DNA from: Ciceribacter sp. L1K22
GTDB lineage: Bacteria > Pseudomonadota > Alphaproteobacteria > Rhizobiales > Rhizobiaceae
Assembly (NCBI RefSeq): GCF_017599385.1
Contig: NZ_JAGFPK010000001.1
Location: forward strand, 498,177-562,176
Length of the DNA stretch: 64,000 bases
Direction: 5' to 3'
A model generated the notes under the pieces. The model searched no databases and had not been told where the DNA came from. It worked only from the letters and a program-made list of their open reading frames with translations. Positions 1 to 64,000 of the stretch are shown here, in pieces. Numbering within the stretch: position 1 is the stretch's first letter; each line of letters starts with the position of its first letter. The position numbers were made by a program, and so were the translations under genes.

Positions 1-79
1 ATCCTGGTTGCAGCATCCCGAAGAACTGCCGACCTATTCCAACGGTTTTCCCGACATATGGTGGGCGAAAGCGCAGTGA
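1..79 (+). CDS. yejA: ABC peptide importer substrate-binding protein, C-terminal end only (YejA-like)
   Basis: Only the last 25 codons are present; the frame is open from base 2 and stops with TGA at 77-79. The tail ends in a Pro-Asp-Ile-Trp-Trp motif, in keeping with the C-terminus of YejA-type oligopeptide-binding proteins. The gene sits 154 bp upstream of yejB, yejE and yejF in the same direction, which is the standard yejABEF order. The assignment rests mainly on this context because so little of the protein is visible. Confidence 0.6.
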   Translation, partial: SWLQHPEELPTYSNGFPDIWWAKAQ

Positions 80-233
80 TGGCAACAGCCACTTGCGTCT
101 GCTGCGACGTCGGCTACCAATGCGGGGAGCGAATCGAACGCGGTCTGCGTGGACCCAGCGGAAGGGGCAATATTTTGGCGTGTAACTGTCGCGCAGGCGA
201 CGAACGGGCGACAAGGTGCGGAGGTGGCCGCTG

Positions 234-1325
234 ATGGGTGCCTATATCCTGCGTCGCCTGCTTCTGATGATACCGACCATGGTCGGCATCATGGGCATTT
301 CCTTTCTGGTCATCCAGTTCGCGCCCGGAGGGCCGGTCGAGCAGGTGATTGCCCAGCTGACGGGTCAGGGCGACAGTGCCGACCAGCGTCTGTCCGGCGG
401 TGGAGACCTTCTGAACCAGTTCGGTGCGGATGAAACGAGTTCGAAGTACCGGGGTGCTCAGGGTCTAGATCCCGATCTTATCAGGAAGCTCGAGGTCCAG
501 TTTGGCTTTGACAAGCCGCCATTGACCCGCTTCCTTGACATGATGTGGGACTACATCCGGTTCGACTTCGGCGAGAGCTTCTTCCGGAACACCACGGTGA
601 TCGACCTGATCATCGAGAAACTCCCGGTTTCGGTGTCACTCGGCGTCTGGATCCTGCTGATTTCCTACACGATTTCCATTCCGCTGGGGATCAGGAAGGC
701 GGTGAGGGACGGCTCGACCTTCGATATCTGGACCTCTGGCGTGATCGTCATCGGCTATGCCGTGCCGAGCTTCCTTTTCGGTATCCTGCTGATCGTGCTT
801 TTTGCCGGTGGCTCGTTCTTCGATTGGTTCCCGTTGCGCGGATTGGTGTCCGACAACTTTGCTGAACTCACCTGGTGGGAGAAGATAATCGATTACTTCT
901 GGCATCTGACACTGCCTTTGATCGCGCTGTCCCTTTCCGCCTTTGCGACCACGACGCTTCTGACAAAGAACTCGTTCATCGACGAGATCAAGAAGCAGTA
1001 TGTCGTGACAGCCCGCGCCAAAGGTTTGTCGGAGCGTCAGGTTCTGTACGGTCATGTATTCCGTAACGCCATGCTGATCGTCATCGCTGGCTTTCCAGGC
1101 GCCTTCATCTCGGCATTCTTCACCGGATCGCTGCTGATCGAAAACATCTTCTCGCTCGACGGTCTGGGCCGGCTCGGTTATCTCTCGATCGTCAATCGGG
1201 ACTATCCGGTCGTGTTCGCCACCCTTTATATCTTTTCCCTGATGGGCCTATTCGTCAGCCTCATCTCCGATCTGATCTACACCTGGATTGATCCCCGCAT
1301 CGATTTCGAACGGCGGGACGTCTGA
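234..1325 (+). CDS. yejB: YejB, inner-membrane permease of a peptide ABC importer
   Basis: This 363-residue protein is one of the two channel subunits of a YejABEF-type importer (dipeptide/oligopeptide family; microcin C uptake in enterics). It starts with a membrane helix after Met-Gly-Ala-Tyr-Ile-Leu-Arg-Arg and carries the DppB-type permease domain, including the cytoplasmic EAA-like loop ([12 protein letters not shown]) that docks on the ATPase. The ATG at 234 is chosen because GGAGG at 220-224 lies 9 bases upstream; the GTG at 216 overlaps that site. The next gene starts 1 base after its stop, so translation is probably coupled. Confidence 0.9.
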
Positions 1326-1326
1326 C

Positions 1327-2466
1327 ATGGCCGTGACCGATCACACTCCCGCTCTTGTGCCGCCGAAACGACCATGGCTGTCGCCCACGAACCGCCGGCG
1401 GCTGGAGAATTTTCGCGCCAACCGGCGCGGTTACTGGTCGTTCTGGATCTTCATGGTCCTGTTCGTTCTCAGCCTCTTCGCCGAATTTATCGCGAATGAC
1501 AGGCCTCTCCTCGTCTCCTACAAAGGCGAGATTCTGGCGCCGGTTATCATCGATTATCCCGAGGAGAAGTTCGGCGGGTTTCTTGCCGTAACCGATTATC
1601 GTTCCTCCTTCATCCGCGACGAGATTGAGGCGAACGGATGGATGGTGTGGCCACCGATCCGCTACTCGTATCGCACGGTCAACTCCAACATCCCGCATTC
1701 GGCGCCCACCGCACCCTTCTGGTTGATGCCCGAAGAGCAGCGTTGCGCCGGCTACGCGCTGGGGGCAGAAGATCCCGATTGTGTCCTCGGCAATCTCAAC
1801 TGGCTCGGCACGGACGATCAGGCCCGCGATGTTGCCGCGCGCATGATCTATGGTTTCCGGATTTCGGTTCTATTCGGGCTCATGCTGACGATCGCCTCCG
1901 CCTTTGTCGGGGTCACTGCCGGCGCCGTGCAGGGCTACTTCGGCGGAACGACCGACCTGCTGATGCAGCGCTTCATCGAGATATGGTCTTCGATACCGGT
2001 GCTTTACATCCTGCTGATCATCGCCTCGATCCTGCCACCCGGTTTCTTCGTACTCCTGGGCATCATGCTCTTGTTTTCGTGGGTCAGTTTTGTCGGCATC
2101 GTGCGCGCCGAGTTCCTGCGGGCCCGCAACTTCGAATATGTGAATGCCGCCCGGGCACTTGGTGTCGGCAACTGGACGATCATGTTCCGCCATCTGCTTC
2201 CAAACGCCATGGTCGCCACTTTGACCTTCCTGCCTTTCATCTTGTCGGGATCGATTACGACGCTCACCTCGCTTGATTTTCTCGGTTTCGGCATGCCGCC
2301 GGGTTCTCCGTCGCTCGGTGAGTTGATCGCGCAGGGCAAGCGCAACCTTCAGGCACCTTGGCTCGGCCTCACGGCGTTTTTCACGATGTCGATCATGCTG
2401 TCGCTGCTGATCTTCGTCGGCGAGGCCGTTCGTGACGCCTTCGATCCGAGAAAGACGTTCCGATGA
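1327..2466 (+). CDS. yejE: YejE, second inner-membrane permease of a peptide ABC importer
   Basis: This 379-residue protein is the partner permease of YejB. It has a hydrophobic N-terminal helix, then a long periplasmic insertion (roughly residues 60-150, with GEILAPVIIDYPEEKFGG) that is typical of YejE and absent from most DppC proteins, then five membrane helices with the EAA loop NAARALGVGNWTIMFRHLL. The ATG at 1327 is preferred to an upstream in-frame codon at 1288 that lies inside yejB. Its TGA overlaps the ATG of yejF by 4 bases (ATGA). Confidence 0.9.
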   Translation: MAVTDHTPALVPPKRPWLSPTNRRRLENFRANRRGYWSFWIFMVLFVLSLFAEFIANDRPLLVSYKGEILAPVIIDYPEEKFGGFLAVTDYRSSFIRDEIEANGWMVWPPIRYSYRTVNSNIPHSAPTAPFWLMPEEQRCAGYALGAEDPDCVLGNLNWLGTDDQARDVAARMIYGFRISVLFGLMLTIASAFVGVTAGAVQGYFGGTTDLLMQRFIEIWSSIPVLYILLIIASILPPGFFVLLGIMLLFSWVSFVGIVRAEFLRARNFEYVNAARALGVGNWTIMFRHLLPNAMVATLTFLPFILSGSITTLTSLDFLGFGMPPGSPSLGELIAQGKRNLQAPWLGLTAFFTMSIMLSLLIFVGEAVRDAFDPRKTFR

Positions 2467-4091
2467 CCGCGCCGCTTCTCTCCGTTCGCGATCTCTCCGT
2501 TCTGTTCGAGCAGGGTGGAAAATCGAACCTAGCGGTCGATCATATCTCCTTTGATGTCTCTCCTGGGGAGATTGTTGCGCTGGTTGGCGAATCGGGCTCC
2601 GGAAAGTCGGTGTCTGCCAATTCGATCCTGAAGTTGCTGCCATACCCGGCCGCCAGCCATCCTTCAGGCGAAATCCTTTTCGAGGGCAAGGATCTGATGC
2701 GGATGTCGGATCGCGAACTTCGCGAAGTACGTGGCAACGACATCACCATGATCTTCCAGGAGCCGATGACCTCGCTCAATCCGCTTCACACGATCGAGAA
2801 GCAGATCGGCGAAATCCTCGCGCTACACCAGGGGCTCATCGGCCAGCAGGCAAGGGCACGTGTGCTCGAACTGTTGAACCAGGTCGGCATCCGCGAACCG
2901 GAAAAGCGGCTCGCCGCCTATCCCCACGAACTGTCCGGCGGCCAGCGCCAGCGCGTCATGATAGCCATGGCGCTTGCGAACCGTCCGAAACTGTTGATCG
3001 CCGATGAACCGACGACAGCGCTGGATGTGACCGTCCAGGCTCAGATCCTTGAGTTGCTTGGGCGCTTGAAGGCCGAGCATGGCATGTCCATGCTCTTCAT
3101 AACGCACGATCTCGGTATCGTGCGGCGGTTCGCGGACAAGGTCTGCGTCATGACGAAAGGGCGCATCGTTGAGGCCGGACCGGTCGAGGAGATTTTTGGC
3201 GCTCCGAAACATGACTACACGCGGCATCTTCTGGCATCGGAGCCCCGCGGCGAACCGCCGCCGTTGGACTCCTCGAAGCCCGTCGTGATGGAAGGCCGGG
3301 ACCTCAAGGTATGGTTTCCGATAAAGTCGGGCTTCCTGCGCAAGGTCGTTGATCACGTCAAGGCAGTCGATGGCGTTGATCTGACGCTGCGCGCGGGCCA
3401 GACCCTGGGCATTGTTGGCGAATCCGGATCTGGAAAGACGACCCTCGGTCTTGCTCTGGCACGTCTCATTTCCTCCAGGGGCCGGATCGTATTTCTCGGT
3501 CAGGATGTTGATCGTTTCTCCTACAAGGAGATGCGGCCTTACCGCGACCGTCTCCAGATCGTGTTTCAGGACCCTTACGGTTCTCTCAGCCCTCGAATGT
3601 CAGTCGGCGAAATCATTGCCGAAGGTCTTAAGGTTCACGAGAGGAACCTGTCGTTCGAGCAACGCGACGAACGCGTCTGCTGGGCTTTGCAGGAGGTCGG
3701 TCTTGATCCCGACACCCGCTGGCGGTACCCACACGAGTTTTCCGGCGGCCAGCGCCAGCGCATTGCAATCGCCCGCGCGATGGTGCTGAAACCACGATTC
3801 GTGATGCTGGACGAGCCCACATCGGCGCTCGACATGAGCGTCCAGGCCCAGGTCGTCGATCTCCTGCGCGATCTCCAGCAAAGGCATGATCTCGCCTACC
3901 TGTTCATCAGCCATGACCTCAAGGTGGTGAAGGCGCTTGCCAATGAGGTCATTGTCATGCGCCATGGCAAGGTCGTCGAACAGGGACCGGCCTCCGAGAT
4001 ATTTTCGGCGCCCAAGCAGGATTATACGCGTGCCCTGATGGCCGCGGCCTTCGATCTGAAGCCGGTCGATATCGCCGGTATCAGCCAATAA
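2463..4091 (+). CDS. yejF: YejF, duplicated ATPase of a peptide ABC importer
   Basis: This is a 542-residue double ATPase that energises the YejBE channel. Two complete nucleotide-binding domains are visible: Walker A GESGSGKS at residues 42-49 and GESGSGKT in the second half; both halves carry the signature [16 protein letters not shown] and a Walker B ending in DEPT. Each half ends in the oligopeptide-type C-terminal extension with the pattern DYTR. The ATG overlaps the yejE stop. Only 12 bases separate its stop from the following dehydrogenase gene, so that gene is probably co-transcribed. Confidence 0.92.
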
Positions 4092-4103
4092 TCTGGAGTT
4101 CTC

Positions 4104-5063
4104 ATGTCTTTGGGTGGGGTTCTCGTCGATCTCAAATTCTCCCGTGACGCGGTGAAATCCGCGCTTGACGGGGCCTTCGCGGGCCGCGAGGTCGTCGACC
4201 TCGGAGACGAGGCCAATCAGAGCCGCGATCTCTCCGGCATACCTTACGCCGTTTTGTGGAAGCCTGATCCGTTCCTCTTGGAGAGGGCGAAAGATCTGAA
4301 GGTCATCTTCTCGGGCGGCGCCGGCGTCGATCACATCCTGTCGAACTACGACCTGCCCGATATCCCGATTGTCCGCTTCGTCGACCGCAGCCTGACGGAT
4401 CGGATGAGCGAATGGGTTGTTCTTCAGTGCCTCGCCCATCTTCGGCGTCTGCCGGATTACATCCGGCAGCAACGTTCAGCGGTGTGGCACGATATCGAGC
4501 CGCAGCCGGAGGCGCGTGACGTCACTGTCGGAATCATGGGTCTTGGCGTCCTTGGACTTGATTCTTTGCGGAAGCTGAAGGTGATGGGTTTCAACGTCAT
4601 CGGATGGTCGAGGGGAAAGAAACCTATCGAGGATGTCGACACCTATGATGCGGCCAGCCTAGAGGCTTTCCTCGGCAAAACCGACATTCTCGTCGGCCTG
4701 CTGCCGCTGACCTCGGAAACGAAGGGCCTCTACGATGCGAGGCTTTTTTCGCGGCTTCGGCAGGGTGGCGCGCTCGGCAAGCCTGTCTTTATCAATGCCG
4801 GTCGTGGCGGCAGCCAGGTCGAGGCCGATCTCGTGAAGGCATTGTCGAGCGGGATATTGGCTGGCGCCTCCCTCGATGTCTTCGAGCTGGAACCCCTTAA
4901 TACTGACAGTCCGCTCTGGGCATTTGACACCGTGATCATTACGCCGCATGCGGCGGCGTCATCCGATGTCCAGGCGCTGTTCCGCCACACCGAAAACCAG
5001 ATCGCCCGGTTCGAGCGAGGTGAGAGCCTCGAACATGTCGTTGACAGAAAGGCAGGCTACTGA
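4104..5063 (+). CDS. D-2-hydroxyacid dehydrogenase, GhrA-like glyoxylate/hydroxypyruvate reductase
   Basis: This 319-residue protein belongs to the NAD(P)-dependent D-2-hydroxyacid dehydrogenase family, which reduces 2-keto acids such as glyoxylate or hydroxypyruvate. The Rossmann motif GIMGLGVLG is near residue 146, followed by a basic WSRGKK that suggests NADPH preference as in GhrA. The catalytic Arg (NAGRGG), Glu (ELEPL) and His (TPHAAA) are all present. It follows yejF by 12 bases and probably shares the yej transcript; whether it metabolises something released from the imported peptide is inference only. The true substrate cannot be read from sequence. Confidence 0.82.
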   Translation: MSLGGVLVDLKFSRDAVKSALDGAFAGREVVDLGDEANQSRDLSGIPYAVLWKPDPFLLERAKDLKVIFSGGAGVDHILSNYDLPDIPIVRFVDRSLTDRMSEWVVLQCLAHLRRLPDYIRQQRSAVWHDIEPQPEARDVTVGIMGLGVLGLDSLRKLKVMGFNVIGWSRGKKPIEDVDTYDAASLEAFLGKTDILVGLLPLTSETKGLYDARLFSRLRQGGALGKPVFINAGRGGSQVEADLVKALSSGILAGASLDVFELEPLNTDSPLWAFDTVIITPHAAASSDVQALFRHTENQIARFERGESLEHVVDRKAGY

Positions 5064-5155
5064 GGTTTTCGAAGAACGGGAACTTCTCCGTCTCAAGCCC
5101 GTTGCTCAGGCATTGAAGGCCGCAAAGGCCCTGTTGAGAGCAAAGGAGCGGAACC

Positions 5156-5437
5156 TTGAACACACGAAGCGAGAGCCCGAAGGAAACCTATCCGGAGCGC
5201 CGCGAACATCCCGCCACACCGACGGAAGCGCGGCAGGGCTCCATTGGACGACCGGTCCTGATCGTCCTTCTCGGGGGCCTCATCATTGCTATGCTCGTAT
5301 GGATTCCCGCGGAATGGTGGGGAAGCAGCATCGCGCCGCCGGAAGAAAACGCGGTCGAGCAGGCTTATCCTGAAAACACCATTGAACAGCAGCCGAGCGC
5401 GCAGGAGCGGCGCACGCAGCCCGAGGCTGGAAACTGA
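5156..5437 (+). CDS. Small single-pass membrane protein, function unknown
   Basis: This 93-residue protein is not one I recognise. It has a charged N-terminus, one hydrophobic helix at about residues 33-50 (PVLIVLLGGLIIAMLVW) and a Glu/Gln/Pro-rich C-terminal tail, so it probably sits in the inner membrane with the tail exposed. The start is a TTG at 5156 with a good AAGGAGCG site 6-13 bases upstream; there is no suitable ATG. It lies 92 bases after the hydroxyacid dehydrogenase and is followed by a hairpin at 5487-5511. Confidence 0.6.
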   Translation: MNTRSESPKETYPERREHPATPTEARQGSIGRPVLIVLLGGLIIAMLVWIPAEWWGSSIAPPEENAVEQAYPENTIEQQPSAQERRTQPEAGN

Positions 5438-5486
5438 TCCGTCTCCCCGGCCCTTGCTATAGACTTTCGTGCAAAATGTTTTGATA

Positions 5487-5513
5487 ACGGGCGTCCGAAG
5501 CGGGCGCCCGTTT
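5487..5513 (+). terminator. Weak intrinsic terminator-like hairpin
   Basis: Perfect 7-bp arms ACGGGCG (5487-5493) and CGCCCGT (5505-5511) flank a 10-base loop and are followed by only three T. It lies 50 bases after the small membrane protein and 40 bases before pncB, so it could end the preceding transcript or fold in the pncB leader. Confidence 0.4.
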
Positions 5514-5553
5514 GGCCGCGTCGTAATGTCCTGATCCGGAGGCGGGCGACCAC

Positions 5554-6858
5554 ATGACGAAAACCGATATCGCGTCGCGCGTCTACAATCATACCTGGAA
5601 GCTCGATCCGATCGTTCGTAGCCTCATCGATACGGACTTCTACAAACTGTTGATGCTCCAGATGATCTGGAAGCTCTATCCCGAGGTGGATGCCACTTTT
5701 GAACTGATCAATCGCACGAAGACCGTGCGGCTCGCCGACGAGATCGATGAACAGGAACTGCGCGAGCAACTCGATCATGTGCGCACCTTGAAGCTTGCCA
5801 AGAAGGAGATGATCTGGCTCGCCGGTAACAGCTTCTATGGCCGGGCACAGATCTTCGAACCGGAATTCCTCGCTTGGCTGTCGAACCTGCAGCTCCCGGA
5901 ATACGATCTCTCACGCAAGGACGGCCAGTACCAGCTGGAATTTCGCGGTAAGTGGATGGAGACGACGCTTTGGGAGATCCCGGCTCTCGCGATCATCAAC
6001 GAGCTGCGCAGCCGTGCAGCAATGCGGTCGCTCGGCTTCTTCACCCTGGACGTTCTCTATGCACGGGCCAAGGCGAAGATGTGGGAAAAGGTCCAGCGTC
6101 TCGGCGCATTGCCAGGCCTCAGAATTTCCGATTTCGGCACTCGCCGCCGCCATAGTTTTCTGTGGCAGCGCTGGTGCGTCGAGGCGTTGAAGGAGGGTAT
6201 CGGACCGGCCTTCACCGGCACCAGCAACGTCCTCCTTGCAATGGACTCCGATCTCGAGGCGGTCGGGACCAACGCCCATGAACTCCCGATGGTCGCGGCG
6301 GCACTCGCGAACAATGACCAGGAACTCGCCGAGGCTCCCTACACGATCTTGCAGGACTGGAACCGGCTTTACGGCGGCAATCTTCTGATCGTTTTGCCGG
6401 ACGCGTTCGGAACTGCCGCGTTCCTCAAGAACGCGCCTGAGTGGGTGGCGGACTGGACGGGGTTTCGTCCAGACAGCGCGCCGCCGATCGAAGGCGGTGA
6501 GAAAATCATCGCGTGGTGGAAAAAGATGGGCCGCGATCCGCGTCAGAAGCTGCTGATCTTCTCCGACGGTCTGGATGTCGATGCCATCATCGACACTTAT
6601 CGCCATTTCGAGGGGCGCGTGCGGATGAGCTTCGGCTGGGGGACCAACCTCACCAATGATTTCGCCGGATGCGCGCCAACGGAGAACGCTGGTCTCATGC
6701 CGATCTCCATCGTTTGCAAGGTAAGCGAAGCGAATGGCCGACCGGCCGTCAAGCTTTCCGATAACCCCCGCAAGGCCACCGGCGACGCAGCGGAGGTCGA
6801 ACGCTATCTCCGCTTCTTCGGGGCCGAGGAAAGGGTGGAGCAGGTGGTGCGGGTCTGA
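5554..6858 (+). CDS. pncB: Nicotinate phosphoribosyltransferase
   Basis: This 434-residue enzyme converts nicotinate and PRPP to nicotinate mononucleotide in the NAD salvage (Preiss-Handler) pathway, with ATP hydrolysis through a phosphohistidine. The length is that of the E. coli-type PncB. Visible motifs are the N-terminal [14 protein letters not shown], the [11 protein letters not shown] segment around residue 190 holding the family phosphohistidine, the GTSNVLLA segment and the C-terminal [21 protein letters not shown] site precedes the ATG. It appears to be a single-gene unit. Confidence 0.95.
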
Positions 6859-6959
6859 ACCCGCGTGTTGGTGATCGCTGTTCCTATGTCTATCAGGCTT
6901 TCCTGAACTTCCTATTGCGCTCTCCTCTCCGACCATAGAAATATGAAGCCGGAGATCGA

Positions 6960-6989
6960 GAACCATGACGCGTGGAGGCATCATGGTTC
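6960..6989. promoter_or_regulatory. Inverted repeat upstream of the CoxG-like gene
   Basis: Perfect 9-bp arms GAACCATGA (6960-6968) and TCATGGTTC (6981-6989) are separated by 12 bases and end 27 bases before the start codon at 7017. It could be an operator or an mRNA hairpin in the leader; there is no T-run, so a terminator is unlikely. Confidence 0.4.
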
Positions 6990-7016
6990 TGACGAGAGGA
7001 TGAGGGAGGATATCTC

Positions 7017-7472
7017 ATGGATATGAGTGGAACAGAGCGCATCGAGGTGCCTATCGAGAAGGTCTGGCAGGCGCTGAATGATCCTGAAATCCTTCGGCAG
7101 GCGATCCCCGGCTGCGAGAGCCTGGAAAAGACATCCGACACCAACATGACCGCCCGCGTCGTTTTGAAGGTTGGCCCGATCAAGGCAAAGTTCGAGGGTG
7201 CGGTCGAACTTCAGAACCTCAATCCGCCCACGTCCTACACCATCTCCGGGGAAGGCAAGGGCGGCATCGCAGGCTTTGCAAAGGGGGGCGCGGATGTATC
7301 GCTGCAGGCCGACGGGCCGGACGCCACAATTCTGACCTATGCGGTGAAGGCGGAGGTTGGTGGCAAGATCGCACAGCTCGGCAGCCGCCTGATCGATTCG
7401 ACGGCAAAGAAACTGGCTGGTGAGTTCTTTGCCAAGTTCGGCTCTCTGGTCGGTGGAGAGGCGGCCGCATGA
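7017..7472 (+). CDS. CoxG-like protein (carbon monoxide dehydrogenase subunit G family, SRPBCC fold)
   Basis: This 151-residue protein matches the CoxG/SRPBCC family from its first residues (GTERIEVPIEKVWQALNDPE, IPGCESLEK) through the GxxGxGKGGIAGFAKGGADV turn to the C-terminal helix LGSRLIDSTAKKLAGEFF. CoxG proteins help anchor molybdenum CO dehydrogenase to the membrane, but solo homologues without cox genes are common and of unclear role; no coxMSL genes are visible here. The ATG at 7017 has GGGAGGAT 7 bases upstream; an in-frame ATG at 7023 is less well placed. Confidence 0.85.
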   Translation: MDMSGTERIEVPIEKVWQALNDPEILRQAIPGCESLEKTSDTNMTARVVLKVGPIKAKFEGAVELQNLNPPTSYTISGEGKGGIAGFAKGGADVSLQADGPDATILTYAVKAEVGGKIAQLGSRLIDSTAKKLAGEFFAKFGSLVGGEAAA

Positions 7473-7483
7473 ACGGCTTTCGC

Positions 7484-8071
7484 TCAGTCCGGCTCTGATA
7501 GAAAGACCCGACCGCCCGTGAGATCTCCGACAAGTTTCCCGATCTTCTCAAGCCGGCCGGTTGGAATTTCGAGCAGAAACGCGGCGCCGTCAGCCGCGTA
7601 GGTTTCCTCCGATATCGTCGTATCGGCAAGGGGAATGAGGCGAGCCTTGATTGTCGCGATATCGCTGAAGCTCCCTGTCACGCGACGAACCACGGTCGGA
7701 ACGATTTCGATGGTGTCGGCGGCCCTGAGACAGGCCGCTGCAGTTCCGCCATAAGCCCGTACCAGTCCGCCTGTCCCGAGCAGAACACCGCCGAACCATC
7801 GCTGGACAATGACAGCCACACAGTCGAGTTCCTGTCCATCAATCGCCTGCAATATCGGCTTTCCTGCCGTTCCGCTCGGCTCGCCATCATCGTTGAAGCG
7901 ATAGAGAGTGCCGACGCGATAGGCCCAGCAATTGTGGTTTGCTGATCCGTCCATGTGTGCCTGTATGAAAGAGCGTGCAAGTGCTTCGCTGGCAACGGGT
8001 GCGGCAACCGCTACGAACCGGCTTTTTCGAATCTCCTGTTCGAAACGATACGGTTGGCTCAATGTCCGCAC
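7484..8071 (-). CDS. YigZ/IMPACT family protein
   Basis: This 195-residue protein belongs to the YigZ/IMPACT (UPF0029) family, which has an RNase H/EF-G-IV-like N-terminal fold. In eukaryotes IMPACT modulates Gcn2; the bacterial role is uncertain. The family block is intact: HNCWAYRVG, the DDGEPSGTAGKPIL motif near residue 65, and RWFGGVLLGTGGLVRAYG. It converges with the CoxG-like gene, with 11 bases between their stops and no hairpin there. Confidence 0.88.
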   Translation of the reverse strand: MRTLSQPYRFEQEIRKSRFVAVAAPVASEALARSFIQAHMDGSANHNCWAYRVGTLYRFNDDGEPSGTAGKPILQAIDGQELDCVAVIVQRWFGGVLLGTGGLVRAYGGTAAACLRAADTIEIVPTVVRRVTGSFSDIATIKARLIPLADTTISEETYAADGAAFLLEIPTGRLEKIGKLVGDLTGGRVFLSEPD

Positions 8072-8206
8072 GAACTTCCCTCAATCGGTGATCTTGCCTC
8101 TGCCCCGCTTTCGCCATGCCTGTCGACCATGGTCAAGCCCTGCGCAAGCCAGGTGACTTAGCCAAGGCATGAAGAGGCGACAACGAGCTAGGCAGGAGAC
8201 CACGGA

Positions 8207-8368
8207 ATGCCCATCGACCCAGAGCTTTTCCGAGAACAGCAGGAAACGGCGATCGCACGCATCCTCGCGGAAAACAGGGCCGATGAACTCACCGACATGC
8301 TTGTCGAAAGCCTGTTCGAGACCCTGCGTCTCCTCGACGAGGATCTTTGCGGCGACACCGTTCACTGA
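8207..8368 (+). CDS. Small acidic protein of 53 residues, function unknown
   Basis: This short reading frame starts with MPIDPELFREQQ and ends CGDTVH. It has a well-placed CAGGAGA site (8193-8199) 7 bases before the ATG, codon use like its neighbours and a largely helical, acidic composition with no membrane segment. I do not recognise a family. It lies between the YigZ-type gene, which is transcribed away from it, and tRNA-Ser. The good ribosome site is the main support. Confidence 0.5.
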   Translation: MPIDPELFREQQETAIARILAENRADELTDMLVESLFETLRLLDEDLCGDTVH

Positions 8369-8514
8369 TTCTCCTCGGTCGCATTGGTCGACCGGCTGTT
8401 TTCCCCGGATGATCGTAACGACGCCTTGCTGACGTCCGACGCCTCAGTTTGCCCTGATATCGGCTCACCTCGCCTTACGCGATAACATTCTGAAACTATG
8501 ATTTTCGTGGAGAG

Positions 8515-8604
8515 TGGCGGACAGAGAGGGATTCGAACCCTCGATACGCTTTCACGTATACACGCGTTCCAGGCGTGCGCCTTCAACCACTCGGCCACCT
8601 GTCC
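8515..8604 (-). tRNA. tRNA-Ser (GGA anticodon)
   Basis: On the minus strand the sequence begins GGACAGGTGGCCGAGTGG and ends TTCGAATCCC, CTCTGTCC and an encoded CCA. The acceptor stem GGACAGG/CTCTGTCC region pairs, the T-arm GGTTCGAATCC is canonical, and a long variable arm (ATACG...CGTAT) marks a class II tRNA. The anticodon loop CTGGAAC gives GGA, reading UCC/UCU serine codons. CCA is genome-encoded at 8515-8517. Confidence 0.95.
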
Positions 8605-8805
8605 TTAATCAGTCTGAGCGCGCTGGGCGGCATGACCGGTCGGGCGCGATATATACCGAGGATTCGTTCGGGATCAACCGAAATCTAACAGATTTTTGAA
8701 TAGTGTCGTGAAACGTGTCACAGACACCATCTTGCGTACCACGTTATTCTAATATTGATTGTAGTGCCGCCGCAGGGCGGCGCATGTAGGGGTGAGTAGG
8801 GCGTC

Positions 8806-9126
8806 ATGTTCAGGTTTGCGTTTCGGCTTTTGAGCCTTCTGACCCTTGTGGTTGCCGTTGGCGCGGCCACCATGGACTCGATCGAGTCCGTTGCCTCATC
8901 GGAAGTCGTGCTGACATCACTGGCCGCTGCGTGGACGGAAATGAGCCCGTCGAGCCTCATGTTGGCCCAGCAGGCGGCGGAAGAACATTTACCGCCCGCC
9001 GTGTGGCAGGCGCTGCGCGAGTGGCTGCTGCCGCAACCCGCCTTCGCGGCCTTCCTCGCCTTGTCGCTGCTGCTGTGGATGATCGGCTACAAGCGCGAGC
9101 ATCCTGCTGGCCGCTTTGCCGTCTGA
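8806..9126 (+). CDS. Small membrane protein, function unknown
   Basis: This 106-residue protein has a hydrophobic N-terminus (residues 1-22, FRFAFRLLSLLTLVVAVGA) that could be a signal anchor, a Ser/Ala-rich middle, and a second hydrophobic helix at about residues 78-94 ending in GYKREHPAG. No domain is recognised. A short GC-rich hairpin (GCCGCC/GGCGGC, 8766-8781) lies in the leader. It sits upstream of the MsrA-like gene in the same direction, with 45 bases between them. Confidence 0.65.
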   Translation: MFRFAFRLLSLLTLVVAVGAATMDSIESVASSEVVLTSLAAAWTEMSPSSLMLAQQAAEEHLPPAVWQALREWLLPQPAFAAFLALSLLLWMIGYKREHPAGRFAV

Positions 9127-9171
9127 GGATGCCGGCCGGGCGGCAGCGGGTCGTTGAACGGGAGCCGTCTG

Positions 9172-9855
9172 ATGTTTCTGATCGACATGTTCAACAAGAA
9201 AATGACGATGCCGTCCGCCGAAACGGCTTTGCCGGGTCGCCCGCGACCCATCGAAACTGCTGACCTTCACGTCATATCGGCGAGGTCGCTGCTTGCAATG
9301 CCCCCTGCCGGTTTCGCCACCATCTATCTGGGCTTGGGGAATTTTTGGGCCGCCGAGCGCCTCTTCTGGAATCTGCCTGGGATTTGGGTGACCGCCGTTG
9401 GCTTCCAGGGCGGCTTTACGCCCAATCCTACCTTTCAGGAGGTGATGACCGGCCTCACAGGCCATGCCTGCGTGGTCAAGATCGTGTACGATCGATCGTC
9501 CTTGCCGCTTCACTCCATATTGAAGCTGTTTTTCGAGGCTCATGATCCGACGCAGGGCATGCGGCAGGGAAATGACATAGGCACGATGTTCCGGTCGGTA
9601 ATTTTCGGTGCCGATCAACAGTCCGTCGACCTCGCGATCCGGATGCGTGATCTCTATCAGAGTGCTCTTCTCGCCGCAGGTCGCAGGCAGACCGTGACCA
9701 CGACAATCACCATAGCGCCAGAATTTTACCACGCCGAAGAATATCACCAGCAGTATCTTGCAAGGAACGTGGGTGCCTCCGCCGTTTTAAGGGGCACGGG
9801 CGTGCCGTGTCCGGTGCTGGATGATGCCGATCTCCACTGGGCGATTTCCACGTGA
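9172..9855 (+). CDS. MsrA-fold protein lacking the catalytic residues (putative pseudoenzyme)
   Basis: This 227-residue protein follows the peptide-methionine (S)-S-oxide reductase fold along its whole length (AAERLFWNLPG, GFTPNPTFQEV, GLTGHACVVKIVYD, EAHDPTQGMRQGND, AEEYHQQYLARN). The residues needed for catalysis are changed: the nucleophile in the GCFW motif is Asn57 (codon AAT at 9340-9342), the active-site Glu of GHAEVV is Cys100, the two active-site Tyr are Phe78 and Phe140, and the recycling Cys of the C-terminal GYCG is absent. Only the Phe-Trp pair and Asp135 remain. The frame is intact, with GGGAG 7 bases before the ATG, so it looks like an expressed non-methionine-reducing paralogue, not a decayed gene. 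The binding role is unknown. Confidence 0.85.
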   Translation: MFLIDMFNKKMTMPSAETALPGRPRPIETADLHVISARSLLAMPPAGFATIYLGLGNFWAAERLFWNLPGIWVTAVGFQGGFTPNPTFQEVMTGLTGHACVVKIVYDRSSLPLHSILKLFFEAHDPTQGMRQGNDIGTMFRSVIFGADQQSVDLAIRMRDLYQSALLAAGRRQTVTTTITIAPEFYHAEEYHQQYLARNVGASAVLRGTGVPCPVLDDADLHWAIST

Positions 9856-10034
9856 TCACAATAGCTTGGATTGAGTTTTACCGGATGAAAAAAATCTGGT
9901 GAATTTTTCCTGCAGCCATGCAAGGATGAGCACAGCTAGGCCTCCGGCAGGTGGCCGGTGCAACCGCAGACATGCCCCCAAAGGGCTTGCGGGAGGACCC
10001 GATAAGATCAATAGCAACAAACAGGGCTGCAAAA

Positions 10035-11027
10035 ATGAAGAAAACCCTCATCAGTCTCTTTGCCTTGGCCGCGATGTCGGCGACGGCGCTCGCTGCCGAA
10101 ATCAAGCCTGCGCTTGTGTATGGCACCGGTGGCAAGTTCGATAAGTCCTTTAACGAAGCCGCCTATAATGGCGCTGAGAAGTTCAAGGCGGAGACCGGTA
10201 TTGAATATCGTGACTTCGAACCGACGGGCGACACGCAGGGCGAACAGGCGATCCGCAACTTCGCGTCCCGCGGTTACAACCCGGTCGTCGCGGTTTCCTT
10301 TGCCTGGACCTCTGCTGTGGAGAAGGTCGCCGCCGAGTTCCCGGATACCAAGTTCATCATCGTTGATGCCGTCGTTGACCTGCCGAACGTTCGTTCGGTT
10401 GTTTACAAGGAAGAAGAAGGCTCATACCTCGTTGGCGTCCTGGCGGGCATGGCCTCCAAGACCGGCAAGGTCGGCTTTGTTGGCGGAATGGACATTCCGC
10501 TGATCCGCAAGTTCGAGTGCGGCTACGAGCAGGGCGCACGCGCGGCCAACCCAAATATCGAAGTCTTCCAGAACATGACCGGAACCACAGGCGCTGCCTG
10601 GAACGATCCGGTGCGGGGCGGCGAACTGACGAAGAATCAGATCGACCAGGGCGCTGACGTGATCTATGCGGCAGCCGGCGCGACTGGCCTCGGCGTGCTG
10701 CAGACCGCGGCCGATAACGGTAAACTCTCGATTGGCGTGGACTCCAACCAGAACCACCTGCATCCCGGTTCGGTCCTGACCTCGATGGTCAAGCGCGTCG
10801 ATCTGGCTGTCTACAATGCCTACCTCGACACCCAGGGTGACAAGTTCACCGGCGGCGTCCAGGCTCTCGGCGTCAAGGAAGACGGCGTTGCTTATGCGCT
10901 CGACGAAAACAACGCCTCGCTGATCACTGATGACATGAAGGCCGCCGTTGAAAAGGCAAAGGCCGACATCATTGCCGGCACGGTCAAGGTTCATGACTAC
11001 ATGACGGACAATTCCTGCCCGAAGTGA
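10035..11027 (+). CDS. BMP-family nucleoside ABC importer, periplasmic binding protein
   Basis: This 330-residue exported protein belongs to the basic membrane protein (BMP/PnrA/Med) family, which binds purine or pyrimidine nucleosides. A signal peptide covers residues 1-21 (KKTLISLFALAAMSATALA). Family motifs include GGKFDKSFNEAAYNG near the mature N-terminus and GVDSNQNHLHPGSVLTSMVKR. It heads a cluster with an ATPase, two permeases and four nucleoside-catabolic genes, which supports nucleosides as the cargo. The ATG at 10035 is chosen for the signal peptide; the upstream extension is charged and unlike a leader. Confidence 0.9.
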   Translation: MKKTLISLFALAAMSATALAAEIKPALVYGTGGKFDKSFNEAAYNGAEKFKAETGIEYRDFEPTGDTQGEQAIRNFASRGYNPVVAVSFAWTSAVEKVAAEFPDTKFIIVDAVVDLPNVRSVVYKEEEGSYLVGVLAGMASKTGKVGFVGGMDIPLIRKFECGYEQGARAANPNIEVFQNMTGTTGAAWNDPVRGGELTKNQIDQGADVIYAAAGATGLGVLQTAADNGKLSIGVDSNQNHLHPGSVLTSMVKRVDLAVYNAYLDTQGDKFTGGVQALGVKEDGVAYALDENNASLITDDMKAAVEKAKADIIAGTVKVHDYMTDNSCPK

Positions 11028-11035
11028 TCCGATGA

Positions 11036-11074
11036 GGGCGCAAGCCGGGTCTGAGGCCCGGTTTGCGCCCTTTT
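11036..11074 (+). terminator. Strong stem-loop between the binding protein and its ATPase (terminator/attenuator)
   Basis: Fourteen-base arms GGGCGCAAGCCGGG (11036-11049) and CCCGGTTTGCGCCC (11057-11070) pair with one G-T and are followed by TTTT. It starts 8 bases after the binding-protein stop. Such hairpins commonly allow the binding protein to be made in excess over the membrane components. Confidence 0.8.
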
Positions 11075-11099
11075 CATGTCTGCTATCCGGAGGTCATCG

Positions 11100-12611
11100 G
11101 TGAACCAAGCGCCAGCGATCGAACTCGTCGGCATCGATAAGAAATTCGGTGCCGTACACGCCAATAAGAACATAAACCTGACGGTGGCCAAGGGATCGAT
11201 CCACGGTATCATCGGCGAAAATGGTGCGGGGAAGTCGACGTTGATGTCGATACTCTACGGCTTTTATCAAGCCGACAGCGGGACGATCAGCATCGACGGC
11301 AAGCCGGTCACGATTCGCGACAGTCAGTCCGCGATCGAGGCAGGTATCGGTATGGTCCACCAACACTTTATGTTGGTGGAGAACTTCACCGTTCTCGAAA
11401 ACCTGATGCTTGGTGCGGAAGGCGGCGGTCTTCTTGCAAAGGGTGCTGAATCGGCGCGTCAAACCCTAAGAAAGCTCGCCGACGACTATGGCCTGGAAGT
11501 CAATCCCGATGCCGTAGTGGAGGAGCTGCCGGTTGGCCTGCAACAGCGTGTCGAAATCCTCAAGGCCATGTATCGGGGTGCCGAAATTCTGATCCTTGAT
11601 GAACCGACAGGTGTGCTGACGCCGGCGGAGGCCGATCATCTCTTCAAGATCCTTGGCGTCCTGCGCGACCAGGGAAAGACAATCCTGCTGATTACCCACA
11701 AGCTTCGTGAAATTATGGCGATCACCGATACCGTCTCGGTCATGCGGCGCGGTGAAATGGTGGCAACCCGGAAGACGTCTGAGACGACTGTCGAGGAGTT
11801 GGCGGAACTGATGGTCGGTCGCCGGGTATTGCTCCACGTCGAAAAGGGCGCGGCAAACCCGGGAGAGGTCTACCTCTCTGTTCGGAACCTGACGGTCAAG
11901 GACAGTCGTGGGGTGACGATGGTCGACAACGTCTCCTTCGATGTCCGCGCCGGTGAGATCGTGGGCATCGCCGGCGTCGCCGGCAACGGCCAGAGTGAGT
12001 TGCTTGAGGCCATTACCGGCATCCGCAAACCGACGACGGGTGAAATATGGATCAACGGCAGGAATGTCGCCGGTCTCGATCCTGCTGCCCTCCGTGGTAT
12101 CGGACTGGCTCACATCCCCGAAGACCGTCACCATATGGGTCTTGTTCTTCCGTTCGAGGAAAGTCAGAACGCGATCCTCGGCTATCACCGCGATGAACGC
12201 TATGGACGAGGCCCGTTCCTGGATCCTGAGGCGATCCGCAAGGCGGCCGTCGAAGAGATCGAGAAATACGACATCCGTCCGCCGAACCCTCGGCTGAAGA
12301 CGGCCAACTTCTCCGGCGGCAACCAGCAGAAGATCGTGGTCGCGCGCGAAATCGAGCGTGACCCGAAGCTTCTGATCGTCGGCCAACCGACCCGTGGCGT
12401 CGACATTGGCGCCATCGAATTCATTCATAGCCGCATTGTCGAGACCCGCGACGCCGGCAAGGCAATCCTTTTGGTGTCGGTGGAACTCGACGAGATACGG
12501 TCGCTGTCCGACCGTGTCCTGGTGATGTTCGCCGGCCGGATCGTTGGTGAGAAGACGCCGGATACGGGTGAACAGACGCTCGGCCTGATGATGGCCGGTA
12601 TCGCGGCATGA
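11100..12611 (+). CDS. Nucleoside ABC importer, duplicated ATPase
   Basis: This 503-residue protein has two ATPase domains like the sugar/nucleoside (RbsA/NupA-type) importers. The first has Walker [10 protein letters not shown] at residues 39-47, a Q-loop with [12 protein letters not shown], and LTPAEA after Walker B. The second has the degenerate Walker [10 protein letters not shown] usual for this subfamily and the signature [12 protein letters not shown] at 11100 is chosen because GGAGG lies at 11089-11093, 6 bases upstream; the ATG at 11076 lies within the terminator tail. It is followed 7 bases later by the first permease. Confidence 0.88.
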
Positions 12612-12618
12612 GGTTTCT

Positions 12619-13722
12619 ATGAGTACTGCTTCCGTCCCGCTTCCGAACTGGATCAACTACGCGCTTCTGCCGCTGATCAACCTGCTGCTGGCATTCCTCG
12701 TCTCGGGCTTCGTTGTGTGGGTTATCGGCGAGGACCCGGTCGAGGCGCTGAAGCTCATGCTGCAGGGCGCGCTGGGACGCGGCGAAGGCATCGGCTTCAC
12801 GCTGTTTTACGCAACGAGCTTCATCTTCACCGGTCTGTCCGTCGCCGTGGCCTTCCACGCCGGCCTTTTCAACATCGGCTCGGAGGGGCAGGCTTATGTT
12901 GGCGGTCTTGGAGCGGCGCTCGCGGCTCTCGCCCTCGATCACTACGTTCCGTGGTACGTTACCATGCCGTTCGCCATTCTCGGTGGCGCCCTGTTCGGGG
13001 CAGGCTGGGCTCTCATTCCGGCATGGCTCCAGGCCAAGCGCGGCAGTCACATCGTCATCACGACGATCATGTTCAACTTCATCGGCGCATCGCTGATGGT
13101 CTACCTGCTCGTCAACGTCTTGCGCGTGCCGGGAAAGATGGCGCCCGAGACGCGCACTTTCCTTGAAGGCGGCCAGTTGCCGAAGCTCGACGGGCTGATG
13201 TCGCTCCTTGGCATGAAGCTCGGCGCCGCGCCCTTCAACGTCTCCTTCCTGATCGCGCTTCTGATGTGTTTCCTCGTCTGGGTTCTCATCTGGCGGACCA
13301 AATTCGGCTATGAAATGCGCACCTTGGGCCTCTCGCGCTCCGCTGCTGCATATGCCGGCGTGCCCTATGTCCGCACCGTCATTCTCACCATGTTGATCTC
13401 GGGCGGTCTGGCCGGCATGATGTCATTGAACCCGGTGCTCGGCGCTTCGGCGCGCTTGCAGGTCGAGTTCGTCGGCGGTGCCGGTTTCGTCGGAATCGCG
13501 GTTTCGCTCATGGGGCGCAGCCATCCGCTAGGCATCATCCTGGCCGCGATCCTGTTCGGCATCCTTTACCAGGGCGGGGCGGAACTCTCGTTCGACATGC
13601 CCAACATCACCCGCGACATGATCGTCGTCATCCAGGGTCTGGTGATCCTGTTCGCGGGCGCGCTGGAATACATGTTCCGCCCGGCGATCGTCAGGGTCTA
13701 TCAGCAGTTCGTGAAGGCTTGA
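12619..13722 (+). CDS. Nucleoside ABC importer, permease 1
   Basis: This 367-residue membrane protein belongs to the branched-chain-like permease superfamily used by BMP systems (BmpB/YufP/NupB type). It has about ten hydrophobic segments; the family signature AFHAGLFNIGSEGQAYVGG lies near residue 75, and GYEMRTLGLSRSAAAYAG is the coupling-loop region. It lies 7 bases after the ATPase and 13 before the second permease, so all are one operon. Confidence 0.88.
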   Translation: MSTASVPLPNWINYALLPLINLLLAFLVSGFVVWVIGEDPVEALKLMLQGALGRGEGIGFTLFYATSFIFTGLSVAVAFHAGLFNIGSEGQAYVGGLGAALAALALDHYVPWYVTMPFAILGGALFGAGWALIPAWLQAKRGSHIVITTIMFNFIGASLMVYLLVNVLRVPGKMAPETRTFLEGGQLPKLDGLMSLLGMKLGAAPFNVSFLIALLMCFLVWVLIWRTKFGYEMRTLGLSRSAAAYAGVPYVRTVILTMLISGGLAGMMSLNPVLGASARLQVEFVGGAGFVGIAVSLMGRSHPLGIILAAILFGILYQGGAELSFDMPNITRDMIVVIQGLVILFAGALEYMFRPAIVRVYQQFVKA

Positions 13723-13735
13723 GGGGACAGGAACC

Positions 13736-14707
13736 ATGGATTTCTTCGATATCCTCGTCAGCATTCTCGGCTCCACCATCCGGCTGTCGATTCCGCTGAT
13801 CTTCACGGCGCTCGCGGGACTGTTTTCCGAACGGGCCGGCATCTTCGACATCGGCCTGGAAGGCAAGATGCTCGCGGCCGCCTTCGCCTCCGCCACGGTC
13901 GCCTATGTCACGGGTTCGCCGTGGGTCGGGCTCCTGGCCGGTATTCTGGTCTCGATCTTCTTCTCGCTTATCCACGGCTTTGCCTCGATCACGAACCGGG
14001 GAAATCAGATCGTGTCCGGCGTTGCAATCAACTTCGTCGCCGCCGGGCTGACGGCCGTTCTGGGGCAGGCCTGGTTCAGCCAGGGGGGTCGCACGGCGCA
14101 ACTGACTGGTGACGCCCGGTTCTCGCCGATCATACTTCCCGGGGCGGATCTCGTTCGTGACATCCCCATCATCGGCCCGCTCTATGCGAATGTCATCTCC
14201 GGCAACAATATCCTGACCTATATGGCTTTCCTTGCCGTTCCGCTGGCCGCCTGGGTTCTCTACCGCACCCGCTTCGGCCTGCGCCTACGAGCCGTCGGCG
14301 AAAATCCCGGTGCCGTCGACACAGCCGGCATTTCCGTCGCCTTCCTGCGATACCGCGCCGTCATCGTCGCCGGCTTCCTGTGCGGCTTCGCGGGCACCTA
14401 CCTTGCGATTGCCCAGTCGGCTGCCTTCATCAAGGACATGTCGGCCGGCAAGGGCTACATCGCCCTCGCGGCCCTCATCTTCGCCAAATGGCGGCCGGTT
14501 CCGGTGCTCTTCGCCTGCCTGCTGTTCGGCTTCCTCGACGCGCTCGCGAATTTCATGCAGGGCAAGTCCGTTCCCTTGATCGGCGAGGTTCCGGTGCAGA
14601 TCTTCCAGGCTCTGCCTTACATTCTCACCTGCGTGCTGCTCGCCGGCTTCATCGGCGCGGCCAACCCGCCCAAGGCCGGCGGCGTGCCCTATGTAAAGGA
14701 GCGTTGA
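13736..14707 (+). CDS. Nucleoside ABC importer, permease 2
   Basis: This 323-residue membrane protein is the second permease (BmpC/YufQ/NupC type). Characteristic segments are LAGLFSERAGIFDIGLEGKMLA near the N-terminus, HGFASITNRGNQIVSGVAINF in the middle, and RLRAVGENPGAVDTAGISVAF as the ATPase-facing loop. GAGGGGACAG precedes the ATG. Its stop is followed directly by cdd at 14709. Confidence 0.88.
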   Translation: MDFFDILVSILGSTIRLSIPLIFTALAGLFSERAGIFDIGLEGKMLAAAFASATVAYVTGSPWVGLLAGILVSIFFSLIHGFASITNRGNQIVSGVAINFVAAGLTAVLGQAWFSQGGRTAQLTGDARFSPIILPGADLVRDIPIIGPLYANVISGNNILTYMAFLAVPLAAWVLYRTRFGLRLRAVGENPGAVDTAGISVAFLRYRAVIVAGFLCGFAGTYLAIAQSAAFIKDMSAGKGYIALAALIFAKWRPVPVLFACLLFGFLDALANFMQGKSVPLIGEVPVQIFQALPYILTCVLLAGFIGAANPPKAGGVPYVKER

Positions 14708-14708
14708 G

Positions 14709-15101
14709 ATGTCTCACGACCTGTTCGAAGCCGCCCGCGACGCCATGCGCTTCGCGCATGCGCCTTACTCCAAGTTTCCGGTCGGTGCGGCAATCCGCGC
14801 CGACGATGGAAAGATCTACACCGGCGCGAACATCGAGAATCTGTCCTTCCCGCAGGGCTGGTGCGCCGAACCCACTGCCATCGGCTGTATGGTCATGGGT
14901 GGTGGAAGGGAGATCGTCGAGATGGCGGTGATCGCCGAAAAGATGCCGCTCTGCCCTCCCTGTGGCGGATGCCGTCAGAAAATTGCGGAATTCGCTTCGG
15001 CCGCCACGAAGATTTATCTGTGCGACGAAGTCGGCGTGAAAAAGACCATGACCATGAACGAATTGCTGCCCTTCAGCTTCGAGACGGACCTCCTCGGATG
15101 A
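14709..15101 (+). CDS. cdd: Cytidine deaminase
   Basis: This 130-residue enzyme deaminates cytidine and deoxycytidine to uridine and deoxyuridine in pyrimidine salvage. It is of the short homotetrameric type. Zinc ligands and catalytic Glu are visible: Cys52-Ala-Glu54 (WCAEPTAIG) and Cys85/Cys88 (PPCGGCRQ); the ribose-binding segment NIENLSFPQG precedes them. It starts 1 base after the permease stop and its TGA overlaps the ATG of punA, so import and deamination are co-expressed. Confidence 0.93.
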   Translation: MSHDLFEAARDAMRFAHAPYSKFPVGAAIRADDGKIYTGANIENLSFPQGWCAEPTAIGCMVMGGGREIVEMAVIAEKMPLCPPCGGCRQKIAEFASAATKIYLCDEVGVKKTMTMNELLPFSFETDLLG

Positions 15102-15904
15102 GGGCGGTCATCGATCTGCTCGTCGATCGCCTGGATGGCCTCATGCCGCGTGTCGGCATTGTTCTCGGATCGGGTCTCGGCTCGCTTGTCGATGAGGTCG
15201 AAGATGCCGTCCGCGTCCCGTTTGCCGACATGCCGGGCTTTCCGGTGAGCGGCGTCTCAGGGCATGCGGGCGAGCTGGTGGCCGGTCGTCTGGGTGGCGT
15301 ACCTGTCATCATGCTATCCGGTCGTGTTCATTACTATGAAAAGGGCGACGCCAATGCGATGCGGTTGCCGATCGCGGTCCTGAAGGGCCTCGGCGTCAGG
15401 ACGCTGGTCCTGACCAATGCGGCGGGCTCGCTGCGCGAGGAGATGCCGCCGGGATCGGTGATGCAGATTACCGATCACATCAATTTCTCCGGCTACAATC
15501 CGCTGATCGGCGAGCAGAGTGACGGGCGCTTCGTCGGCATGACCTCTGCCTATGACCAGAGTCTCGTTCTTGCCATGCGCGAGGCGGCGCTGGCGCAAGA
15601 CATCCCATTGTCATCCGGTGTGTATATGTGGTTTTCCGGCCCCAGCTTCGAGACGCCGGCCGAAATCCGCATGGCGCGGATTCTGGGGGCCGATGCCGTC
15701 GGCATGTCGACGGTTCCGGAAGTCATTCTCGCGCGATTTTTTGGGCTGCGGGTGGCGGCCGCATCGGTTATTACCAATTATGGTGCGGGCATGACGGGTG
15801 GCGAATTGAGCCACGAGGAGACCAAAGACATGGCCCCCATCGGTGGACGCAGGCTTGCGGCCATCCTGAAAGCCATGATCTCGGGAGGAACGGACCTTGG
15901 ATAG
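15098..15904 (+). CDS. punA: Purine-nucleoside phosphorylase (trimeric, class PNP-I/PunA type)
   Basis: This 268-residue enzyme splits purine nucleosides with phosphate to base and (deoxy)ribose-1-phosphate. Recognisable parts are the phosphate-binding GSGLG at residues 23-27, the LSGRVHYYE loop, TNAAGSL, and the base-pocket segment GPSFETPAEIRM followed by GADAVGMSTVPEVI. The ATG overlaps the cdd stop (ATGA), ruling out longer versions that would run inside cdd. Specificity within purines, including xanthosine, cannot be settled here. Confidence 0.9.
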   Translation: MRAVIDLLVDRLDGLMPRVGIVLGSGLGSLVDEVEDAVRVPFADMPGFPVSGVSGHAGELVAGRLGGVPVIMLSGRVHYYEKGDANAMRLPIAVLKGLGVRTLVLTNAAGSLREEMPPGSVMQITDHINFSGYNPLIGEQSDGRFVGMTSAYDQSLVLAMREAALAQDIPLSSGVYMWFSGPSFETPAEIRMARILGADAVGMSTVPEVILARFFGLRVAAASVITNYGAGMTGGELSHEETKDMAPIGGRRLAAILKAMISGGTDLG

Positions 15905-16670
15905 CCATCAAATGCGGGCGACTGCCGCAGTCGCATTGACCCTGCTGGATCTCACAAACTTGAAGGACGATTGCACCCCTGAGGCCATCGAAGCGCTTTG
16001 CAAGCGCGCCAGAACGCCCTTTGGTGACGTCGCCGCGATCTGCATCTGGCCACGTTTCGTTGCGCAGGCCCGGGCCATTCTCGGCGCCGGCGCTGCCGTT
16101 CGGATCGCCACCGTTGTGAATTTCCCCTCCGGCGATCTCGCGGTGGCAGATGTCGTGGCCGAGACACGGCAGGCGATATCGGATGGCGCCGATGAAATTG
16201 ATCTCGTCATCCCCTACAAGGCGCTGATGGGCGGGAACGAGCAGGCAGTGGCTGAAATGGTCGCCGCGGTTCGCGGCGTGTGCGGTTCGGACGCGCTGCT
16301 CAAAACCATCCTGGAAACGGGAGAACTGAAGGACGCTGCCCTGATCCGGAGAGCGTCGGAGATTGCGATCGAGGCGGGCAGCAACTTCATCAAGACCTCG
16401 ACCGGCAAGGTGGCGGTGAATGCTACGCTGGAGGCCGCCGATATCATGCTGCTGGCGATCCGCGACAGCCGTCGCCCGGTTGGCTTCAAGCCGGCGGGCG
16501 GGATCGGATCGGTTGTCGATGCCGGTCTCTATCTTCGCCTCGCGGCAACCATCATGGGAGACGATTGGGTCATGCCGTCGACCTTCCGCTTCGGGGCTTC
16601 CGGCCTCCTCGACGATATCTTGTCGATCCTTTCCAACGGAAAGTCGCTGGCCACCGGCACAGGATACTGA
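15897..16670 (+). CDS. deoC: Deoxyribose-phosphate aldolase
   Basis: This 257-residue enzyme cleaves 2-deoxyribose-5-phosphate to glyceraldehyde-3-phosphate and acetaldehyde. The Schiff-base lysine is in FIKTSTGKV near residue 166; the second conserved Lys is in GFKPAGGI and the Asp in DEIDLVIP. The TTG at 15897 is preferred since GGAGG (15884-15888) lies 8 bases upstream; an ATG at 15912 is also possible. It overlaps the punA end by 8 bases. Confidence 0.93.
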   Translation: MDSHQMRATAAVALTLLDLTNLKDDCTPEAIEALCKRARTPFGDVAAICIWPRFVAQARAILGAGAAVRIATVVNFPSGDLAVADVVAETRQAISDGADEIDLVIPYKALMGGNEQAVAEMVAAVRGVCGSDALLKTILETGELKDAALIRRASEIAIEAGSNFIKTSTGKVAVNATLEAADIMLLAIRDSRRPVGFKPAGGIGSVVDAGLYLRLAATIMGDDWVMPSTFRFGASGLLDDILSILSNGKSLATGTGY

Positions 16671-16672
16671 GT

Positions 16673-17983
16673 GTGATCATTCCGCAGGAGATCATCAGGC
16701 GCAAACGCGATGGCGAAGAGCTTGCCGCCGTCGAGATAGGCGCTTTCATCGAGGCCTTGAGCAACGAAACCCTGTCCGAGGGACAGGTCGCCGCCTTCGC
16801 CATGGCGGTCTTTTTCCGCGGCATGACGCCCGCTGAAATCGTCGCGTTGACCCTGGCCATGCGCGATTCGGGCGAGGTCCTGTCCTGGTCGGGCGTCGGC
16901 AAGCCGATCGCCGACAAACATTCGACGGGTGGTGTTGGCGATAATGTCTCCCTGATGCTGGCGCCGATGGTTGCCGCGTGCGGTCTTGCCGTGCCTATGA
17001 TCTCGGGGCGCGGCCTGGGTCACACCGGCGGCACGCTGGACAAGCTGCAGTCGATTCCTGGCTACGACGTCATGCCTGATCCGGCGACCTTCCGCGGGAC
17101 GGTTGACGATGTCGGATGCGCCATCATCGGCCAGACCGGCGATCTTGCACCGGCGGACAAGCGCCTCTATGCGATCCGCGATGTGACGGCGACCGTGGAA
17201 TCGATACCGCTGATCACCGCGTCCATCCTGTCGAAGAAGCTGGCTGCCGGTCTCGAGACACTGGTGCTTGACGTAAAGTTCGGCAATGGCGCCTTCATGC
17301 AGCAGGTTTCCGATGCCGAGGCGTTGGCCGCATCCCTTGTCGAGGTAGCCAACAGTGCCGGCGTCAAGACCACGGCACTTCTGACCGACATGAACGAGCC
17401 GCTTGCCGATGCCGCCGGCAACGCTCTCGAAGTGGCAAACTGTGTGGACTTTCTGCTGGGTCGCAAGGAAGGTAGCCGACTGGAGACCGTCACGCTCGCA
17501 CTCGGTGCCGAAATGCTGGTGAATGCCGGAGTAGCGCGCAATCTTGCCGAGGCAACTGACCGCTGCCGCACTGCCTTGTCTTCCGGCAAGGCTGCGGAAT
17601 TCTTCGCGAGGATGGTGACAAGCCTCGGTGGCCCGGCCGACTTTGTGGAACATCAGGCCCGCTACTTGCCGGTGGCACCGGTCGAAATACCGGTGCTGTC
17701 TGCCGGTGACGGATATCTTTCGTCCTGTGCCACCCGAAGCCTCGGAATGGCGGTCGTCGATCTGGGGGGAGGCCGCCGGCGTCCGACGGATCCGATCGAT
17801 CACCGCGTCGGCCTGAGCCAGTTGCTGCCGCTTGGCACGAAGGTTGAAAAGGGCGATCTGATTGCGGTCGTGCATGCGGCGGATCAGGCGAGTGGCGAGC
17901 GCGCGGCCCAGGTTGTGGCGGCGGCGTATGCGCTGGCCGAAACACCACCTATTTCGGCGCCGGCGATCCTAAAGCGTATCTGA
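16673..17983 (+). CDS. deoA: Thymidine phosphorylase
   Basis: This 436-residue enzyme splits thymidine and deoxyuridine to base and deoxyribose-1-phosphate. The family signature SGRGLGHTGGTLDKLQSIPG is intact near residue 115, preceded by DKHSTGGVGDNVSLMLAP; the active-site Lys/Ser region is KLAAGLETLVLDVKFGNGAFM. A GTG at 16673, 2 bases after the deoC stop, gives the usual family length; extensions upstream would lie within deoC. It is the last gene of the rightward nucleoside operon. Confidence 0.93.
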   Translation: MIIPQEIIRRKRDGEELAAVEIGAFIEALSNETLSEGQVAAFAMAVFFRGMTPAEIVALTLAMRDSGEVLSWSGVGKPIADKHSTGGVGDNVSLMLAPMVAACGLAVPMISGRGLGHTGGTLDKLQSIPGYDVMPDPATFRGTVDDVGCAIIGQTGDLAPADKRLYAIRDVTATVESIPLITASILSKKLAAGLETLVLDVKFGNGAFMQQVSDAEALAASLVEVANSAGVKTTALLTDMNEPLADAAGNALEVANCVDFLLGRKEGSRLETVTLALGAEMLVNAGVARNLAEATDRCRTALSSGKAAEFFARMVTSLGGPADFVEHQARYLPVAPVEIPVLSAGDGYLSSCATRSLGMAVVDLGGGRRRPTDPIDHRVGLSQLLPLGTKVEKGDLIAVVHAADQASGERAAQVVAAAYALAETPPISAPAILKRI

Positions 17984-17987
17984 CCCA

Positions 17988-18503
17988 CTAGCGTTCGAGC
18001 TTCAACACGCCATCTGCGACCGCATAGCTGTTAAGCCGCCGCAGGAAGCTGAGGCCGATCAGCGTGTCGGATAGCGCCGCGTCCTTCAGGACGAAAGCGT
18101 CGACGTCCTTCACCCGGATCGAGCCGATCTCGACGCGGTCGAGGACCACATGCGCAGCTACCGTCTGCCCGTTCGCGGTATTGATCGGGTATTTGAAATC
18201 CGTGCGCGCGGCGGTGAAACCGAGGCGACGCGCTGTCGATTCGTTGATCGCAATTACCGACGCTCCGGTATCGACAATCCCGTCGACGTCTTTTCCGTTC
18301 AGCTTGAAGGTAGCGAGGAAGTGGCCGCGCTCGTCGGCCTTCAAGGTCACCCGGCCGGGACGATCGCTCTGTTGGGTCTGAGTGCTTGCCTGAGCGACAT
18401 CGACGAACGACTCTTCGATGTCAGTATCTCCGCTCAGCAATCGAGGCACTTCGACGGCGGTCACTCCAACGACCGCCAGGATCATGAGACTGCGTGTCAA
18501 CAT
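17988..18503 (-). CDS. Retropepsin-like aspartic protease, membrane-anchored (TIGR02281 type)
   Basis: This 171-residue protein has an N-terminal hydrophobic segment (residues 5-22) and a single retropepsin domain. The catalytic motif DGIVDTGASVIAIN lies near residue 75 and the C-terminal LIGLSFLRRLNSY matches the second conserved block of this family. Such proteins are thought to act as homodimers in the periplasm; the targets are unknown. It converges with deoA (4 bases between stops) and is probably unrelated to nucleoside salvage. Confidence 0.82.
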   Translation of the reverse strand: MLTRSLMILAVVGVTAVEVPRLLSGDTDIEESFVDVAQASTQTQQSDRPGRVTLKADERGHFLATFKLNGKDVDGIVDTGASVIAINESTARRLGFTAARTDFKYPINTANGQTVAAHVVLDRVEIGSIRVKDVDAFVLKDAALSDTLIGLSFLRRLNSYAVADGVLKLER

Positions 18504-18630
18504 ATTCGCCCTCCCTGCCCACTACTGCCCCTTTACGGACATAGTAGCGCCACAACCCTGAGAGTCGAACTAAGTTTTTCAGTAAAATACGTTGAACCCG
18601 TACGAATATCGTACGGTTACCGTCTTTTTG

Positions 18631-19260
18631 CTATTTGGTACCGTACATCCGGTCGCCTGCGTCTCCAAGACCGGGAACGATATAGCCTTTTTCGTTGAGG
18701 TGACTGTCGATCGACGCGGTATAAACTGGAACGTCCGGATGAGCGTCGCGGAAGTTCTTGATACCTTCAGGTGCAGCAAGCAGGCAGAGGAAACGGATAT
18801 TCTTGGCGCCGCGCTCCTTCAGCTTGTCGACCGCGGCAATGGAGGAATTGCCGGTTGCCAGCATCGGGTCGACGATGATGATCAGCCGTTCGGCGAGATT
18901 CTCCGGAGCCTTGAAATAGTATTCAACAGGTTGAAGGGTTTCGTGATCGCGGTACACGCCGATATGCGAGACCCTGGCGGCCGGAACCAGTTCCAGCATG
19001 CCTTCGAGCAGTCCGTTTCCGGCACGCAGGATGGATGCGAACACCAGCTTCTTGCCTTCGAGGATCGGTGCCTGCATCTCTGTCAGAGGCGTCTCGATCG
19101 TCTCCATCGTCAGTTCGAGGTCACGTGTCACCTCGTAGCAGAGCAGCGTCGAAATTTCCCGCAGCAACCGACGGAAACTCGACGTGGACGTTTCCTTCCG
19201 GCGCATGATCGTCAATTTGTGCTGCACAAGCGGATGGTCGATGACAGTTACGCCGTTCAT
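18631..19260 (-). CDS. upp: Uracil phosphoribosyltransferase
   Basis: This 209-residue enzyme converts uracil and PRPP to UMP, recovering the base released by the phosphorylase encoded nearby. The PRPP-binding motif is [11 protein letters not shown] near residue 132, and the uracil-binding C-terminal segment [17 protein letters not shown] is complete. It lies downstream of add and deoB on the same strand, with a 112-base gap that contains a perfect 18-bp palindrome at 19309-19326. Confidence 0.95.
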
Positions 19261-19308
19261 GGTCAGGCTTTCTCCGTGAGCTTTTTCTTATCTTTTTTCA
19301 CGCCTCCC

Positions 19309-19326
19309 GCCCCTTGCGCAAGGGGC
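19309..19326. repeat. Perfect 18-bp palindrome between add and upp
   Basis: The sequence GCCCCTTGCGCAAGGGGC is fully self-complementary. In the direction of add/upp transcription it is followed by A-rich, not T-rich, sequence, so it is not a standard terminator; it may be an mRNA-processing or stabilising hairpin or a protein-binding site. Confidence 0.6.
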
Positions 19327-19372
19327 GCGTGTCGGTTTGGCATCTCATCCCCAGCTCCCCTTCAAGGCCGGA

Positions 19373-20347
19373 TCAGATGTCAAGGCGCGTCAGAAGGTTG
19401 GCACGCGTCGTCTCGTCCACAAAGGCCGATTCGATCGCCGTTCGCGTCATGGCGTTTATCTCGCCTTCGGTGAACCCCATCGTGGTCTTCGCGAGCTCGT
19501 ATTCACGCGCGAGCGATGTGTGGAAAAAGGGCGGATCGTCGGAGTTCAGCGTGACGCGCACGCCGGCCGCAACGAAGTCCCGCAGCGGATGATGCTGGAA
19601 GTCGGGGAAGACGCCGAGCGCGATGTTGGAGCCCGGGCACACCTCCAGCACGGTTCCGAGATCTGCAAGGCGCTTGACCAGATCAGGGTCCTCGATAGCC
19701 CGCACCCCATGGCCGATCCGGCTCGGCTTCACGAGATCGAGCGCGTCCTGAACGCTGAACGCGCCACACAATTCTCCGGCATGGATGGTGATGCCGAAAC
19801 CCGCCTCGCGCACGATGTCGAAAGCGCGTGCATAGTCGGCAACCCGGTTCATTCGCTCCTCGCCCGCCATGTTGAAGCCTGTGATCAGCGGATGCGATTG
19901 CCGCGCTGTCCATTCGGCCCGGCGAAGGACATTCTCCGGACCCAGATGGCGTTCTCCGATCACCACCATACGGCATTCTATGCCGGCTTTATCCTTCGCA
20001 GCGCGAATACCAACAGCCAACCCCTCGACGTATTCTTCCGGGGAAAGCCCGACCTCCAGGCCATGATCGGGCGAGATGAACAGTTCGCTGTAGATGGCAT
20101 TCTCCCCAGCGAGCTCTAGCAGGTATGCTTCCGCCAGATCGGCATAATCTTCTGCCGTCCGGAATACAGATGCAACCTTGTCGTAGCACCCGATAAAGCT
20201 GGTGAAGTCGGTCCACACATAGGCGCCGTCTCGGATGAAGTCCGAGCTGTCGATGCCGTACTTATCCGCCAGCCGCATGGTGAGCGCCGGAGGCGCCGCA
20301 CCTTCGATGTGGCAGTGCAGTTCGGCTTTCTTGAGATGCTTTGTCAC
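19373..20347 (-). CDS. add: Adenosine deaminase family enzyme
   Basis: This 324-residue metal-dependent deaminase converts adenosine (or deoxyadenosine) to inosine. Metal-binding and catalytic motifs are present: HCHIEGA near the N-terminus, ITIHAGEL in the middle, RIGHGVR, and [10 protein letters not shown] near the C-terminus. A GTG at 20347 overlaps the deoB stop (GTGA) and places the first motif at residue 11, normal for the family. Adenine deaminases share these motifs, so specificity is inferred from the nucleoside context. Confidence 0.88.
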
Positions 20348-21564
20348 AGGAAACTCCGTCCGTGGCGGCCGGCCGCAATGCCGAGATGGGCAGCCACCGT
20401 TTCTCCGATGTCGGCGTAAGTGGGGCGTATCCCGATCTGCCTGGATCTTATTCCCGGCCCGAACGCCATGATGGGCACCCGCTCCCGTGTGTGGTCGGTG
20501 CCGCGCCAGGTGGGATCGCAACCGTGATCCGCCGTCATCAGCACCATGTCGCCCGGTTTCAGTCGCCGGTTCACCTCGGGGAGGCGCCGGTCGAAGGCCT
20601 CGAGCGCGGCCGCATAGCCTGGCACGTCGCGACGGTGGCCGAAGAGCATGTCGAAATCGACGAAATTGGTGAACACCAGGTCGCCGTCCTCGGCCTCGTC
20701 CATGACCTTCAGCGTCGCATCCATCAGGGCCATGTTTCCATTGGCCTTGATCACACGCGTCACGCCTTGGTGAGCGAAGATGTCGCCGATCTTGCCAACC
20801 GCGTGCACCTTGCGCCCCACCTCGATCAATCGGTCTAGCAGAGTCGGCTCCGGCGGCAGGACGGAAAAGTCGCGGCGATTGCCGGTGCGTTCAAACGTCG
20901 CCGCCGTCTCGCCGACAAATGGTCGCGCGATGACGCGTCCGATATTGAGCGGATCGACCAGTTCGCGCACGATCTGGCATAGCGTCATCAGCCGATCCAG
21001 GCCAAAATGCGTTTCGTGCGCTGCTATCTGGAAGACCGAATCCGACGATGTGTAGCAGATCGGCTTACCGCTGCGGATATGCTCCTCGCCAAGCCTTGCG
21101 ATGATCTCAGTGCCGGATGCGTGGCAGTTACCGAGAATGCCGGGAAGCTCGGCCCGTTCGCAGATCGCCTGCACGAGGTCGGCGGGAAAGGCTTCTGTCC
21201 CCTCGGGAAAATAGCCCCAGTCGAACATCACAGGCGTCCCCGCGATCTCCCAGTGGCCCGATGGCGTGTCTTTTCCGCGCGACGTCTCGCTCGCTGCTCC
21301 GTGCATGCCGAAAACCCTCTCCGGGACAGGCATTCCGGCAGGATAAGTGCCGCTGGCAAGTTTAGCGATGTGCACCAGGCCGAGTGCCGACAGGTTGGGC
21401 AGGGTTAGCGGTCCGGATCGAAGACCAGCCCGGTCGCCGAGGCCGGCTGCGCAGAATTCAGCGATATGACCGAGCGTGTTCGAGCCATCGTCGCCGTAAC
21501 GAGGCGCATCCGGTGCGCCACCGATGCCGAAGGAATCGAGAACGAACAGAAATGCGCGCACCAT
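20344..21564 (-). CDS. deoB: Phosphopentomutase
   Basis: This 406-residue manganese enzyme of the alkaline-phosphatase superfamily interconverts (deoxy)ribose-1- and 5-phosphates, linking PunA/DeoA to DeoC. The N-terminal metal site [16 protein letters not shown], the phosphorylated-Thr region [10 protein letters not shown], and the C-terminal [18 protein letters not shown] are all present. It is translationally coupled to add. The genes converge with deoC/deoA, which supply and use its product. Confidence 0.94.
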
Positions 21565-21645
21565 ATATCACCCGAACAGGAGGCCTGCGGTCCGCAAGCG
21601 AAAGCGGCGATGATTAACGCGTCACGGCCATGTTGGCAAATGCCG

Positions 21646-22266
21646 TCAGCAGTCGCGGCAGCCGATCCCGGTCTCACCCAGGCGCTGCAAGTAGTAGTAC
21701 TCACGATAGAACGTTTTCGTCGTCAGCTGCGAGCCCTTGAAGTTTGGCAGATAGATCATGAGCTCATGCGGAATGCTGAGTTCGGTATGAATGAGGAAGG
21801 AGTCCGCCTGCGCGAACTCGCCGATCGAGACGCTGTCTCCCTCCGTGTAGGGAGTGGTGTTGTCGTTTTTCCAGGACCATGCAATCTTCGCATTGCCGCT
21901 CGTGTCCACGGCGATGCCACTGACGGTCAGTTCAAGCCCCGCGTCGGAATAAGGAGCGAAGGTCGCGGCCGCGAAATCATTCATTCGGGTGAGGAAAGCC
22001 TTGTCGATATCGCCTTCCTGCTGGCTGACGAGGTCTGCGACCGAGCTCGCCGCGGCGGTTGCCCGCTTCATCACGCTGAAGCCGATCGTGAACTCGAAGG
22101 CCGCGAGATAACCGACCAGAAGTATCGGAAACAGCAACGCGAATTCCACACCGCCGATCCCGTTCCGGTCGTCGCGCAGCCGGGCGAGCAGATTGCGCAA
22201 CGTCGCGCGCAACTGTTTTTGACGATGTTCCGGCGAAACCGTTCTCTCAAACACGGGATCGGTCAT
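21646..22266 (-). CDS. TadE/TadF-like minor pseudopilin 2
   Basis: This 206-residue protein has a charged leader, then a prepilin-type site RNGIGGVEFALLFPILL at about residues 35-50 (cleavage after Gly, Glu at +5), one hydrophobic helix and a periplasmic domain. These features define TadE/TadF-like pseudopilins of Flp pilus systems, processed by the prepilin peptidase CpaA. It overlaps the upstream TadE-like gene by 4 bases. No vWA-type TadG is encoded nearby. Confidence 0.8.
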   Translation of the reverse strand: MTDPVFERTVSPEHRQKQLRATLRNLLARLRDDRNGIGGVEFALLFPILLVGYLAAFEFTIGFSVMKRATAAASSVADLVSQQEGDIDKAFLTRMNDFAAATFAPYSDAGLELTVSGIAVDTSGNAKIAWSWKNDNTTPYTEGDSVSIGEFAQADSFLIHTELSIPHELMIYLPNFKGSQLTTKTFYREYYYLQRLGETGIGCRDC

Positions 22267-22877
22267 GGATAGTTCTCGTTCTGGAATGTCGTTGTCGCGA
22301 CGATCAGGAAATCTGTCGGCATCGAACCATCGGCGGGACGAATGGTCGTGATCAGAGGACGGATGAGATCCGCTGTCACCTGCCAGCGATAGAAGGCTCT
22401 CACCATGTTGATCGAGCCCGGGCCTCCGGGGCTAAAGCTGAACGACGAGGTGTCGAGATCGGAAAACGCGTCGCCGCTGACTTTCGGAACGCCGATCGGG
22501 ATGGTCGAGAACGCCGTGAAGGTGCGAACGTCCAGATAGAGCTGTCGCGGTTCGTTGATCTCGGTCTCCGAGCATCGCATCATGATGGAAATTTCGTCGC
22601 AGAACGCCGAGCGGAACTGCGTTTCCGTCATGTCCGTGTCTCGGCCAAGACCAAAGGTGATCTCGCCGGTACGAATCTGGCGCGCCATCTGGTTTGTCGC
22701 GTGCGACAACAGCTGCTCCGCGGAAAACGCGACAAATGTTTCGATGATCGCGAAGATGATCATGAAGTAGGGGATGGCAAGAATTGCGAACTCGATGGCC
22801 GCCGCGCCGTCGCGCGATCGTATCAGCCGTCGCAATATGCGGCGGTTTCGCGGGCTGATGTCACGCTTGGAATTCAT
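22263..22877 (-). CDS. TadE-like minor pseudopilin 1
   Basis: This 204-residue protein has the TadE pattern: basic leader, processing site RDGAAAIEFAILAIPYFMII at about residues 23-42 and a C-terminal periplasmic domain with two Cys (FCDEISIMMRCSE) that may form a disulfide. It is coupled to the second TadE-like gene by a 4-base overlap and lies 125 bases downstream of the CpaC-N-domain gene on the same strand, which together form the leftward half of the Tad locus. Confidence 0.83.
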   Translation of the reverse strand: MNSKRDISPRNRRILRRLIRSRDGAAAIEFAILAIPYFMIIFAIIETFVAFSAEQLLSHATNQMARQIRTGEITFGLGRDTDMTETQFRSAFCDEISIMMRCSETEINEPRQLYLDVRTFTAFSTIPIGVPKVSGDAFSDLDTSSFSFSPGGPGSINMVRAFYRWQVTADLIRPLITTIRPADGSMPTDFLIVATTTFQNENYP

Positions 22878-23002
22878 TTCTTGCGCCCAGACAACGATTG
22901 TTCACGCGAACGCTACGCGGCAAACCTTGATTTTCCGTTGCCCGCCCCCGTCGAATTGTCCGCGATGCGTTAACTGTTCGGCAACCTTGAAGGCGCCGCA
23001 GA

Positions 23003-23398
23003 TCAATTCGTTGAGGAGGTTGCCGCTTTGGCGTGCGTTTCGCAGTTGGGCGAGCAGGAGAGAACGGTTCTTTCTGTTGCCTTGAACACGCGCACCGTAT
23101 TTCCCTCATCGATGGAAACGAGAATGCGCTCATCGACGATCGCGTTTCCATCTGCGTCGAGCAGAACCAGATTGGTCGTTCCGAAGTTGCGGCCCGTGAG
23201 CACGATGGTCTGCGGATCAGCGACGGTCGCGTCCGCTACCTCTGAATTGCCGATGATGACCTTGCTGACCGGCCGGTCCAGCTTCAACACGCGCGCGTGG
23301 TCCATATAGACGCGCAGCATGTCCTCTTCACCGTGCGCGGGAAACGAAAGCGCGGCGAACAGCAGAAGGGCTGTGATGGAACCGTGGCGAGATGACAT
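23003..23398 (-). CDS. Secreted free-standing pilus-assembly N-terminal domain (CpaC-N-like)
   Basis: This 131-residue protein has a signal peptide (to about residue 23, SFPAHGEED) followed by a single domain resembling the N-terminal domain of CpaC/RcpA secretins: LRVYMDHARVLKLDRPVSKVIIGNSEVADATVADP, then LTGRNFGTTNLVLLDADG. The CpaC encoded at 25642 has the same block (IKLGLNKALVVDLPQDAHDILVADPTMADAV), so the two are paralogous in this domain. The tail has two Cys (CSPNCE). No secretin pore domain follows. It may cap or modulate the secretin. Confidence 0.75.
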   Translation of the reverse strand: MSSRHGSITALLLFAALSFPAHGEEDMLRVYMDHARVLKLDRPVSKVIIGNSEVADATVADPQTIVLTGRNFGTTNLVLLDADGNAIVDERILVSIDEGNTVRVFKATERTVLSCSPNCETHAKAATSSTN

Positions 23399-23907
23399 GT
23401 GCTGCCCTTGATGGAATTCAGCCGAGGCCTGGAAGCGAAAGAAGCATGCGCGTGATTGGTGAATGAAGGGTTAAACGCACCATTGGCGGTGTCACACCCC
23501 GCGCCCCTGTGTAAATGAGGCACCCTCATGTCTTGCTCGAATACGGGGGGAATGGCTGCGTAGACGAGGCCTTTTTTGGGTCTTGAGCAACCCTGTTTCA
23601 CTTCGGAGCGGCTCTGGGTCAGCCAAACAGGCCGCACCCCCGACGAATCGTCAGCGCGGTCTAATCATGAACTTAGGCAGAAAGTCTTGTTTCTCAGCTG
23701 TTTGCGGGCAGGCAAGAGATATTCTTTAAAATCCTCTGATTTGCTTTTATCACTCGTTCACTCTGCTTTTGGCTATGGCTTCTTCACAAGTCGGTAACTT
23801 TCTTTCTTAAGTCGATAGCAACACGCCCCGTGTAGCTTCCGGTCATCCGAGCAACGGCAAACAGTTGCCGGACGTGCTGATCAACATTGTGGAGTTAGGA
23901 GAGTACC
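23399..23907 (+). promoter_or_regulatory. 509-bp gene-free promoter region between the leftward Tad genes and flp
   Basis: This divergent intergenic region must hold the promoters of the CpaC-N gene and of the pilin gene. I find no convincing coding frame. Near flp there is an inverted repeat CGGCAA-N4-TTGCCG at 23855-23870, and a good AGGAGAG ribosome site 4 bases before the pilin ATG. Sequence composition around 23690-23810 is more AT-rich than the flanks, as expected for a promoter. Confidence 0.55.
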
Positions 23908-24090
23908 ATGTCCAAGATTTTTGCACGCTTCCTGAAGGATGAGTCCGGCGCCACCGCTATCGAGTATGGCCTGATTGCCGCTCTCATCTCCGTTGCCCTC
24001 ATCACCGGCGCCACCACGCTCGGCGACTCGCTGGACGAGACCTTCCAGGCGATTTCGACCGAAATGTCGACCGCTCAGGGCAACATGTAA
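23908..24090 (+). CDS. Flp family type IVb major pilin
   Basis: This 60-residue prepilin is the likely main subunit of the Tad/Flp pilus used for surface attachment. It has the short basic leader MSKIFARFLKDESG, the processing motif G-ATAIEYGLIAALIS (Glu-Tyr at +5/+6, defining Flp pilins), a hydrophobic helix and a short polar tail. It is followed at once by a strong terminator, so most transcripts would end after the pilin, matching the need for excess pilin over assembly proteins. Confidence 0.93.
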   Translation: MSKIFARFLKDESGATAIEYGLIAALISVALITGATTLGDSLDETFQAISTEMSTAQGNM

Positions 24091-24111
24091 GTTGGCGGTT
24101 TAGATATATGA

Positions 24112-24147
24112 CAAGAAGCCGCTCCCCAAGGGCGGCTTCTTGCTTTT
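24112..24147 (+). terminator. Rho-independent terminator after the pilin gene
   Basis: Perfect 11-bp arms CAAGAAGCCGC (24112-24122) and GCGGCTTCTTG (24132-24142) enclose a 9-base loop and are followed by CTTTTC. It separates flp from cpaA. Confidence 0.85.
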
Positions 24148-24218
24148 CGGGATAGTGAAAGCGGTAAGGTTTGATTGCTAGGCTGCGGCCTCGACTTTAC
24201 CGCGGGGAGGGAGTGCCG

Positions 24219-24731
24219 ATGATCGCGAGCATCATTTTCCTGGTGTTTCCGCTCTGCCTCGTCATGGCGGCGCTGACCGATCTGATTGAAATGAAGATTC
24301 CCAACCGAATCCCGGCCATCCTCTCGCTGGCCTTTCTGTCGCTCGCGCCCTTTGTCGATCTTAACCTTCAGCAGTTTGCGTTTCATCTCCTCGCGGGCAT
24401 TGTCGTCTTTGCCGGATGTTTCGCCCTGTTCGCCCTCGGCGCAATGGGTGGCGGGGATGCCAAGCTGCTGACAGCCGCAGCGCTCTGGTTCGGGTTCAAC
24501 GGCAGTCTGGTTGGCTTCCTTGCCACCGTCGCATTTCTCGGTGGAATTCTGACGATCCTCCTTCTGATCGTCCGGGCACGCGCCAACACGGTCCTGGCCC
24601 TCGGCCTCCCCATCCCCAGCTCCATCGTCCTTGCCAAGAAGGTCCCCTATGGCATCGCCATCGGCGCGGCTGGACTGATCAGTTTCCCTCAGTCTCCGCT
24701 TGCGATATGGGCCATCCACGCAGCTGGCTGA
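24219..24731 (+). CDS. cpaA: Prepilin peptidase CpaA/TadV
   Basis: This 170-residue polytopic membrane aspartic protease removes the leader from the Flp pilin and TadE-like pseudopilins. Both catalytic Asp are visible: AALTDLIEMKIPN near residue 24 and the GxGD-type motif GGGDAKLL near residue 85. Five to six hydrophobic segments span the rest. The ATG at 24219 has GGGAGGGAG 6 bases upstream. It lacks the N-terminal methyltransferase domain of PilD, as is normal for Tad systems. Confidence 0.9.
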   Translation: MIASIIFLVFPLCLVMAALTDLIEMKIPNRIPAILSLAFLSLAPFVDLNLQQFAFHLLAGIVVFAGCFALFALGAMGGGDAKLLTAAALWFGFNGSLVGFLATVAFLGGILTILLLIVRARANTVLALGLPIPSSIVLAKKVPYGIAIGAAGLISFPQSPLAIWAIHAAG

Positions 24732-24774
24732 CAGCGCCGGAAACCGATCGTTAACTAAACCTGTAAGGTCCCTG

Positions 24775-24789
24775 TTAACCATAATTATA
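24775..24789. promoter_or_regulatory. CtrA-box-like sequence upstream of cpaB
   Basis: TTAACCATAATTATA resembles the alphaproteobacterial CtrA site TTAA-N7-TTAA with one mismatch in the second half; another TTAAC lies at 24751-24755. CtrA controls pilus genes in Caulobacter. The position, 50-64 bases before cpaB, fits a promoter, but this is motif matching only. Confidence 0.35.
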
Positions 24790-24838
24790 CCAATTCCTGA
24801 TCAATCTGGCGGGCAGAGTTCGCGTTCAAGGATCGGTC

Positions 24839-25645
24839 ATGAAACCCGCCCGCATCATCATTCTCGCAGTCGCCGTCGTGGCGGCAGGTCTGGCAGGAGT
24901 GCTGGCAATGCGTCTGACAGGCGGCAAGCCGGCCGCAGTCAAGCAGATTGCCGACGTACAGAAGGTGCCGGCCGTGCGTGTTCTGGTGGCCGCCGAAAAC
25001 CTTCCCGTCGGCGCCCGGCTGAATGACAAGTCCGTTCGTTGGATGCCCTGGCCCGAGAACAACGTCGTTGAAGGCTTCATCACCGACTCCGGTCGTCCCA
25101 AAGCCATTGAGGAACTCTCCGGCGTCGTCGTCCGCCTGCCGATGTTCGAGGGCGAACCGGTTCGCGGAGAAAAAATCGCCGACGCGTCCGGCCGGATCAT
25201 GTCTTCGCTGCTGCCGTCGGGCAAGCGGGCTGTCGCCACCGAAATCTCCGTTGAGACGGGTGCTGGCGGCTTCATCCTCCCCAACGACCGCGTTGACGTC
25301 ATCATGGTCCGCAAGGGCGAGACCGATGCCTACCTGACCGAAACCATCCTCACCAACATCCGTGTTCTCGCCATCGACCAGCAGATCGAGGAGAGCAAGG
25401 AGGGCGGCAAGGCCGTGCTCGGCGCGACGGCGACACTGGAGCTGACGCCTGACCAGGCCAAGGTGATCACGGTAGCCCAACAGATGGCGGATCGGTTGTC
25501 GCTGGCGCTGCGTTCCGTTGCCGACGCGCAGGAGGCGGATACCGCCGCAGCCGACTATCTGCTCAGCGGTCGTTCGGGCCAGTCTGCGGTACAGGTGATC
25601 AAATCCGGGGCCATCGTCGGCGCCGCCCAGGGTGCGTTGAAATGA
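24839..25645 (+). CDS. cpaB: CpaB/RcpC, Flp pilus assembly protein
   Basis: This 268-residue protein has an N-terminal anchor (residues 2-23), then an SAF-type domain (VPAVRVLVAAENLPVGARLND, near residues 40-60) and the RcpC/CpaB domain (KRAVATEISVETGAGGFILPNDRVDVIMV). CpaB is a periplasmic component thought to connect the secretin to the rest of the machine. Its TGA overlaps the ATG of cpaC by 4 bases, so the two are coupled. Confidence 0.92.
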   Translation: MKPARIIILAVAVVAAGLAGVLAMRLTGGKPAAVKQIADVQKVPAVRVLVAAENLPVGARLNDKSVRWMPWPENNVVEGFITDSGRPKAIEELSGVVVRLPMFEGEPVRGEKIADASGRIMSSLLPSGKRAVATEISVETGAGGFILPNDRVDVIMVRKGETDAYLTETILTNIRVLAIDQQIEESKEGGKAVLGATATLELTPDQAKVITVAQQMADRLSLALRSVADAQEADTAAADYLLSGRSGQSAVQVIKSGAIVGAAQGALK

Positions 25646-27213
25646 GCGGGAGCAAGACAGTGGGTGGACTGAAACAGAAACTTCGCGCTTCCGTCCGCAT
25701 CGCGGTGGCGGTCTGCGTTGCGGTCTCGGCTGTCGCCGGCAGCGCCGTTCCGCCGGTTTTCGAACGACCAGCCTTGGCAGCCGAAAGCGTCATCCGCATC
25801 GCACAGTCCGGCCCGGGCGCGCGGCGCACCATAAAGCTTGGTCTCAACAAGGCGCTGGTGGTCGATCTGCCCCAGGACGCCCATGACATCTTGGTCGCCG
25901 ACCCGACGATGGCCGATGCCGTCACCCGCACATCCCGACGCATCTATCTGTTTGGCAAGGCGGTCGGCCAGACCAATATCTTCATCTTCGGATCGGGCGG
26001 CGAGGAGATCGTCAGCCTCGATATCCAGATCGAGCGCGATATCGCCGGCCTGCAGTCAAATCTTCGCCGCTTCATCCCGGAGTCGGACATCAATGTTGAA
26101 ATCGTTTCCGACAACATCGTCCTGACCGGAACTGTACGGACCCCGCAGGATTCGGCCCGCGCCGAAAGCCTCGCTCAGGCCTTCCTCAAGGGTGGTGAGG
26201 CAACGACCCGCAACACCACAGCGAGCAGTTCAGCCCAGGGCGGTGATGTTGCGATCTTCGCGGAAGAACGCCAGACGTCGTCCATCGTCAACCTCCTGAC
26301 CATCGAAGGCGACGACCAGGTCACGTTGAAGGTCACCGTCGCAGAGGTCAGCCGTCAGGTGCTGAAGCAGCTCGGCATCAACGGCCGGCTTTCGAGCGGC
26401 AATGACGGCTTTGCATTCGCCAATCCCGCCAACCTTGGCAATGCCATCAGCACCTTTGGATCTGGCGTCGTCAGTGGTTCGATCGGTTCTGTCAATCTGG
26501 CGGGTTACCTGTCGGCGATGGAGCAGGCTGGCGTGATGCGGACGCTTGCCGAGCCGAGCCTCACGGCCATCTCGGGTGAAGAGGCGAATTTCTATGTCGG
26601 CGGCGAGTTCCGGATGGCGAGCACGCAGGAAGTCGATATCGATCAGGATACCGGTGTCCCGACCGTCACCCGCGAAACGGAAACCGTCAATTATGGGGTC
26701 GAGCTGAAGTTTCGTCCCGTCGTCCTCGCCCCCGGACGGATCAGTCTCCGCATCGAGACCAATGTCTCTGAGCCAACCTATGAGGGCTCTGTCGTCACCG
26801 GCAACGGCACCGCGAGCACCATCCCCGGCAACACCTATCTATCGATCCGCCGGCGCGAGGCATCCACCAGCGTTGAACTTCCCTCGGGCGGCTCGATCGT
26901 GATCGCCGGTCTCATCCAGGACAACGTCCGGCAGGCTTACTCCGGCGTGCCAGGTGTCGCACGGGTGCCGGTGCTCGGAGCACTGTTCCGCAGCAAGGAT
27001 TTCATCCGCAACGAAACCGAACTGGTCATCATCGCCACCCCCTATCTCGTTCGCCCCGTGGCGCGGAACCAGCTGCAGCGGCCGGACGACAATTTCAGCC
27101 CGACCGACGATTTTTCCAGCGTCTTCCTGAACCGCGTGAACAAGGTTTACGGGCGCAAGGAAGGTCAGGTGAACGGCCGCTACCACGGCGCCGTCGGGTT
27201 TATCTACAAGTGA
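25642..27213 (+). CDS. cpaC: CpaC/RcpA outer-membrane secretin of the Tad pilus
   Basis: This 523-residue secretin forms the outer-membrane channel for the pilus. A signal peptide covers about residues 1-45. It is followed by the pilus-assembly N-domain (residues 60-130), a BON-like stretch (NVEIVSDNIVLTGTVRTPQDSARAE) and the C-terminal secretin domain, including VKVTVAEVSRQVLKQLGIN-type start, GEEANFYVGGEF, SVELPSGGSIVIAGLIQDN and VPVLGALFRSKDF. It is coupled to cpaB and lies 14 bases before cpaD. Confidence 0.93.
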   Translation: MSGSKTVGGLKQKLRASVRIAVAVCVAVSAVAGSAVPPVFERPALAAESVIRIAQSGPGARRTIKLGLNKALVVDLPQDAHDILVADPTMADAVTRTSRRIYLFGKAVGQTNIFIFGSGGEEIVSLDIQIERDIAGLQSNLRRFIPESDINVEIVSDNIVLTGTVRTPQDSARAESLAQAFLKGGEATTRNTTASSSAQGGDVAIFAEERQTSSIVNLLTIEGDDQVTLKVTVAEVSRQVLKQLGINGRLSSGNDGFAFANPANLGNAISTFGSGVVSGSIGSVNLAGYLSAMEQAGVMRTLAEPSLTAISGEEANFYVGGEFRMASTQEVDIDQDTGVPTVTRETETVNYGVELKFRPVVLAPGRISLRIETNVSEPTYEGSVVTGNGTASTIPGNTYLSIRRREASTSVELPSGGSIVIAGLIQDNVRQAYSGVPGVARVPVLGALFRSKDFIRNETELVIIATPYLVRPVARNQLQRPDDNFSPTDDFSSVFLNRVNKVYGRKEGQVNGRYHGAVGFIYK

Positions 27214-27227
27214 GCCGGGAGCACCCC

Positions 27228-27932
27228 ATGAAGAACGTGACGCAGCCCGGCCGGAAAATGGAAAACACGATGATCACCCTTCGGTTCAGGTCGGCTCTGA
27301 CTGCCGGTGTCTTGCTGTCGGCTGCCCTGATGGCTGGCTGCGGCACGCGCGACGGCATGACAACTGGGTCGATTCGGGACGACTACCGCACGCGTCATCC
27401 GATCGTGCTGAACGAGGTGGAGCACGCTCTCGATATTCCCGTTTCCTCGGCCGATGTGCGGCTGACGACCGGGATGCGAGATGCGATCGGCGGCTTTGGC
27501 GCGCGATACAGCGAAAGCTCTTCGAGCATCGTCCAGATCATGGTGCCACAAGGCTCGCCGAACGCCGGCGCCGCAAATCACTTGCTGAAGCAGATACGCG
27601 GCACGCTTGCGTCGTCCGGCGTACCTGCCTCGCGTATCGTCCAGACCACCTATGTCGCCGACGCCTATGGTGATGCTGCGCCCATCCGTCTGACCTATGT
27701 CGCAATGACCGCAGTGACCAACGCATGCGGCGAATGGCCCGAGGATCTGGCCAACGACACCGTGATGAACCGCAACTGGGAAAACTTCGGATGTGCGACG
27801 CAAGCCAATCTTGCCGCCCAGATCGCCAGTCCGATGGATTTGCTGACGCCGCGGAAATCCGCTCCTATCGATGCGGCGCGACGTTCGGAGGTCATTTCAG
27901 ATTACCGCAACGACGGAAACCCGGGGCTCTGA
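27228..27932 (+). CDS. cpaD: CpaD, pilus assembly lipoprotein
   Basis: This 234-residue protein carries the CpaD domain (RHPIVLNEVEHALDIPVSS, TNACGEWPEDLANDTVMNRNWENFGCATQANLAAQI), including its conserved Cys pair. A lipobox LMAGC near residue 40 implies lipidation and outer-membrane location, where it helps the CpaC secretin. The ATG at 27228 has CGGGAGC upstream, but internal ATGs at 27258 and 27270 would give a more normal signal peptide, so the true start may be 30-42 bases later. Confidence 0.88.
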   Translation: MKNVTQPGRKMENTMITLRFRSALTAGVLLSAALMAGCGTRDGMTTGSIRDDYRTRHPIVLNEVEHALDIPVSSADVRLTTGMRDAIGGFGARYSESSSSIVQIMVPQGSPNAGAANHLLKQIRGTLASSGVPASRIVQTTYVADAYGDAAPIRLTYVAMTAVTNACGEWPEDLANDTVMNRNWENFGCATQANLAAQIASPMDLLTPRKSAPIDAARRSEVISDYRNDGNPGL

Positions 27933-27963
27933 GTGCCGGAACACGGCGGAAACGGATGAGGAT

Positions 27964-29241
27964 ATGAGCGCGATAGAGTATAACATCGACACGGGAGCGA
28001 CGGACCGCGAGGCGCCGAAGGTGGGCGACGTGGACAACCTGCGCCCCTTGCCGCGCATATCGGTTCACGCCTTCTGCATCTCCGATGCCATGCACCGCCT
28101 CATGGAAAAATGCGCCGTCGACCGGCGCATGGCCAAGGTGACGATGCGCATCACCAGCGGCAATATCGATGCGGCGGCGAACATGTTCGCGACGTCGCCG
28201 ACCCCGAACCTCATCATTCTCGAAACCGAGGCCGAGCCCTCCGCGCTTCTGCCGGAACTGGCTCCGCTCGCGGAAGTGTGCGATCCGAGCACCCGGGTCA
28301 TCATCATCGGCCGCTACAACGACATTTCGCTCTATCGCGAACTGATGCGCAACGGCATTTCCGAATACATGGTGTCGCCCGTTGCAATGGCCGACGTCCT
28401 CGGCGCCATCTCTGCGATCTTCGTTGATCCCGAGGCTGAGCCTCTCGGCCGCACCATCGCCTTCATCGGCGCCAAAGGCGGCGTCGGATCGTCGACGATA
28501 GCCCACAATTGCGCTTTCTCAGTATCCAGTCTGTTCGCGACCGAGACAATCCTCGCCGATCTCGATCTCCCCTACGGTACGGCCAATATCGATTTCGACC
28601 AGGACCCCGCGCAGGGCATGGCCGAAGCCGTGTTTTCGCCGGATCGGTTGGACGAGGTGTTTCTCGACCGCCTGCTGACGACCTGCTCGCAGAACCTGTC
28701 GTTGCTGGCCGCTCCGTCATTGCTCGATCGCTCCTATGATTTCGATGGTGGTGCCTTCCAGCCCATAATGGAGCTTCTGCAGCGCAGCGCACCAGTGACG
28801 GTTCTCGATGTGCCGCATCTGTGGTCGGACTGGACGCGCAGGGTGCTTGCCGACGCCGACGAGGTGGTGATCACCTGCATGCCGGATCTCGCCAATCTTC
28901 GAAACGCCAAGAACATGCTCGACGCCCTGAAGAAGCTTCGCCCCAACGACAAGGCGCCGCACTTCATCCTGAACCAGGTTGGCGTGCCGAAGCGGCCGGA
29001 AATATCGCCGGGCGATTTCTTCGAGCCGCTCGAGGTTGAGCCGGTAGCGATCATTCCTTTCGACGGCCAGCTGTTCGGCAATGCAGCCAATAGCGGCCGT
29101 ATGATTGCCGAAACCGATGCGAAGTCGCCGACGGCGGAAACCTTTTCCCAGCTTGCCCACCTCGTCACGGGCAGGGCGACGGTGAAAAAGGCAAAGAAGA
29201 GCGGTCTTGGCTCCGTTCTCGGCCTTCTCGGCCGCAAGTGA
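27964..29241 (+). CDS. cpaE: CpaE/TadZ, ParA/MinD-like pilus localisation ATPase
   Basis: This 425-residue cytoplasmic protein has an atypical receiver-like N-terminal domain (residues 25-150) and a MinD/ParA-type ATPase domain with the deviant Walker A GAKGGVGSSTIAHN near residue 165. CpaE/TadZ proteins place the pilus machine at the cell pole. The ATG at 27964 lies 32 bases after cpaD; longer frames start inside cpaD. The gene order cpaD-cpaE-cpaF is the canonical one. Confidence 0.9.
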   Translation: MSAIEYNIDTGATDREAPKVGDVDNLRPLPRISVHAFCISDAMHRLMEKCAVDRRMAKVTMRITSGNIDAAANMFATSPTPNLIILETEAEPSALLPELAPLAEVCDPSTRVIIIGRYNDISLYRELMRNGISEYMVSPVAMADVLGAISAIFVDPEAEPLGRTIAFIGAKGGVGSSTIAHNCAFSVSSLFATETILADLDLPYGTANIDFDQDPAQGMAEAVFSPDRLDEVFLDRLLTTCSQNLSLLAAPSLLDRSYDFDGGAFQPIMELLQRSAPVTVLDVPHLWSDWTRRVLADADEVVITCMPDLANLRNAKNMLDALKKLRPNDKAPHFILNQVGVPKRPEISPGDFFEPLEVEPVAIIPFDGQLFGNAANSGRMIAETDAKSPTAETFSQLAHLVTGRATVKKAKKSGLGSVLGLLGRK

Positions 29242-29273
29242 TTGACGTGAAAACGGCGTAGATAGGAAACGGA

Positions 29274-30764
29274 ATGTTCGGCAAGCGCGGTGGCGATGGT
29301 TTCGGAAAGAGTGGCGGTGGCCCGGGCACCGTTTCGCCCTCCGTCGAAACGCTTGCGCCGACGGTCGCCCGTCCCGCCATCGCCGAACCAGCTCCTGTTC
29401 GCGAGGAAGCACCCGTCCGCCAGCAGGTCGCGCCGCCGCCGATGCAGACCCCGGCCCGCAAACGCCCGCAGCGTACCGAGGACTATTACGACACCAAGAG
29501 CCAGGTATTCTCCGCGCTGATCGATACGATCGACCTGTCACAGCTCGCCAAGCTCGATGGCGAAAGCGCGCGGGAAGAAATCCGCGACATCGTCAACGAT
29601 ATCATCACCATCAAGAATTTCGCGATGTCGATCTCCGAGCAGGAGGAACTGCTCGAGGACATCTGCAACGACGTTCTCGGCTACGGTCCGCTCGAGCCGC
29701 TGCTGGCTCGCGATGACATCGCCGACATCATGGTCAACGGGGCCGGCCAGACCTTCATCGAAGTCGGCGGCAAGACGATCGAATCTGAAATCCGCTTCCG
29801 CGATAATTCGCAGCTTCTTTCGATCTGCCAGCGCATCGTCAGCCAGGTCGGCCGTCGCGTCGATGAATCGAGTCCGATCTGTGACGCCCGTCTTCCCGAC
29901 GGCTCCCGCGTCAACGTCATCGCGCCGCCGCTGGCGATCGACGGTCCGGCGCTCACCATCCGCAAGTTCAAGAAGGACAAGCTCAACCTCGACCAGCTGG
30001 TCCGCTTCGGCGCGATCACGCCGGAGGGCGCGCAGGTCCTGCAGATCATCGGCCGCGTCCGCTGCAACACGGTCATCTCTGGCGGTACCGGTTCGGGTAA
30101 GACGACTCTGCTGAACTGCCTGACCGGCTACATCGATCCCGACGAGCGCGTTATCACCTGCGAAGATACCGCCGAACTTCAACTCCAGCAGCCCCATGTG
30201 GTTCGTCTGGAAACCCGCCCGCCGAACATCGAGGGTGAGGGCGAGATCACCATGCGCGATCTCGTCAAGAACTGCCTCCGCATGCGTCCAGAGCGCATCA
30301 TCGTCGGCGAAGTGCGCGGATCGGAAGTATTCGACCTTCTGCAGGCAATGAACACCGGCCACGATGGCTCCATGGGGACCATCCATGCCAACACGCCGCG
30401 TGAATGCCTCTCGCGTATGGAATCGATGATCGCAATGGGCGGCTTCAGCCTTCCGGCGAAGACGGTACGGGAGATCATCTCGGGGTCCGTCGATGTCATC
30501 ATTCAGGCCGCGCGCCTGCGCGACGGTTCGCGCCGCATCACTCACATCACCGAGGTGATCGGCATGGAGGGTGATGTCATCGTCACCCAGGACCTGATGC
30601 GCTACGAAATCGAAGGCGAGGATGCCAGCGGCCGTATCATAGGGCGCCACGTCTCGACCGGCATCGGCAAGCCGCACTTCTGGGATCGCGCAAGGTACTA
30701 CAACGAGGAGCGGCGTCTTGCGGCTGCCCTCGATGCCATGGAGAAGAAAGGCGCAACACTCTGA
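29274..30764 (+). CDS. cpaF: CpaF/TadA, pilus assembly/retraction ATPase
   Basis: This 496-residue secretion ATPase powers the Tad pilus. A Gly/Pro-rich N-terminus (residues 1-75) precedes the conserved domain. Walker A SGGTGSGKTTLLN is near residue 272, the Asp box CEDTAELQL follows, and Walker B plus His box are IIVGEVRGSEVFDLLQAMNTGHDGS and GTIHANT (residues about 342-372). Its stop overlaps the tadB start (TGATG), coupling motor and platform proteins. Confidence 0.94.
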   Translation: MFGKRGGDGFGKSGGGPGTVSPSVETLAPTVARPAIAEPAPVREEAPVRQQVAPPPMQTPARKRPQRTEDYYDTKSQVFSALIDTIDLSQLAKLDGESAREEIRDIVNDIITIKNFAMSISEQEELLEDICNDVLGYGPLEPLLARDDIADIMVNGAGQTFIEVGGKTIESEIRFRDNSQLLSICQRIVSQVGRRVDESSPICDARLPDGSRVNVIAPPLAIDGPALTIRKFKKDKLNLDQLVRFGAITPEGAQVLQIIGRVRCNTVISGGTGSGKTTLLNCLTGYIDPDERVITCEDTAELQLQQPHVVRLETRPPNIEGEGEITMRDLVKNCLRMRPERIIVGEVRGSEVFDLLQAMNTGHDGSMGTIHANTPRECLSRMESMIAMGGFSLPAKTVREIISGSVDVIIQAARLRDGSRRITHITEVIGMEGDVIVTQDLMRYEIEGEDASGRIIGRHVSTGIGKPHFWDRARYYNEERRLAAALDAMEKKGATL

Positions 30765-31777
30765 TGTTTGGCCTCGATCCGACCATTCTCGCGATTATCG
30801 CCCTGAGCGCCGTGGCGGCGGGTGCGGTCGCCTATGGTCTGCTGTTCTCGCGCATCGAGGTCGAGAAGAAGACGACGAGCCGCATCAACCGCGTCAAGGC
30901 GGCCGAAACCGATCATGCCAAGGTCAAGGCGGCCCGCGACCGCGTTCAGGAAATCTCCAAGCGGCGCAAGTCGGTGCAGGATTCGCTGAAGGATCTGGAG
31001 AAAAAGCAGCAGGAGCGCGACAAGAAGGCCGCCAACATCAGCATGAAGGCGAAGCTCGTCCAGGCTGGCCTCAGCCTCAGCATCGCCACGTTCCATGTTC
31101 TGAGCGTCGTGGTTGGCCTCTTCGTTTTCGCCGTCTCTTTCCTGGGCGGCGTGCCCCTGCTTGTCGGCGTCGGGCTTGCCTTCGTCGCCGCCTTCGGTGT
31201 CCCCCGTTGGGTGGTCGGCTTTCTCATCAAGCGCCGGCAGAAGAAGTTCCTCTCCGAGTTTCCCAACTCCCTCGACGTTATGGTGCGGTCGATTAAATCG
31301 GGTCTTCCGCTGAACGACGCCCTCCGTCTCATCGCCAACGAGGCACAGGAGCCGGTTCGCTCGGAGTTTCGCCGCGTGGTGGAATCGCAGCAGGTTGGAC
31401 TGAGCGTGCCTGAGGCCTGCCAGCGTATGTCCCTGACCATGCCTCTGCCGGAGATCAATTTCTTCGCGATCGTCATCGCCATCCAGAGCCAGGCGGGCGG
31501 CAATCTGTCGGAAGCACTGTCCAACCTGTCCCGGGTGCTGCGTGACCGCAAGAAGATGAAGGCCAAGGTGCAGGCGCTATCGATGGAGGCCAAAGCCTCC
31601 GCCGCGATCATCGGCGCCCTGCCGTTCATCGTTGCTTTCATGGTCTACATGACATCGCCCGAATACATTTCGATCCTCTTCAAGGATCCCCGCGGTCATC
31701 TGATCCTGGGTATATCCGGCGTGTGGATGTCGATCGGCATTCTCGTGATGCGCAATATGATCAACTTCGAGATTTGA
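30764..31777 (+). CDS. tadB: TadB, inner-membrane platform protein
   Basis: This 337-residue protein is one of the paired platform proteins of the Tad machine. It has an N-terminal hydrophobic helix, a strongly basic coiled stretch (residues 30-90) and a type II secretion F domain with PNSLDVMVRSIKSGLPLNDALR, followed by two C-terminal membrane helices. The ATG overlaps the cpaF stop and 10 bases separate it from tadC. Confidence 0.92.
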   Translation: MFGLDPTILAIIALSAVAAGAVAYGLLFSRIEVEKKTTSRINRVKAAETDHAKVKAARDRVQEISKRRKSVQDSLKDLEKKQQERDKKAANISMKAKLVQAGLSLSIATFHVLSVVVGLFVFAVSFLGGVPLLVGVGLAFVAAFGVPRWVVGFLIKRRQKKFLSEFPNSLDVMVRSIKSGLPLNDALRLIANEAQEPVRSEFRRVVESQQVGLSVPEACQRMSLTMPLPEINFFAIVIAIQSQAGGNLSEALSNLSRVLRDRKKMKAKVQALSMEAKASAAIIGALPFIVAFMVYMTSPEYISILFKDPRGHLILGISGVWMSIGILVMRNMINFEI

Positions 31778-31787
31778 GGGGCGGGCC

Positions 31788-32774
31788 ATGACACCCGAAC
31801 TGGCAGCCAGGCTCACCGACCCCGCCACGATCGTCGCCGTCCTCGTCGCGATCGCTGTCTTCGGGACGCTATATACCGTTCTCATCCCCTATCTCGAGAA
31901 GGGCGATCTCGATAAGCGCATGCGCGCCGTCTCGACCGAGCGCGAACAGATCAGGGCGCGCGAACGCGCGCGGATGAACGCCGACACCGGTGCGGGTCGC
32001 GGCAGTCTTCGTGCCACCAACAACCAGTCCGTCCGCCAGATCGTCGAGCGCTTCAATCTCAGGAAGGCGCTTGTCGACGATGCGACCATGGACAACCTCC
32101 GCGCCGCCGGTCTCCGGTCGCAGAACGCCCTGAATATCTTCCTCGTTGCCCGCTTCCTGCTGCCTTTCCTGTTTCTGGCGCTGGCCGCCGTCTGGATTTT
32201 CGTCCTTGGAGGGTTGGCCGACAAGGCGCTGCCGATTCGGCTTCTGGCAACCATCGTTGCAGGTTATGCCGGCTTCTACCTGCCCAACATCTACATCAAG
32301 AACCGGATGCAGAAGCGGCAGCATTCGATCAAGCGTGCCTGGCCGGATGCGCTCGACCTGATGCTGATCTGCGTCGAATCGGGCATATCGATCGAGGCCG
32401 CGATGCGCCGCGTCGCCGATGAGATCGCCGCGCAATCGCCGGAACTGGCCGAGGAAATGGTCCTGACGACCGCCGAGCTGTCTTTCCTCCAGGATCGTCG
32501 CACCGCGCTCGAAAATCTCGGCAACCGCACCCAGCTCGATGGCGTCAAGAGCGTGACGCAGGCGCTGATCCAGGCCGAGCGCTACGGCACGCCGGTTGCC
32601 CAGGCACTGCGCGTCCTTGCCCAGGAGGGACGGGACGAGCGGATGAACGAGGCCGAAAAGAAGGCCGCCGCGCTGCCGCCCAAGCTGACGGTGCCGATGA
32701 TCCTGTTCTTCCTCCCCGTGCTGATGGCCGTCATTCTCGGGCCGGCCGGCATCCAGGTCTCCGATAAGTTCTGA
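31788..32774 (+). CDS. tadC: TadC, inner-membrane platform protein
   Basis: This 328-residue protein is the partner of TadB, with the same T2SS-F domain: WPDALDLMLICVESGISIEAAMRRVADE, QAERYGTPVAQALRVLAQEGRDERM and the C-terminal membrane segment LTVPMILFFLPVLMAVILGP. Four hydrophobic helices are evident. It is the last gene of the rightward pilus operon and is followed by a short hairpin with a T-run. Confidence 0.92.
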   Translation: MTPELAARLTDPATIVAVLVAIAVFGTLYTVLIPYLEKGDLDKRMRAVSTEREQIRARERARMNADTGAGRGSLRATNNQSVRQIVERFNLRKALVDDATMDNLRAAGLRSQNALNIFLVARFLLPFLFLALAAVWIFVLGGLADKALPIRLLATIVAGYAGFYLPNIYIKNRMQKRQHSIKRAWPDALDLMLICVESGISIEAAMRRVADEIAAQSPELAEEMVLTTAELSFLQDRRTALENLGNRTQLDGVKSVTQALIQAERYGTPVAQALRVLAQEGRDERMNEAEKKAAALPPKLTVPMILFFLPVLMAVILGPAGIQVSDKF

Positions 32775-32816
32775 GTCTACAAACGGAGATTGACCGGTCG
32801 CGATGGCTCCGGTCTG

Positions 32817-32837
32817 GCGCGAACGGACGCGCTTTTT
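32817..32837 (+). terminator. Probable terminator after tadC
   Basis: Short arms GCGCG (32817-32821) and CGCGC (32828-32832) with a 6-base loop are followed by five T. It lies 43 bases after the tadC stop, in the gap between convergent tadC and tadD. Confidence 0.5.
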
Positions 32838-32894
32838 GCTATCCGGATATTGATTGCGCTGGCTTCTCGCCCACTACGCCGAAACAGTCGTAAA

Positions 32895-33716
32895 TCAGTT
32901 CGTGCCGCTGTCGCTCGCCTTGTCGGCCGAGGCGAGCTTCTTCCAGGAATTCTGTTGCGAGAGCATCGCGCGCAGATAGGCGAGGTTTGCGTCCGCCTGT
33001 TCCTTGGTCAGCTCGGCGGACGCGATCGTCTCCGCCTCGTTGAAGCGTCCCTGCAATCCGACCACGAGGGCGAGGTTTTGCCGTACCCGGCTGTCAGCCG
33101 CCGGCTGCTGTGAAGCCTTGCGGAGATATGTCTCCGCCGTCTTCAGATCGCCGCTCAGCACGTAGGACATGCCGAGATTCGAAAGAATGGAGGGCTCGTT
33201 CGGCTGGATGTCAAGGGCCATCCGGTAGCGGTTGCGCGCCTCCTGTGCCCGTCCCAGCTGGTCGAGAACCGCGCCTTCGGCCGAATAGAGCTTCCAGTCG
33301 GGGCGATCCGGAGTCTGGGCCCGGGTGATGGTCGTCAGCGCCTGTTCGAGCTGGCCTGCGGCGGCCTGGGCCTTGCCGTAGGCGCCGAGCACCTCTCGGT
33401 CGGTGGGATGGGCTATCGCCACCTGTTGCATCACCGCCAGCGCCTGGTCGGAACGGCCGGTCATCATCAGCACATTGGCATAGGCAAGACCGGTATTCCG
33501 GTCGCGCGGGTTCTTTTCATAGGCACCGCCGATAGACCGCGCAGCCTGCGCCAGTTCGCCGGCATTCATCGAATCGACAGGCTTGCTGAGCTTCGGGATC
33601 GAGCCGGTCGTCATCTTGCTTGGTCCGCTCGCACAACCCGACATCGCCAGAAGCGCCAGGGCAACGCAGGCGCTCGCCGTCAGCCTTGTTCTGAGGGAAG
33701 AATGCCGTTGGGCCAT
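32895..33716 (-). CDS. tadD: TadD, TPR lipoprotein of the Tad pilus
   Basis: This 273-residue protein has a lipoprotein signal (LALLAMSGCAS, lipid Cys near residue 26) and four or more tetratricopeptide repeats in the body (for example PSILSNLGMSYVLSGDLKTAETYLRKA). TadD is the pilotin-like lipoprotein of Tad systems that helps the secretin. The ATG at 33716 is used because it places the lipobox correctly; the longer frame to 33842 runs into the aminopeptidase promoter. It is convergent with tadC. Confidence 0.87.
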   Translation of the reverse strand: MAQRHSSLRTRLTASACVALALLAMSGCASGPSKMTTGSIPKLSKPVDSMNAGELAQAARSIGGAYEKNPRDRNTGLAYANVLMMTGRSDQALAVMQQVAIAHPTDREVLGAYGKAQAAAGQLEQALTTITRAQTPDRPDWKLYSAEGAVLDQLGRAQEARNRYRMALDIQPNEPSILSNLGMSYVLSGDLKTAETYLRKASQQPAADSRVRQNLALVVGLQGRFNEAETIASAELTKEQADANLAYLRAMLSQQNSWKKLASADKASDSGTN

Positions 33717-33845
33717 GGGATGATCCTTGCAGTCTGGGCGAGCCTTCGCGCATGGCGCGGCAACGCAATCTCCACTCAAGCAATAGTCTGTTAACCCTAA
33801 TAGAGCGTTAATCCAGATCGGCCCCGATTCCCCAGCAGGCACACA

Positions 33846-35237
33846 ATGGCACCCTTCCAGTACATCGACCGACCGACCCCGTTTTCATCCAAGGCCGGCA
33901 AGACCCTCCCCGTCTTCGTGGTCACCCCGGCGCATATCGAAACCGGCACCATCGATCCGCTGGCGCTCGACTGGGCACGGAAAGCCGGCTTCAAGGCTGA
34001 GCCCGGCTCGCTGCTCCTGATTCCCACCGAAGACGGCCACGTCGGCGGCGCCCTCTTCGGCGTCGGCGCCAATCCCTCGGATACGCCCTTCCTTAGCGGC
34101 CGTCTGGCGCGGTCGCTGCCTGCGGGTGACTGGCACATCGAGACGGCACCGCTGACGGCGAGCCGCCTGCTTCTCGGCTACGGTCTCGGCAGCTACTCCT
34201 TCCGGCGATATCTCTCCGAAAAGCCGCAGGAGCCCAAGCTCTTGATCCCGCAGGATACCGATGCCGGCGACATCCGCCGCCAGGTTGCCGGTGTCTTCCT
34301 TGCCCGCGACCTGATCAACACCCCGACCAACCACATGGGCCCGGCTGACCTCGAAAAGGTCGTCCGCGATCTGGCCGCCCACTACAAGGCCGAGGTCTCG
34401 GTGATCGAGGGCGATACCCTGATCGAGAAGAATTTCCCGCTCGTCCATGCCGTCGGCCGCGCCAGCACCAGCGCGCCGCGTCTGATCGAGATGCGCTGGG
34501 GCAAGCCTGGTCATCGCCGTGTCACTTTGGTCGGCAAGGGCGTCTGTTTCGACACCGGTGGTCTCGACATCAAGCCCGCCTCGTCCATGCTGCTGATGAA
34601 GAAGGACATGGGTGGCGCCGCCAACGTCCTCGGTCTCGCGCTGATGATCATGGATGCGAAGCTGAAGATCGATCTGCGCGTGATCATTCCGGCGGTCGAA
34701 AATTCCATCGCCGGCAATGCCTTCCGCCCGGGCGACGTCTATCGCAGCCGCAAGGGTCTCACCGTCCAGATCGACAACACCGATGCGGAAGGGCGTCTGA
34801 TCCTCGCCGATGCGCTTGCCTATGCAGACGAGGAGGAGAGCGACCTGCTGATCGACATGGCGACCCTCACAGGCGCCGCCCGTGTCGCTCTCGGCCCCGA
34901 CCTGCCGCCCTTCTTCACCGATGATGACGATCTCGCGGAATCGCTGGCCGATGCGAGCCTGGAGGTCGATGATCCGCTGTGGCGCATGCCGCTTTACAAG
35001 GGCTACGAAAAAGACCTGAAGTCCTCCATCGCCGATCTCACCAACGCCCCGTCCGGCGGCATGGCGGGCGCCATCACGGCAGCGCTTTTCTTGAAGCGCT
35101 TCGTCGGTACGTCGCGTCGCTGGGTCCATTTCGACATCTTCGGCTGGTCGCCCTCCGATCGCGGCCACGCCACCGTCGGCGGCGAGGCCCAGGGCATCCG
35201 TGCCCTGTTCCGACACCTCTCGTCGGGGGCGAAGTGA
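33846..35237 (+). CDS. Leucyl aminopeptidase family (M17) metallopeptidase
   Basis: This 463-residue cytosolic aminopeptidase belongs to family M17. The metal-binding and catalytic segments are present: VGKGVCFDTGGLDIKPASSM, KKDMGGAANVLG and the signature NTDAEGRLILADAL near residue 310. The N-terminal domain is the less conserved macro-like domain. A PepA/PepB-like peptide-processing or recycling role is expected. Together with the NlpC/P60 gene two genes downstream it may act on wall-derived peptides (inference). Confidence 0.9.
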   Translation: MAPFQYIDRPTPFSSKAGKTLPVFVVTPAHIETGTIDPLALDWARKAGFKAEPGSLLLIPTEDGHVGGALFGVGANPSDTPFLSGRLARSLPAGDWHIETAPLTASRLLLGYGLGSYSFRRYLSEKPQEPKLLIPQDTDAGDIRRQVAGVFLARDLINTPTNHMGPADLEKVVRDLAAHYKAEVSVIEGDTLIEKNFPLVHAVGRASTSAPRLIEMRWGKPGHRRVTLVGKGVCFDTGGLDIKPASSMLLMKKDMGGAANVLGLALMIMDAKLKIDLRVIIPAVENSIAGNAFRPGDVYRSRKGLTVQIDNTDAEGRLILADALAYADEEESDLLIDMATLTGAARVALGPDLPPFFTDDDDLAESLADASLEVDDPLWRMPLYKGYEKDLKSSIADLTNAPSGGMAGAITAALFLKRFVGTSRRWVHFDIFGWSPSDRGHATVGGEAQGIRALFRHLSSGAK

Positions 35238-35318
35238 AGGCAAACCGTTTGGCGCTGCTCTTGCTTTGACCGTCCGATTGTCTGAAAACAGCGGGAACGG
35301 GCATCGTTGGAGTGAGAA

Positions 35319-35669
35319 ATGAGTGTGGAACTGTCAGCTTCCGAGGCCCTCGGGCTTTGGCATCGCGTCAGTCTGCTGCAGGTCAAGCAGGACCAGCGCG
35401 ACCTGACGCAGCGACAGATGGCAATCCTTCTCCACATCTACCTCGTTCCGCCGCCGCACACGGTCCGCGGCCTGGCGGCGACGCTGGGAGTGACCAAAGC
35501 CGTCATTACCCGCGCCCTTGATACCATGGGCGACATGGGCCTGGTCGACCGGGTGCGCGACGACATCGACCGCCGTAACGTCGTGATAAAGCGCACCGTC
35601 GGCGGCGCGCTTTATCTGGAAAAGCTCGGCGATCTCATCATTGAGCAGGGCCGCTTGCTCGGAAACTGA
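35319..35669 (+). CDS. MarR-family transcriptional regulator
   Basis: This 116-residue protein is a short winged-helix regulator. The MarR-like helix-turn-helix is at about residues 48-75 (TVRGLAATLGVTKAVITRALDTMGDMGLV) with the wing RVRDDIDRRNVVI following. Only short dimerisation helices flank it. It lies 81 bases after the aminopeptidase and 11 before the NlpC/P60 gene, so it may control this small set. The ligand is unknown. Confidence 0.82.
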   Translation: MSVELSASEALGLWHRVSLLQVKQDQRDLTQRQMAILLHIYLVPPPHTVRGLAATLGVTKAVITRALDTMGDMGLVDRVRDDIDRRNVVIKRTVGGALYLEKLGDLIIEQGRLLGN

Positions 35670-35680
35670 AAGCGGACGAT

Positions 35681-36532
35681 ATGACGCTGGACAGACGCTT
35701 CAACGCTTACCGCGAGGATCTCGCCGACATTGCCCTTGAGGGGCAGGTCGAGGCCGCCCGCTTCACCATGGGCGAGCCCGCCGGCGTTGTTGTCCCCGTC
35801 ACCGGACTGCGCCCGAAACCCGATATGGCGTCTGGTATCGATACCGAACTTCTACTCGGTGAGGAGGTCACGGTATTCGACCGCTCCGCCGGCTGGGCCT
35901 GGGTGAAGGCGGCGTCGGACGGCTATGTCGGTTACCTGCCGGAGCATTGTGTTGGCGATCGCCAGCCATCGCCCACCCATCACATCGTCGTTCCCCGGAC
36001 CTTTCTTTATCCCCGCCCAGACCTGCGCGCGCCGCTTGCGACGCCGCTCTCCATGGGCAGCCGCCTGGCCATTGTCGGCGAGGCGGAGACGCGTGGCACG
36101 CGCTATCATCTGCTGGCGGATGGCCGGGCCGTCATTGCAGCCCATTGTTTGCCGATCGGAACCTGGCCCGCGGACGACTACGTCTCGCTCGCGGCCCGCT
36201 TCATGGAAACGCCTTATCTCTGGGGCGGGCGGTCGGGTTTCGGCCTCGATTGCTCCGGCCTCGTCCAGCTCTGCCTGCAGATGATCGGAGCTTCCGCCCC
36301 GCGCGATTCAGACGTGCAGGGAAGGGAACTGGGCACTGCCATCGCGCGCGAGGACCTGCGTCGCGGTGATCTGGTGTTCTGGAAGGGACATGTCGGCATC
36401 ATGGAAGATGCGGAAACGCTGCTACACGCCAACGGTCATACCATGACGGTTGCCCGGGAGGATTTCCGCAAGGCCGTCGAGCGGATTGCCTGGCTCTACG
36501 AGCAGCCGACCGGCTATCGTCGCCCGATGTGA
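35681..36532 (+). CDS. NlpC/P60 (C40) peptidoglycan hydrolase with SH3-like domain
   Basis: This 283-residue protein has a bacterial SH3-like N-terminal region (residues 40-150, with two repeats around VTVFDRSAGWAWVKAASDGYVGYLPEHCV) and a C-terminal NlpC/P60 peptidase domain. The catalytic Cys is in GFGLDCSGLVQ near residue 190 and the His in KGHVGIMED. The family cleaves peptide stems of peptidoglycan. No signal peptide is visible, so it may act on imported muropeptides, in line with the nearby aminopeptidase. Confidence 0.87.
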   Translation: MTLDRRFNAYREDLADIALEGQVEAARFTMGEPAGVVVPVTGLRPKPDMASGIDTELLLGEEVTVFDRSAGWAWVKAASDGYVGYLPEHCVGDRQPSPTHHIVVPRTFLYPRPDLRAPLATPLSMGSRLAIVGEAETRGTRYHLLADGRAVIAAHCLPIGTWPADDYVSLAARFMETPYLWGGRSGFGLDCSGLVQLCLQMIGASAPRDSDVQGRELGTAIAREDLRRGDLVFWKGHVGIMEDAETLLHANGHTMTVAREDFRKAVERIAWLYEQPTGYRRPM

Positions 36533-36602
36533 CCCTTCTTTTACGGCCATTGATCGCCTATATTGGTGGGAGAAGCCACCTTGGGCCGATGTCGGCAGTG
36601 GA

Positions 36603-36950
36603 TTGGAAAAGGCGTTGGCGAGAAGCCCGTTTACTCATCTGGCGGTTATCGCGGCCATGGCGTTTGTCGGGCCGGTCGCGGCCGCACTTGCCGCCCCGCC
36701 GGTTCAAGGCGAGATATTCGAGGGCCTTCCCGGCGTGAAGCCGCTTGGGCCGGAGGAACCGGAATACCGTTGCCACACCGTGACACGCTATGCCGGCAAA
36801 CGGAACGGTATCCGCTTCTTCGACGACAACATGCCGTATCTGGCTTATCGTTGCGAGAGCAAGAGCAACGGCGCCGTCTATGAAGGCGGCCGCCCGCCCG
36901 TGTCACCGCATTGGTTTCCAGGCATCAATCCGCATCACCTTCCGGAGTGA
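36603..36950 (+). CDS. Small secreted protein, function unknown
   Basis: This protein of about 115 residues has a likely signal peptide (LAVIAAMAFVGPVAAALAAPP) and a mature part with two Cys (YRCHTV and YRCESK) that could form a disulfide. I do not recognise a family. The start is uncertain: there is no ATG near the signal sequence; a TTG at 36603 is chosen since it begins just before the leader, while an upstream start at 36450 would overlap the C40 gene by 83 bases. It converges with livF. Confidence 0.55.
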   Translation: MEKALARSPFTHLAVIAAMAFVGPVAAALAAPPVQGEIFEGLPGVKPLGPEEPEYRCHTVTRYAGKRNGIRFFDDNMPYLAYRCESKSNGAVYEGGRPPVSPHWFPGINPHHLPE

Positions 36951-36955
36951 GCCCG

Positions 36956-37663
36956 TCACCGCTCGATCGCAAGATGTCGTCCAAGCAGATCGTCGTCGGT
37001 GAGCAGCGCCTGGCTCGGACCGCTGTAGACGGCTGCACCACGGTCCAGAATCACGGCCTCGTCGCACAGTGGCAGGATCTTCCGCGCCTTCTGCTCGATG
37101 ATGATCGCCGACAGCCCCTTGCCCTTCACGATCGCCTTCAGCGCCGACAGCAGTTCGTCGATGATGATCGGCGCCAGGCCCTCGAGAGGTTCGTCGAGCA
37201 GAAGCAGTTTCGGGTTGAGCATCAGAGCCCGCGCGACGGCCAACATTTGTTGCTCGCCGCCGGACAACTGGCTGCCCAGATTGCCGCGCCTTTCTTTCAG
37301 GCGTGGGAACATCGCAAAGGTGCCCTCAAGCCCCCATGGGCCGGGTCTCGCGATCGCCGTCAGGTTCTCCTCCACGGTCAGCGAACGAAAGATGTTGCGC
37401 TCCTGCGGCACCCAGCCGATCCCGGCGCCGGCGCGGCGTTCCGGTCGCATCCTGGTAATGTCCTCGCCAACCAGCCGGATCGTCCCGCTGTGGTGGGTTG
37501 TCAGGCCCGCGATCGTGTCGACGAGTGTCGTCTTGCCGGTGCCGTTGCGGCCGAGCAGCGCCATGGTGCGCCCGCGCGCCAGTTTGAGGCTGATGCCGGA
37601 GAGCACGCTCGCCTCGCCATAGCCTGCGACCAGGTCCGTGGTTTCTAGCAGCCAGTCGGTCAT
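36956..37663 (-). CDS. livF: LivF-type ATPase of a branched-chain/aromatic acid ABC importer
   Basis: This 235-residue ATPase has Walker A GRNGTGKTTLVD near residue 38, the signature LSGGEQQML and Walker B LLLLDEPLEGLAP. The LivF subtype is clear from the short length and the GIGWVPQERNIFRSLTVEENL segment. It is the last gene of a five-gene leftward transporter set and overlaps livG by 4 bases. In this neighbourhood the cargo is probably an aromatic acid and not leucine (inference). Confidence 0.88.
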   Translation of the reverse strand: MTDWLLETTDLVAGYGEASVLSGISLKLARGRTMALLGRNGTGKTTLVDTIAGLTTHHSGTIRLVGEDITRMRPERRAGAGIGWVPQERNIFRSLTVEENLTAIARPGPWGLEGTFAMFPRLKERRGNLGSQLSGGEQQMLAVARALMLNPKLLLLDEPLEGLAPIIIDELLSALKAIVKGKGLSAIIIEQKARKILPLCDEAVILDRGAAVYSGPSQALLTDDDLLGRHLAIER

Positions 37664-38403
37664 TCGCCCTCTCCGAGATAGACAGCCTTGACCTTGGGAT
37701 CGCGGGAAATCTCATCTACTGAGCCCTCGGCGAATACCGCGCCGGCGACCAGAACGGAGATGCGGTCTGCGAAGGAGAAGACGAGGTCCATGTCGTGCTC
37801 GATCAGCAGCACTGTGACCTGGGCCGGCAGGCTCGCGACGATGGAAAGCACTTCGTGGCGCTCGTCCTCGGGCACACCGGCCGCCGGCTCGTCGAGCAAC
37901 AGCACCTTCGGCCGGGCGGCCAGCGCCAGCGCGATCTCCAGAAGTCGCTGCTTGCCATAGGGCAGGGTGGATGTGCGCTCCGTCGCCACCGACGAGAGCC
38001 CCAGTTGCTCCAGCAGATCCGCCGCCTCGTCGATGGCGCCGTGGTGCGATGATAGCGGCTTCCAGAGATTGCCGCCGCCATCGCGCTGGCAGATGGCGAG
38101 CGTCGTGGATTCGAGCGGTGTGAAATCGTTGAACAGCCGGTTGATCTGGAATGTTCGCGAAAGTCCCATGTGAACGCGCCGGTGCGGCTCTGTCCGGGTG
38201 ATGTTTTCGCCACCCAGCCAGACCTCCCCCTCCGAGGGCGGCAAGACGCCGGTGAGCAGGTTAATCAGCGTCGTCTTTCCAGCCCCGTTCGGCCCAATAA
38301 GCGCATGCCGCGCCCCTTCTCGCACTTGAAGACTGACGTCATTGGTCGCCACGAAGGCGCCGAAGCGGCGTTTCAGGCCCTTGGTCTCGAGTGCCCAGCT
38401 CAT
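37660..38403 (-). CDS. livG: LivG-type ATPase of a branched-chain/aromatic acid ABC importer
   Basis: This 247-residue ATPase carries Walker A GPNGAGKTTLINLLTG near residue 39, the LivG-typical HMGLSRTFQINRLFNDFTPLE segment and Walker B KVLLLDEPAAGV. The signature is YGKQRLLEIALAL in place of LSGG, as is often seen in LivG proteins of aromatic-acid importers. The ATG at 38403 overlaps the livM stop; longer open frames upstream lie within livM. Confidence 0.88.
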   Translation of the reverse strand: MSWALETKGLKRRFGAFVATNDVSLQVREGARHALIGPNGAGKTTLINLLTGVLPPSEGEVWLGGENITRTEPHRRVHMGLSRTFQINRLFNDFTPLESTTLAICQRDGGGNLWKPLSSHHGAIDEAADLLEQLGLSSVATERTSTLPYGKQRLLEIALALAARPKVLLLDEPAAGVPEDERHEVLSIVASLPAQVTVLLIEHDMDLVFSFADRISVLVAGAVFAEGSVDEISRDPKVKAVYLGEGE

Positions 38404-39434
38404 CGCGGCCCCTCCGGTGCTTTGGACGCCTTGAGCCTCTCGGCCAACCATGTGAACGGGCTGAATAGCCTTTCCCTGCCGACCAGCACGAGGAGCACGA
38501 GGATCAGACCGATCCAGAACATCCAGTATTGCGGAGTTGCAATCGAAAGCGCGTCGCGCAACAGCGTGAACGCGATCGCGCCGAAGATGCCACCATAGAG
38601 ATAGCCTGTGCCGCCGATAACAAGCACCAGCATCACGTCGGCGGAGCGGTGGAACGCAAGAACGTCGGGTGAGACGAAGCTCGTGGTTTGTGTCAGCAGA
38701 GCGCCAGCCATGCCGGCGATCGCTGCGGAGATCGTGTAGATCACCACGATCCGTTTTTTGGCAGGAATGCCGATCATCGCCGCGCGAACGGTATTGCCCT
38801 TGATCGCCTTCAGCGACAGTCCGAATGGCGAATAGGCGATACGGCGGGTAATCAGGATGCAGACGAAGAGCACGATCAGCGAGTACAGATAGCCGGTCTT
38901 GCCGAACAGGTCGAATTCGAACTGGCCGAGGATTGGTCCGGTGAAGAAGCCGGACAGGCCATCGGCGCCACCCGTGAGCCACGCCATCTGATTGGCTGCC
39001 TCCGCCATCATCATGCCGATGCCAAGCGTCGTCATCAGGCGCGTAAGGTCGGAGCCCCGCAGCAGCAGGAAGCTTGACAGGAAGCCGGCCACTGCTGCGA
39101 CGATGGCAGCGAAGCACAGACCCGTCATGGGTTCTGCCGTGACCTTGAGCGAAAGAAGCCCGGCCGCATAGGCACCGATCCCGAAGAACACCGCATGGCC
39201 GAGCGAGACGATACCCGTGAAGCCAAGAATGAGGTCGAGCGACAGCGCGAAGAGACCGAGGATCGCGATCTCAGTCAAAAGCAGCATCTTCGTCGGCAGC
39301 AGGAAATAGGCCACGAAGGCAGCGATCCAGAACATCGGTTCGTAAAGTCGCATTCTGCCGCGCCGGGCCAGGGAAAGGCGCGCCGCTCCGGCGGGTTTGG
39401 ATGGTTTGGTGATGCTCTGCTCCGCCATGGTCAT
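38400..39434 (-). CDS. livM: LivM-type permease
   Basis: This 344-residue membrane protein has the LivM domain: GLFALSLDLILGFTGIVSLGHAVFFGIGAYAAGLL near residue 60 and the coupling loop FGLSLKAIKGNTVRAAMIGIP. Around nine hydrophobic segments follow a basic N-terminus. It overlaps livH and livG by 4 bases on each side, so the transporter core is fully translationally coupled. Confidence 0.9.
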   Translation of the reverse strand: MTMAEQSITKPSKPAGAARLSLARRGRMRLYEPMFWIAAFVAYFLLPTKMLLLTEIAILGLFALSLDLILGFTGIVSLGHAVFFGIGAYAAGLLSLKVTAEPMTGLCFAAIVAAVAGFLSSFLLLRGSDLTRLMTTLGIGMMMAEAANQMAWLTGGADGLSGFFTGPILGQFEFDLFGKTGYLYSLIVLFVCILITRRIAYSPFGLSLKAIKGNTVRAAMIGIPAKKRIVVIYTISAAIAGMAGALLTQTTSFVSPDVLAFHRSADVMLVLVIGGTGYLYGGIFGAIAFTLLRDALSIATPQYWMFWIGLILVLLVLVGRERLFSPFTWLAERLKASKAPEGPR

Positions 39435-40291
39435 CGACCACCGTCCCGCGAGAACAGTCCGTGCGGCCTCAAGACCAACATCACGATCATCAGGGCATAG
39501 ATCACGAAGGCGCCAATCTCGGGCACGTAGTATTTGCCGGCGACATCGGCGATGCCAAGCATTAGGGAGGCGAGGAAGGGACCGGTCACGGTCGAGGTGC
39601 CGCCGACGGCGACGACGATCAGGAAGTAGATCATGAATTTCAGCGGGAAGTTCGGATCGAGGCCCAAGAGTTCGGTCCCGAGCGCCCCGCCGAGGCCCGC
39701 AAGCCCGGAGCCAAAGGCAAACGTGAGGGCGAAGACGAGCGAGACATTGATGCCAAGCCCGAGTGCCGTGCGCCGGTCATCGACAGCTGCTCTTAGCCGG
39801 CTACCGAAGCGGGTTTTCGCCAGGATCAACTGCAGTCCGACCGCCAGCATCGCGCAGATGACGATGATGAACAGCCGGTAGCGGCCGATCCCGACGCCGA
39901 GGATTTCCATGCGGCCCGAGAGTTCCGGCGGCAGCTGGATCAGTTGTTGCTGACCACCCATGAAATAGTCGGCCGCGGCGACCGCCATGAACACCAGCCC
40001 GATCGAAAATAGCACCTGGTCCAGATGGTCGGCGCCATAAAGGTGTCTGTAGAGCGCGCGTTCAAGTACCGCCCCGACCGCCGCCGCCACGATGAAGGCC
40101 GCCGGCAGGCACCAGTAGAAAGAAATGCCGTAGCGGTTCATCATCACGACGGTGACGTAGCCCCCGGTCATCGCGAAGGCGCCATGCGCGAGATTGATGA
40201 AGTTCATCAATCCGAGGGTCACGGTGAGACCGCAGGCAAGGACGAACAGCAGCATGCCGTAAGCAACGCCATCGAACAGGATTGTCAGCAT
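39431..40291 (-). CDS. livH: LivH-type permease
   Basis: This 286-residue membrane protein is the second LIV-type permease. The signature GLTVTLGLMNFINLAHGAFAMTGGY is at residues 22-46, and the coupling loop TRFGSRLRAAVDDRRTALGLGINV lies mid-protein. It begins 89 bases downstream of the first binding protein gene and is coupled to livM. Confidence 0.9.
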   Translation of the reverse strand: MLTILFDGVAYGMLLFVLACGLTVTLGLMNFINLAHGAFAMTGGYVTVVMMNRYGISFYWCLPAAFIVAAAVGAVLERALYRHLYGADHLDQVLFSIGLVFMAVAAADYFMGGQQQLIQLPPELSGRMEILGVGIGRYRLFIIVICAMLAVGLQLILAKTRFGSRLRAAVDDRRTALGLGINVSLVFALTFAFGSGLAGLGGALGTELLGLDPNFPLKFMIYFLIVVAVGGTSTVTGPFLASLMLGIADVAGKYYVPEIGAFVIYALMIVMLVLRPHGLFSRDGGR

Positions 40292-40380
40292 CGGGTCCTT
40301 CTCGAATTAGAACCGGTTTCCGGATCATTCTGCTCCGGGCAAGTCGGCAGGGAAAGCCCGCCGCCGTCGGCCCCGTGCTG

Positions 40381-41559
40381 TTACGGCGCCTCGGCCTTTT
40401 CCGGATCCTTCAGTGCCTCGAATGTCGCGAACTCCACATTGTGCAGTTCGCCATCGACTTCCTTCACCTCGCGCACGTAGATGTTCTGGATGATGTCGCG
40501 CGTCTCCGGATCGATCGAGACAGGTCCGCGCGGGCTCGTCCACGAAAGCCCCTTCACGGCCTCCATGAAGGCTGGGCCACTGGCATCGCCGCCGGTCTTC
40601 TCCAGCGCTGCGTAGATCAGCGCCATTCCATCGTAGCCACCGACGGACATGAAGTTCGGCCGCATGCCGTCGTTCTCCTTCTTGAACGCCTCCACATAGG
40701 CCTTGTTCTCCGGGCTGTCGTGAGACGTTGCGTAGAAGTGTCCCGTGATCGTGCCGATCGCCGATGGGCCCATGCTGTTGAGGATATCGTCGTCGGTCAC
40801 GTCGCCGGTGGCGATCAGCTTGATACCGGCATCTGCAAGGCCGCGTTCGTTGAACTGCTTCATGAACAGCGAGCCAACACCCGACGGCAGGAACACGAAG
40901 ACGGCGTCCGGCTTTGCATCGCGCACACGCTGCAGGAAGGGGGCAAAATCGGGGTTCTGCAGCGGCACGCGGACGGCTTCCGTGACTGTGCCACCCTTCG
41001 AGGTGAACTCCTTGGTGAACCACTTTTCCGCGTCGAGCCCCGGCCCATAATCGCTGACCAGCGTCACGACGCTCTTGATGCCGTTTTGGCTTGCCCAGGT
41101 GCCGACCGGCAGCGAATACTGCGGAAGTGTGCCCGAGGTGCGGGTGATGAATTCGGACGCCTTGGTGATCGAGGCCGTGCCCGCCGCCATGACGATCGTC
41201 GGCACCTTGGCCTGCGTCGAAACTGGTGCGACCGACATCGCAAGCGGTGTCAGCCCGAAGCCCGCCAGGATCGCCGCGCCATCGTTGACGACGAGCTCCT
41301 GCGCCACCCGCCGCGTCTGGTCGGCCACACCTCCGTCGTCGCGGATCACCAGTTCGATCGTCTTGCCGCCCACCGTGGCGCCGTGCTTTGCCATGAAGGT
41401 TTTGGCGCCGGCCGAGACCTGCCGCCCGGTGGAGGCGAAGGGACCGGTCATCGGCAGGATCAGCCCTACCTTCACCACATCGTCCGCCGCCGCCGTCTGC
41501 AGGCCGGCGACTGTCATCGCGAGCCCTGCGACGCCTGCCAGAATTGCTCTGATCGTCAT
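40381..41559 (-). CDS. LIV/HAAT-type periplasmic binding protein 1
   Basis: This 392-residue exported protein binds the cargo of the adjacent livHMGF system. A signal peptide spans residues 1-25 (LAMTVAGLQTAAA). The Peripla_BP_6 fold is evident from VGLILPMTGPFASTGRQV, RDDGGVADQTRRVAQELV and SVGGYDGMALIYAALE. It is closely similar to the binding protein encoded just upstream (long identical runs such as NPDFAPFLQRVRDAKPDAVF) but differs strongly around residues 120-155, a region lining the cleft. GGGAGGAA precedes the ATG. Confidence 0.88.
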   Translation of the reverse strand: MTIRAILAGVAGLAMTVAGLQTAAADDVVKVGLILPMTGPFASTGRQVSAGAKTFMAKHGATVGGKTIELVIRDDGGVADQTRRVAQELVVNDGAAILAGFGLTPLAMSVAPVSTQAKVPTIVMAAGTASITKASEFITRTSGTLPQYSLPVGTWASQNGIKSVVTLVSDYGPGLDAEKWFTKEFTSKGGTVTEAVRVPLQNPDFAPFLQRVRDAKPDAVFVFLPSGVGSLFMKQFNERGLADAGIKLIATGDVTDDDILNSMGPSAIGTITGHFYATSHDSPENKAYVEAFKKENDGMRPNFMSVGGYDGMALIYAALEKTGGDASGPAFMEAVKGLSWTSPRGPVSIDPETRDIIQNIYVREVKEVDGELHNVEFATFEALKDPEKAEAP

Positions 41560-41721
41560 AAGTTCCTCCCAAGAACCACCCGGACAAACAGGAAGAGTGC
41601 CGCCCCGTCATCCGGGTTGCATGGCACCCGGTCTCCCTTCCCGGGGGCTTCATCCATAGTGGCTCGGCCTGGGCAAGGCTCATCAAAAGACCTGCCCCGG
41701 GTATAGGATATGGCTATAACA

Positions 41722-41742
41722 CCCGGTCGGGTCACGACCGGG
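41722..41742 (-). other. Hairpin between the two tandem binding-protein genes
   Basis: Perfect 8-bp arms CCCGGTCG (41722-41729) and CGACCGGG (41735-41742) enclose a 5-base loop. No T-run follows in the direction of transcription, so it is more likely to shield the upstream mRNA from 3' decay or cause partial termination than to be a full terminator. Confidence 0.45.
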
Positions 41743-41776
41743 CGATACTGTCGACGGATTGCTTCGCCGTGACCGG

Positions 41777-42946
41777 TTAAGGCGCGACGTTCGGATCCCT
41801 GACCTTCGGATAGGTGGCGAATTCGACGTTGTAGAGCTCCCCGTCGACCTGCTTCACCTCGCGCATGTAGATATCTTGGATGATGTCCCGCGTCGCCGGA
41901 TCGATGCTGATGGGCCCGCGCGGGCTCGTCCACTCCATGCCCTTCATCGCCTCGACCAGCTTCGTTCCGTCGGTATCGCCGCCGGTCTTTTCCAACGCGG
42001 CATAAGCCAGATGCATGGCATCGTATCCGCCGACCGACATGAAGTTCGGCCGCATGCCGTCATTGGACTTCTTCACCTCCGCCACGAAGGCCTGGTTTTC
42101 GGGGCTGTCGTGGTTGGCGGAATAGAAGTGGCCGGTGATCACGCCCTTGGCGACCTCGCCGATCCCGTTGAGGAGATCGTCGTCGGTCACATCGCCCGTC
42201 GCGATCAGCTTGATGCCCGCCTCGGCAAGGCCCCGTTCGACAAACTGCTTCATGAACAGCGAACCGACGCCCGAGGGAACGAAGACGAACACCGCGTCCG
42301 GCTTGGCGTCACGCACCCGTTGCAGGAACGGCGCGAAATCCGGGTTTTGCAAGGGAACGCGCACCGCCTCGACAATCTCGCCACCCTGCTTCTTGAACTG
42401 GTCGGTGAAACCCTTCTCGATGTCGTGGCCCGGGCCGTAATCGGTCACCAGCGTAACAACGCGTTTGAGACCGTTCTCCACCGCCCAGGTCGCCACCGGC
42501 ACCGGCGATTGCGGCCCTGCCATGCTGACCCGGACGAAATAGTCCGACTGCTTCATGATCGCGGATGTCGTCGCCGAGGTGATGATGGCGGGGATCTTCG
42601 CCTGGTTCAGCACCGGCGCGACCGACATCGCAAGCGGCGTCAGCCCGAAGCCGGCCAGCATAGAGACACCCTCGTTGACCACGAGCTCCTGCGCGATGCG
42701 CCGCGTCTGGTCCGCAACGCCGCCATCGTCGCGCAGCACGATCTCGATTTTCTTGCCCGCCGCCGAGTCGCCGTTAAGCGCGATATAGGCCTTGACGCCC
42801 GCCTCGACCTGCCGGCCGGTGGAGGCGAAGGGTCCGGTCATCGGCAGGATCAGCCCGATCTTCACGATATCCTCGGCATAAGCCGGCGTTAGGGAAAGGC
42901 TCGCAAGCGCAACACCCGCCGCCAGCAGAACGCGTCTGGTAAGCAT
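41777..42946 (-). CDS. LIV/HAAT-type periplasmic binding protein 2
   Basis: This 389-residue exported protein is a tandem paralogue of the preceding one, with signal peptide MLTRRVLLAAGVALASLSLTPAYA. It shares ILPMTGPFASTGRQV, DDGGVADQTRR and KLIATGDVTDDD with its neighbour, so the pair arose by duplication. It is the first gene of the leftward transporter operon and lies downstream of the TGTATACA sites. The ATG at 42946 is chosen for the leader; upstream residues are highly charged. Confidence 0.88.
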   Translation of the reverse strand: MLTRRVLLAAGVALASLSLTPAYAEDIVKIGLILPMTGPFASTGRQVEAGVKAYIALNGDSAAGKKIEIVLRDDGGVADQTRRIAQELVVNEGVSMLAGFGLTPLAMSVAPVLNQAKIPAIITSATTSAIMKQSDYFVRVSMAGPQSPVPVATWAVENGLKRVVTLVTDYGPGHDIEKGFTDQFKKQGGEIVEAVRVPLQNPDFAPFLQRVRDAKPDAVFVFVPSGVGSLFMKQFVERGLAEAGIKLIATGDVTDDDLLNGIGEVAKGVITGHFYSANHDSPENQAFVAEVKKSNDGMRPNFMSVGGYDAMHLAYAALEKTGGDTDGTKLVEAMKGMEWTSPRGPISIDPATRDIIQDIYMREVKQVDGELYNVEFATYPKVRDPNVAP

Positions 42947-43080
42947 GTCTGTCTCCTCCGTTGTTTCAGCCGTGCCGCCCTGTCTCCTCCGGGGCGGGGC
43001 CGGCTTTATGGTCTTGCCTCTATCCTCATCGTCATACACCCGCGTCACGGACGTTTTCGTCGATCCGCTAAGGGTCGCTA

Positions 43081-43088
43081 TGTATACA
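43081..43088. promoter_or_regulatory. TGTATACA palindrome, operator candidate
   Basis: Perfect 8-bp palindrome TGTATACA, flanked by A/T on the left, 135 bases upstream of the second binding-protein start. The same 8-mer recurs at 43248-43255 in the same gap. TGTNNACA cores are typical of GntR/FadR- or MarR-type sites; the regulator is not identified. Confidence 0.45.
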
Positions 43089-43247
43089 GCTTGTTGGTTG
43101 ATCGGTTTGGGGACACTGCCGAGCGTGGCCTCGTACGGCGCACATTCCGCCCCGCAGCGAAAGTTTTAAATACAGCAGATGCAGGCCCAACGGATGTGTT
43201 CCGCAGCATGCGTTCTCCTCCATGTCTCCTCATGGTTGATAACATCA

Positions 43248-43255
43248 TGTATACA
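43248..43255. promoter_or_regulatory. TGTATACA palindrome, second copy
   Basis: Second perfect TGTATACA in the gap upstream of the binding-protein operon, in the context CATGTATACAAAA, 167 bases from the first copy. The spacing is close to 16 helical turns, which would allow both sites to lie on one face, but this is only suggestive. Confidence 0.45.
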
Positions 43256-43271
43256 AAACGCTGTCAATGTT

Positions 43272-43290
43272 GGGTGCCGCGGCGGCACCC
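43272..43290 (-). terminator. Hairpin after dctM, weak terminator candidate
   Basis: Arms GGGTGCC (43272-43278) and GGCACCC (43284-43290) with a 5-base loop lie 10 bases downstream of the dctM stop in the minus direction. No T-run follows, so termination would be inefficient or factor-dependent. Confidence 0.4.
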
Positions 43291-43300
43291 GAGCCTGGCG

Positions 43301-44611
43301 TCAGTTGAACAGCAGTTGCGGCAGCGAGAGCACGATGGACGGCACCGCAATGATCAGCGCCACCACCAGAAGATCCGCCAGCATGAACGGCGTCACGCCC
43401 TTGAAGACATCGACGACGCTGACATAGCGTGAGGCGACGTTCTTGATGACGAACACGTTGAGCCCCACCGGCGGCGTGATCATCCCGATCTCCAAGAGCT
43501 TCACCACCAGCACCCCGAACCAGACAAGGCTGATGCCCTCCGCCTTCAGCACCGGCAAGAGCACCGGCAGCGTCACCAGCATGGCGCCGAAGGGCTCCAT
43601 GAACATGCCAAGCACCAGATAGATGATCACGATGATCACCATCAGCTCGGTATAGCCGAGATCCGCTCCGGCGACGAAGGAGCCGAGGAAGCCCGAAAGC
43701 CCGGTAATGCCGAGAAAGCGGGTGAACATCGAGGCGCCGATGCCGATGATGAACAGCGAGGCGCAGGTCGAGAGCGTTTCGAGCAGCGAGACTCGCATTA
43801 CCCGCATCGAGAGGTTCCCAGTGATTGCCGACAGCAGCACGGCGCCGCCGGCCCCGACGGCGCCTGCTTCGGTCGCCGTGAAGTAGCCGGAGAACAGCCC
43901 GCCGAACACCAGCAGCACCAGGAGGGCCAGCGGCCAGATGCGGAGGATCGCGCCGAAGCCGCCGGCTTCCTCGAAGCCGGAGGCGAGCGTGCGCGGCACG
44001 ATATCGGGCCTGAGCCACCAGAAGGCCAGCACCACAAGGCAGTAGCTCAGCGCCGTGATCAGCCCGACGCCGATGCCGCCGACGAAGATCTGCGTGATCG
44101 ACGTCTCGGCGAAGACGCCATAGACGATCATCAGGATCGAAGGCGGGATCAGCGCCCCGATCGTGCCACCGGCCGCCAGCGCGCCGCTGGCAAAACTTGC
44201 CCGGTATCCTGCCTGCACCATCTCGGGAATTGCGATCCGTCCCATCGCGGCGGCACAGGCGATGGAGGAGCCGCTGACGGCGGCAAATCCCGTGCAGGCG
44301 AAGATCGAGGAAATCGCAAGCCCACCCGGCACCCGCCAGAGAATGGCCTTGGCGGCCTGGAACAGGCTTCCGGTCAGTCCGGCGTGAAAGGCCACGAAGC
44401 CCATTAGCAGGAACATCGGCACCGCGCTCATCGTCCAGCTTGCGACGAAGCTGTAGGGTGTCGATGTGATGATGCCGATCGCCGGCTTGAAGCCGAGCAG
44501 ATAGGCGATGCCGCCGAACGACACCGTGATCAGCGCCAGCGCCACCGGTATTCGCAGGATCAGCAGCAGGCCGAGGATCGCGATCCCGTAAAGTCCGGTC
44601 TCGACGCTCAT
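43301..44611 (-). CDS. dctM: TRAP transporter large permease (DctM)
   Basis: This 436-residue polytopic membrane protein is the ion-coupled channel subunit of a TRAP importer. The DctM domain is complete: LRIPVALALITVSFGG, ASGALAAGGTIGALIPPSILMIVYG, SGYFTATEAGAVGAGGA and IGMITPPVGLNVFVIKNVA. The ATG at 44611 overlaps the dctQ stop by 4 bases; longer frames run within dctQ. It closes the leftward operon that begins with the enoyl-CoA hydratase. Confidence 0.92.
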   Translation of the reverse strand: MSVETGLYGIAILGLLLILRIPVALALITVSFGGIAYLLGFKPAIGIITSTPYSFVASWTMSAVPMFLLMGFVAFHAGLTGSLFQAAKAILWRVPGGLAISSIFACTGFAAVSGSSIACAAAMGRIAIPEMVQAGYRASFASGALAAGGTIGALIPPSILMIVYGVFAETSITQIFVGGIGVGLITALSYCLVVLAFWWLRPDIVPRTLASGFEEAGGFGAILRIWPLALLVLLVFGGLFSGYFTATEAGAVGAGGAVLLSAITGNLSMRVMRVSLLETLSTCASLFIIGIGASMFTRFLGITGLSGFLGSFVAGADLGYTELMVIIVIIYLVLGMFMEPFGAMLVTLPVLLPVLKAEGISLVWFGVLVVKLLEIGMITPPVGLNVFVIKNVASRYVSVVDVFKGVTPFMLADLLVVALIIAVPSIVLSLPQLLFN

Positions 44612-45123
44612 GCGGGGTTCTCCTGCGCCTCTTCGGCGTGATTGGTGGCGATCTTGATGAAGCGGACGGCGGTAATGAAGGCGGCGAGCGCGAAGCCGGC
44701 GGTCGGCAGGAAGTAGCCGGGCCACGTGATGATCTTCGCCTGCAGCGCGATCACGAATGTCCCTGTGTTGAAGTTCTTCACCGCGGTCGCCCAGGTGGCA
44801 TAGGTCAGCACGCAGTAGAGCGCGCAGGCAATCAGCGCCACCGAGGCATCCGAAATGCGTCTCAGTCGCGGGGATAGAACGAATTCGATCAGCTCCACGG
44901 TTACCATTCCGCCTTTCCACTCCACCCAGGCAAGCGGCAGAAAGGCGACCAGGACCATGTAGTAATAGGAAACGATCTCGACGGTCGCCGGCAGCGAGGC
45001 GCCTGTGATGATCCGCGCGATGATGTCGGCGCAGACATGGATCATCATCATCACAACGCCGATCGAGGCGACGAAGACCAGCATCCTGGACAGCCTGTCG
45101 GCCAGTCCGAACAAGTGCGACAT
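44608..45123 (-). CDS. dctQ: TRAP transporter small permease (DctQ)
   Basis: This 171-residue protein has four membrane helices and the DctQ pattern (DRLSRMLVFVASIGVVMMMIHVCADIIAR, then LPATVEIVSYYYMVLVAFLPLAWVEWKGG). DctQ pairs with DctM to form the TRAP membrane unit. It lies 66 bases downstream of dctP, with a terminator-like hairpin in that gap. Confidence 0.9.
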   Translation of the reverse strand: MSHLFGLADRLSRMLVFVASIGVVMMMIHVCADIIARIITGASLPATVEIVSYYYMVLVAFLPLAWVEWKGGMVTVELIEFVLSPRLRRISDASVALIACALYCVLTYATWATAVKNFNTGTFVIALQAKIITWPGYFLPTAGFALAAFITAVRFIKIATNHAEEAQENPA

Positions 45124-45150
45124 GGAAAGCTCCCGGACCCTTGCGAGGAA

Positions 45151-45181
45151 GGAAAGCCGGCGAGGCTCAGGCCCCGCCGGC
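45151..45181 (-). terminator. Attenuator-like hairpin between dctP and dctQ
   Basis: On the minus strand arms of 11 bases (GCCGGCGGGGC and GCCTCGCCGGC, one mismatch) with a 4-base loop are followed by TTTCC. The position right after the binding-protein gene suggests partial termination so that DctP exceeds the membrane subunits. Confidence 0.6.
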
Positions 45182-45189
45182 GTTTCGCG

Positions 45190-46305
45190 TCACATGCCGT
45201 AGGTGGCGAAGTCGACCTTGCTCCAGACTTCCTCGTCGAGCCGCTTGGTAATGGCGGCCGGATCCAGGTTGACCTCCTTGACGATGCCGTTCCATTTGTC
45301 GACCAGGCTGACGAAACGCGCCACTTTGTCGGAGGCATCGGCGAACCCGAAGCGCTCCTGCGACACCTTCGCGGCGGTTGCCTTGTCGGCTTCCGCAAAA
45401 TCCTCGACCGCCTTGAGGAAAGCTGCATCAGGCTCGATGAACTCGATCCCCGCCTCCTGCGCCGCCTTCTTCGCCTCTTCCGCGATGCCGTAGCCCCAGC
45501 GCTGGGTGAAATCGACATTGGCCCGGTTGGCGGCCGTTGCCAGCTGCTTGCGCTCCTCCGGCGACAGGCTTTCCCAGGCTGAATTGGCGACGGTGAAGTC
45601 GGACGAGGCATGATAGGTGCCAAGCGGCACGAAGGTCACGCTCTTCACAAGTTCGACGAGGCGGAACGACAGGAGGTCGCCGATCGAGGCCATCGAGCCG
45701 TCGATCACGCCCTGCGACATCGATTCGAACGTGTCGCCGACGCCGATCGCCGCCGGCACCGCGCCGAAGTTCTCCGCCCAGCGCGAGAACGGCGCGCCGC
45801 CGCTGCGGAGCCTGAGGCCCTTGAGGTCGTCTGCCGTACGGACCGGCTTGGTTGTCAGCAGCGCATAGACGTCGGACGAGCCGGAGCCGAGATAGACGAC
45901 GCCGAACTTCTTCAGCTCCTGCTGGCAGACCTCGCAGGTGACCATGTATTCGGTCATCGCCGCCGCCATCGCATGCGGTTCGCGGCCGGTCAGCGCCAGT
46001 TCACCGGCCAGCGACATGCTCGGCAGGTCGGCCGGGAAATAGAGCGGCAGCAGATTGCCGACCTCGACGAGCTGGCTCTGGAGTGCGTCTTTCATCTGGC
46101 CGAGGCTGACGACCTCTGGCCCCAGCATCTGCGCGGTGAGATTGCCGCCGGAGACCTCGGGCAGGTATTCGACAAGCTTCTGGTAAAGATGGCTGTTGGA
46201 CGGGTGGGCCGGCGGGGCGCCGGGGGCGACACGCAGTTCGCGCGCGTCGGCGGTGGTGGCGGCCAGTGCCGCCAGGCCTGCGATGACAGAAAGTATGCGT
46301 TTCAT
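45190..46305 (-). CDS. dctP: TRAP transporter periplasmic binding protein (DctP)
   Basis: This 371-residue exported protein has a signal peptide (residues 1-22) and the DctP fold: LRVAPGAPPAHPSNSHLYQKLVEYL at the start and ADDLKGLRLRSGGAPFSRWAENFGAVPAAI, containing the Arg that pairs with the carboxylate of the ligand. The context suggests an aromatic carboxylate. The ATG at 46305 has GGAGG 8 bases upstream; the TTG two codons earlier is only 2 bases from that site. Two Cys in CEVCQQEL are an unusual extra. Confidence 0.9.
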   Translation of the reverse strand: MKRILSVIAGLAALAATTADARELRVAPGAPPAHPSNSHLYQKLVEYLPEVSGGNLTAQMLGPEVVSLGQMKDALQSQLVEVGNLLPLYFPADLPSMSLAGELALTGREPHAMAAAMTEYMVTCEVCQQELKKFGVVYLGSGSSDVYALLTTKPVRTADDLKGLRLRSGGAPFSRWAENFGAVPAAIGVGDTFESMSQGVIDGSMASIGDLLSFRLVELVKSVTFVPLGTYHASSDFTVANSAWESLSPEERKQLATAANRANVDFTQRWGYGIAEEAKKAAQEAGIEFIEPDAAFLKAVEDFAEADKATAAKVSQERFGFADASDKVARFVSLVDKWNGIVKEVNLDPAAITKRLDEEVWSKVDFATYGM

Positions 46306-46347
46306 GTTCAAATCCTCCCAGTTTGGAACACGTTGGCAGTATGGTCT

Positions 46348-47223
46348 CTAGAGCTTCAGCAGTCTCCGCGCGTTCTCCTTTAGAATGAGCGGGCGGACAT
46401 CGTCGCGGATGTCGATATTGGCGAAATCCGCGAGCCATCGGTCCGGCGTGATCGCCGGCCAATCGGACCCGAACAGCATCTTGTGCTTCAGCAGGGTGTT
46501 TGCGTAGCGCACCAGGATCGTCGGGAAATATTTCGGCGACCAGCCGGAGAGGTCGATGTAGACGTTCGGCTTGTGGGTCGCGACGGACAGCGCCTCCTCC
46601 TGCCAGGGGAAGGAGGGATGGGCGATGATGATCGGCATGTCGGGAAAGTCGACGGCCACGTCATCGAGATGGATGGGATTGGAATATTTCAGCCGCATGC
46701 CCATGCCGCCGCGCATGCCGGCGCCCACGCCGGTCTGGCCCGAATGGAAGAGCGAGATCGCGCCTTCTTCGGCGATCGCCTCGTAGAGCGGATAGGCCAT
46801 CCGGTCGTTCGGGAAAAAGCCCTGCATCGTCGGATGGAACTTGAAGCCGCGCACGCCGAATTCGCGCACCAGCCGCCGCGCCTCCCGCGCACCGGCCTTG
46901 CCCTTGGCGGGATCGATGGAGGCGAAGGGGATCAGCACGTCCGAATTGTCGGCCGCAATGCGTGCGACTTCCTCGTTTTCATAGCGGCGGAAACCTGTCT
47001 CGCGTTCCGCGTCGACCGGAAAGATCACACAGCCGATCTTGCGTTCGCGGTAGTAGGTGGCCGTCTCCTGCACCGTTGGCAGCATGCCTTGGGCACCTGC
47101 CGGGTTCTTGAAGTAGCGGGCCATGCCGGCCTGGAACTCGTCATAGCCATCATCGCGCGTCCCGCCGCAGGGTTCTTCCGCATGGGTGTGGATGTCGATC
47201 GCGATCAGCTCGTCGATATTCAT
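46348..47223 (-). CDS. Amidohydrolase-family (amidohydrolase 2) enzyme of the aromatic-acid operon
   Basis: This 291-residue TIM-barrel metal enzyme has the N-terminal metal motif IDIHTHAEE, KFHPTMQGFFPND, HSGQTG, the conserved IIIAHPSFPWQEEA and the C-terminal GSDWPAITPD. Family members are decarboxylases or hydrolases of aromatic acids. In the Agrobacterium fabrum hydroxycinnamate locus an amidohydrolase-family protein is reported to hydrolyse the 4-hydroxyphenyl-beta-ketoacyl-CoA intermediate; I infer the same step here from gene order. It overlaps the MarR gene by 4 bases. Confidence 0.78.
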   Translation of the reverse strand: MNIDELIAIDIHTHAEEPCGGTRDDGYDEFQAGMARYFKNPAGAQGMLPTVQETATYYRERKIGCVIFPVDAERETGFRRYENEEVARIAADNSDVLIPFASIDPAKGKAGAREARRLVREFGVRGFKFHPTMQGFFPNDRMAYPLYEAIAEEGAISLFHSGQTGVGAGMRGGMGMRLKYSNPIHLDDVAVDFPDMPIIIAHPSFPWQEEALSVATHKPNVYIDLSGWSPKYFPTILVRYANTLLKHKMLFGSDWPAITPDRWLADFANIDIRDDVRPLILKENARRLLKL

Positions 47224-47690
47224 GGTCTGTCCTCCTCCTCGATGCCGACGAATTTCCGCAGCAGCGAAACCAGCTGACTGCGTTCCTTCGACGTCAGGGG
47301 CGCCCCCGACTTCTCCTCGTAGGCAAAGAAACCCGGTGCCGTCCGCGCGATCTCGCCTTCTCCCTTCGCCGTGAGCGTCAGCTCGACGGCGCGGCGGTCC
47401 TCGTCGGGAATACGGCGGGAAACGAGGCCATTGTCCTCGAAGGCCCGGATCAGCTTGGTCATATGGGCGCGCTTGATCATCAGGCGCTGGCCGAGCACGC
47501 TCTGGCGGATGCCGGGGTTCTGGCCGATCACCCAGAGCACCGAAAACTCGCCGGGCTTCACCCCGCGCGGACCGTTGCCCGAAAAGAAGTCGTCGAAGGA
47601 CTGCAGCTGCGCCAGCCTGAGCAGAAAGCCGAGCGCATTGGTGAGCTCACCCACCTTCACGTCGCCGGTACTGCGGATTGGCATGTCCAT
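47220..47690 (-). CDS. MarR-family regulator of the aromatic-acid operon (HcaR/CouR-like)
   Basis: This 156-residue winged-helix protein has the MarR core: PGEFSVLWVIGQNPGIRQSVLGQRLMIKRAHMTKLIRAFEDNGLVSRR, then the wing IPDEDRRAVELTLTAKG. Such regulators in hydroxycinnamate operons are repressors released by the acyl-CoA thioester. It sits between the hydratase gene (10 bases upstream) and the hydrolase gene (4-base overlap). The paired TGTNNACA sites in the divergent promoter at 48548-48580 are the likely operator. Confidence 0.82.
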   Translation of the reverse strand: MDMPIRSTGDVKVGELTNALGFLLRLAQLQSFDDFFSGNGPRGVKPGEFSVLWVIGQNPGIRQSVLGQRLMIKRAHMTKLIRAFEDNGLVSRRIPDEDRRAVELTLTAKGEGEIARTAPGFFAYEEKSGAPLTSKERSQLVSLLRKFVGIEEEDRP

Positions 47691-47700
47691 CGTCGGGACC

Positions 47701-48495
47701 TCAAGTATTGCCGGGGGTCTTCAGCCGCGCCGCACGCTTTTCGAGGAAGGCCCGCAAGCGTTCCTCGGCTTCGGGGCTGGTTGCGGTGAAGGAGGAGATG
47801 AAGGACTCGACGAACAGGCCATCCTCCTTGGCCATGTCCTGGATGCGGGGCAGCGCGTTGATCACGGCATAGTTGGACAGCGTTGCGTTCGCCGCAGCCG
47901 CCTTGGCGAGCTCGTGCGCCTTGGCGCGTGCTTCCCCTTTCGGCACGACATACTGCACCATATTCCAGCGTTCGGCTTCCTCCGCCGAGGCAACGCGTCC
48001 CGTCAACATCATGTCCGTCATCCGGGCGACGCCGGTCAGCCGGGCGACACGAACCGAGCCGCCGCCGCCGACGAAAATGCCGCGCTGTCCCTCGGGCAGC
48101 GCGAAGAACGCCGACTGGTCGGCGACGCGGATATGCGTCGATGCCGCAAGCTCCAGCCCACCGCCGACGACGGCGCCATGCAGGGCGGAAATCCACGGGA
48201 TTGTGCCGTGCTCGATGGTGGAGAACACTGCGTGCCAGCGACGCGAGCCGCGAACGCCCTCGATCGGGGTCTTCTTGACGTGTTCGGCGAGATCGAGACC
48301 GGCGCAGAAATGATCGCCATGGCCGAAGACGACGACGGCCTTGGCCTCGTCTTCCGCGCGTTGCACGGCGGTCGCAATCGCTTCGACGAAACGGTCGCTG
48401 ATGGCGTTGCGCTTTTCCGGACGGTTGAGCCCGATATGGGCGATCTCGTCCTTCAGCTCATAGGTGACGAATTCGCTCGTCGTCGCGCCACTCAT
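47701..48495 (-). CDS. Enoyl-CoA hydratase/isomerase family protein (feruloyl-CoA hydratase candidate)
   Basis: This 264-residue crotonase-fold enzyme has both catalytic Glu of hydratases: in GGGLELAAS (near residue 110) and in LPEGQRGIF (near residue 130). The oxyanion-hole segment HFCAGLDLAEHVK is present. In the proposed route it adds water across the side-chain double bond of hydroxycinnamoyl-CoA. It lies divergent to the CoA-ligase gene with 147 bases between. The ATG at 48495 has GGGAGGG upstream; longer frames run antisense to the ligase. Confidence 0.85.
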   Translation of the reverse strand: MSGATTSEFVTYELKDEIAHIGLNRPEKRNAISDRFVEAIATAVQRAEDEAKAVVVFGHGDHFCAGLDLAEHVKKTPIEGVRGSRRWHAVFSTIEHGTIPWISALHGAVVGGGLELAASTHIRVADQSAFFALPEGQRGIFVGGGGSVRVARLTGVARMTDMMLTGRVASAEEAERWNMVQYVVPKGEARAKAHELAKAAAANATLSNYAVINALPRIQDMAKEDGLFVESFISSFTATSPEAEERLRAFLEKRAARLKTPGNT

Positions 48496-48547
48496 CGTCT
48501 GTCCCTCCCAGCCCTCTCCGGAGCTTGCGATATTGTGTTCTCGTTGA

Positions 48548-48580
48548 TTGTTTACACGGCGATTGTTTCCTTGTAAACAA
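48548..48580. promoter_or_regulatory. Paired operator-like palindromes in the divergent promoter
   Basis: TTGTTTACAC (48548-48557) and TTGTAAACAA (48571-48580) are two TGTNNACA-type palindromes with centres 23 bases apart; together they also form the inverted repeat TTGTTTAC...GTAAACAA. They lie 53 bases from the hydratase start and 62 from the ligase start, well placed to control both. The core matches that of the TGTATACA sites at 43081 and 43248. Confidence 0.6.
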
Positions 48581-48642
48581 AAATTGAGGACGACGGAGGT
48601 TGGTCCTCTGTCAGTTTTCGTGACGGATCTGGGAGGAGAGTC

Positions 48643-50484
48643 ATGAACCAAAGCCGAGCCGGCGCGATCAAGGTGTGGTCCCCGCAATTGCAGTGGGAAA
48701 AGCGCGACGACGGGTGTTACGTTATCTGGCGCGTCGACCCACTGGGACCGCATCCGGACAAGATCACCGAACGCATGGTCCATTGGGCGACCGTCGATCC
48801 CGACCGCATCTGGATGGCGGAGCGAGACGATGCGGGCGGGTGGCGCAAGCTCGCCTATGGAGAGGCGCTCCGGCAGATCCGCGCCCTCGGCCAGCTCTTT
48901 CTGGACCACGGCCTTTCCGCCGACCATCCTGTCCTGATCCTCTCCGATAATTCCATCGCCCACGCGCTCGTGGCGCTCGCCGCGCAATATGTCGGCGTGC
49001 CCTCGGCCGCCATCGCCCCGGCCTATGCCACCCATGTCGGCGACTTCGGCAAGCTCGCCGACATCGCCGGCCAAGTGACGCCGGGGCTCGTGTTCGCTGA
49101 CGACGTGACGCCCTTCGCCGCGGCCATCGAGGCGGTATTCGCCCCCTCCGTCCCGCTGCTTTTCTGCCGCAACGCCCCTTCCGCCTCCCGCCCGATGATC
49201 GGCTGGGACGAGGCGCTCGCCACCCCGCCGGGCCCGGCCGTTGACGAGGCCTACGCCGCCGTCGGTCCCGATACCGTCGCCAAGTTCCTCTTCACCTCGG
49301 GCACGACCGGATCGCCGAAAGCGGTCATCCAGACCCAGCGAATGCTCTGCTCCAACCAGGAGATGGTCGCCGACTGCTACGCTTTCCTGCGTGACGATCC
49401 GCCGATCGTTGTCGACTGGGCGCCGTGGAACCACACCGCGAGCGGCAACAAGGTCTTCAACATGGTGATTTACAATGGTGGCACCTTCTACATCGACAAG
49501 GGCCGTCCGACGCCCGCCGCCATCGGCGAGACCATCGCCAATCTGAAAGAGGTGTCGCCGACCTGGTTCTTCAACGTGCCGGCCGGCTACGAGATGCTGA
49601 TCGCCGCCATGCGCAAGGACGACCAGCTGCGCGAGAGCTTCTTTCGCAATCTGAAGTTCATGCTCTATGCCGGCGCAGGCATGGCCCAGCACACCTGGGA
49701 CGACCTGATGGCGCTGTCCGAGCAGACGCTCGGCTACCGCGTCTTCCTTGGCACGGGCCTCGGCGCCACCGAAACCTCGCCCTTCGCGCTCTTCTGCACC
49801 GAGCCGCAGGATGCGCCGGGTAATATCGGCATTCCCTCCCAGGGCATCACGCTGAAGCTCGTGCCCTTCGAGGAGAAATTCGAGCTGCGCCTCAAGGGTC
49901 CGAACGTCACCCCCGGCTACTGGCGCAACCCGGCGCTGACAGCTGCGGCCTTCGACGAAGAGGGCTTCTACCGGATCGGCGACGCCGTCCGTTTCGCCGT
50001 CCCCGACGATCCGACCGCCGGCTTTTTCTTCGATGGCCGCACGGCCGAGAACTTCAAGCTGCAGACCGGCACCTGGGTCGCCGTCGGCAAGCTCCGTGCC
50101 CAGCTCGTCGACCAGTTCGGCGGCCTGATCCGCGATGCGGTGATCACCGCCCCGGACCGTGAGGACCTTGGCGCGCTCGTTATCCCCTTCCTACCGGCCC
50201 TGAGGCCGCTTGTGCCAGGCGGCGACCAGATGTCCGACGCCGAGCTTCTCGCCCGACCGGAAGTGCGGGCAGCACTTGCCGACAAGCTCAAGGCCCACGC
50301 CAAGGCTGCGACCGGTTCGGCGAGCCGCGTGGTGCGCATCATGATCATGACCGAGCCGCCGCGCTTCGACCGTGGCGAGGTGACCGACAAGGGCTCGATC
50401 AACCAGCGGGCGGTCCTGTCCCACCGCAAGGACCTGGTGGAGGCCCTCTACGAGGGCGGACCCGACGTAATTGGCGTCAAGTAG
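48643..50484 (+). CDS. fcs: Feruloyl-CoA synthase-like acyl-CoA ligase
   Basis: This 613-residue ANL-family ligase activates a carboxylic acid to its CoA thioester with ATP. The P-loop motif is LFTSGTTGSPKAVIQTQ near residue 217; the later motifs are GLGATETSP and RIGDAVRF. The length and the WAPWNHTASGNKVFNMVIYNGG segment match the feruloyl-CoA synthase branch. It heads a rightward operon with an SDR and an acyl-CoA dehydrogenase and is divergent from the hydratase gene. The exact acid (ferulate, coumarate, caffeate) cannot be told. Confidence 0.85.
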   Translation: MNQSRAGAIKVWSPQLQWEKRDDGCYVIWRVDPLGPHPDKITERMVHWATVDPDRIWMAERDDAGGWRKLAYGEALRQIRALGQLFLDHGLSADHPVLILSDNSIAHALVALAAQYVGVPSAAIAPAYATHVGDFGKLADIAGQVTPGLVFADDVTPFAAAIEAVFAPSVPLLFCRNAPSASRPMIGWDEALATPPGPAVDEAYAAVGPDTVAKFLFTSGTTGSPKAVIQTQRMLCSNQEMVADCYAFLRDDPPIVVDWAPWNHTASGNKVFNMVIYNGGTFYIDKGRPTPAAIGETIANLKEVSPTWFFNVPAGYEMLIAAMRKDDQLRESFFRNLKFMLYAGAGMAQHTWDDLMALSEQTLGYRVFLGTGLGATETSPFALFCTEPQDAPGNIGIPSQGITLKLVPFEEKFELRLKGPNVTPGYWRNPALTAAAFDEEGFYRIGDAVRFAVPDDPTAGFFFDGRTAENFKLQTGTWVAVGKLRAQLVDQFGGLIRDAVITAPDREDLGALVIPFLPALRPLVPGGDQMSDAELLARPEVRAALADKLKAHAKAATGSASRVVRIMIMTEPPRFDRGEVTDKGSINQRAVLSHRKDLVEALYEGGPDVIGVK

Positions 50485-50496
50485 GGAGACGACCTG

Positions 50497-51258
50497 ATGA
50501 AGATAGAAGGAGTGAGCGCGCTGGTCACCGGCGGTGGTTCCGGCCTTGGCGAGGCGACGGCGCGGCGACTGGCGGACAAGGGCGCGCGTGTTCATGTGAT
50601 GGATCTGAACGCCGAGGCTGCGGCCCGCGTCGCCAAGGAGATCGGTGGTGTCCCGATTTCCGGCAACGTCGCAAGCGAGGCGGAGGCGGAACACGCGGTC
50701 AGCCGGGCCAACGGGATAAGCGGCGGACTGCGCATCCTCGTCAACTGCGCCGGGATCGGCACCGCCGGCCGCGTCATCGGCCGCAATGGCGTGATGCCGC
50801 TTGCCGATTTCGAGCGCGTCATCCGCGTCAACCTGATCGGCACCTTCAACATGATGCGCCTTGCCGCCGCGGCAATGGCGGAGCTGCCGGAACTCGAGGA
50901 CAAGGCGCGCGGCGCGATCGTCAACACCGCCTCGGTCGCCGCCTTCGACGGCCAGATCGGCCAGGCCGCCTATGCCGCCTCCAAGGGCGGCATCGTGTCG
51001 CTGGCCCTGCCGATGGCGCGTGAATTCGCCCGCTTCGGAGTGCGCGTCAACACCATCGCGCCCGGCATCTTCCTCACGCCGCTTCTCCACTCCCTGCCGG
51101 AAGAGGCGCAGCAGAGCCTTGCCGCCGCCATCCCCTATCCGGCCCGCCTCGGCGACCCCGGAGAATTCGCCACCACCGTCTGCTTCTGCATTGAGAACCA
51201 GTATCTCAACGCCGAGGTCATCCGTCTGGACGGCGCGATCCGCATGCAGCCGAAATAG
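50497..51258 (+). CDS. SDR-family dehydrogenase, 3-hydroxyacyl-CoA dehydrogenase type II-like
   Basis: This 253-residue short-chain dehydrogenase has the NAD motif VTGGGSGLGEAT at residues 10-21, the acidic NAD-selecting Asp in VMDLN, NCAGIG and the catalytic Ser-Tyr-Lys in NTASVAAFDGQIGQAAYAASKGG. The layout resembles HSD10/type II 3-hydroxyacyl-CoA dehydrogenases. In the inferred route it oxidises the beta-hydroxy group of the hydrated hydroxycinnamoyl-CoA. It is 12 bases after the ligase and 12 before the acyl-CoA dehydrogenase. Confidence 0.87.
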   Translation: MKIEGVSALVTGGGSGLGEATARRLADKGARVHVMDLNAEAAARVAKEIGGVPISGNVASEAEAEHAVSRANGISGGLRILVNCAGIGTAGRVIGRNGVMPLADFERVIRVNLIGTFNMMRLAAAAMAELPELEDKARGAIVNTASVAAFDGQIGQAAYAASKGGIVSLALPMAREFARFGVRVNTIAPGIFLTPLLHSLPEEAQQSLAAAIPYPARLGDPGEFATTVCFCIENQYLNAEVIRLDGAIRMQPK

Positions 51259-51270
51259 GGAGGCTTCCCC

Positions 51271-52908
51271 GTGAGTTACCAGGACCAGGCGGCCCGCACG
51301 CTCGCCCTTCTGTCCGCCACGCCCGATTGGCGCCGGGTTCGCGACCTGCGCCCTGACTGCGACGACGCGACGGTGACGGCCATCGTCGAGGAGGCCGCCG
51401 CTTTCGCCGAAGGTGTGCTTGCCCCGCTCAACACCGTCGCCGACCGGATCGGCTGCACCGTCTCGAACGGCCGTGTCGTCACGCCGGACGGCTATGGCGA
51501 GGCTTTCCGGCAATTCGCCGAGGCCGGCTGGCTCGGCATGGATGTTCCGGAAGAGCATGGCGGCATGGGCCTGCCGCTCGCCGTCCAGTCGGCCTGCGAG
51601 CCGCTGTTCGACCGCGCCTGCGTCGCGCTGATGATGGCCGCCGGTGCCTCCCGCGCCGCCTGTCATCTGCTTGCAAGCACAGCCGACGCCGCGACGCAGG
51701 CGACCTGGATCCCGCATCTTGTGGCGGGGCAATGGGCGGCGACCATCTGCATTTCCGAACCCGAGGCGGGCTCGGACGTCGGCCGAATCCGCACGGTCGC
51801 TCGTCAGGACGGCGGCGTCTGGCGGATCAGCGGCCAGAAGATCTGGATCTCCTTCGGCGACCACGACATGACGGCGAGGATCGGCCACTGCCTGCTCGCC
51901 CGCACCAATGCGGCCCCCGGCACCCGCGGCCTCAGCCTCTTCCTCGTCCCCGACCGTCTCGACGACGGCAGCCGCAACGGCGTGGTGCTGGAGCGGATCG
52001 AGGAAAAGATGGGCCTCCACGGCTCGCCCACCTGCGCGCTGCGCTTCGAGAATGCTGAAGGCATCCTGCTCGGGCAGGAGGGCAGGGGCCTGTCGCAGCT
52101 CTTCGCGATGATCGAGCACATGCGCCTGCAGAGCGGCGGCCAGGGCCTGGCGCTTGCTTCCGCCGCCTGCGACATCGCCGAGGCCTATGCGGCCGAGCGG
52201 CGCCAGGGCGGTGCTCCCGACCGGCCGGCTCCCCCGATCGCCTCGCATCCGGACGTCATCCGCCAGCTCGCCCTCATGCGGGCCCGCACCGAGATCGTCC
52301 GCGCCGGCGTCACCGAGATCGCCGCTGCCATGGACCTGGCGGCGCTCGAGCCCGACATGGCGGACCGCGAGCGCCTCGGCCATTTCACCGGCGTCATGCT
52401 GCCGCTCATCAAGAATTTCGGCGCCGAGGCCGGCTTCAATGTGGCAAGTGCCGGCATCCAGGTTCTGGGCGGCGTCGGCTTCACGAAGGACTGGCCGCTC
52501 GAGCAGTATCTTCGCGACTCGCGGATCATCTCGATTTACGAGGGCACCACCGGCATCCAGGCGATCGATCTCCTGACCCGCCGCCTGTGGCGCGACGGCG
52601 GCATCGGCTTCGACATTTGCCTGGAGCGGGCCCGCGCCGAGATCGAGGCGGCGACAGTTCCCGAGGCGGCAAGGGCGAGGGAGGCGCTGGCGACCATCGA
52701 TGCGCTCCGTGGCGCGATGATGGAGCTCGCCGCGACGCCGGAGAAGGGGCTGGAGCGCGCCGACAGCTTCATGCGCGCCGCCTGGGCCTTCGTCTCGGTC
52801 TGGCTGTCGATCCGGCTTCTTGAGGCGGGCTGCGACGAGGATGCGATCCGCCGGGCTTTCCCCGTTTTCCTGGCCGAGCTGGACATGCACGACCGGCTCT
52901 GCCGTTGA
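51271..52908 (+). CDS. Acyl-CoA dehydrogenase (long, ACAD with C-terminal extension)
   Basis: This 545-residue flavoprotein starts with GTG at 51271 after GGGAGG. It has CISEPEAGSDVGRI (FAD/substrate region), KIWISFGDHDM, LGGVGFTKDWPLEQYLRDSRI and the catalytic-base segment SIYEGTTGIQAIDLL with its Glu. The length exceeds the usual 380 residues because of an N-terminal insertion and a helical C-terminal extension, as in the FadE5/DmdC-like branch. In this operon it may desaturate a saturated phenylpropanoid-CoA (hydrocinnamate type) so that it enters the same route (inference). Confidence 0.87.
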   Translation: MSYQDQAARTLALLSATPDWRRVRDLRPDCDDATVTAIVEEAAAFAEGVLAPLNTVADRIGCTVSNGRVVTPDGYGEAFRQFAEAGWLGMDVPEEHGGMGLPLAVQSACEPLFDRACVALMMAAGASRAACHLLASTADAATQATWIPHLVAGQWAATICISEPEAGSDVGRIRTVARQDGGVWRISGQKIWISFGDHDMTARIGHCLLARTNAAPGTRGLSLFLVPDRLDDGSRNGVVLERIEEKMGLHGSPTCALRFENAEGILLGQEGRGLSQLFAMIEHMRLQSGGQGLALASAACDIAEAYAAERRQGGAPDRPAPPIASHPDVIRQLALMRARTEIVRAGVTEIAAAMDLAALEPDMADRERLGHFTGVMLPLIKNFGAEAGFNVASAGIQVLGGVGFTKDWPLEQYLRDSRIISIYEGTTGIQAIDLLTRRLWRDGGIGFDICLERARAEIEAATVPEAARAREALATIDALRGAMMELAATPEKGLERADSFMRAAWAFVSVWLSIRLLEAGCDEDAIRRAFPVFLAELDMHDRLCR

Positions 52909-52925
52909 GGAATGTCAGGCAACAA

Positions 52926-52955
52926 AAAAGCCCGGAAAACCGGGCTTTTGCTTTG
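52926..52955 (+). terminator. Rho-independent terminator after the acyl-CoA dehydrogenase
   Basis: Arms AAAAGCCCGG (52926-52935) and CCGGGCTTTT (52940-52949) with a 4-base AAAA loop. It is T-rich on both strands, so it can also end transcripts of the tRNA-Leu gene coming from the right. Confidence 0.85.
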
Positions 52956-52991
52956 CTTCTGGACCATCTAGGACGGTCCGAAACGGGAATT

Positions 52992-53078
52992 TGGTGCCCA
53001 GAAGAGGACTCGAACCTCCACACCCTTTCGAGTACCAGCACCTGAAGCTGGCGCGTCTACCAATTCCGCCATCTGGGC
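52992..53078 (-). tRNA. tRNA-Leu (CAG anticodon)
   Basis: On the minus strand it begins GCCCAGATGGCGGAATTGG and ends GGTTCGAGTCC, TCTTCTGGGC and CCA. The acceptor stem GCCCAGA/TCTGGGC pairs fully. A long variable arm (ACTCGAAAGGGT) marks class II. The anticodon loop TTCAGGT gives CAG, decoding CUG leucine codons. CCA is encoded at 52992-52994. Confidence 0.95.
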
Positions 53079-53355
53079 GACGAGGAGCCATGTAAGGGGG
53101 GCGCCGGTTGCTGTCAACAGCGTTTTTGAAGTTTTCGTGTCGGCCGTCGGTTTTGCAAGAGAATGCGGTTTTCCGGTTTGCCCACGCAGCAACCGGACGC
53201 CCGTCTCGCGTCTTCGAAAAGACATGATCCCGTTCGACTTCTGAAGATGTTATGATGAGCGGCGCGCGTCGAGCGGGGGACCTCGGTCCGGCAAGGACGA
53301 GCCCGCGGGCGCCCGGCGGACATCCGTCCGTTCCGGTTTCGAAGAGAGGGCTTCG

Positions 53356-53847
53356 ATGAGTGGCATTCGCAATTATCTGCTGGGCGCACTTGTGAGCCTG
53401 GCGACCGTCCTGCCGGCGCCGGTTTCGGCCGCGCCGCCGGTTCCGCCAAGGCCGCAGGTCTCCGGCGACGTGGAAAACGCCCGTGTCGTCTGCGACGACT
53501 ATGGCTGCTACGACACCCGCCGTCCCTATCCGCCGGATCGGCGTCCGGGCTGGCATCCGCCCCCGCCGCGCCCGGGTTGGGATCCGCCGCGTCCGGGCTG
53601 GCGTCCACCGCCGCCGCCCCCGCCGCCCTATTATCCGCCGCCGGTCTACCGACCCCTGCCGCCGCCGCCTCTGCCGGTTTACCGGCCGCCACCGGTCTAT
53701 GCGCCGCCTGTCTACGGCGTGCCGCCGGCTGTCTGGAGACGGCATGTCAACTGGTGCCTCAACCGCTACCGCTCGTACAATCCCGAGACCAACCGGTTCC
53801 TGAGCACCAGCGGTTATTACAAGGTCTGCCGCTCGCCTTATCTCTGA
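53356..53847 (+). CDS. Secreted proline-rich BA14K-domain protein
   Basis: This 163-residue protein has a signal peptide (residues 1-26, cleavage near VSA-APP), a very Pro-rich middle (residues 50-125, with repeated PPPV-Y and PGW units) and a C-terminal BA14K-like domain: WCLNRYRSYNPETNRF, then GYYKVCRSPY. BA14K proteins of Brucella and rhizobia are cell-envelope, lectin-like antigens. The repeated PGW block and long Pro run suggest a wall-spanning or surface linker. A hairpin terminator follows. Confidence 0.78.
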   Translation: MSGIRNYLLGALVSLATVLPAPVSAAPPVPPRPQVSGDVENARVVCDDYGCYDTRRPYPPDRRPGWHPPPPRPGWDPPRPGWRPPPPPPPPYYPPPVYRPLPPPPLPVYRPPPVYAPPVYGVPPAVWRRHVNWCLNRYRSYNPETNRFLSTSGYYKVCRSPYL

Positions 53848-53868
53848 GGCGCCACGGGAAGACGGTTC

Positions 53869-53895
53869 GGGCGGCGTCGACAGATGCCGCCCTTT
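53869..53895 (+). terminator. Terminator after the BA14K-domain gene
   Basis: Perfect 7-bp arms GGGCGGC (53869-53875) and GCCGCCC (53886-53892), 10-base loop, followed by TTT. It lies in the 53-base gap between the BA14K gene and the convergent SelW-like gene. Confidence 0.6.
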
Positions 53896-53900
53896 CCGTG

Positions 53901-54209
53901 TCAGCTGTCGAGGCCGGAATCGCCATGCGCGGTCCGGTCGACATGGCCGAGATCGCGGGCCGGATCGATCGCGTCGCGCACCCGCTGCTTCAGCTCCTTC
54001 GGTCCCGGAAAACCGCCGTCGCGCTTGCGCTCCCAGATGAGGTCGCCGTCGATTCGAATCTCGAACCTGCCGCCGGTGGACGGCACCAACGCGACCTCGC
54101 CGAGATCCGGCCCGAAGGTCTGCAACAATTCCTGCGCCATCCAGGCGGAGCGCAGCAGCCAGTTGCACTGGGTGCAGTAGAGAATGCTCACTCTCGGGGC
54201 TGATGCCAT
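53901..54209 (-). CDS. SelT/SelW/SelH (Rdx) family protein
   Basis: This 102-residue protein has the thioredoxin-like Rdx fold with the redox motif CTQC at residues 12-15, where eukaryotic SelW has Cys-x-x-Sec. Other family marks are LLRSAWMAQELL and GGFPGPKELKQRVRD. The role in bacteria is not known; a redox function is assumed. The ATG at 54209 lies inside the edge of the first 40-bp direct repeat, so its leader equals the repeat. Confidence 0.88.
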   Translation of the reverse strand: MASAPRVSILYCTQCNWLLRSAWMAQELLQTFGPDLGEVALVPSTGGRFEIRIDGDLIWERKRDGGFPGPKELKQRVRDAIDPARDLGHVDRTAHGDSGLDS

Positions 54210-54248
54210 GTCGTTTTCCCGCCGAAGCGGTCCTCACGGAAAAGTTAA
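54209..54248. repeat. 40-bp direct repeat, left copy
   Basis: Positions 54209-54248 match 54701-54740 in the same orientation at 38 of 40 bases (differences at the sixth and thirtieth positions). The copy starts TGTCGTTTTCCCGCCG and ends GAAAAGTTAA. It forms the 5' leader of the SelW-like gene. Confidence 0.9.
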
Positions 54249-54461
54249 GCGAAGCCGGGATGCATATAGCGCCTTGTCCTGCACGAATGGACGGTCTGGT
54301 TCCCTTTTGCAGCCGCCGCTGTAGGCGGCGATAAGCATTTCCGCATGTAACCGTAGTCGGTCGGACGCAAAATTATATGGGTTCCGCCTTGGGTTGGATG
54401 AGATATGGTTGGATACATAATTTCTGGAGTTTTCGCTTAGACGAAAGGTTTTTGAGAGTGA

Positions 54462-54677
54462 ATGAGAAATAAAAATAATATCTTCGTTTCGGCTTTGAAG
54501 CCGATATTTGGTGTTCCGACATTTCATCGTCGCGGTACCATTATCTGGGCAATTTTATCCTTAATAATATATAATAAATTTGAAATTCTTTCCATTTATT
54601 TTTACATAGTTTTCTTTGTTTCTTGGGCGGCGCTCTCCGTTTTCATTAATGCGGCGCTCTTCCGCAGTGAAGATTGA
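54462..54677 (+). CDS. Small membrane protein on an AT-rich insert, function unknown
   Basis: This 71-residue frame encodes a protein with two hydrophobic stretches (about residues 27-38 and 42-66, ending FINAALFRSED). The DNA here is much more AT-rich than its surroundings; by a rough hand count about a third G+C, against over 60 percent elsewhere. No strong ribosome site precedes the ATG; a GTG four bases earlier is out of frame. It lies between two 40-bp direct repeats. Translation is unproven. Confidence 0.4.
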   Translation: MRNKNNIFVSALKPIFGVPTFHRRGTIIWAILSLIIYNKFEILSIYFYIVFFVSWAALSVFINAALFRSED

Positions 54678-54700
54678 AAATGTTGGTCGTAGCTGCCGCT

Positions 54701-54740
54701 TGTCGCTTTCCCGCCGAAGCGGTCCTCACAGAAAAGTTAA
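54701..54740. repeat. 40-bp direct repeat, right copy
   Basis: Second copy of the repeat, starting TGTCGCTTTCCCGCCG and ending GAAAAGTTAA, 492 bases from the left copy. No gene start adjoins it. The pair encloses the AT-rich segment. Confidence 0.9.
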
Positions 54741-54834
54741 CTATTGTTATCATGTTTTTAGCCCGGCTGTCTTGAGGCGACGGCGGGTCTGAGTAGAAGG
54801 GGGCTTCCTCCCAATTCAGCAAGGACTGCATAGC

Positions 54835-55281
54835 ATGACCCTCCCCCTCGACCGCAACCGCCTGGTCATTCCCCGTCTCGCTCCCCTCTATGCCGGCGGC
54901 CACGATGCCGTCGAAACCGTACTGCGCGTCGTCGCGGGCGTGCTGCTCGTAGTGCATGGCTACGGCAAGATCCTCGATCCGTTCGGCGCCGTTGGCATGG
55001 TCGAAGGGTTGGGTTTCTATCCCGGCGTCCTGTGGTCGCCGCTGCTGGCCGGCACCGAGTTCTTCGGCGGCATCCTGCTCGCGATCGGCCTCCTGACACG
55101 GCCCGCAGCCGTCGCCGCGACGATCGTGCTGCTGGTCACCGTCTATTTCCACTGGGTCGCGATGGACCAGGGGCTGTCCGGGGCCGAGAAGTCGATCCTC
55201 TGGGCTGCGATCACGCTCTATTTCGCCTTCCGGGGCGGCAACCGCCATTCGGTCGATGCAAGGCTTGCCCGCACGTTCTGA
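54835..55281 (+). CDS. DoxX-family membrane protein
   Basis: This 148-residue protein has four membrane helices and the DoxX pattern: ETVLRVVAGVLLVVHGYGKILDPFGAVGMVE near the N-terminus, GTEFFGGILLAIGLLTRPAA in the middle and WAAITLYFAFRGG near the end. DoxX proteins are membrane partners of diverse redox systems, with no single defined reaction. It starts at an ATG after AAGGACTGC and is followed by a GC-rich hairpin (55291-55322). Confidence 0.85.
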   Translation: MTLPLDRNRLVIPRLAPLYAGGHDAVETVLRVVAGVLLVVHGYGKILDPFGAVGMVEGLGFYPGVLWSPLLAGTEFFGGILLAIGLLTRPAAVAATIVLLVTVYFHWVAMDQGLSGAEKSILWAAITLYFAFRGGNRHSVDARLARTF

Positions 55282-55290
55282 CGTGATCGC

Positions 55291-55322
55291 CGGCGGCGGC
55301 TCTTGAATGGCGGCCGCCGCCG
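55291..55322. other. GC-rich hairpin between the DoxX and amidotransferase genes
   Basis: Perfect 10-bp arms CGGCGGCGGC (55291-55300) and GCCGCCGCCG (55313-55322), 12-base loop, no T-run. It probably ends or stabilises the DoxX transcript. Confidence 0.5.
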
Positions 55323-55362
55323 TGCTGATCTTCCGGAAGACCGAATCCGCCTGGGAGTTTAG

Positions 55363-56073
55363 ATGCGCGTCCTGATCGTCGAGAATACCCGCAACACCGA
55401 TCACGGCCAGGTGGGCCGCGCGCTCGCCGAGGCCGAGGCGAACGTCGACGTGGTCAAGGCCTTCGCCGGCGAAGCCCTGCCGGCGGATCATCGCGACCAC
55501 GACGCGATCGTCGTGTTCGGCGGTGAGCAGAATGCCCGCGACGACGTCAAACACCCCTACCTGCCCCGTCTCGCCGACCTGATGCGCGGCTTCGGCGAGG
55601 CCGACAAGGCCGTACTCGGCATCTGCCTCGGCAGCCAGGTCCTGGCACGCGCCTATGGCGGTGAGAACATGATCGGCGCCGCGCCCGAATTCGGCTGGCA
55701 GGCGATCGCCGCGACCGAGGAGGGACGCCGTGATCCGTTGATCCTCGCCGCGGGCACAGCCGAGGGCGGCTTCCACTCCTTCCAGTGGCACGACGACACG
55801 TTTTCCCTGCCGCCGGGTGCGGCGCACCTTGCCGAAAACGGTGCGGCCCGCCACCAGGCCTTCCGGATCGGCCGCGCCGTCTATGGCACGCAGTTTCATT
55901 TCGAGGCCCATCGCGGCGTCGTCGAGCAGTGGAATTCCCTGTTTCCCGAGATCGCCGAGGCCAAGCGCCCCGGCTGGATCGGCGAGCACCATCCGCGCGA
56001 GGCGCCGACGCTTGGCGAACGCGCCGATGCCGCCGGTCTCGCGATCGCACGGGCCTGGGTGGCGCTCGTCTGA
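55363..56073 (+). CDS. Class I glutamine amidotransferase-like protein
   Basis: This 236-residue protein has a class I GATase domain. The nucleophile elbow is LGICLGSQVLARAYG near residue 86, and the His/Glu of the triad are in GTQFHFEAH near residue 171. Free-standing members of this type (GMP-synthase-like) include gamma-glutamyl hydrolases and putative toxin- or metabolite-modifying enzymes; no synthetase partner is encoded here. Function beyond glutamine-type hydrolysis is not assigned. Confidence 0.83.
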   Translation: MRVLIVENTRNTDHGQVGRALAEAEANVDVVKAFAGEALPADHRDHDAIVVFGGEQNARDDVKHPYLPRLADLMRGFGEADKAVLGICLGSQVLARAYGGENMIGAAPEFGWQAIAATEEGRRDPLILAAGTAEGGFHSFQWHDDTFSLPPGAAHLAENGAARHQAFRIGRAVYGTQFHFEAHRGVVEQWNSLFPEIAEAKRPGWIGEHHPREAPTLGERADAAGLAIARAWVALV

Positions 56074-56095
56074 GGTCGGGCACCGCATCCGCATC

Positions 56096-56527
56096 TCAAC
56101 CCTTGACCGAGTGCTTCTGGCCTCGCCCCTTTGGCCGCATGGGCGCTTTCACATATCTGCGGCGAAGCCGCTTCCACCGGGCGGGAGGATCGTCGTCCGT
56201 CGTGTGGAGGCCGGACATGATCCGGAGCGCGTCGTCCTGCGCGCGGCGGCGCTGGCCACGCGGCTCCAGGTGGTAGTCGCGCCCCTGCTGCAAGGTAGAG
56301 GTCAGGGCCATGCATTCCCGGACGATCTCCGCGATCCGTCGGCGGTCGCGCACCGAGGCAAGGCTCATGCAGAAGGGTTCGTCCTGCACAAAATCCTTCA
56401 TGCCGCACCGTCGGTCGCGCCTGCAGCCGGCAATCGTGCAGAGCCGCGGGATCCTGGTGAGTTCCGCCGCCTGCATGGTGAAAAGATGGGTCAGTCCTTC
56501 GGTCTTCGTCGTCTCGTGATTGTCCAT
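56096..56527 (-). CDS. Cysteine- and arginine-rich protein, function unknown
   Basis: This 143-residue protein is not one I can name. The ATG at 56527 has CAGGAGCGG 6 bases upstream; longer versions to 56626 have no site. It holds a cluster of Cys (RLCTIAGCRRDRRCG, then PFCM) in a Cys-x5-Cys-x5-Cys arrangement that could bind a metal. A strongly basic C-terminus (RWKRLRRRY...RPKGRGQKH) suggests nucleic-acid contact. It converges with the amidotransferase gene (22 bases between stops). Confidence 0.6.
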   Translation of the reverse strand: MDNHETTKTEGLTHLFTMQAAELTRIPRLCTIAGCRRDRRCGMKDFVQDEPFCMSLASVRDRRRIAEIVRECMALTSTLQQGRDYHLEPRGQRRRAQDDALRIMSGLHTTDDDPPARWKRLRRRYVKAPMRPKGRGQKHSVKG

Positions 56528-56637
56528 TTGTCCGCTCCTGAAAAAAATCGCACCCCAAAACCCCGCAGAGGCTCTCCCCCTCCGGTTCGGCATCACCTGT
56601 AATGTCTTCCCCGTCACTCGAAACAAAGGGGAAGCGG

Positions 56638-56694
56638 ACGGGGTACCGGGGGCACCTCGTTAGTTTAGTATAGTGGTACCTTCCGGTACCCCGT
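56638..56694. repeat. Perfect 12-bp inverted repeat centred on an AT-rich loop
   Basis: Arms ACGGGGTACCGG (56638-56649) and CCGGTACCCCGT (56683-56694) are exact reverse complements; a third GGTACC lies inside at 56675-56680. The loop holds TAGTTTAGTATAGTGG. No T-run follows. Confidence 0.75.
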
Positions 56695-57282
56695 TCGGCG
56701 GTTTTTATCCGCGACTTCGGTCTCTCTGCGGGAGCGTCGGGTTTCCGGTGGAGGATAAACCCCACCCCGCATGCGCCGCCGGGACTTGTCAGGTCCGTTG
56801 GCCCGCGCCGCATGCATACCCCGCGCTCCCCTCCGTGCCCCACAGGCACACCCGGCGCCCGGTTAGGGCTGGATGACGGGCCTGGCTGCAAACCCGTCCT
56901 CCCCCATGTCGCCGGAGGGAGACCATTTTCCGCGGACCCCGGTGGCAGGCTCTTGCGTCCTTCCCCTGCCACCAGCGCCGGCCCCGCCTCGCCACAACGC
57001 CTTGTGGTGTATCCGCGACGGAACGGGAACAAGGATACGGGCGCCGGGAAAAAGGGGGACGCGGACGGTGTGAGATTTTTTTTATGGTGGGGCTGGATTT
57101 CTTTTAAGGCTATGATTTTGTTGGAGGATAATTTTGGAGGAAACGCCGCCCGGCCTTTCGCTTTGGCTCAAGGCGTTCGGCGCTGCAATCGATTCACTGG
57201 ATCGATTGCTCCGCTGCGCGGACCGCGCGTCACCCCCTCACCAACAAAATTTACGACTTAGCTTTGCTAAGATCGTGATTTT

Positions 57283-57345
57283 TGTCCAGCCAGAACTGTA
57301 AACATCCTATCCGGTCTAATCTGTAAACAACCTATCGGCTGGACA
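57283..57345. mobile_element. Possible insertion-sequence end remnant
   Basis: Outer 9-bp inverted arms TGTCCAGCC (57283-57291) and GGCTGGACA (57337-57345) flank two direct repeats: CTGTAAACATCCTATCCGG (57296-57314) and CTGTAAACAACCTATCGG (57321-57338). Short direct repeats of the form TGTAAACA-N-CCTATC recall the multiple terminal transposase sites of IS21/IS481-type elements. No transposase gene is present, so it would be a relic. Confidence 0.35.
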
Positions 57346-57371
57346 CGCACCGGCGCGGAGAACGCCGCCTC

Positions 57372-57558
57372 CACCCTTGCGGGGGAGGACGGAAAATCGA
57401 AGGCTTAGGCGAGCGCAAGCCGCCTAAACTTCAGATTTTCCAGGAGGGGGCACAGTTCCTTGGGCACCAACCTCACCGAGCCCCTCTCTTGCGAAATCTG
57501 AGGTTTGGCCCTGATCGGGCCAATTCCTCGATTTCCCTTTCTCCCCCGCAAGGGGGGA
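57372..57558. repeat. Compound intergenic palindromic element (two hairpins within an outer stem)
   Basis: Outer arms (around CCTTGCGGGGGAG at 57375-57387 and CTCCCCCGCAAGG at 57541-57553) enclose two imperfect hairpins: 57391-57441 (arms GGAAAATCGAAG and CTTCAGATTTTCC, plus TTAGGCG/CGCCTAA) and 57493-57535 (GAAATCTGAGG/CCTCGATTTC with TGGCCC/GGGCCA). The layout resembles dispersed intergenic mosaic elements of rhizobia, but I could not check for other genomic copies. Confidence 0.6.
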
Positions 57559-57675
57559 GATGGGCACGCCACCGCTCCCGCCCGTCCCCACCGGCCCTTG
57601 CTCCAGCGCCTCTCACCAATCCAGACGGTTACGGGCGGCGTAGAGAAGGCGCCGCATAAACCGAAAGGAGCTGTC

Positions 57676-58221
57676 ATGACCCTTCTCAACCGCCTGCTCC
57701 CCACCCTCACCGCAGCGTCCCTGCTGGCGATTTTATTCATGGTCCCGGCCCAGGCCGCCGATCTGAGGCTTGAGGACTTTTTTCGTGGCAAGACCTATGC
57801 CTACGGCACCTTCGGCGCCATCAACGGGCTCCAGCGCTCCTTCAAGGTCGATCTCACCGGCAGCGTGCGCGGCAATGTGCTGACGCTGCGGGAGGACTTC
57901 CGCTACGACGACGGCGAACGCGACACCAAGACCTGGATCTTTACCCGCACCGGACCGAACACCTATACCGGCACCCGGGAGGACGTTCTCGGCGAGACCA
58001 CGGTGCATGTCTCCGGCAACACCGCCCGCTTCAGCTACAGGGTGGATCTCAACGCCGGTGCCGGCAAACCCAATATCGTCCGCTTCTTCGACAAGCTGGT
58101 GCTTCAGGAAGACGGCACGCTTCGCAACACTGCGCTAGTGACCAAGTTTGCCTTTCCGGTGGCCCGGGTGAAGGTCAATTTCGCCCGCAGCCGCGCCACG
58201 GCCGAGGCGATCCGGCCCTGA
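57676..58221 (+). CDS. DUF3833-like exported protein
   Basis: This 181-residue protein has a signal peptide (residues 1-28, ending VPAQAADL) and a lipocalin-like beta-rich domain. The pattern LRLEDFFRGKTYAYGTF, FKVDLTGSVRGNVLTLREDFRYDDGERDTKTW resembles the DUF3833 family, whose members are periplasmic or lipidated proteins of unknown role. AAAGGAG lies 5 bases before the ATG at 57676; longer frames begin in the repeat region. Confidence 0.72.
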   Translation: MTLLNRLLPTLTAASLLAILFMVPAQAADLRLEDFFRGKTYAYGTFGAINGLQRSFKVDLTGSVRGNVLTLREDFRYDDGERDTKTWIFTRTGPNTYTGTREDVLGETTVHVSGNTARFSYRVDLNAGAGKPNIVRFFDKLVLQEDGTLRNTALVTKFAFPVARVKVNFARSRATAEAIRP

Positions 58222-58454
58222 CCGGACGGCGCGGCGTCGGGTTCGGCAAACAATAGACGTTGACCTCGCGGCCCGGGCCGTTCGCAACAGCACGACGCCA
58301 CGATACGGTGGAACGGGTTCGCCGGCCTCGTCCGTCGCGTCAATCGAGACGATGCCGCAGCCTTGCCCAACCCACCCTTGCAGCCCGCGCGATGACATGC
58401 ATTATCGCCCTGCGAACAAATCCCCCGGAGGGGGGCACCTCGGGAGGGGGGAGC

Positions 58455-59774
58455 ATGCAGCATTTTCGACGCCGTGTGACGGCAGTGTTTTTTGCCATTG
58501 CGGCGATCCTTGTCGTGACGCAACCGGCATTGGCGGAGCGTCCGGCGACGGAGAGCGTCATTCGCGACTGGTACCGGCTGGTGCTGGAGCTTGTCCGCCA
58601 TACGCCGACCTATTCCCCGCCGGTCGCCAGCCGCGCCTTCGCCTATCTCGGCGTCACGGGATACGAGGCGCTTGCCTCTGGTAATGACGCTATGGTCTCG
58701 CTTGCCGGCCAGCTGAACGCGCTTCAGCCCGTGCCGTCGCGCGAGACAGGCGCCGATTATGACGAGGCGGTGGTGCTGAATGCCGCGCTGCAAGCCTCGG
58801 CCACCGAACTCTTCAGCAATACCGGCCCGACCGGGCAGCGGGCGTTGAAACGGCTCGGGGAGAAGATGACCGCCGCCGTGTCGGACGGTTTGGCTCCGGA
58901 CCTCCTTGCCCGCAGCCAGGAGTATGGCCGTGCGGTCGCCGCCCACGTCCTTGCCTGGTCGGCCGACGATGGCGGCGCCACGGTCGAGAACATGGGCTTT
59001 CCGCTGGAATTCGCGCTGAAGGAAGGACCGGCCCACTGGGTGCCGACCAACCTGATCAACCAGCAGCAGAAGCCGCTTCTGCCGCGATGGGGCGAGAACC
59101 GCACCTTCGCCATGCCGGATGGCAAGACCTGCAACCTGCCGCCCCCGCCTGACTACAGCGAGGCGGAGGGATCGCAGTTCCGCCACGAGGCAAAGGAGGT
59201 CTATGACGCCGTCAACGGCCTGACCGATGAACATCGCGCCATAGCCCGCTTCTGGTCCGACGACCCGATGCTGTCGCCGACCCCGCCAGGGCACTGGATC
59301 GTCATCGCGCTGAAGGTGCTGGGCGAGGAAAACACCGATGCCGCCGGCCATGCGGAGCTTCTGGCGCGTCTTGGCATCGGGCTTGCCGATGCCTTCATCG
59401 GCTGCTGGCATTCGAAGTTCGAATATGATCTCGTCCGGCCCGTCACCTACATCCGCCGCGTCATCGACCCGAAATGGGAGCCGCTGCTGATCACGCCGCC
59501 CTTCCCGGAATATCCGAGCGGGCACTCCACGCAGTCCGGGGCGGCGGCCGAGGTGCTGACGGCCTTCTTCGGTGACAATCACGCTTTCACGGATAATACC
59601 CACGAAAAGGACAACCTGCCGAACCGCTCGTTCGGCAGCTTCTGGGAGGCGGCGGAGGAGGCGGGTATTTCGAGGCTTTACGGCGGCATCCACTTCCGCG
59701 CCGCGATCGATCTCGGACTCGACCAGGGCCGCTGCATCGGCGAATACGCCACGGCCCTGAAGACACGCCGATGA
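58455..59774 (+). CDS. Secreted vanadium-dependent haloperoxidase/PAP2-family protein
   Basis: This 439-residue exported protein has a signal peptide (to about residue 28, TQPALA-ERP) and a helical PAP2/vanadium-haloperoxidase domain. The vanadate/phosphate pocket is complete: KFEYDLVRP (K-x6-R-P), FPEYPSGHSTQS and SRLYGGIHFR (Ser-Arg and His). It may therefore be a haloperoxidase or an acid phosphatase; sequence alone does not decide. The ATG at 58455 follows a strong GGGAGGGGGGAG; its stop overlaps the next gene by 4 bases. Confidence 0.85.
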   Translation: MQHFRRRVTAVFFAIAAILVVTQPALAERPATESVIRDWYRLVLELVRHTPTYSPPVASRAFAYLGVTGYEALASGNDAMVSLAGQLNALQPVPSRETGADYDEAVVLNAALQASATELFSNTGPTGQRALKRLGEKMTAAVSDGLAPDLLARSQEYGRAVAAHVLAWSADDGGATVENMGFPLEFALKEGPAHWVPTNLINQQQKPLLPRWGENRTFAMPDGKTCNLPPPPDYSEAEGSQFRHEAKEVYDAVNGLTDEHRAIARFWSDDPMLSPTPPGHWIVIALKVLGEENTDAAGHAELLARLGIGLADAFIGCWHSKFEYDLVRPVTYIRRVIDPKWEPLLITPPFPEYPSGHSTQSGAAAEVLTAFFGDNHAFTDNTHEKDNLPNRSFGSFWEAAEEAGISRLYGGIHFRAAIDLGLDQGRCIGEYATALKTRR

Positions 59775-61384
59775 GGATCGTCATGTCCTTGTTGCGTGCG
59801 CCGCTTCTCGCCCTGCTTTTAGTCTCCCCGGCAGCCGCCGCGGACGAGCCGCTGGTGCCGCGTTTTCTCGAGGAAACGGCCGCCGCCGGCATCGACAGCA
59901 CCTATGCCGGCGACTGGGAGTTCATGGTCGGCGGCGGCGCGGCGAGCTTCGACTGCAATTCCGATGGCTTTGCCGACCTGCTGCTGGCCGGTGGCGAGAA
60001 CCCGTCGAGCTTCTACCGCAATGCCAGTACGGCCGGCGGCGCGGTCAAGTTCGAAAAGCAGGAGTCCGGCCTCGAGCTCGACAAGGTGGTGGGCGCGTAT
60101 CCGCTGGATGTGGATGGCGACGGTATCAAGGATATCGTGCTGCTGCGCTCCGGCGAGAACGTCGTGATGCGCGGGCTTGGGCAATGCCGGTTCGAGCGCG
60201 CCAACGAGGCCTGGGGTTTCGATGGCGGCGATGCCTGGTCGACGGCCTTTTCCGCCACCTGGGAAAAGGGGAGCGACTGGCCGACGCTCGCCATCGGCAA
60301 CTACATCGACCGGTTCGAGGATTTCGAGCCCTGGGGTTCCTGTACCGACAACTGGCTGCATCGACCGGCGGCGGAGGGAAAAGGTTTCGCGCCGCCGCTG
60401 GCGCTCAATCCCTCCTTCTGCCCGCTGTCGATCCTGTTCACGGACTGGGACCGCTCCGGCACGCCGTCGCTGCGCGTCTCCAACGACCGCGAGTATTACA
60501 AGGGCGGCCAGGAGCAGATGTGGCACGTCGAACCGGGCCTGCCGCCGAAGCTTTTCACGCAGGAGGAAGGCTGGAAATATCTGCGTATCTGGGGGATGGG
60601 CATTGCCGGCTACGACCTCGATTTCGACGGCTATCCGGAATATTTCCTGACCAGCATGGCCGACAACAAGCTGCAGAAGCTGGCGGAAATCCCGAAGGAG
60701 GGGCGTCCGAAGCCCTCTTACGGCGACGTGGCGCTGGCGAAGGGCGTGACCGCGCACCGGCCCTATACCGGCAGCGAGGTGCGTCCCTCGACCGCCTGGC
60801 ACACGGAATTCGAGGATGTCAACAATGACGGCCTCGTCGATCTTCTGGTGGTCAAGGGCAATGTCGCCAAGATGCCTGATTTCGCCGACCGCGACCCGAA
60901 CAATCTGCTGGTCCAGAAGGTCGACGGCCGTTTCGTCGAGATGGGCGACAAGGCCGGCGTTGCCAGCATGGCGACGGGTCGCGGCGGCGTGCTCTCCGAC
61001 TTCAATCTCGACGGCCGGCTCGATCTCGTCGTCGTCAACCAGGGCTCGCCGGTCGAACTTTGGCGTAATGCCACGGAGGGCGCTGGGCACTTCCTTGAGG
61101 TCGCGCTCCGGCAGGACGGGCCGAACCGGGATGCGATCGGTGCCTGGATCGAGGTGAAGCGTGGCGATATCACCATGCGGCGCGAGGTGACGGTGGGCGG
61201 CGGCCATGCCGGCGGCAAGACCGGCTGGCATCATGTCGGTCTCGGCGATCTCGGCGCGACCGAGATCCGCGTGCTCTGGCCGGATGGCACCGAGGGCGAC
61301 TGGCAAAGGGTGGAGGCGGACGGCTTCTACATTGTCGAACGCGACCGGCCGCTCCGCCGCTGGCAGCCCGGCGAGCCGCTTTAG
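59771..61384 (+). CDS. Secreted FG-GAP/VCBS repeat protein with ASPIC/UnbV C-terminal domain (CRTAC1-like)
   Basis: This 537-residue exported protein (signal peptide about residues 1-25) is built of beta-propeller FG-GAP repeats with calcium-loop patterns: DCNSDGFADLLL, DVDGDGIKDIVLL, DLDFDGYPEYFL, DVNNDGLVDLLVV, DFNLDGRLDLVVV. The C-terminus (EVTVGGGHAGGKTGWHHVGLGD, then LWPDGTEGDWQRV) is an ASPIC/UnbV domain. The coupling (ATGA) to the haloperoxidase-like gene means they are made together and probably act together outside the inner membrane. Confidence 0.85.
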   Translation: MRIVMSLLRAPLLALLLVSPAAAADEPLVPRFLEETAAAGIDSTYAGDWEFMVGGGAASFDCNSDGFADLLLAGGENPSSFYRNASTAGGAVKFEKQESGLELDKVVGAYPLDVDGDGIKDIVLLRSGENVVMRGLGQCRFERANEAWGFDGGDAWSTAFSATWEKGSDWPTLAIGNYIDRFEDFEPWGSCTDNWLHRPAAEGKGFAPPLALNPSFCPLSILFTDWDRSGTPSLRVSNDREYYKGGQEQMWHVEPGLPPKLFTQEEGWKYLRIWGMGIAGYDLDFDGYPEYFLTSMADNKLQKLAEIPKEGRPKPSYGDVALAKGVTAHRPYTGSEVRPSTAWHTEFEDVNNDGLVDLLVVKGNVAKMPDFADRDPNNLLVQKVDGRFVEMGDKAGVASMATGRGGVLSDFNLDGRLDLVVVNQGSPVELWRNATEGAGHFLEVALRQDGPNRDAIGAWIEVKRGDITMRREVTVGGGHAGGKTGWHHVGLGDLGATEIRVLWPDGTEGDWQRVEADGFYIVERDRPLRRWQPGEPL

Positions 61385-61477
61385 CACCGGTCTCCACAGC
61401 CTCTTTCGGCCTGCCGCTTTCCGAGGTCGTGGTCTACGCCTATTCTGGCGCCGACCCGCCGCATCGAAGGAGAGCCC

Positions 61478-61969
61478 ATGGACCGCGCACATGACCCGAG
61501 CCAGCTGGAAATGGTGGTGCTGATGACGCCCGACATGGCGAACTTTTCCGGCAAGGTGCATGGCGGCGCGCTTTTGAACCTTCTCGACCGGGTCGCCTAT
61601 TCCTGTGCCTCGCGCTTCTCGCAACAGTATGCGGTGACGCTGTCGGTCGACCAGGTGGTGTTCCGCCAGCCGATCCATGTCGGCGAGCTCGTCACCTTCC
61701 GCGCCTCGGTGAATTTCGCCGGGCGGACTTCGATGGAAATCGGCATCCGCGTCGAGGCGGAAAACATCCGCACCGGCGAGCGCCGGCACACCAACAGCTG
61801 CTACTTCACCATGGTCGCTGTAGACGAAGCCGGACGGCCGACGGCGGTGCCCGAACTCGTCCTCGATGGCGACGAGAAACGCCGCCGCGCCCGAGAGGCG
61901 GAACTGCGGCGCGAGCTGCGGCGCGAGGTCGAGGCCCGCTTCCGCGAGGTCAAGGAAGCGGCCGACTGA
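61478..61969 (+). CDS. Acyl-CoA thioesterase, hotdog fold (YciA/BFIT-like)
   Basis: This 163-residue protein has the acyl-CoA thioesterase hotdog domain: FSGKVHGGALLNLLDRVAYSCASRFS, with the conserved His-Gly-Gly and catalytic Asp, then VTLSVDQVVFRQPIHVGELVTFRASVNFAGRTSMEIGIRV. The tail (residues 130-163) is a charged helix. It hydrolyses acyl-CoA to free acid and CoA; chain preference is not visible. It lies 93 bases after the FG-GAP gene and may be separately transcribed. Confidence 0.88.
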   Translation: MDRAHDPSQLEMVVLMTPDMANFSGKVHGGALLNLLDRVAYSCASRFSQQYAVTLSVDQVVFRQPIHVGELVTFRASVNFAGRTSMEIGIRVEAENIRTGERRHTNSCYFTMVAVDEAGRPTAVPELVLDGDEKRRRAREAELRRELRREVEARFREVKEAAD

Positions 61970-62049
61970 AACCGGTGACGTCAGACAGGGCGGCGGAACC
62001 AAAATCCGCGATCCGCATTTTCCCGTCAGTCCAACGGAGGAATGCGAAA

Positions 62050-62346
62050 ATGACCTATGACCCGAACATGACCAACCGTCCCGATCTCCAGCCGACGCCG
62101 CAGCCGCCGCGTGGCCCGTCGTGGACCCCCTGGATCGCCGTCGCCGCCGTGCTGCTTCTGGGCGTCGTCGTCTGGTCGCTGATGAGCGCTCCGGGCACCG
62201 ATCCGGCCACCACGTCCTCGACCACCCCGCCGGCCGTGACCGAAACCGCGCCGAGCGCCGAGCCGGTCGATCCGGTGGCTCCGGCGACCCCGCCGGCAAC
62301 GGAAACCGCTCCGTCGACCACGACGCCGAGCACGACCACGCCGTAA
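62050..62346 (+). CDS. Small single-pass membrane protein with Pro/Thr-rich tail
   Basis: This 98-residue protein has a Pro-rich start, one membrane helix (about residues 28-46, WIAVAAVLLLGVVVWSL) and a low-complexity Thr/Pro/Ala/Glu tail ending in repeated TTTPST. The tail is probably periplasmic. GGAGG at 62035-62039 lies 10 bases before the ATG at 62050. I do not recognise a family. A strong terminator follows, so it appears to be its own unit. Confidence 0.65.
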   Translation: MTYDPNMTNRPDLQPTPQPPRGPSWTPWIAVAAVLLLGVVVWSLMSAPGTDPATTSSTTPPAVTETAPSAEPVDPVAPATPPATETAPSTTTPSTTTP

Positions 62347-62363
62347 GGTTCCCTGACGGGAAC

Positions 62364-62399
62364 AAGGCCGTCCGCCCCGTGGCGGGCGGCCTTTTTTTA
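62364..62399 (+). terminator. Rho-independent terminator
   Basis: Arms AAGGCCGTCCGCC and GGCGGGCGGCCTT with a short loop are followed by a T-run (TTTTTTT). It ends the transcript of the small membrane protein and lies 78 bases before the ThuA-like gene. Confidence 0.9.
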
Positions 62400-62476
62400 T
62401 CGCCGCGGCCCGGCCTTGCCACAATCGGGCGCGACGATGATGGTTGGAGCGAAACAGTCAGGCAGGAGAAGTCCAG

Positions 62477-63262
62477 GTGACGATCAGAACGGTTGTGTGG
62501 GGCGAAAACATTCACGAGCACACGAATGACATCGTCCGGGGTCTCTATCCCGATGGTATGCACGAGACGATCGCCAAGTCGCTGGCCGGTGACGGCGAGA
62601 TCGAGGTATCGACCGCGACGCTGCAGGAGCCGGAGCACGGACTTTCCGAAGAGCGTCTGGAGCGAACCGACGTGCTGCTCTGGTGGGGCCACAAGGACCA
62701 CGGTGCCGTCTCGGACGACGTCGTGGAGCGTGTCGCGCGACGTGTTCACGAGGGCATGGGGCTGATCGTCCTGCATTCCGGCCACTTCGCCAAGCCGTTC
62801 AAGCGGCTGATGGGCACGCCCTGCGCGCTGAAATGGCGCGAAGCCGGTGAGCGCGAGCGCATCTGGACCGTCAATCCCGGCCATCCGATCGCGGCGGGCA
62901 TTCCGGAAAACTTCGTTCTCGAGAACGAGGAGATGTACGGCGAGTTCTTCTCTGTGCCGGAGCCGCTGGAGACGGTGTTCATCTCCTGGTTCGCCGGCGG
63001 CGAGGTGTTCCGCTCCGGCATGACCTGGAGGCGGGGCGCCGGCAACATCTTCTATTTCCGCCCCGGCCACGAGACCTATCCGACCTATCACGACGAGACG
63101 GTGCAGAAGGTGCTGCGAAACGCGGCTCGCTGGGCCTACAATCCGGCGCCGCCGCTGAAGAGCGTCCATGATGCGCCGAACGTACCCGTCGAAAAGGCGC
63201 TCGAACCGATCACCGAGCGTGGACCCAGACTGCACGCCGACGGCGAGGAAGGATACCGCTGA
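62477..63262 (+). CDS. ThuA-family protein (trehalose-utilisation-like)
   Basis: This 261-residue protein belongs to the ThuA family, which has a class I amidotransferase-like fold. Recognisable parts are [43 protein letters not shown] and the C-terminal [27 protein letters not shown]. ThuA of Sinorhizobium acts in trehalose/disaccharide use with ThuB. A GTG at 62477 with AGGAGA 7 bases upstream is chosen. The next gene starts 1 base after its stop, so both are co-translated. Confidence 0.88.
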
Positions 63263-63263
63263 C

Positions 63264-64000
63264 ATGCCCCCCATTCGCCTGCTCGTGGTCGGTACGGGCG
63301 GCATGGCCAATACCCATGCCATGAACTTTGGAACCGTTCCCGGCGTCGAGATCGTCGCCGCTGTCGATGTCGACATGGCAAAGGTCCGTGCCTACGCCGC
63401 CCGTCACAACATTGCCAACACCTTTACTTCGCTCGACGAGGCGCTTGCCTGGGGCGAGTTCGACGCCGCGACCAATGTGACGCCGGACCGTATTCACCAC
63501 GCGACCACCATGCCGCTGATTGCCGCCGGCAAGCACGTGATGTGCGAGAAGCCGCTGGCCGAGACCTATGCCAAGGCGGCTGAAATGGCGGATGCGGCCG
63601 AAGCCGCCGGCATCGTCAACATGGTCAACCTGAGTTACCGCAATGTCGCCCATGTGCAGAAGGCGCGGGCGATGGTGATGGCGGGCGAGATCGGCAAGGT
63701 GCGCCATATCGAGGCCTCCTACCTGCAGAGCTGGCTGGTCTCCAAGGCCTGGGGTGATTGGTCTACGGAATCGCAATGGCTGTGGCGGCTCTCGACCAGC
63801 CACGGGTCGAACGGCGTTCTGGGCGACGTCGGCATCCACATCCTCGACTTCGCCTGCTATGGCGCGGCAACCGCGATCGACAGCGTCTTCGCAAGGCTGA
63901 AGACCTTCGAAAAGGCGCCGGGCAACCGCATCGGCGAATACGAGCTCGACGCCAATGACAGCTTCAGCATGACGGCCGAGTTCGAAAACGGCGCGATCGG
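63264..64000 (+). CDS. Gfo/Idh/MocA-family oxidoreductase, 3' end beyond the window
   Basis: About 245 residues are visible; the gene continues past 64000. The NAD(P)-binding start is RLLVVGTGGMANTHAMNF, and the family signature MCEKPLAETYAKAAEMADAAE lies near residue 93, with the catalytic-region Lys. The GDVGIHILDFACY segment matches sugar/inositol dehydrogenases of this family. Coupled to a ThuA-like gene, it resembles ThuB, which oxidises trehalose-type sugars, but no trehalose transporter is in view. Confidence 0.85.
   Translation, partial: MPPIRLLVVGTGGMANTHAMNFGTVPGVEIVAAVDVDMAKVRAYAARHNIANTFTSLDEALAWGEFDAATNVTPDRIHHATTMPLIAAGKHVMCEKPLAETYAKAAEMADAAEAAGIVNMVNLSYRNVAHVQKARAMVMAGEIGKVRHIEASYLQSWLVSKAWGDWSTESQWLWRLSTSHGSNGVLGDVGIHILDFACYGAATAIDSVFARLKTFEKAPGNRIGEYELDANDSFSMTAEFENGAI

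Follow-up and report, generated by a model that had tools for sequence, protein, structure and literature searches.

A gene in the window, a stretch of 64,000 nucleotides from Ciceribacter sp. L1K22, encodes a protein that has kept the fold of the methionine sulfoxide-reducing MsrA and has lost the nucleophilic cysteine together with further catalytic residues. As a rule, MsrA is regarded as an enzyme that is recognised by the cysteine of its GCFW motif; the window protein, an enzyme homologue without the catalytic residues, fits the definition of a pseudoenzyme. It is probably a retained one with a non-catalytic role, which it would most likely exert with the adjacent small membrane protein, referred to here as UP.

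The intact, full-length reading frame reported in an earlier note on this sequence is borne out by an ATG start with a Shine-Dalgarno-like gggag seven bases 5′ of it and a coding-like GC3 of 0.68 (Table 1). The preservation of the MsrA fold, claimed in the same place, also stands. Residues 50–200 match PF01625 with 153.6 bits against a cut-off of 23.7, and the predicted structure (pLDDT 91, pTM 0.89), for which the underlying alignment of 25 contained canonical MsrAs and thus favours the fold, superimposes on E. coli MsrA (1ff3) over 211 residues with a Z score of 31.7 and an rmsd of 1.7. By profile and fold, the protein qualifies as a member of the homologous family MsrA (PF01625). It also exceeds the cut-off of TIGR00401, the NCBI msrA equivalog (152.9 versus 108.1), so that an annotation pipeline would label the gene an active reductase.

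Table 1. Features of the msrA locus in the window
Feature	Position	Strand	Remarks
tRNA-Ser (GGA)	8515..8604	-	Rfam (8518-8604), ARAGORN
Small membrane protein UP, 106 aa	8806..9126	+	45 bp upstream of msrA; conserved partner gene
Cys-less MsrA-fold protein, 227 aa	9172..9855	+	N57, F78, F88, C100, D135, F140; Ala at the Cys198 position
BMP-family nucleoside-binding protein	10035..11027	+	Opens the conserved ABC operon downstream; right flank for synteny
ABC ATPase, two permeases, cytidine deaminase	11076..15101	+	Conserved on the right flank; presumably without a part in the function

The gene order tRNA-Ser(GGA), UP, msrA, BMP, ABC ATPase, two permeases and cytidine deaminase is common to the relatives within the genus and to G095, a genome of another genus, and the tRNA-Ser forms the left edge of the locus in all ten loci scanned (eight Cys-less, two canonical). 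The BMP proteins of the window and of the relative G042 are 92% identical, the ATPases 90% and each of the permeases 88%, as compared with 65% for MsrA and 55% for UP. The window gene occupies the position of its relatives' catalytic msrA and is the syntenic orthologue of it; since the gene order matches their msrA locus, an origin as a duplicate is rejected, and the term paralogue used in the earlier note does not apply. The BMP reading frame as listed starts with GTG at 9951, the likely start being the ATG given in Table 1 (330 aa; relatives match over 330 residues). In a search for RNA elements at the locus, two tRNAs were the only features of the window to reach Rfam gathering scores.

Excerpts of two papers describe the roles of C51, C198, Y82, E94 and Y134 (PMC6316033, PMC6210582), Tyr82, Glu94 and Tyr134 serving to hold the oxygen of the sulfoxide (PMC6316033); numbering follows E. 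coli MsrA without Met, as derived from the alignment. Among 121 distinct long-type sequences compared, 113 carry Cys51 of GCFW and are by this definition canonical, and all 113 also carry C198, Y72, Y82, E94, D129 and Y134. In the window protein, Cys51 is replaced by Asn57, Glu94 of GHAEVV by Cys100 and the resolving Cys198 of GYCG by alanine, the loss of all three having been read correctly in the earlier note. Its further claim that both active-site tyrosines are phenylalanines (78 and 140) holds for Phe140, the counterpart of Tyr134. Phe78, by contrast, corresponds to Tyr72 of GYxGG and not to the sulfoxide-binding Tyr82, whose true position, Phe88, is likewise a phenylalanine. The statement that every key catalytic residue is replaced is accurate for C51, Y82, E94, Y134 and C198 and goes too far for Asp129 (D135), Phe52 (F58) and Trp53 (W59), which are still present, as are the arginine after Tyr134 and a C-terminal histidine. 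Because five of the six catalytic positions that are invariant in the 113 canonical relatives differ, and because the change from Cys to Asn requires two base changes, chance or sequencing error is very unlikely as the source of these substitutions. Judged from its residues, the window protein should not reduce methionine sulfoxide, catalysis being very unlikely.

In a survey of related genomes, 62 of 63 genomes of the genus contain an MsrA match and 52 the long type, with GCFW in 50 and GNFW in two, namely the window's genome (G000) and the other Cys-less member of the genus, G041. The long-type msrA is absent from ten genus genomes that have the short type only (G004, G005, G010, G033, G055–G058, G060 and G061); the locus may have been lost outright in places, G033 being 88% complete. 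In the family sample, at least 245 of 297 genomes encode a long-type MsrA, defined as a match to the window protein at E ≤ 1e-40 in a protein search, among the matches listed. DNA patterns that fix FW and the Glu after it, the longer one also the second FW, were used in addition. The first pattern, GNFWxAE, matched four of 394 family genomes and its reversed control gave eight matches, so the pattern alone proves nothing; translation identified true MsrAs in G000, G095 and G257 and a chance match in G121, a frame of 50 aa. The longer non-Cys pattern matched five of 394 genomes in the family (G000, G095, G257, G264 and G380; reversed control, one), two of 397 in the order (G000 and G810; reversed control, none) and one of 385 in the class (G000 only; reversed control, one), these samples overlapping. 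It excludes nucleophile codons starting with T, and thereby misses serine encoded by TCN as well as Tyr and Phe variants; G041 escapes it, and both G041 and G1219 came from the protein search. Eight Cys-less MsrAs are thus at hand, with Asn (G000, G041, G095, G257), Ser (G810, G1219), Lys (G264) or Gly (G380) in place of the nucleophile. All eight have an intact, full-length frame, and since the patterns fix FW, frame integrity and FW retention in the copies found by pattern are partly by design. The genus of G095 has the long type in two of its four genomes, both with Asn (protein search); in that of G810, all 26 sampled genomes have it, and the nucleophile position is Cys in 24 of them and Ser in G810 and G1219. 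The earlier note had named the absence of conserved orthologues with identical replacements as a refutation of its reading. This condition applies by half, the Asn being shared by three other orthologues and the whole set by none. The nearest relatives of the window protein are canonical, and the Cys-less form is missing from all close relatives of the window's species.

The loss of C51 and that of C198 are coupled, C198 being absent from all eight sequences without Cys51 and from none of the 113 canonical ones. The pocket residues of the Cys-less forms vary: G095 and G257 keep Y82, E94, D129 and Y134, whereas the window protein keeps only D129 of these four. The Ser-type sequences G810 (L131/L161) and G1219 (L184) have the longest branches; G810 has exchanged Tyr82 for His and Asp129 for Leu, and G1219 has no cysteine. 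On a tree of 122 rows, from which the active-site columns had been removed, the nucleophile state needs five changes, and the same number is obtained with a thinned set of 68 rows. Parsimony on this tree shows that the nucleophile was lost at least five times in the order, in the same gene pair. A single old Cys-less clade of all eight forms (AU p 0.004) and one clade of the four Asn forms (AU p 0.003) are rejected, while a clade of G000 and G041 is not (AU p 0.12). G095 and G257 group together at 100/99. G810 and G1219 meet on long branches, a grouping flagged by the program as possibly false, and G264 and G380 are also found together on long branches. Long branches are a feature of the Cys-less rows in general, exemplified by the window protein with a length of 0.81, whereas the terminal branches of the three sequences closest to it measure 0.01–0.09.

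These accelerated branches are in keeping with slow decay, a reading in which catalysis became redundant through a second MsrA and was lost, the frame being simply unbroken so far. We regard this as unlikely for the window gene, though as the likeliest of the rival readings. A second MsrA is available in each case: all eight Cys-less genomes encode at least one other GCFW MsrA. The earlier note proposed to look for a second, canonical msrA in the genome; elsewhere in the window's genome, the Pfam model detects one further MsrA, which is of the short type and carries the motifs GCFW, GYTGG, HAE and SYRS as well as a C-terminal Cys. One MsrB is present as well. Within the genus, a second MsrA occurs in both Cys-less genomes versus six of 50 canonical ones (Fisher p 0.02, relatedness not corrected), a count obtained by searching with the window protein, the Pfam model having been applied to three canonical genomes. 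Decay would also be in keeping with the ten genus genomes left with the short MsrA only and with the substitution sets, which differ from one Cys-less lineage to the next, as drift following a single inactivating change would lead one to expect.

By NG86, the pair G095/G257, both with Asn, has a dN/dS of 0.33 (bootstrap 0.24–0.47; 300 of 300 resamples below 0.57). Canonical pairs at similar dS have a median of 0.078 (68 pairs), and a value of at least 0.27 is seen in six of 24 disjoint pairs. Purifying selection thus acts in this Cys-less pair, well below a ratio of 1 in two genes sharing the loss, which speaks against decay, but it is relaxed relative to most canonical pairs, which speaks for it. 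The window copy differs from its nearest relative with a dN of 0.27 and a dS of 2.1; as this dS is saturated, a position-based test was used instead, in which the columns that are alike in the three nearest canonical relatives were classed as invariant or variable across all canonical sequences and the six catalytic columns were excluded. The window protein departs from five of 46 invariant non-catalytic columns, as compared with 53 of the 142 that vary (Fisher p 0.0005), and thus retains 41 invariant positions. Of the five changes (G60A, Y78F, P108R, P200V and G202A), G60A and Y78F lie in or beside active-site motifs, and P200V and G202A in the segment of the lost resolving cysteine. Selection on the window copy itself is only shown indirectly. 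The retention of invariant fold positions argues against decay, as do the retention of UP and of the gene pair, the eight intact frames, even though the searches favour intact motifs, and a neutral simulation with point mutations only, in which 107 of 2000 runs got to 25% protein change before any stop codon arose. The term retained pseudoenzyme, coined for this protein in the earlier note, is therefore supported by the intact frame, the invariant fold positions, the recurrence at the same locus and the purifying selection in the Cys-less pair.

For a retained pseudoenzyme, catalysis would probably be dispensable since another GCFW MsrA is encoded elsewhere, and the MsrA fold would be kept for a second, non-catalytic job. 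In the model of the window protein, the nucleophile site lies just before helix 58–66, and its replacement is Asn, Ser or Gly in seven of the eight Cys-less proteins. These three residues are favoured as helix N-caps. Replacements of this type would fit selection for a stable fold once the chemistry had been given up.

The best candidate for the second job, suggested by gene neighbourhood, would be a structural partnership with UP in the inner membrane. UP has two hydrophobic segments; the window copy is predicted to be helical, with long helices at 2–31 and 79–95 (pLDDT 82, pTM 0.64), and ends in the tail AGRFAV. Of the 30 genus copies whose flank is complete, 29 end in RFAA, the exception being the window copy with RFAV; with partly covered copies included, the count is 37 of 39. 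Basic residues at each end suggest that both ends are cytosolic. UP is located directly upstream on the same strand in 89 of 99 distinct long-type loci with more than 2.5 kb of sequence (81 of 91 canonical and eight of eight Cys-less), 88 copies having been detected by BLAST and the divergent copy of G380 by eye; in 22 further loci with about 200 bases of flank, the end of UP is visible in nine, and 13 are too short to tell. The ten loci without UP are all canonical, nine coming from other named groups (Martelella, Rhodobacteraceae, Maricaulaceae, Acidobacteria, Chloroflexi and actinomycetes); the tenth, L185, belongs to the genus of G810. In Hyphomicrobiales, the gene usually found upstream of a long-type msrA is that of UP, a protein that lacks a family name. 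The window copy matches no Pfam or NCBIfam model, another copy has two weak matches far below cut-off, and a homologue on pSymB of S. meliloti, 48% identical, is annotated as a hypothetical protein. An acceleration of UP along with the Cys-less MsrA is not seen in the window, where identity to the copy of G042 is 0.55, equal to that of the canonical pair G042–G019 (0.55); the UP of G041, at 0.49, is slightly below canonical pairs (0.53–0.55). Through its cytosolic ends, a short basic N terminus and a basic AGRFAA-type tail, UP would tether the MsrA fold to the membrane, and the tethered fold could serve as a binding or scaffold subunit. It is gene neighbourhood that suggests a contact between UP and MsrA, and UP could also act alone.

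A role as a methionine sulfoxide binder or sensor, proposed in the earlier note, in which the pocket binds oxidised methionine without reducing it, has a precedent in the Neisseria C51S MsrA, solved with MetSO substrate bound (3bqf; excerpt of PMC6210582), and would be served by the F52, W53 and D129 that the window protein retains. The residues assigned to holding the sulfoxide oxygen (excerpt of PMC6316033) are, however, Phe, Cys and Phe in the window protein, making this role improbable there, whereas MetSO binding is plausible for G095 and G257, which retain all three residues and the whole pocket. Least likely of all is the new Cys100-based chemistry that the note had also considered, with Cys100 as the nucleophile and Cys213 as the resolving cysteine: the two are the sole cysteines of the window protein, Glu94 is an active-site residue (PMC6316033, in part), Cys213 lies in the C-terminal tail that bears resolving cysteines in canonical MsrA, and migrated catalytic residues are known from other pseudoenzymes (PMC10211241, in part), but the seven other Cys-less proteins carry His, Gln or Glu at position 94, two of them containing no cysteine at all, and with Tyr82 and Tyr134 also gone the sulfoxide would hardly be activated.

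Beyond the window, the pseudoenzyme reading can tentatively be extended to UP–MsrA of Hyphomicrobiales as a membrane-associated module, a proposal we consider possible and rather less secure than the reading of the window gene itself. MsrA would have two jobs, reduction and a non-catalytic one with UP; the catalytic residues would have been stripped at least five times where another MsrA covers reduction, the module being kept, and the active enzymes would share the second function. Recurrent, frame-intact loss of catalysis at one gene pair amounts to a natural experiment that separates the reductase from other MsrA roles, and it points to the unnamed UP as a partner candidate. If the module reading is true, the Cys-less proteins expose a general second MsrA function. 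In excerpts of the respective papers, the catalytic Cys is described as conserved in Deinococcus MsrAs (PMC8945050) and GCFW as conserved in 25 rhizobial MsrAs studied (PMC13272141). Judged by titles and the openings of abstracts, no paper on natural Cys-less bacterial MsrAs was found in the open literature, a scope that leaves out most subscription journals and makes the novelty provisional.

Canonical long-type MsrA, exemplified by the E. coli enzyme and the rhizobial msrA product encoded beside UP, shares with the window protein the fold, length, N-terminal extension, F52/W53 pocket and D129, and the rhizobial enzyme also the locus and the gene pair; in contrast to it, the window protein has no nucleophile, Glu94, Tyr82, Tyr134 or Cys198. 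The C51S MsrA of Neisseria meningitidis PilB (3bqf) likewise has an MsrA fold without a nucleophile. It differs in that the change is artificial and single and the sulfoxide pocket is intact and binds substrate. According to parts of PMC5587910, the thalidomide-binding domain of cereblon, a structural homologue of MsrB, employs an Msr fold for substrate presentation rather than reduction; with its MsrB fold, eukaryotic origin and unrelated sequence, it serves as a precedent only. The same excerpt describes a second function besides sulfoxide reduction for the MsrA of Haloferax volcanii, which acts in sampylation (PMC5587910). This function depends on the nucleophile C13 and on E56, for which the window protein has no counterparts, and an archaeal-style ubiquitin-like function is therefore rejected. 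A mammalian MsrA splice form without the active site also has no catalytic cysteine; in contrast to the window protein, it is missing a whole exon, no protein was detected, and its authors judged it non-functional (PMC1431549, in part). Finally, a mammalian oxidoreductase that has lost its catalytic selenocysteine illustrates, in another family, the loss of a catalytic residue followed by further change (PMC10958145, in part).
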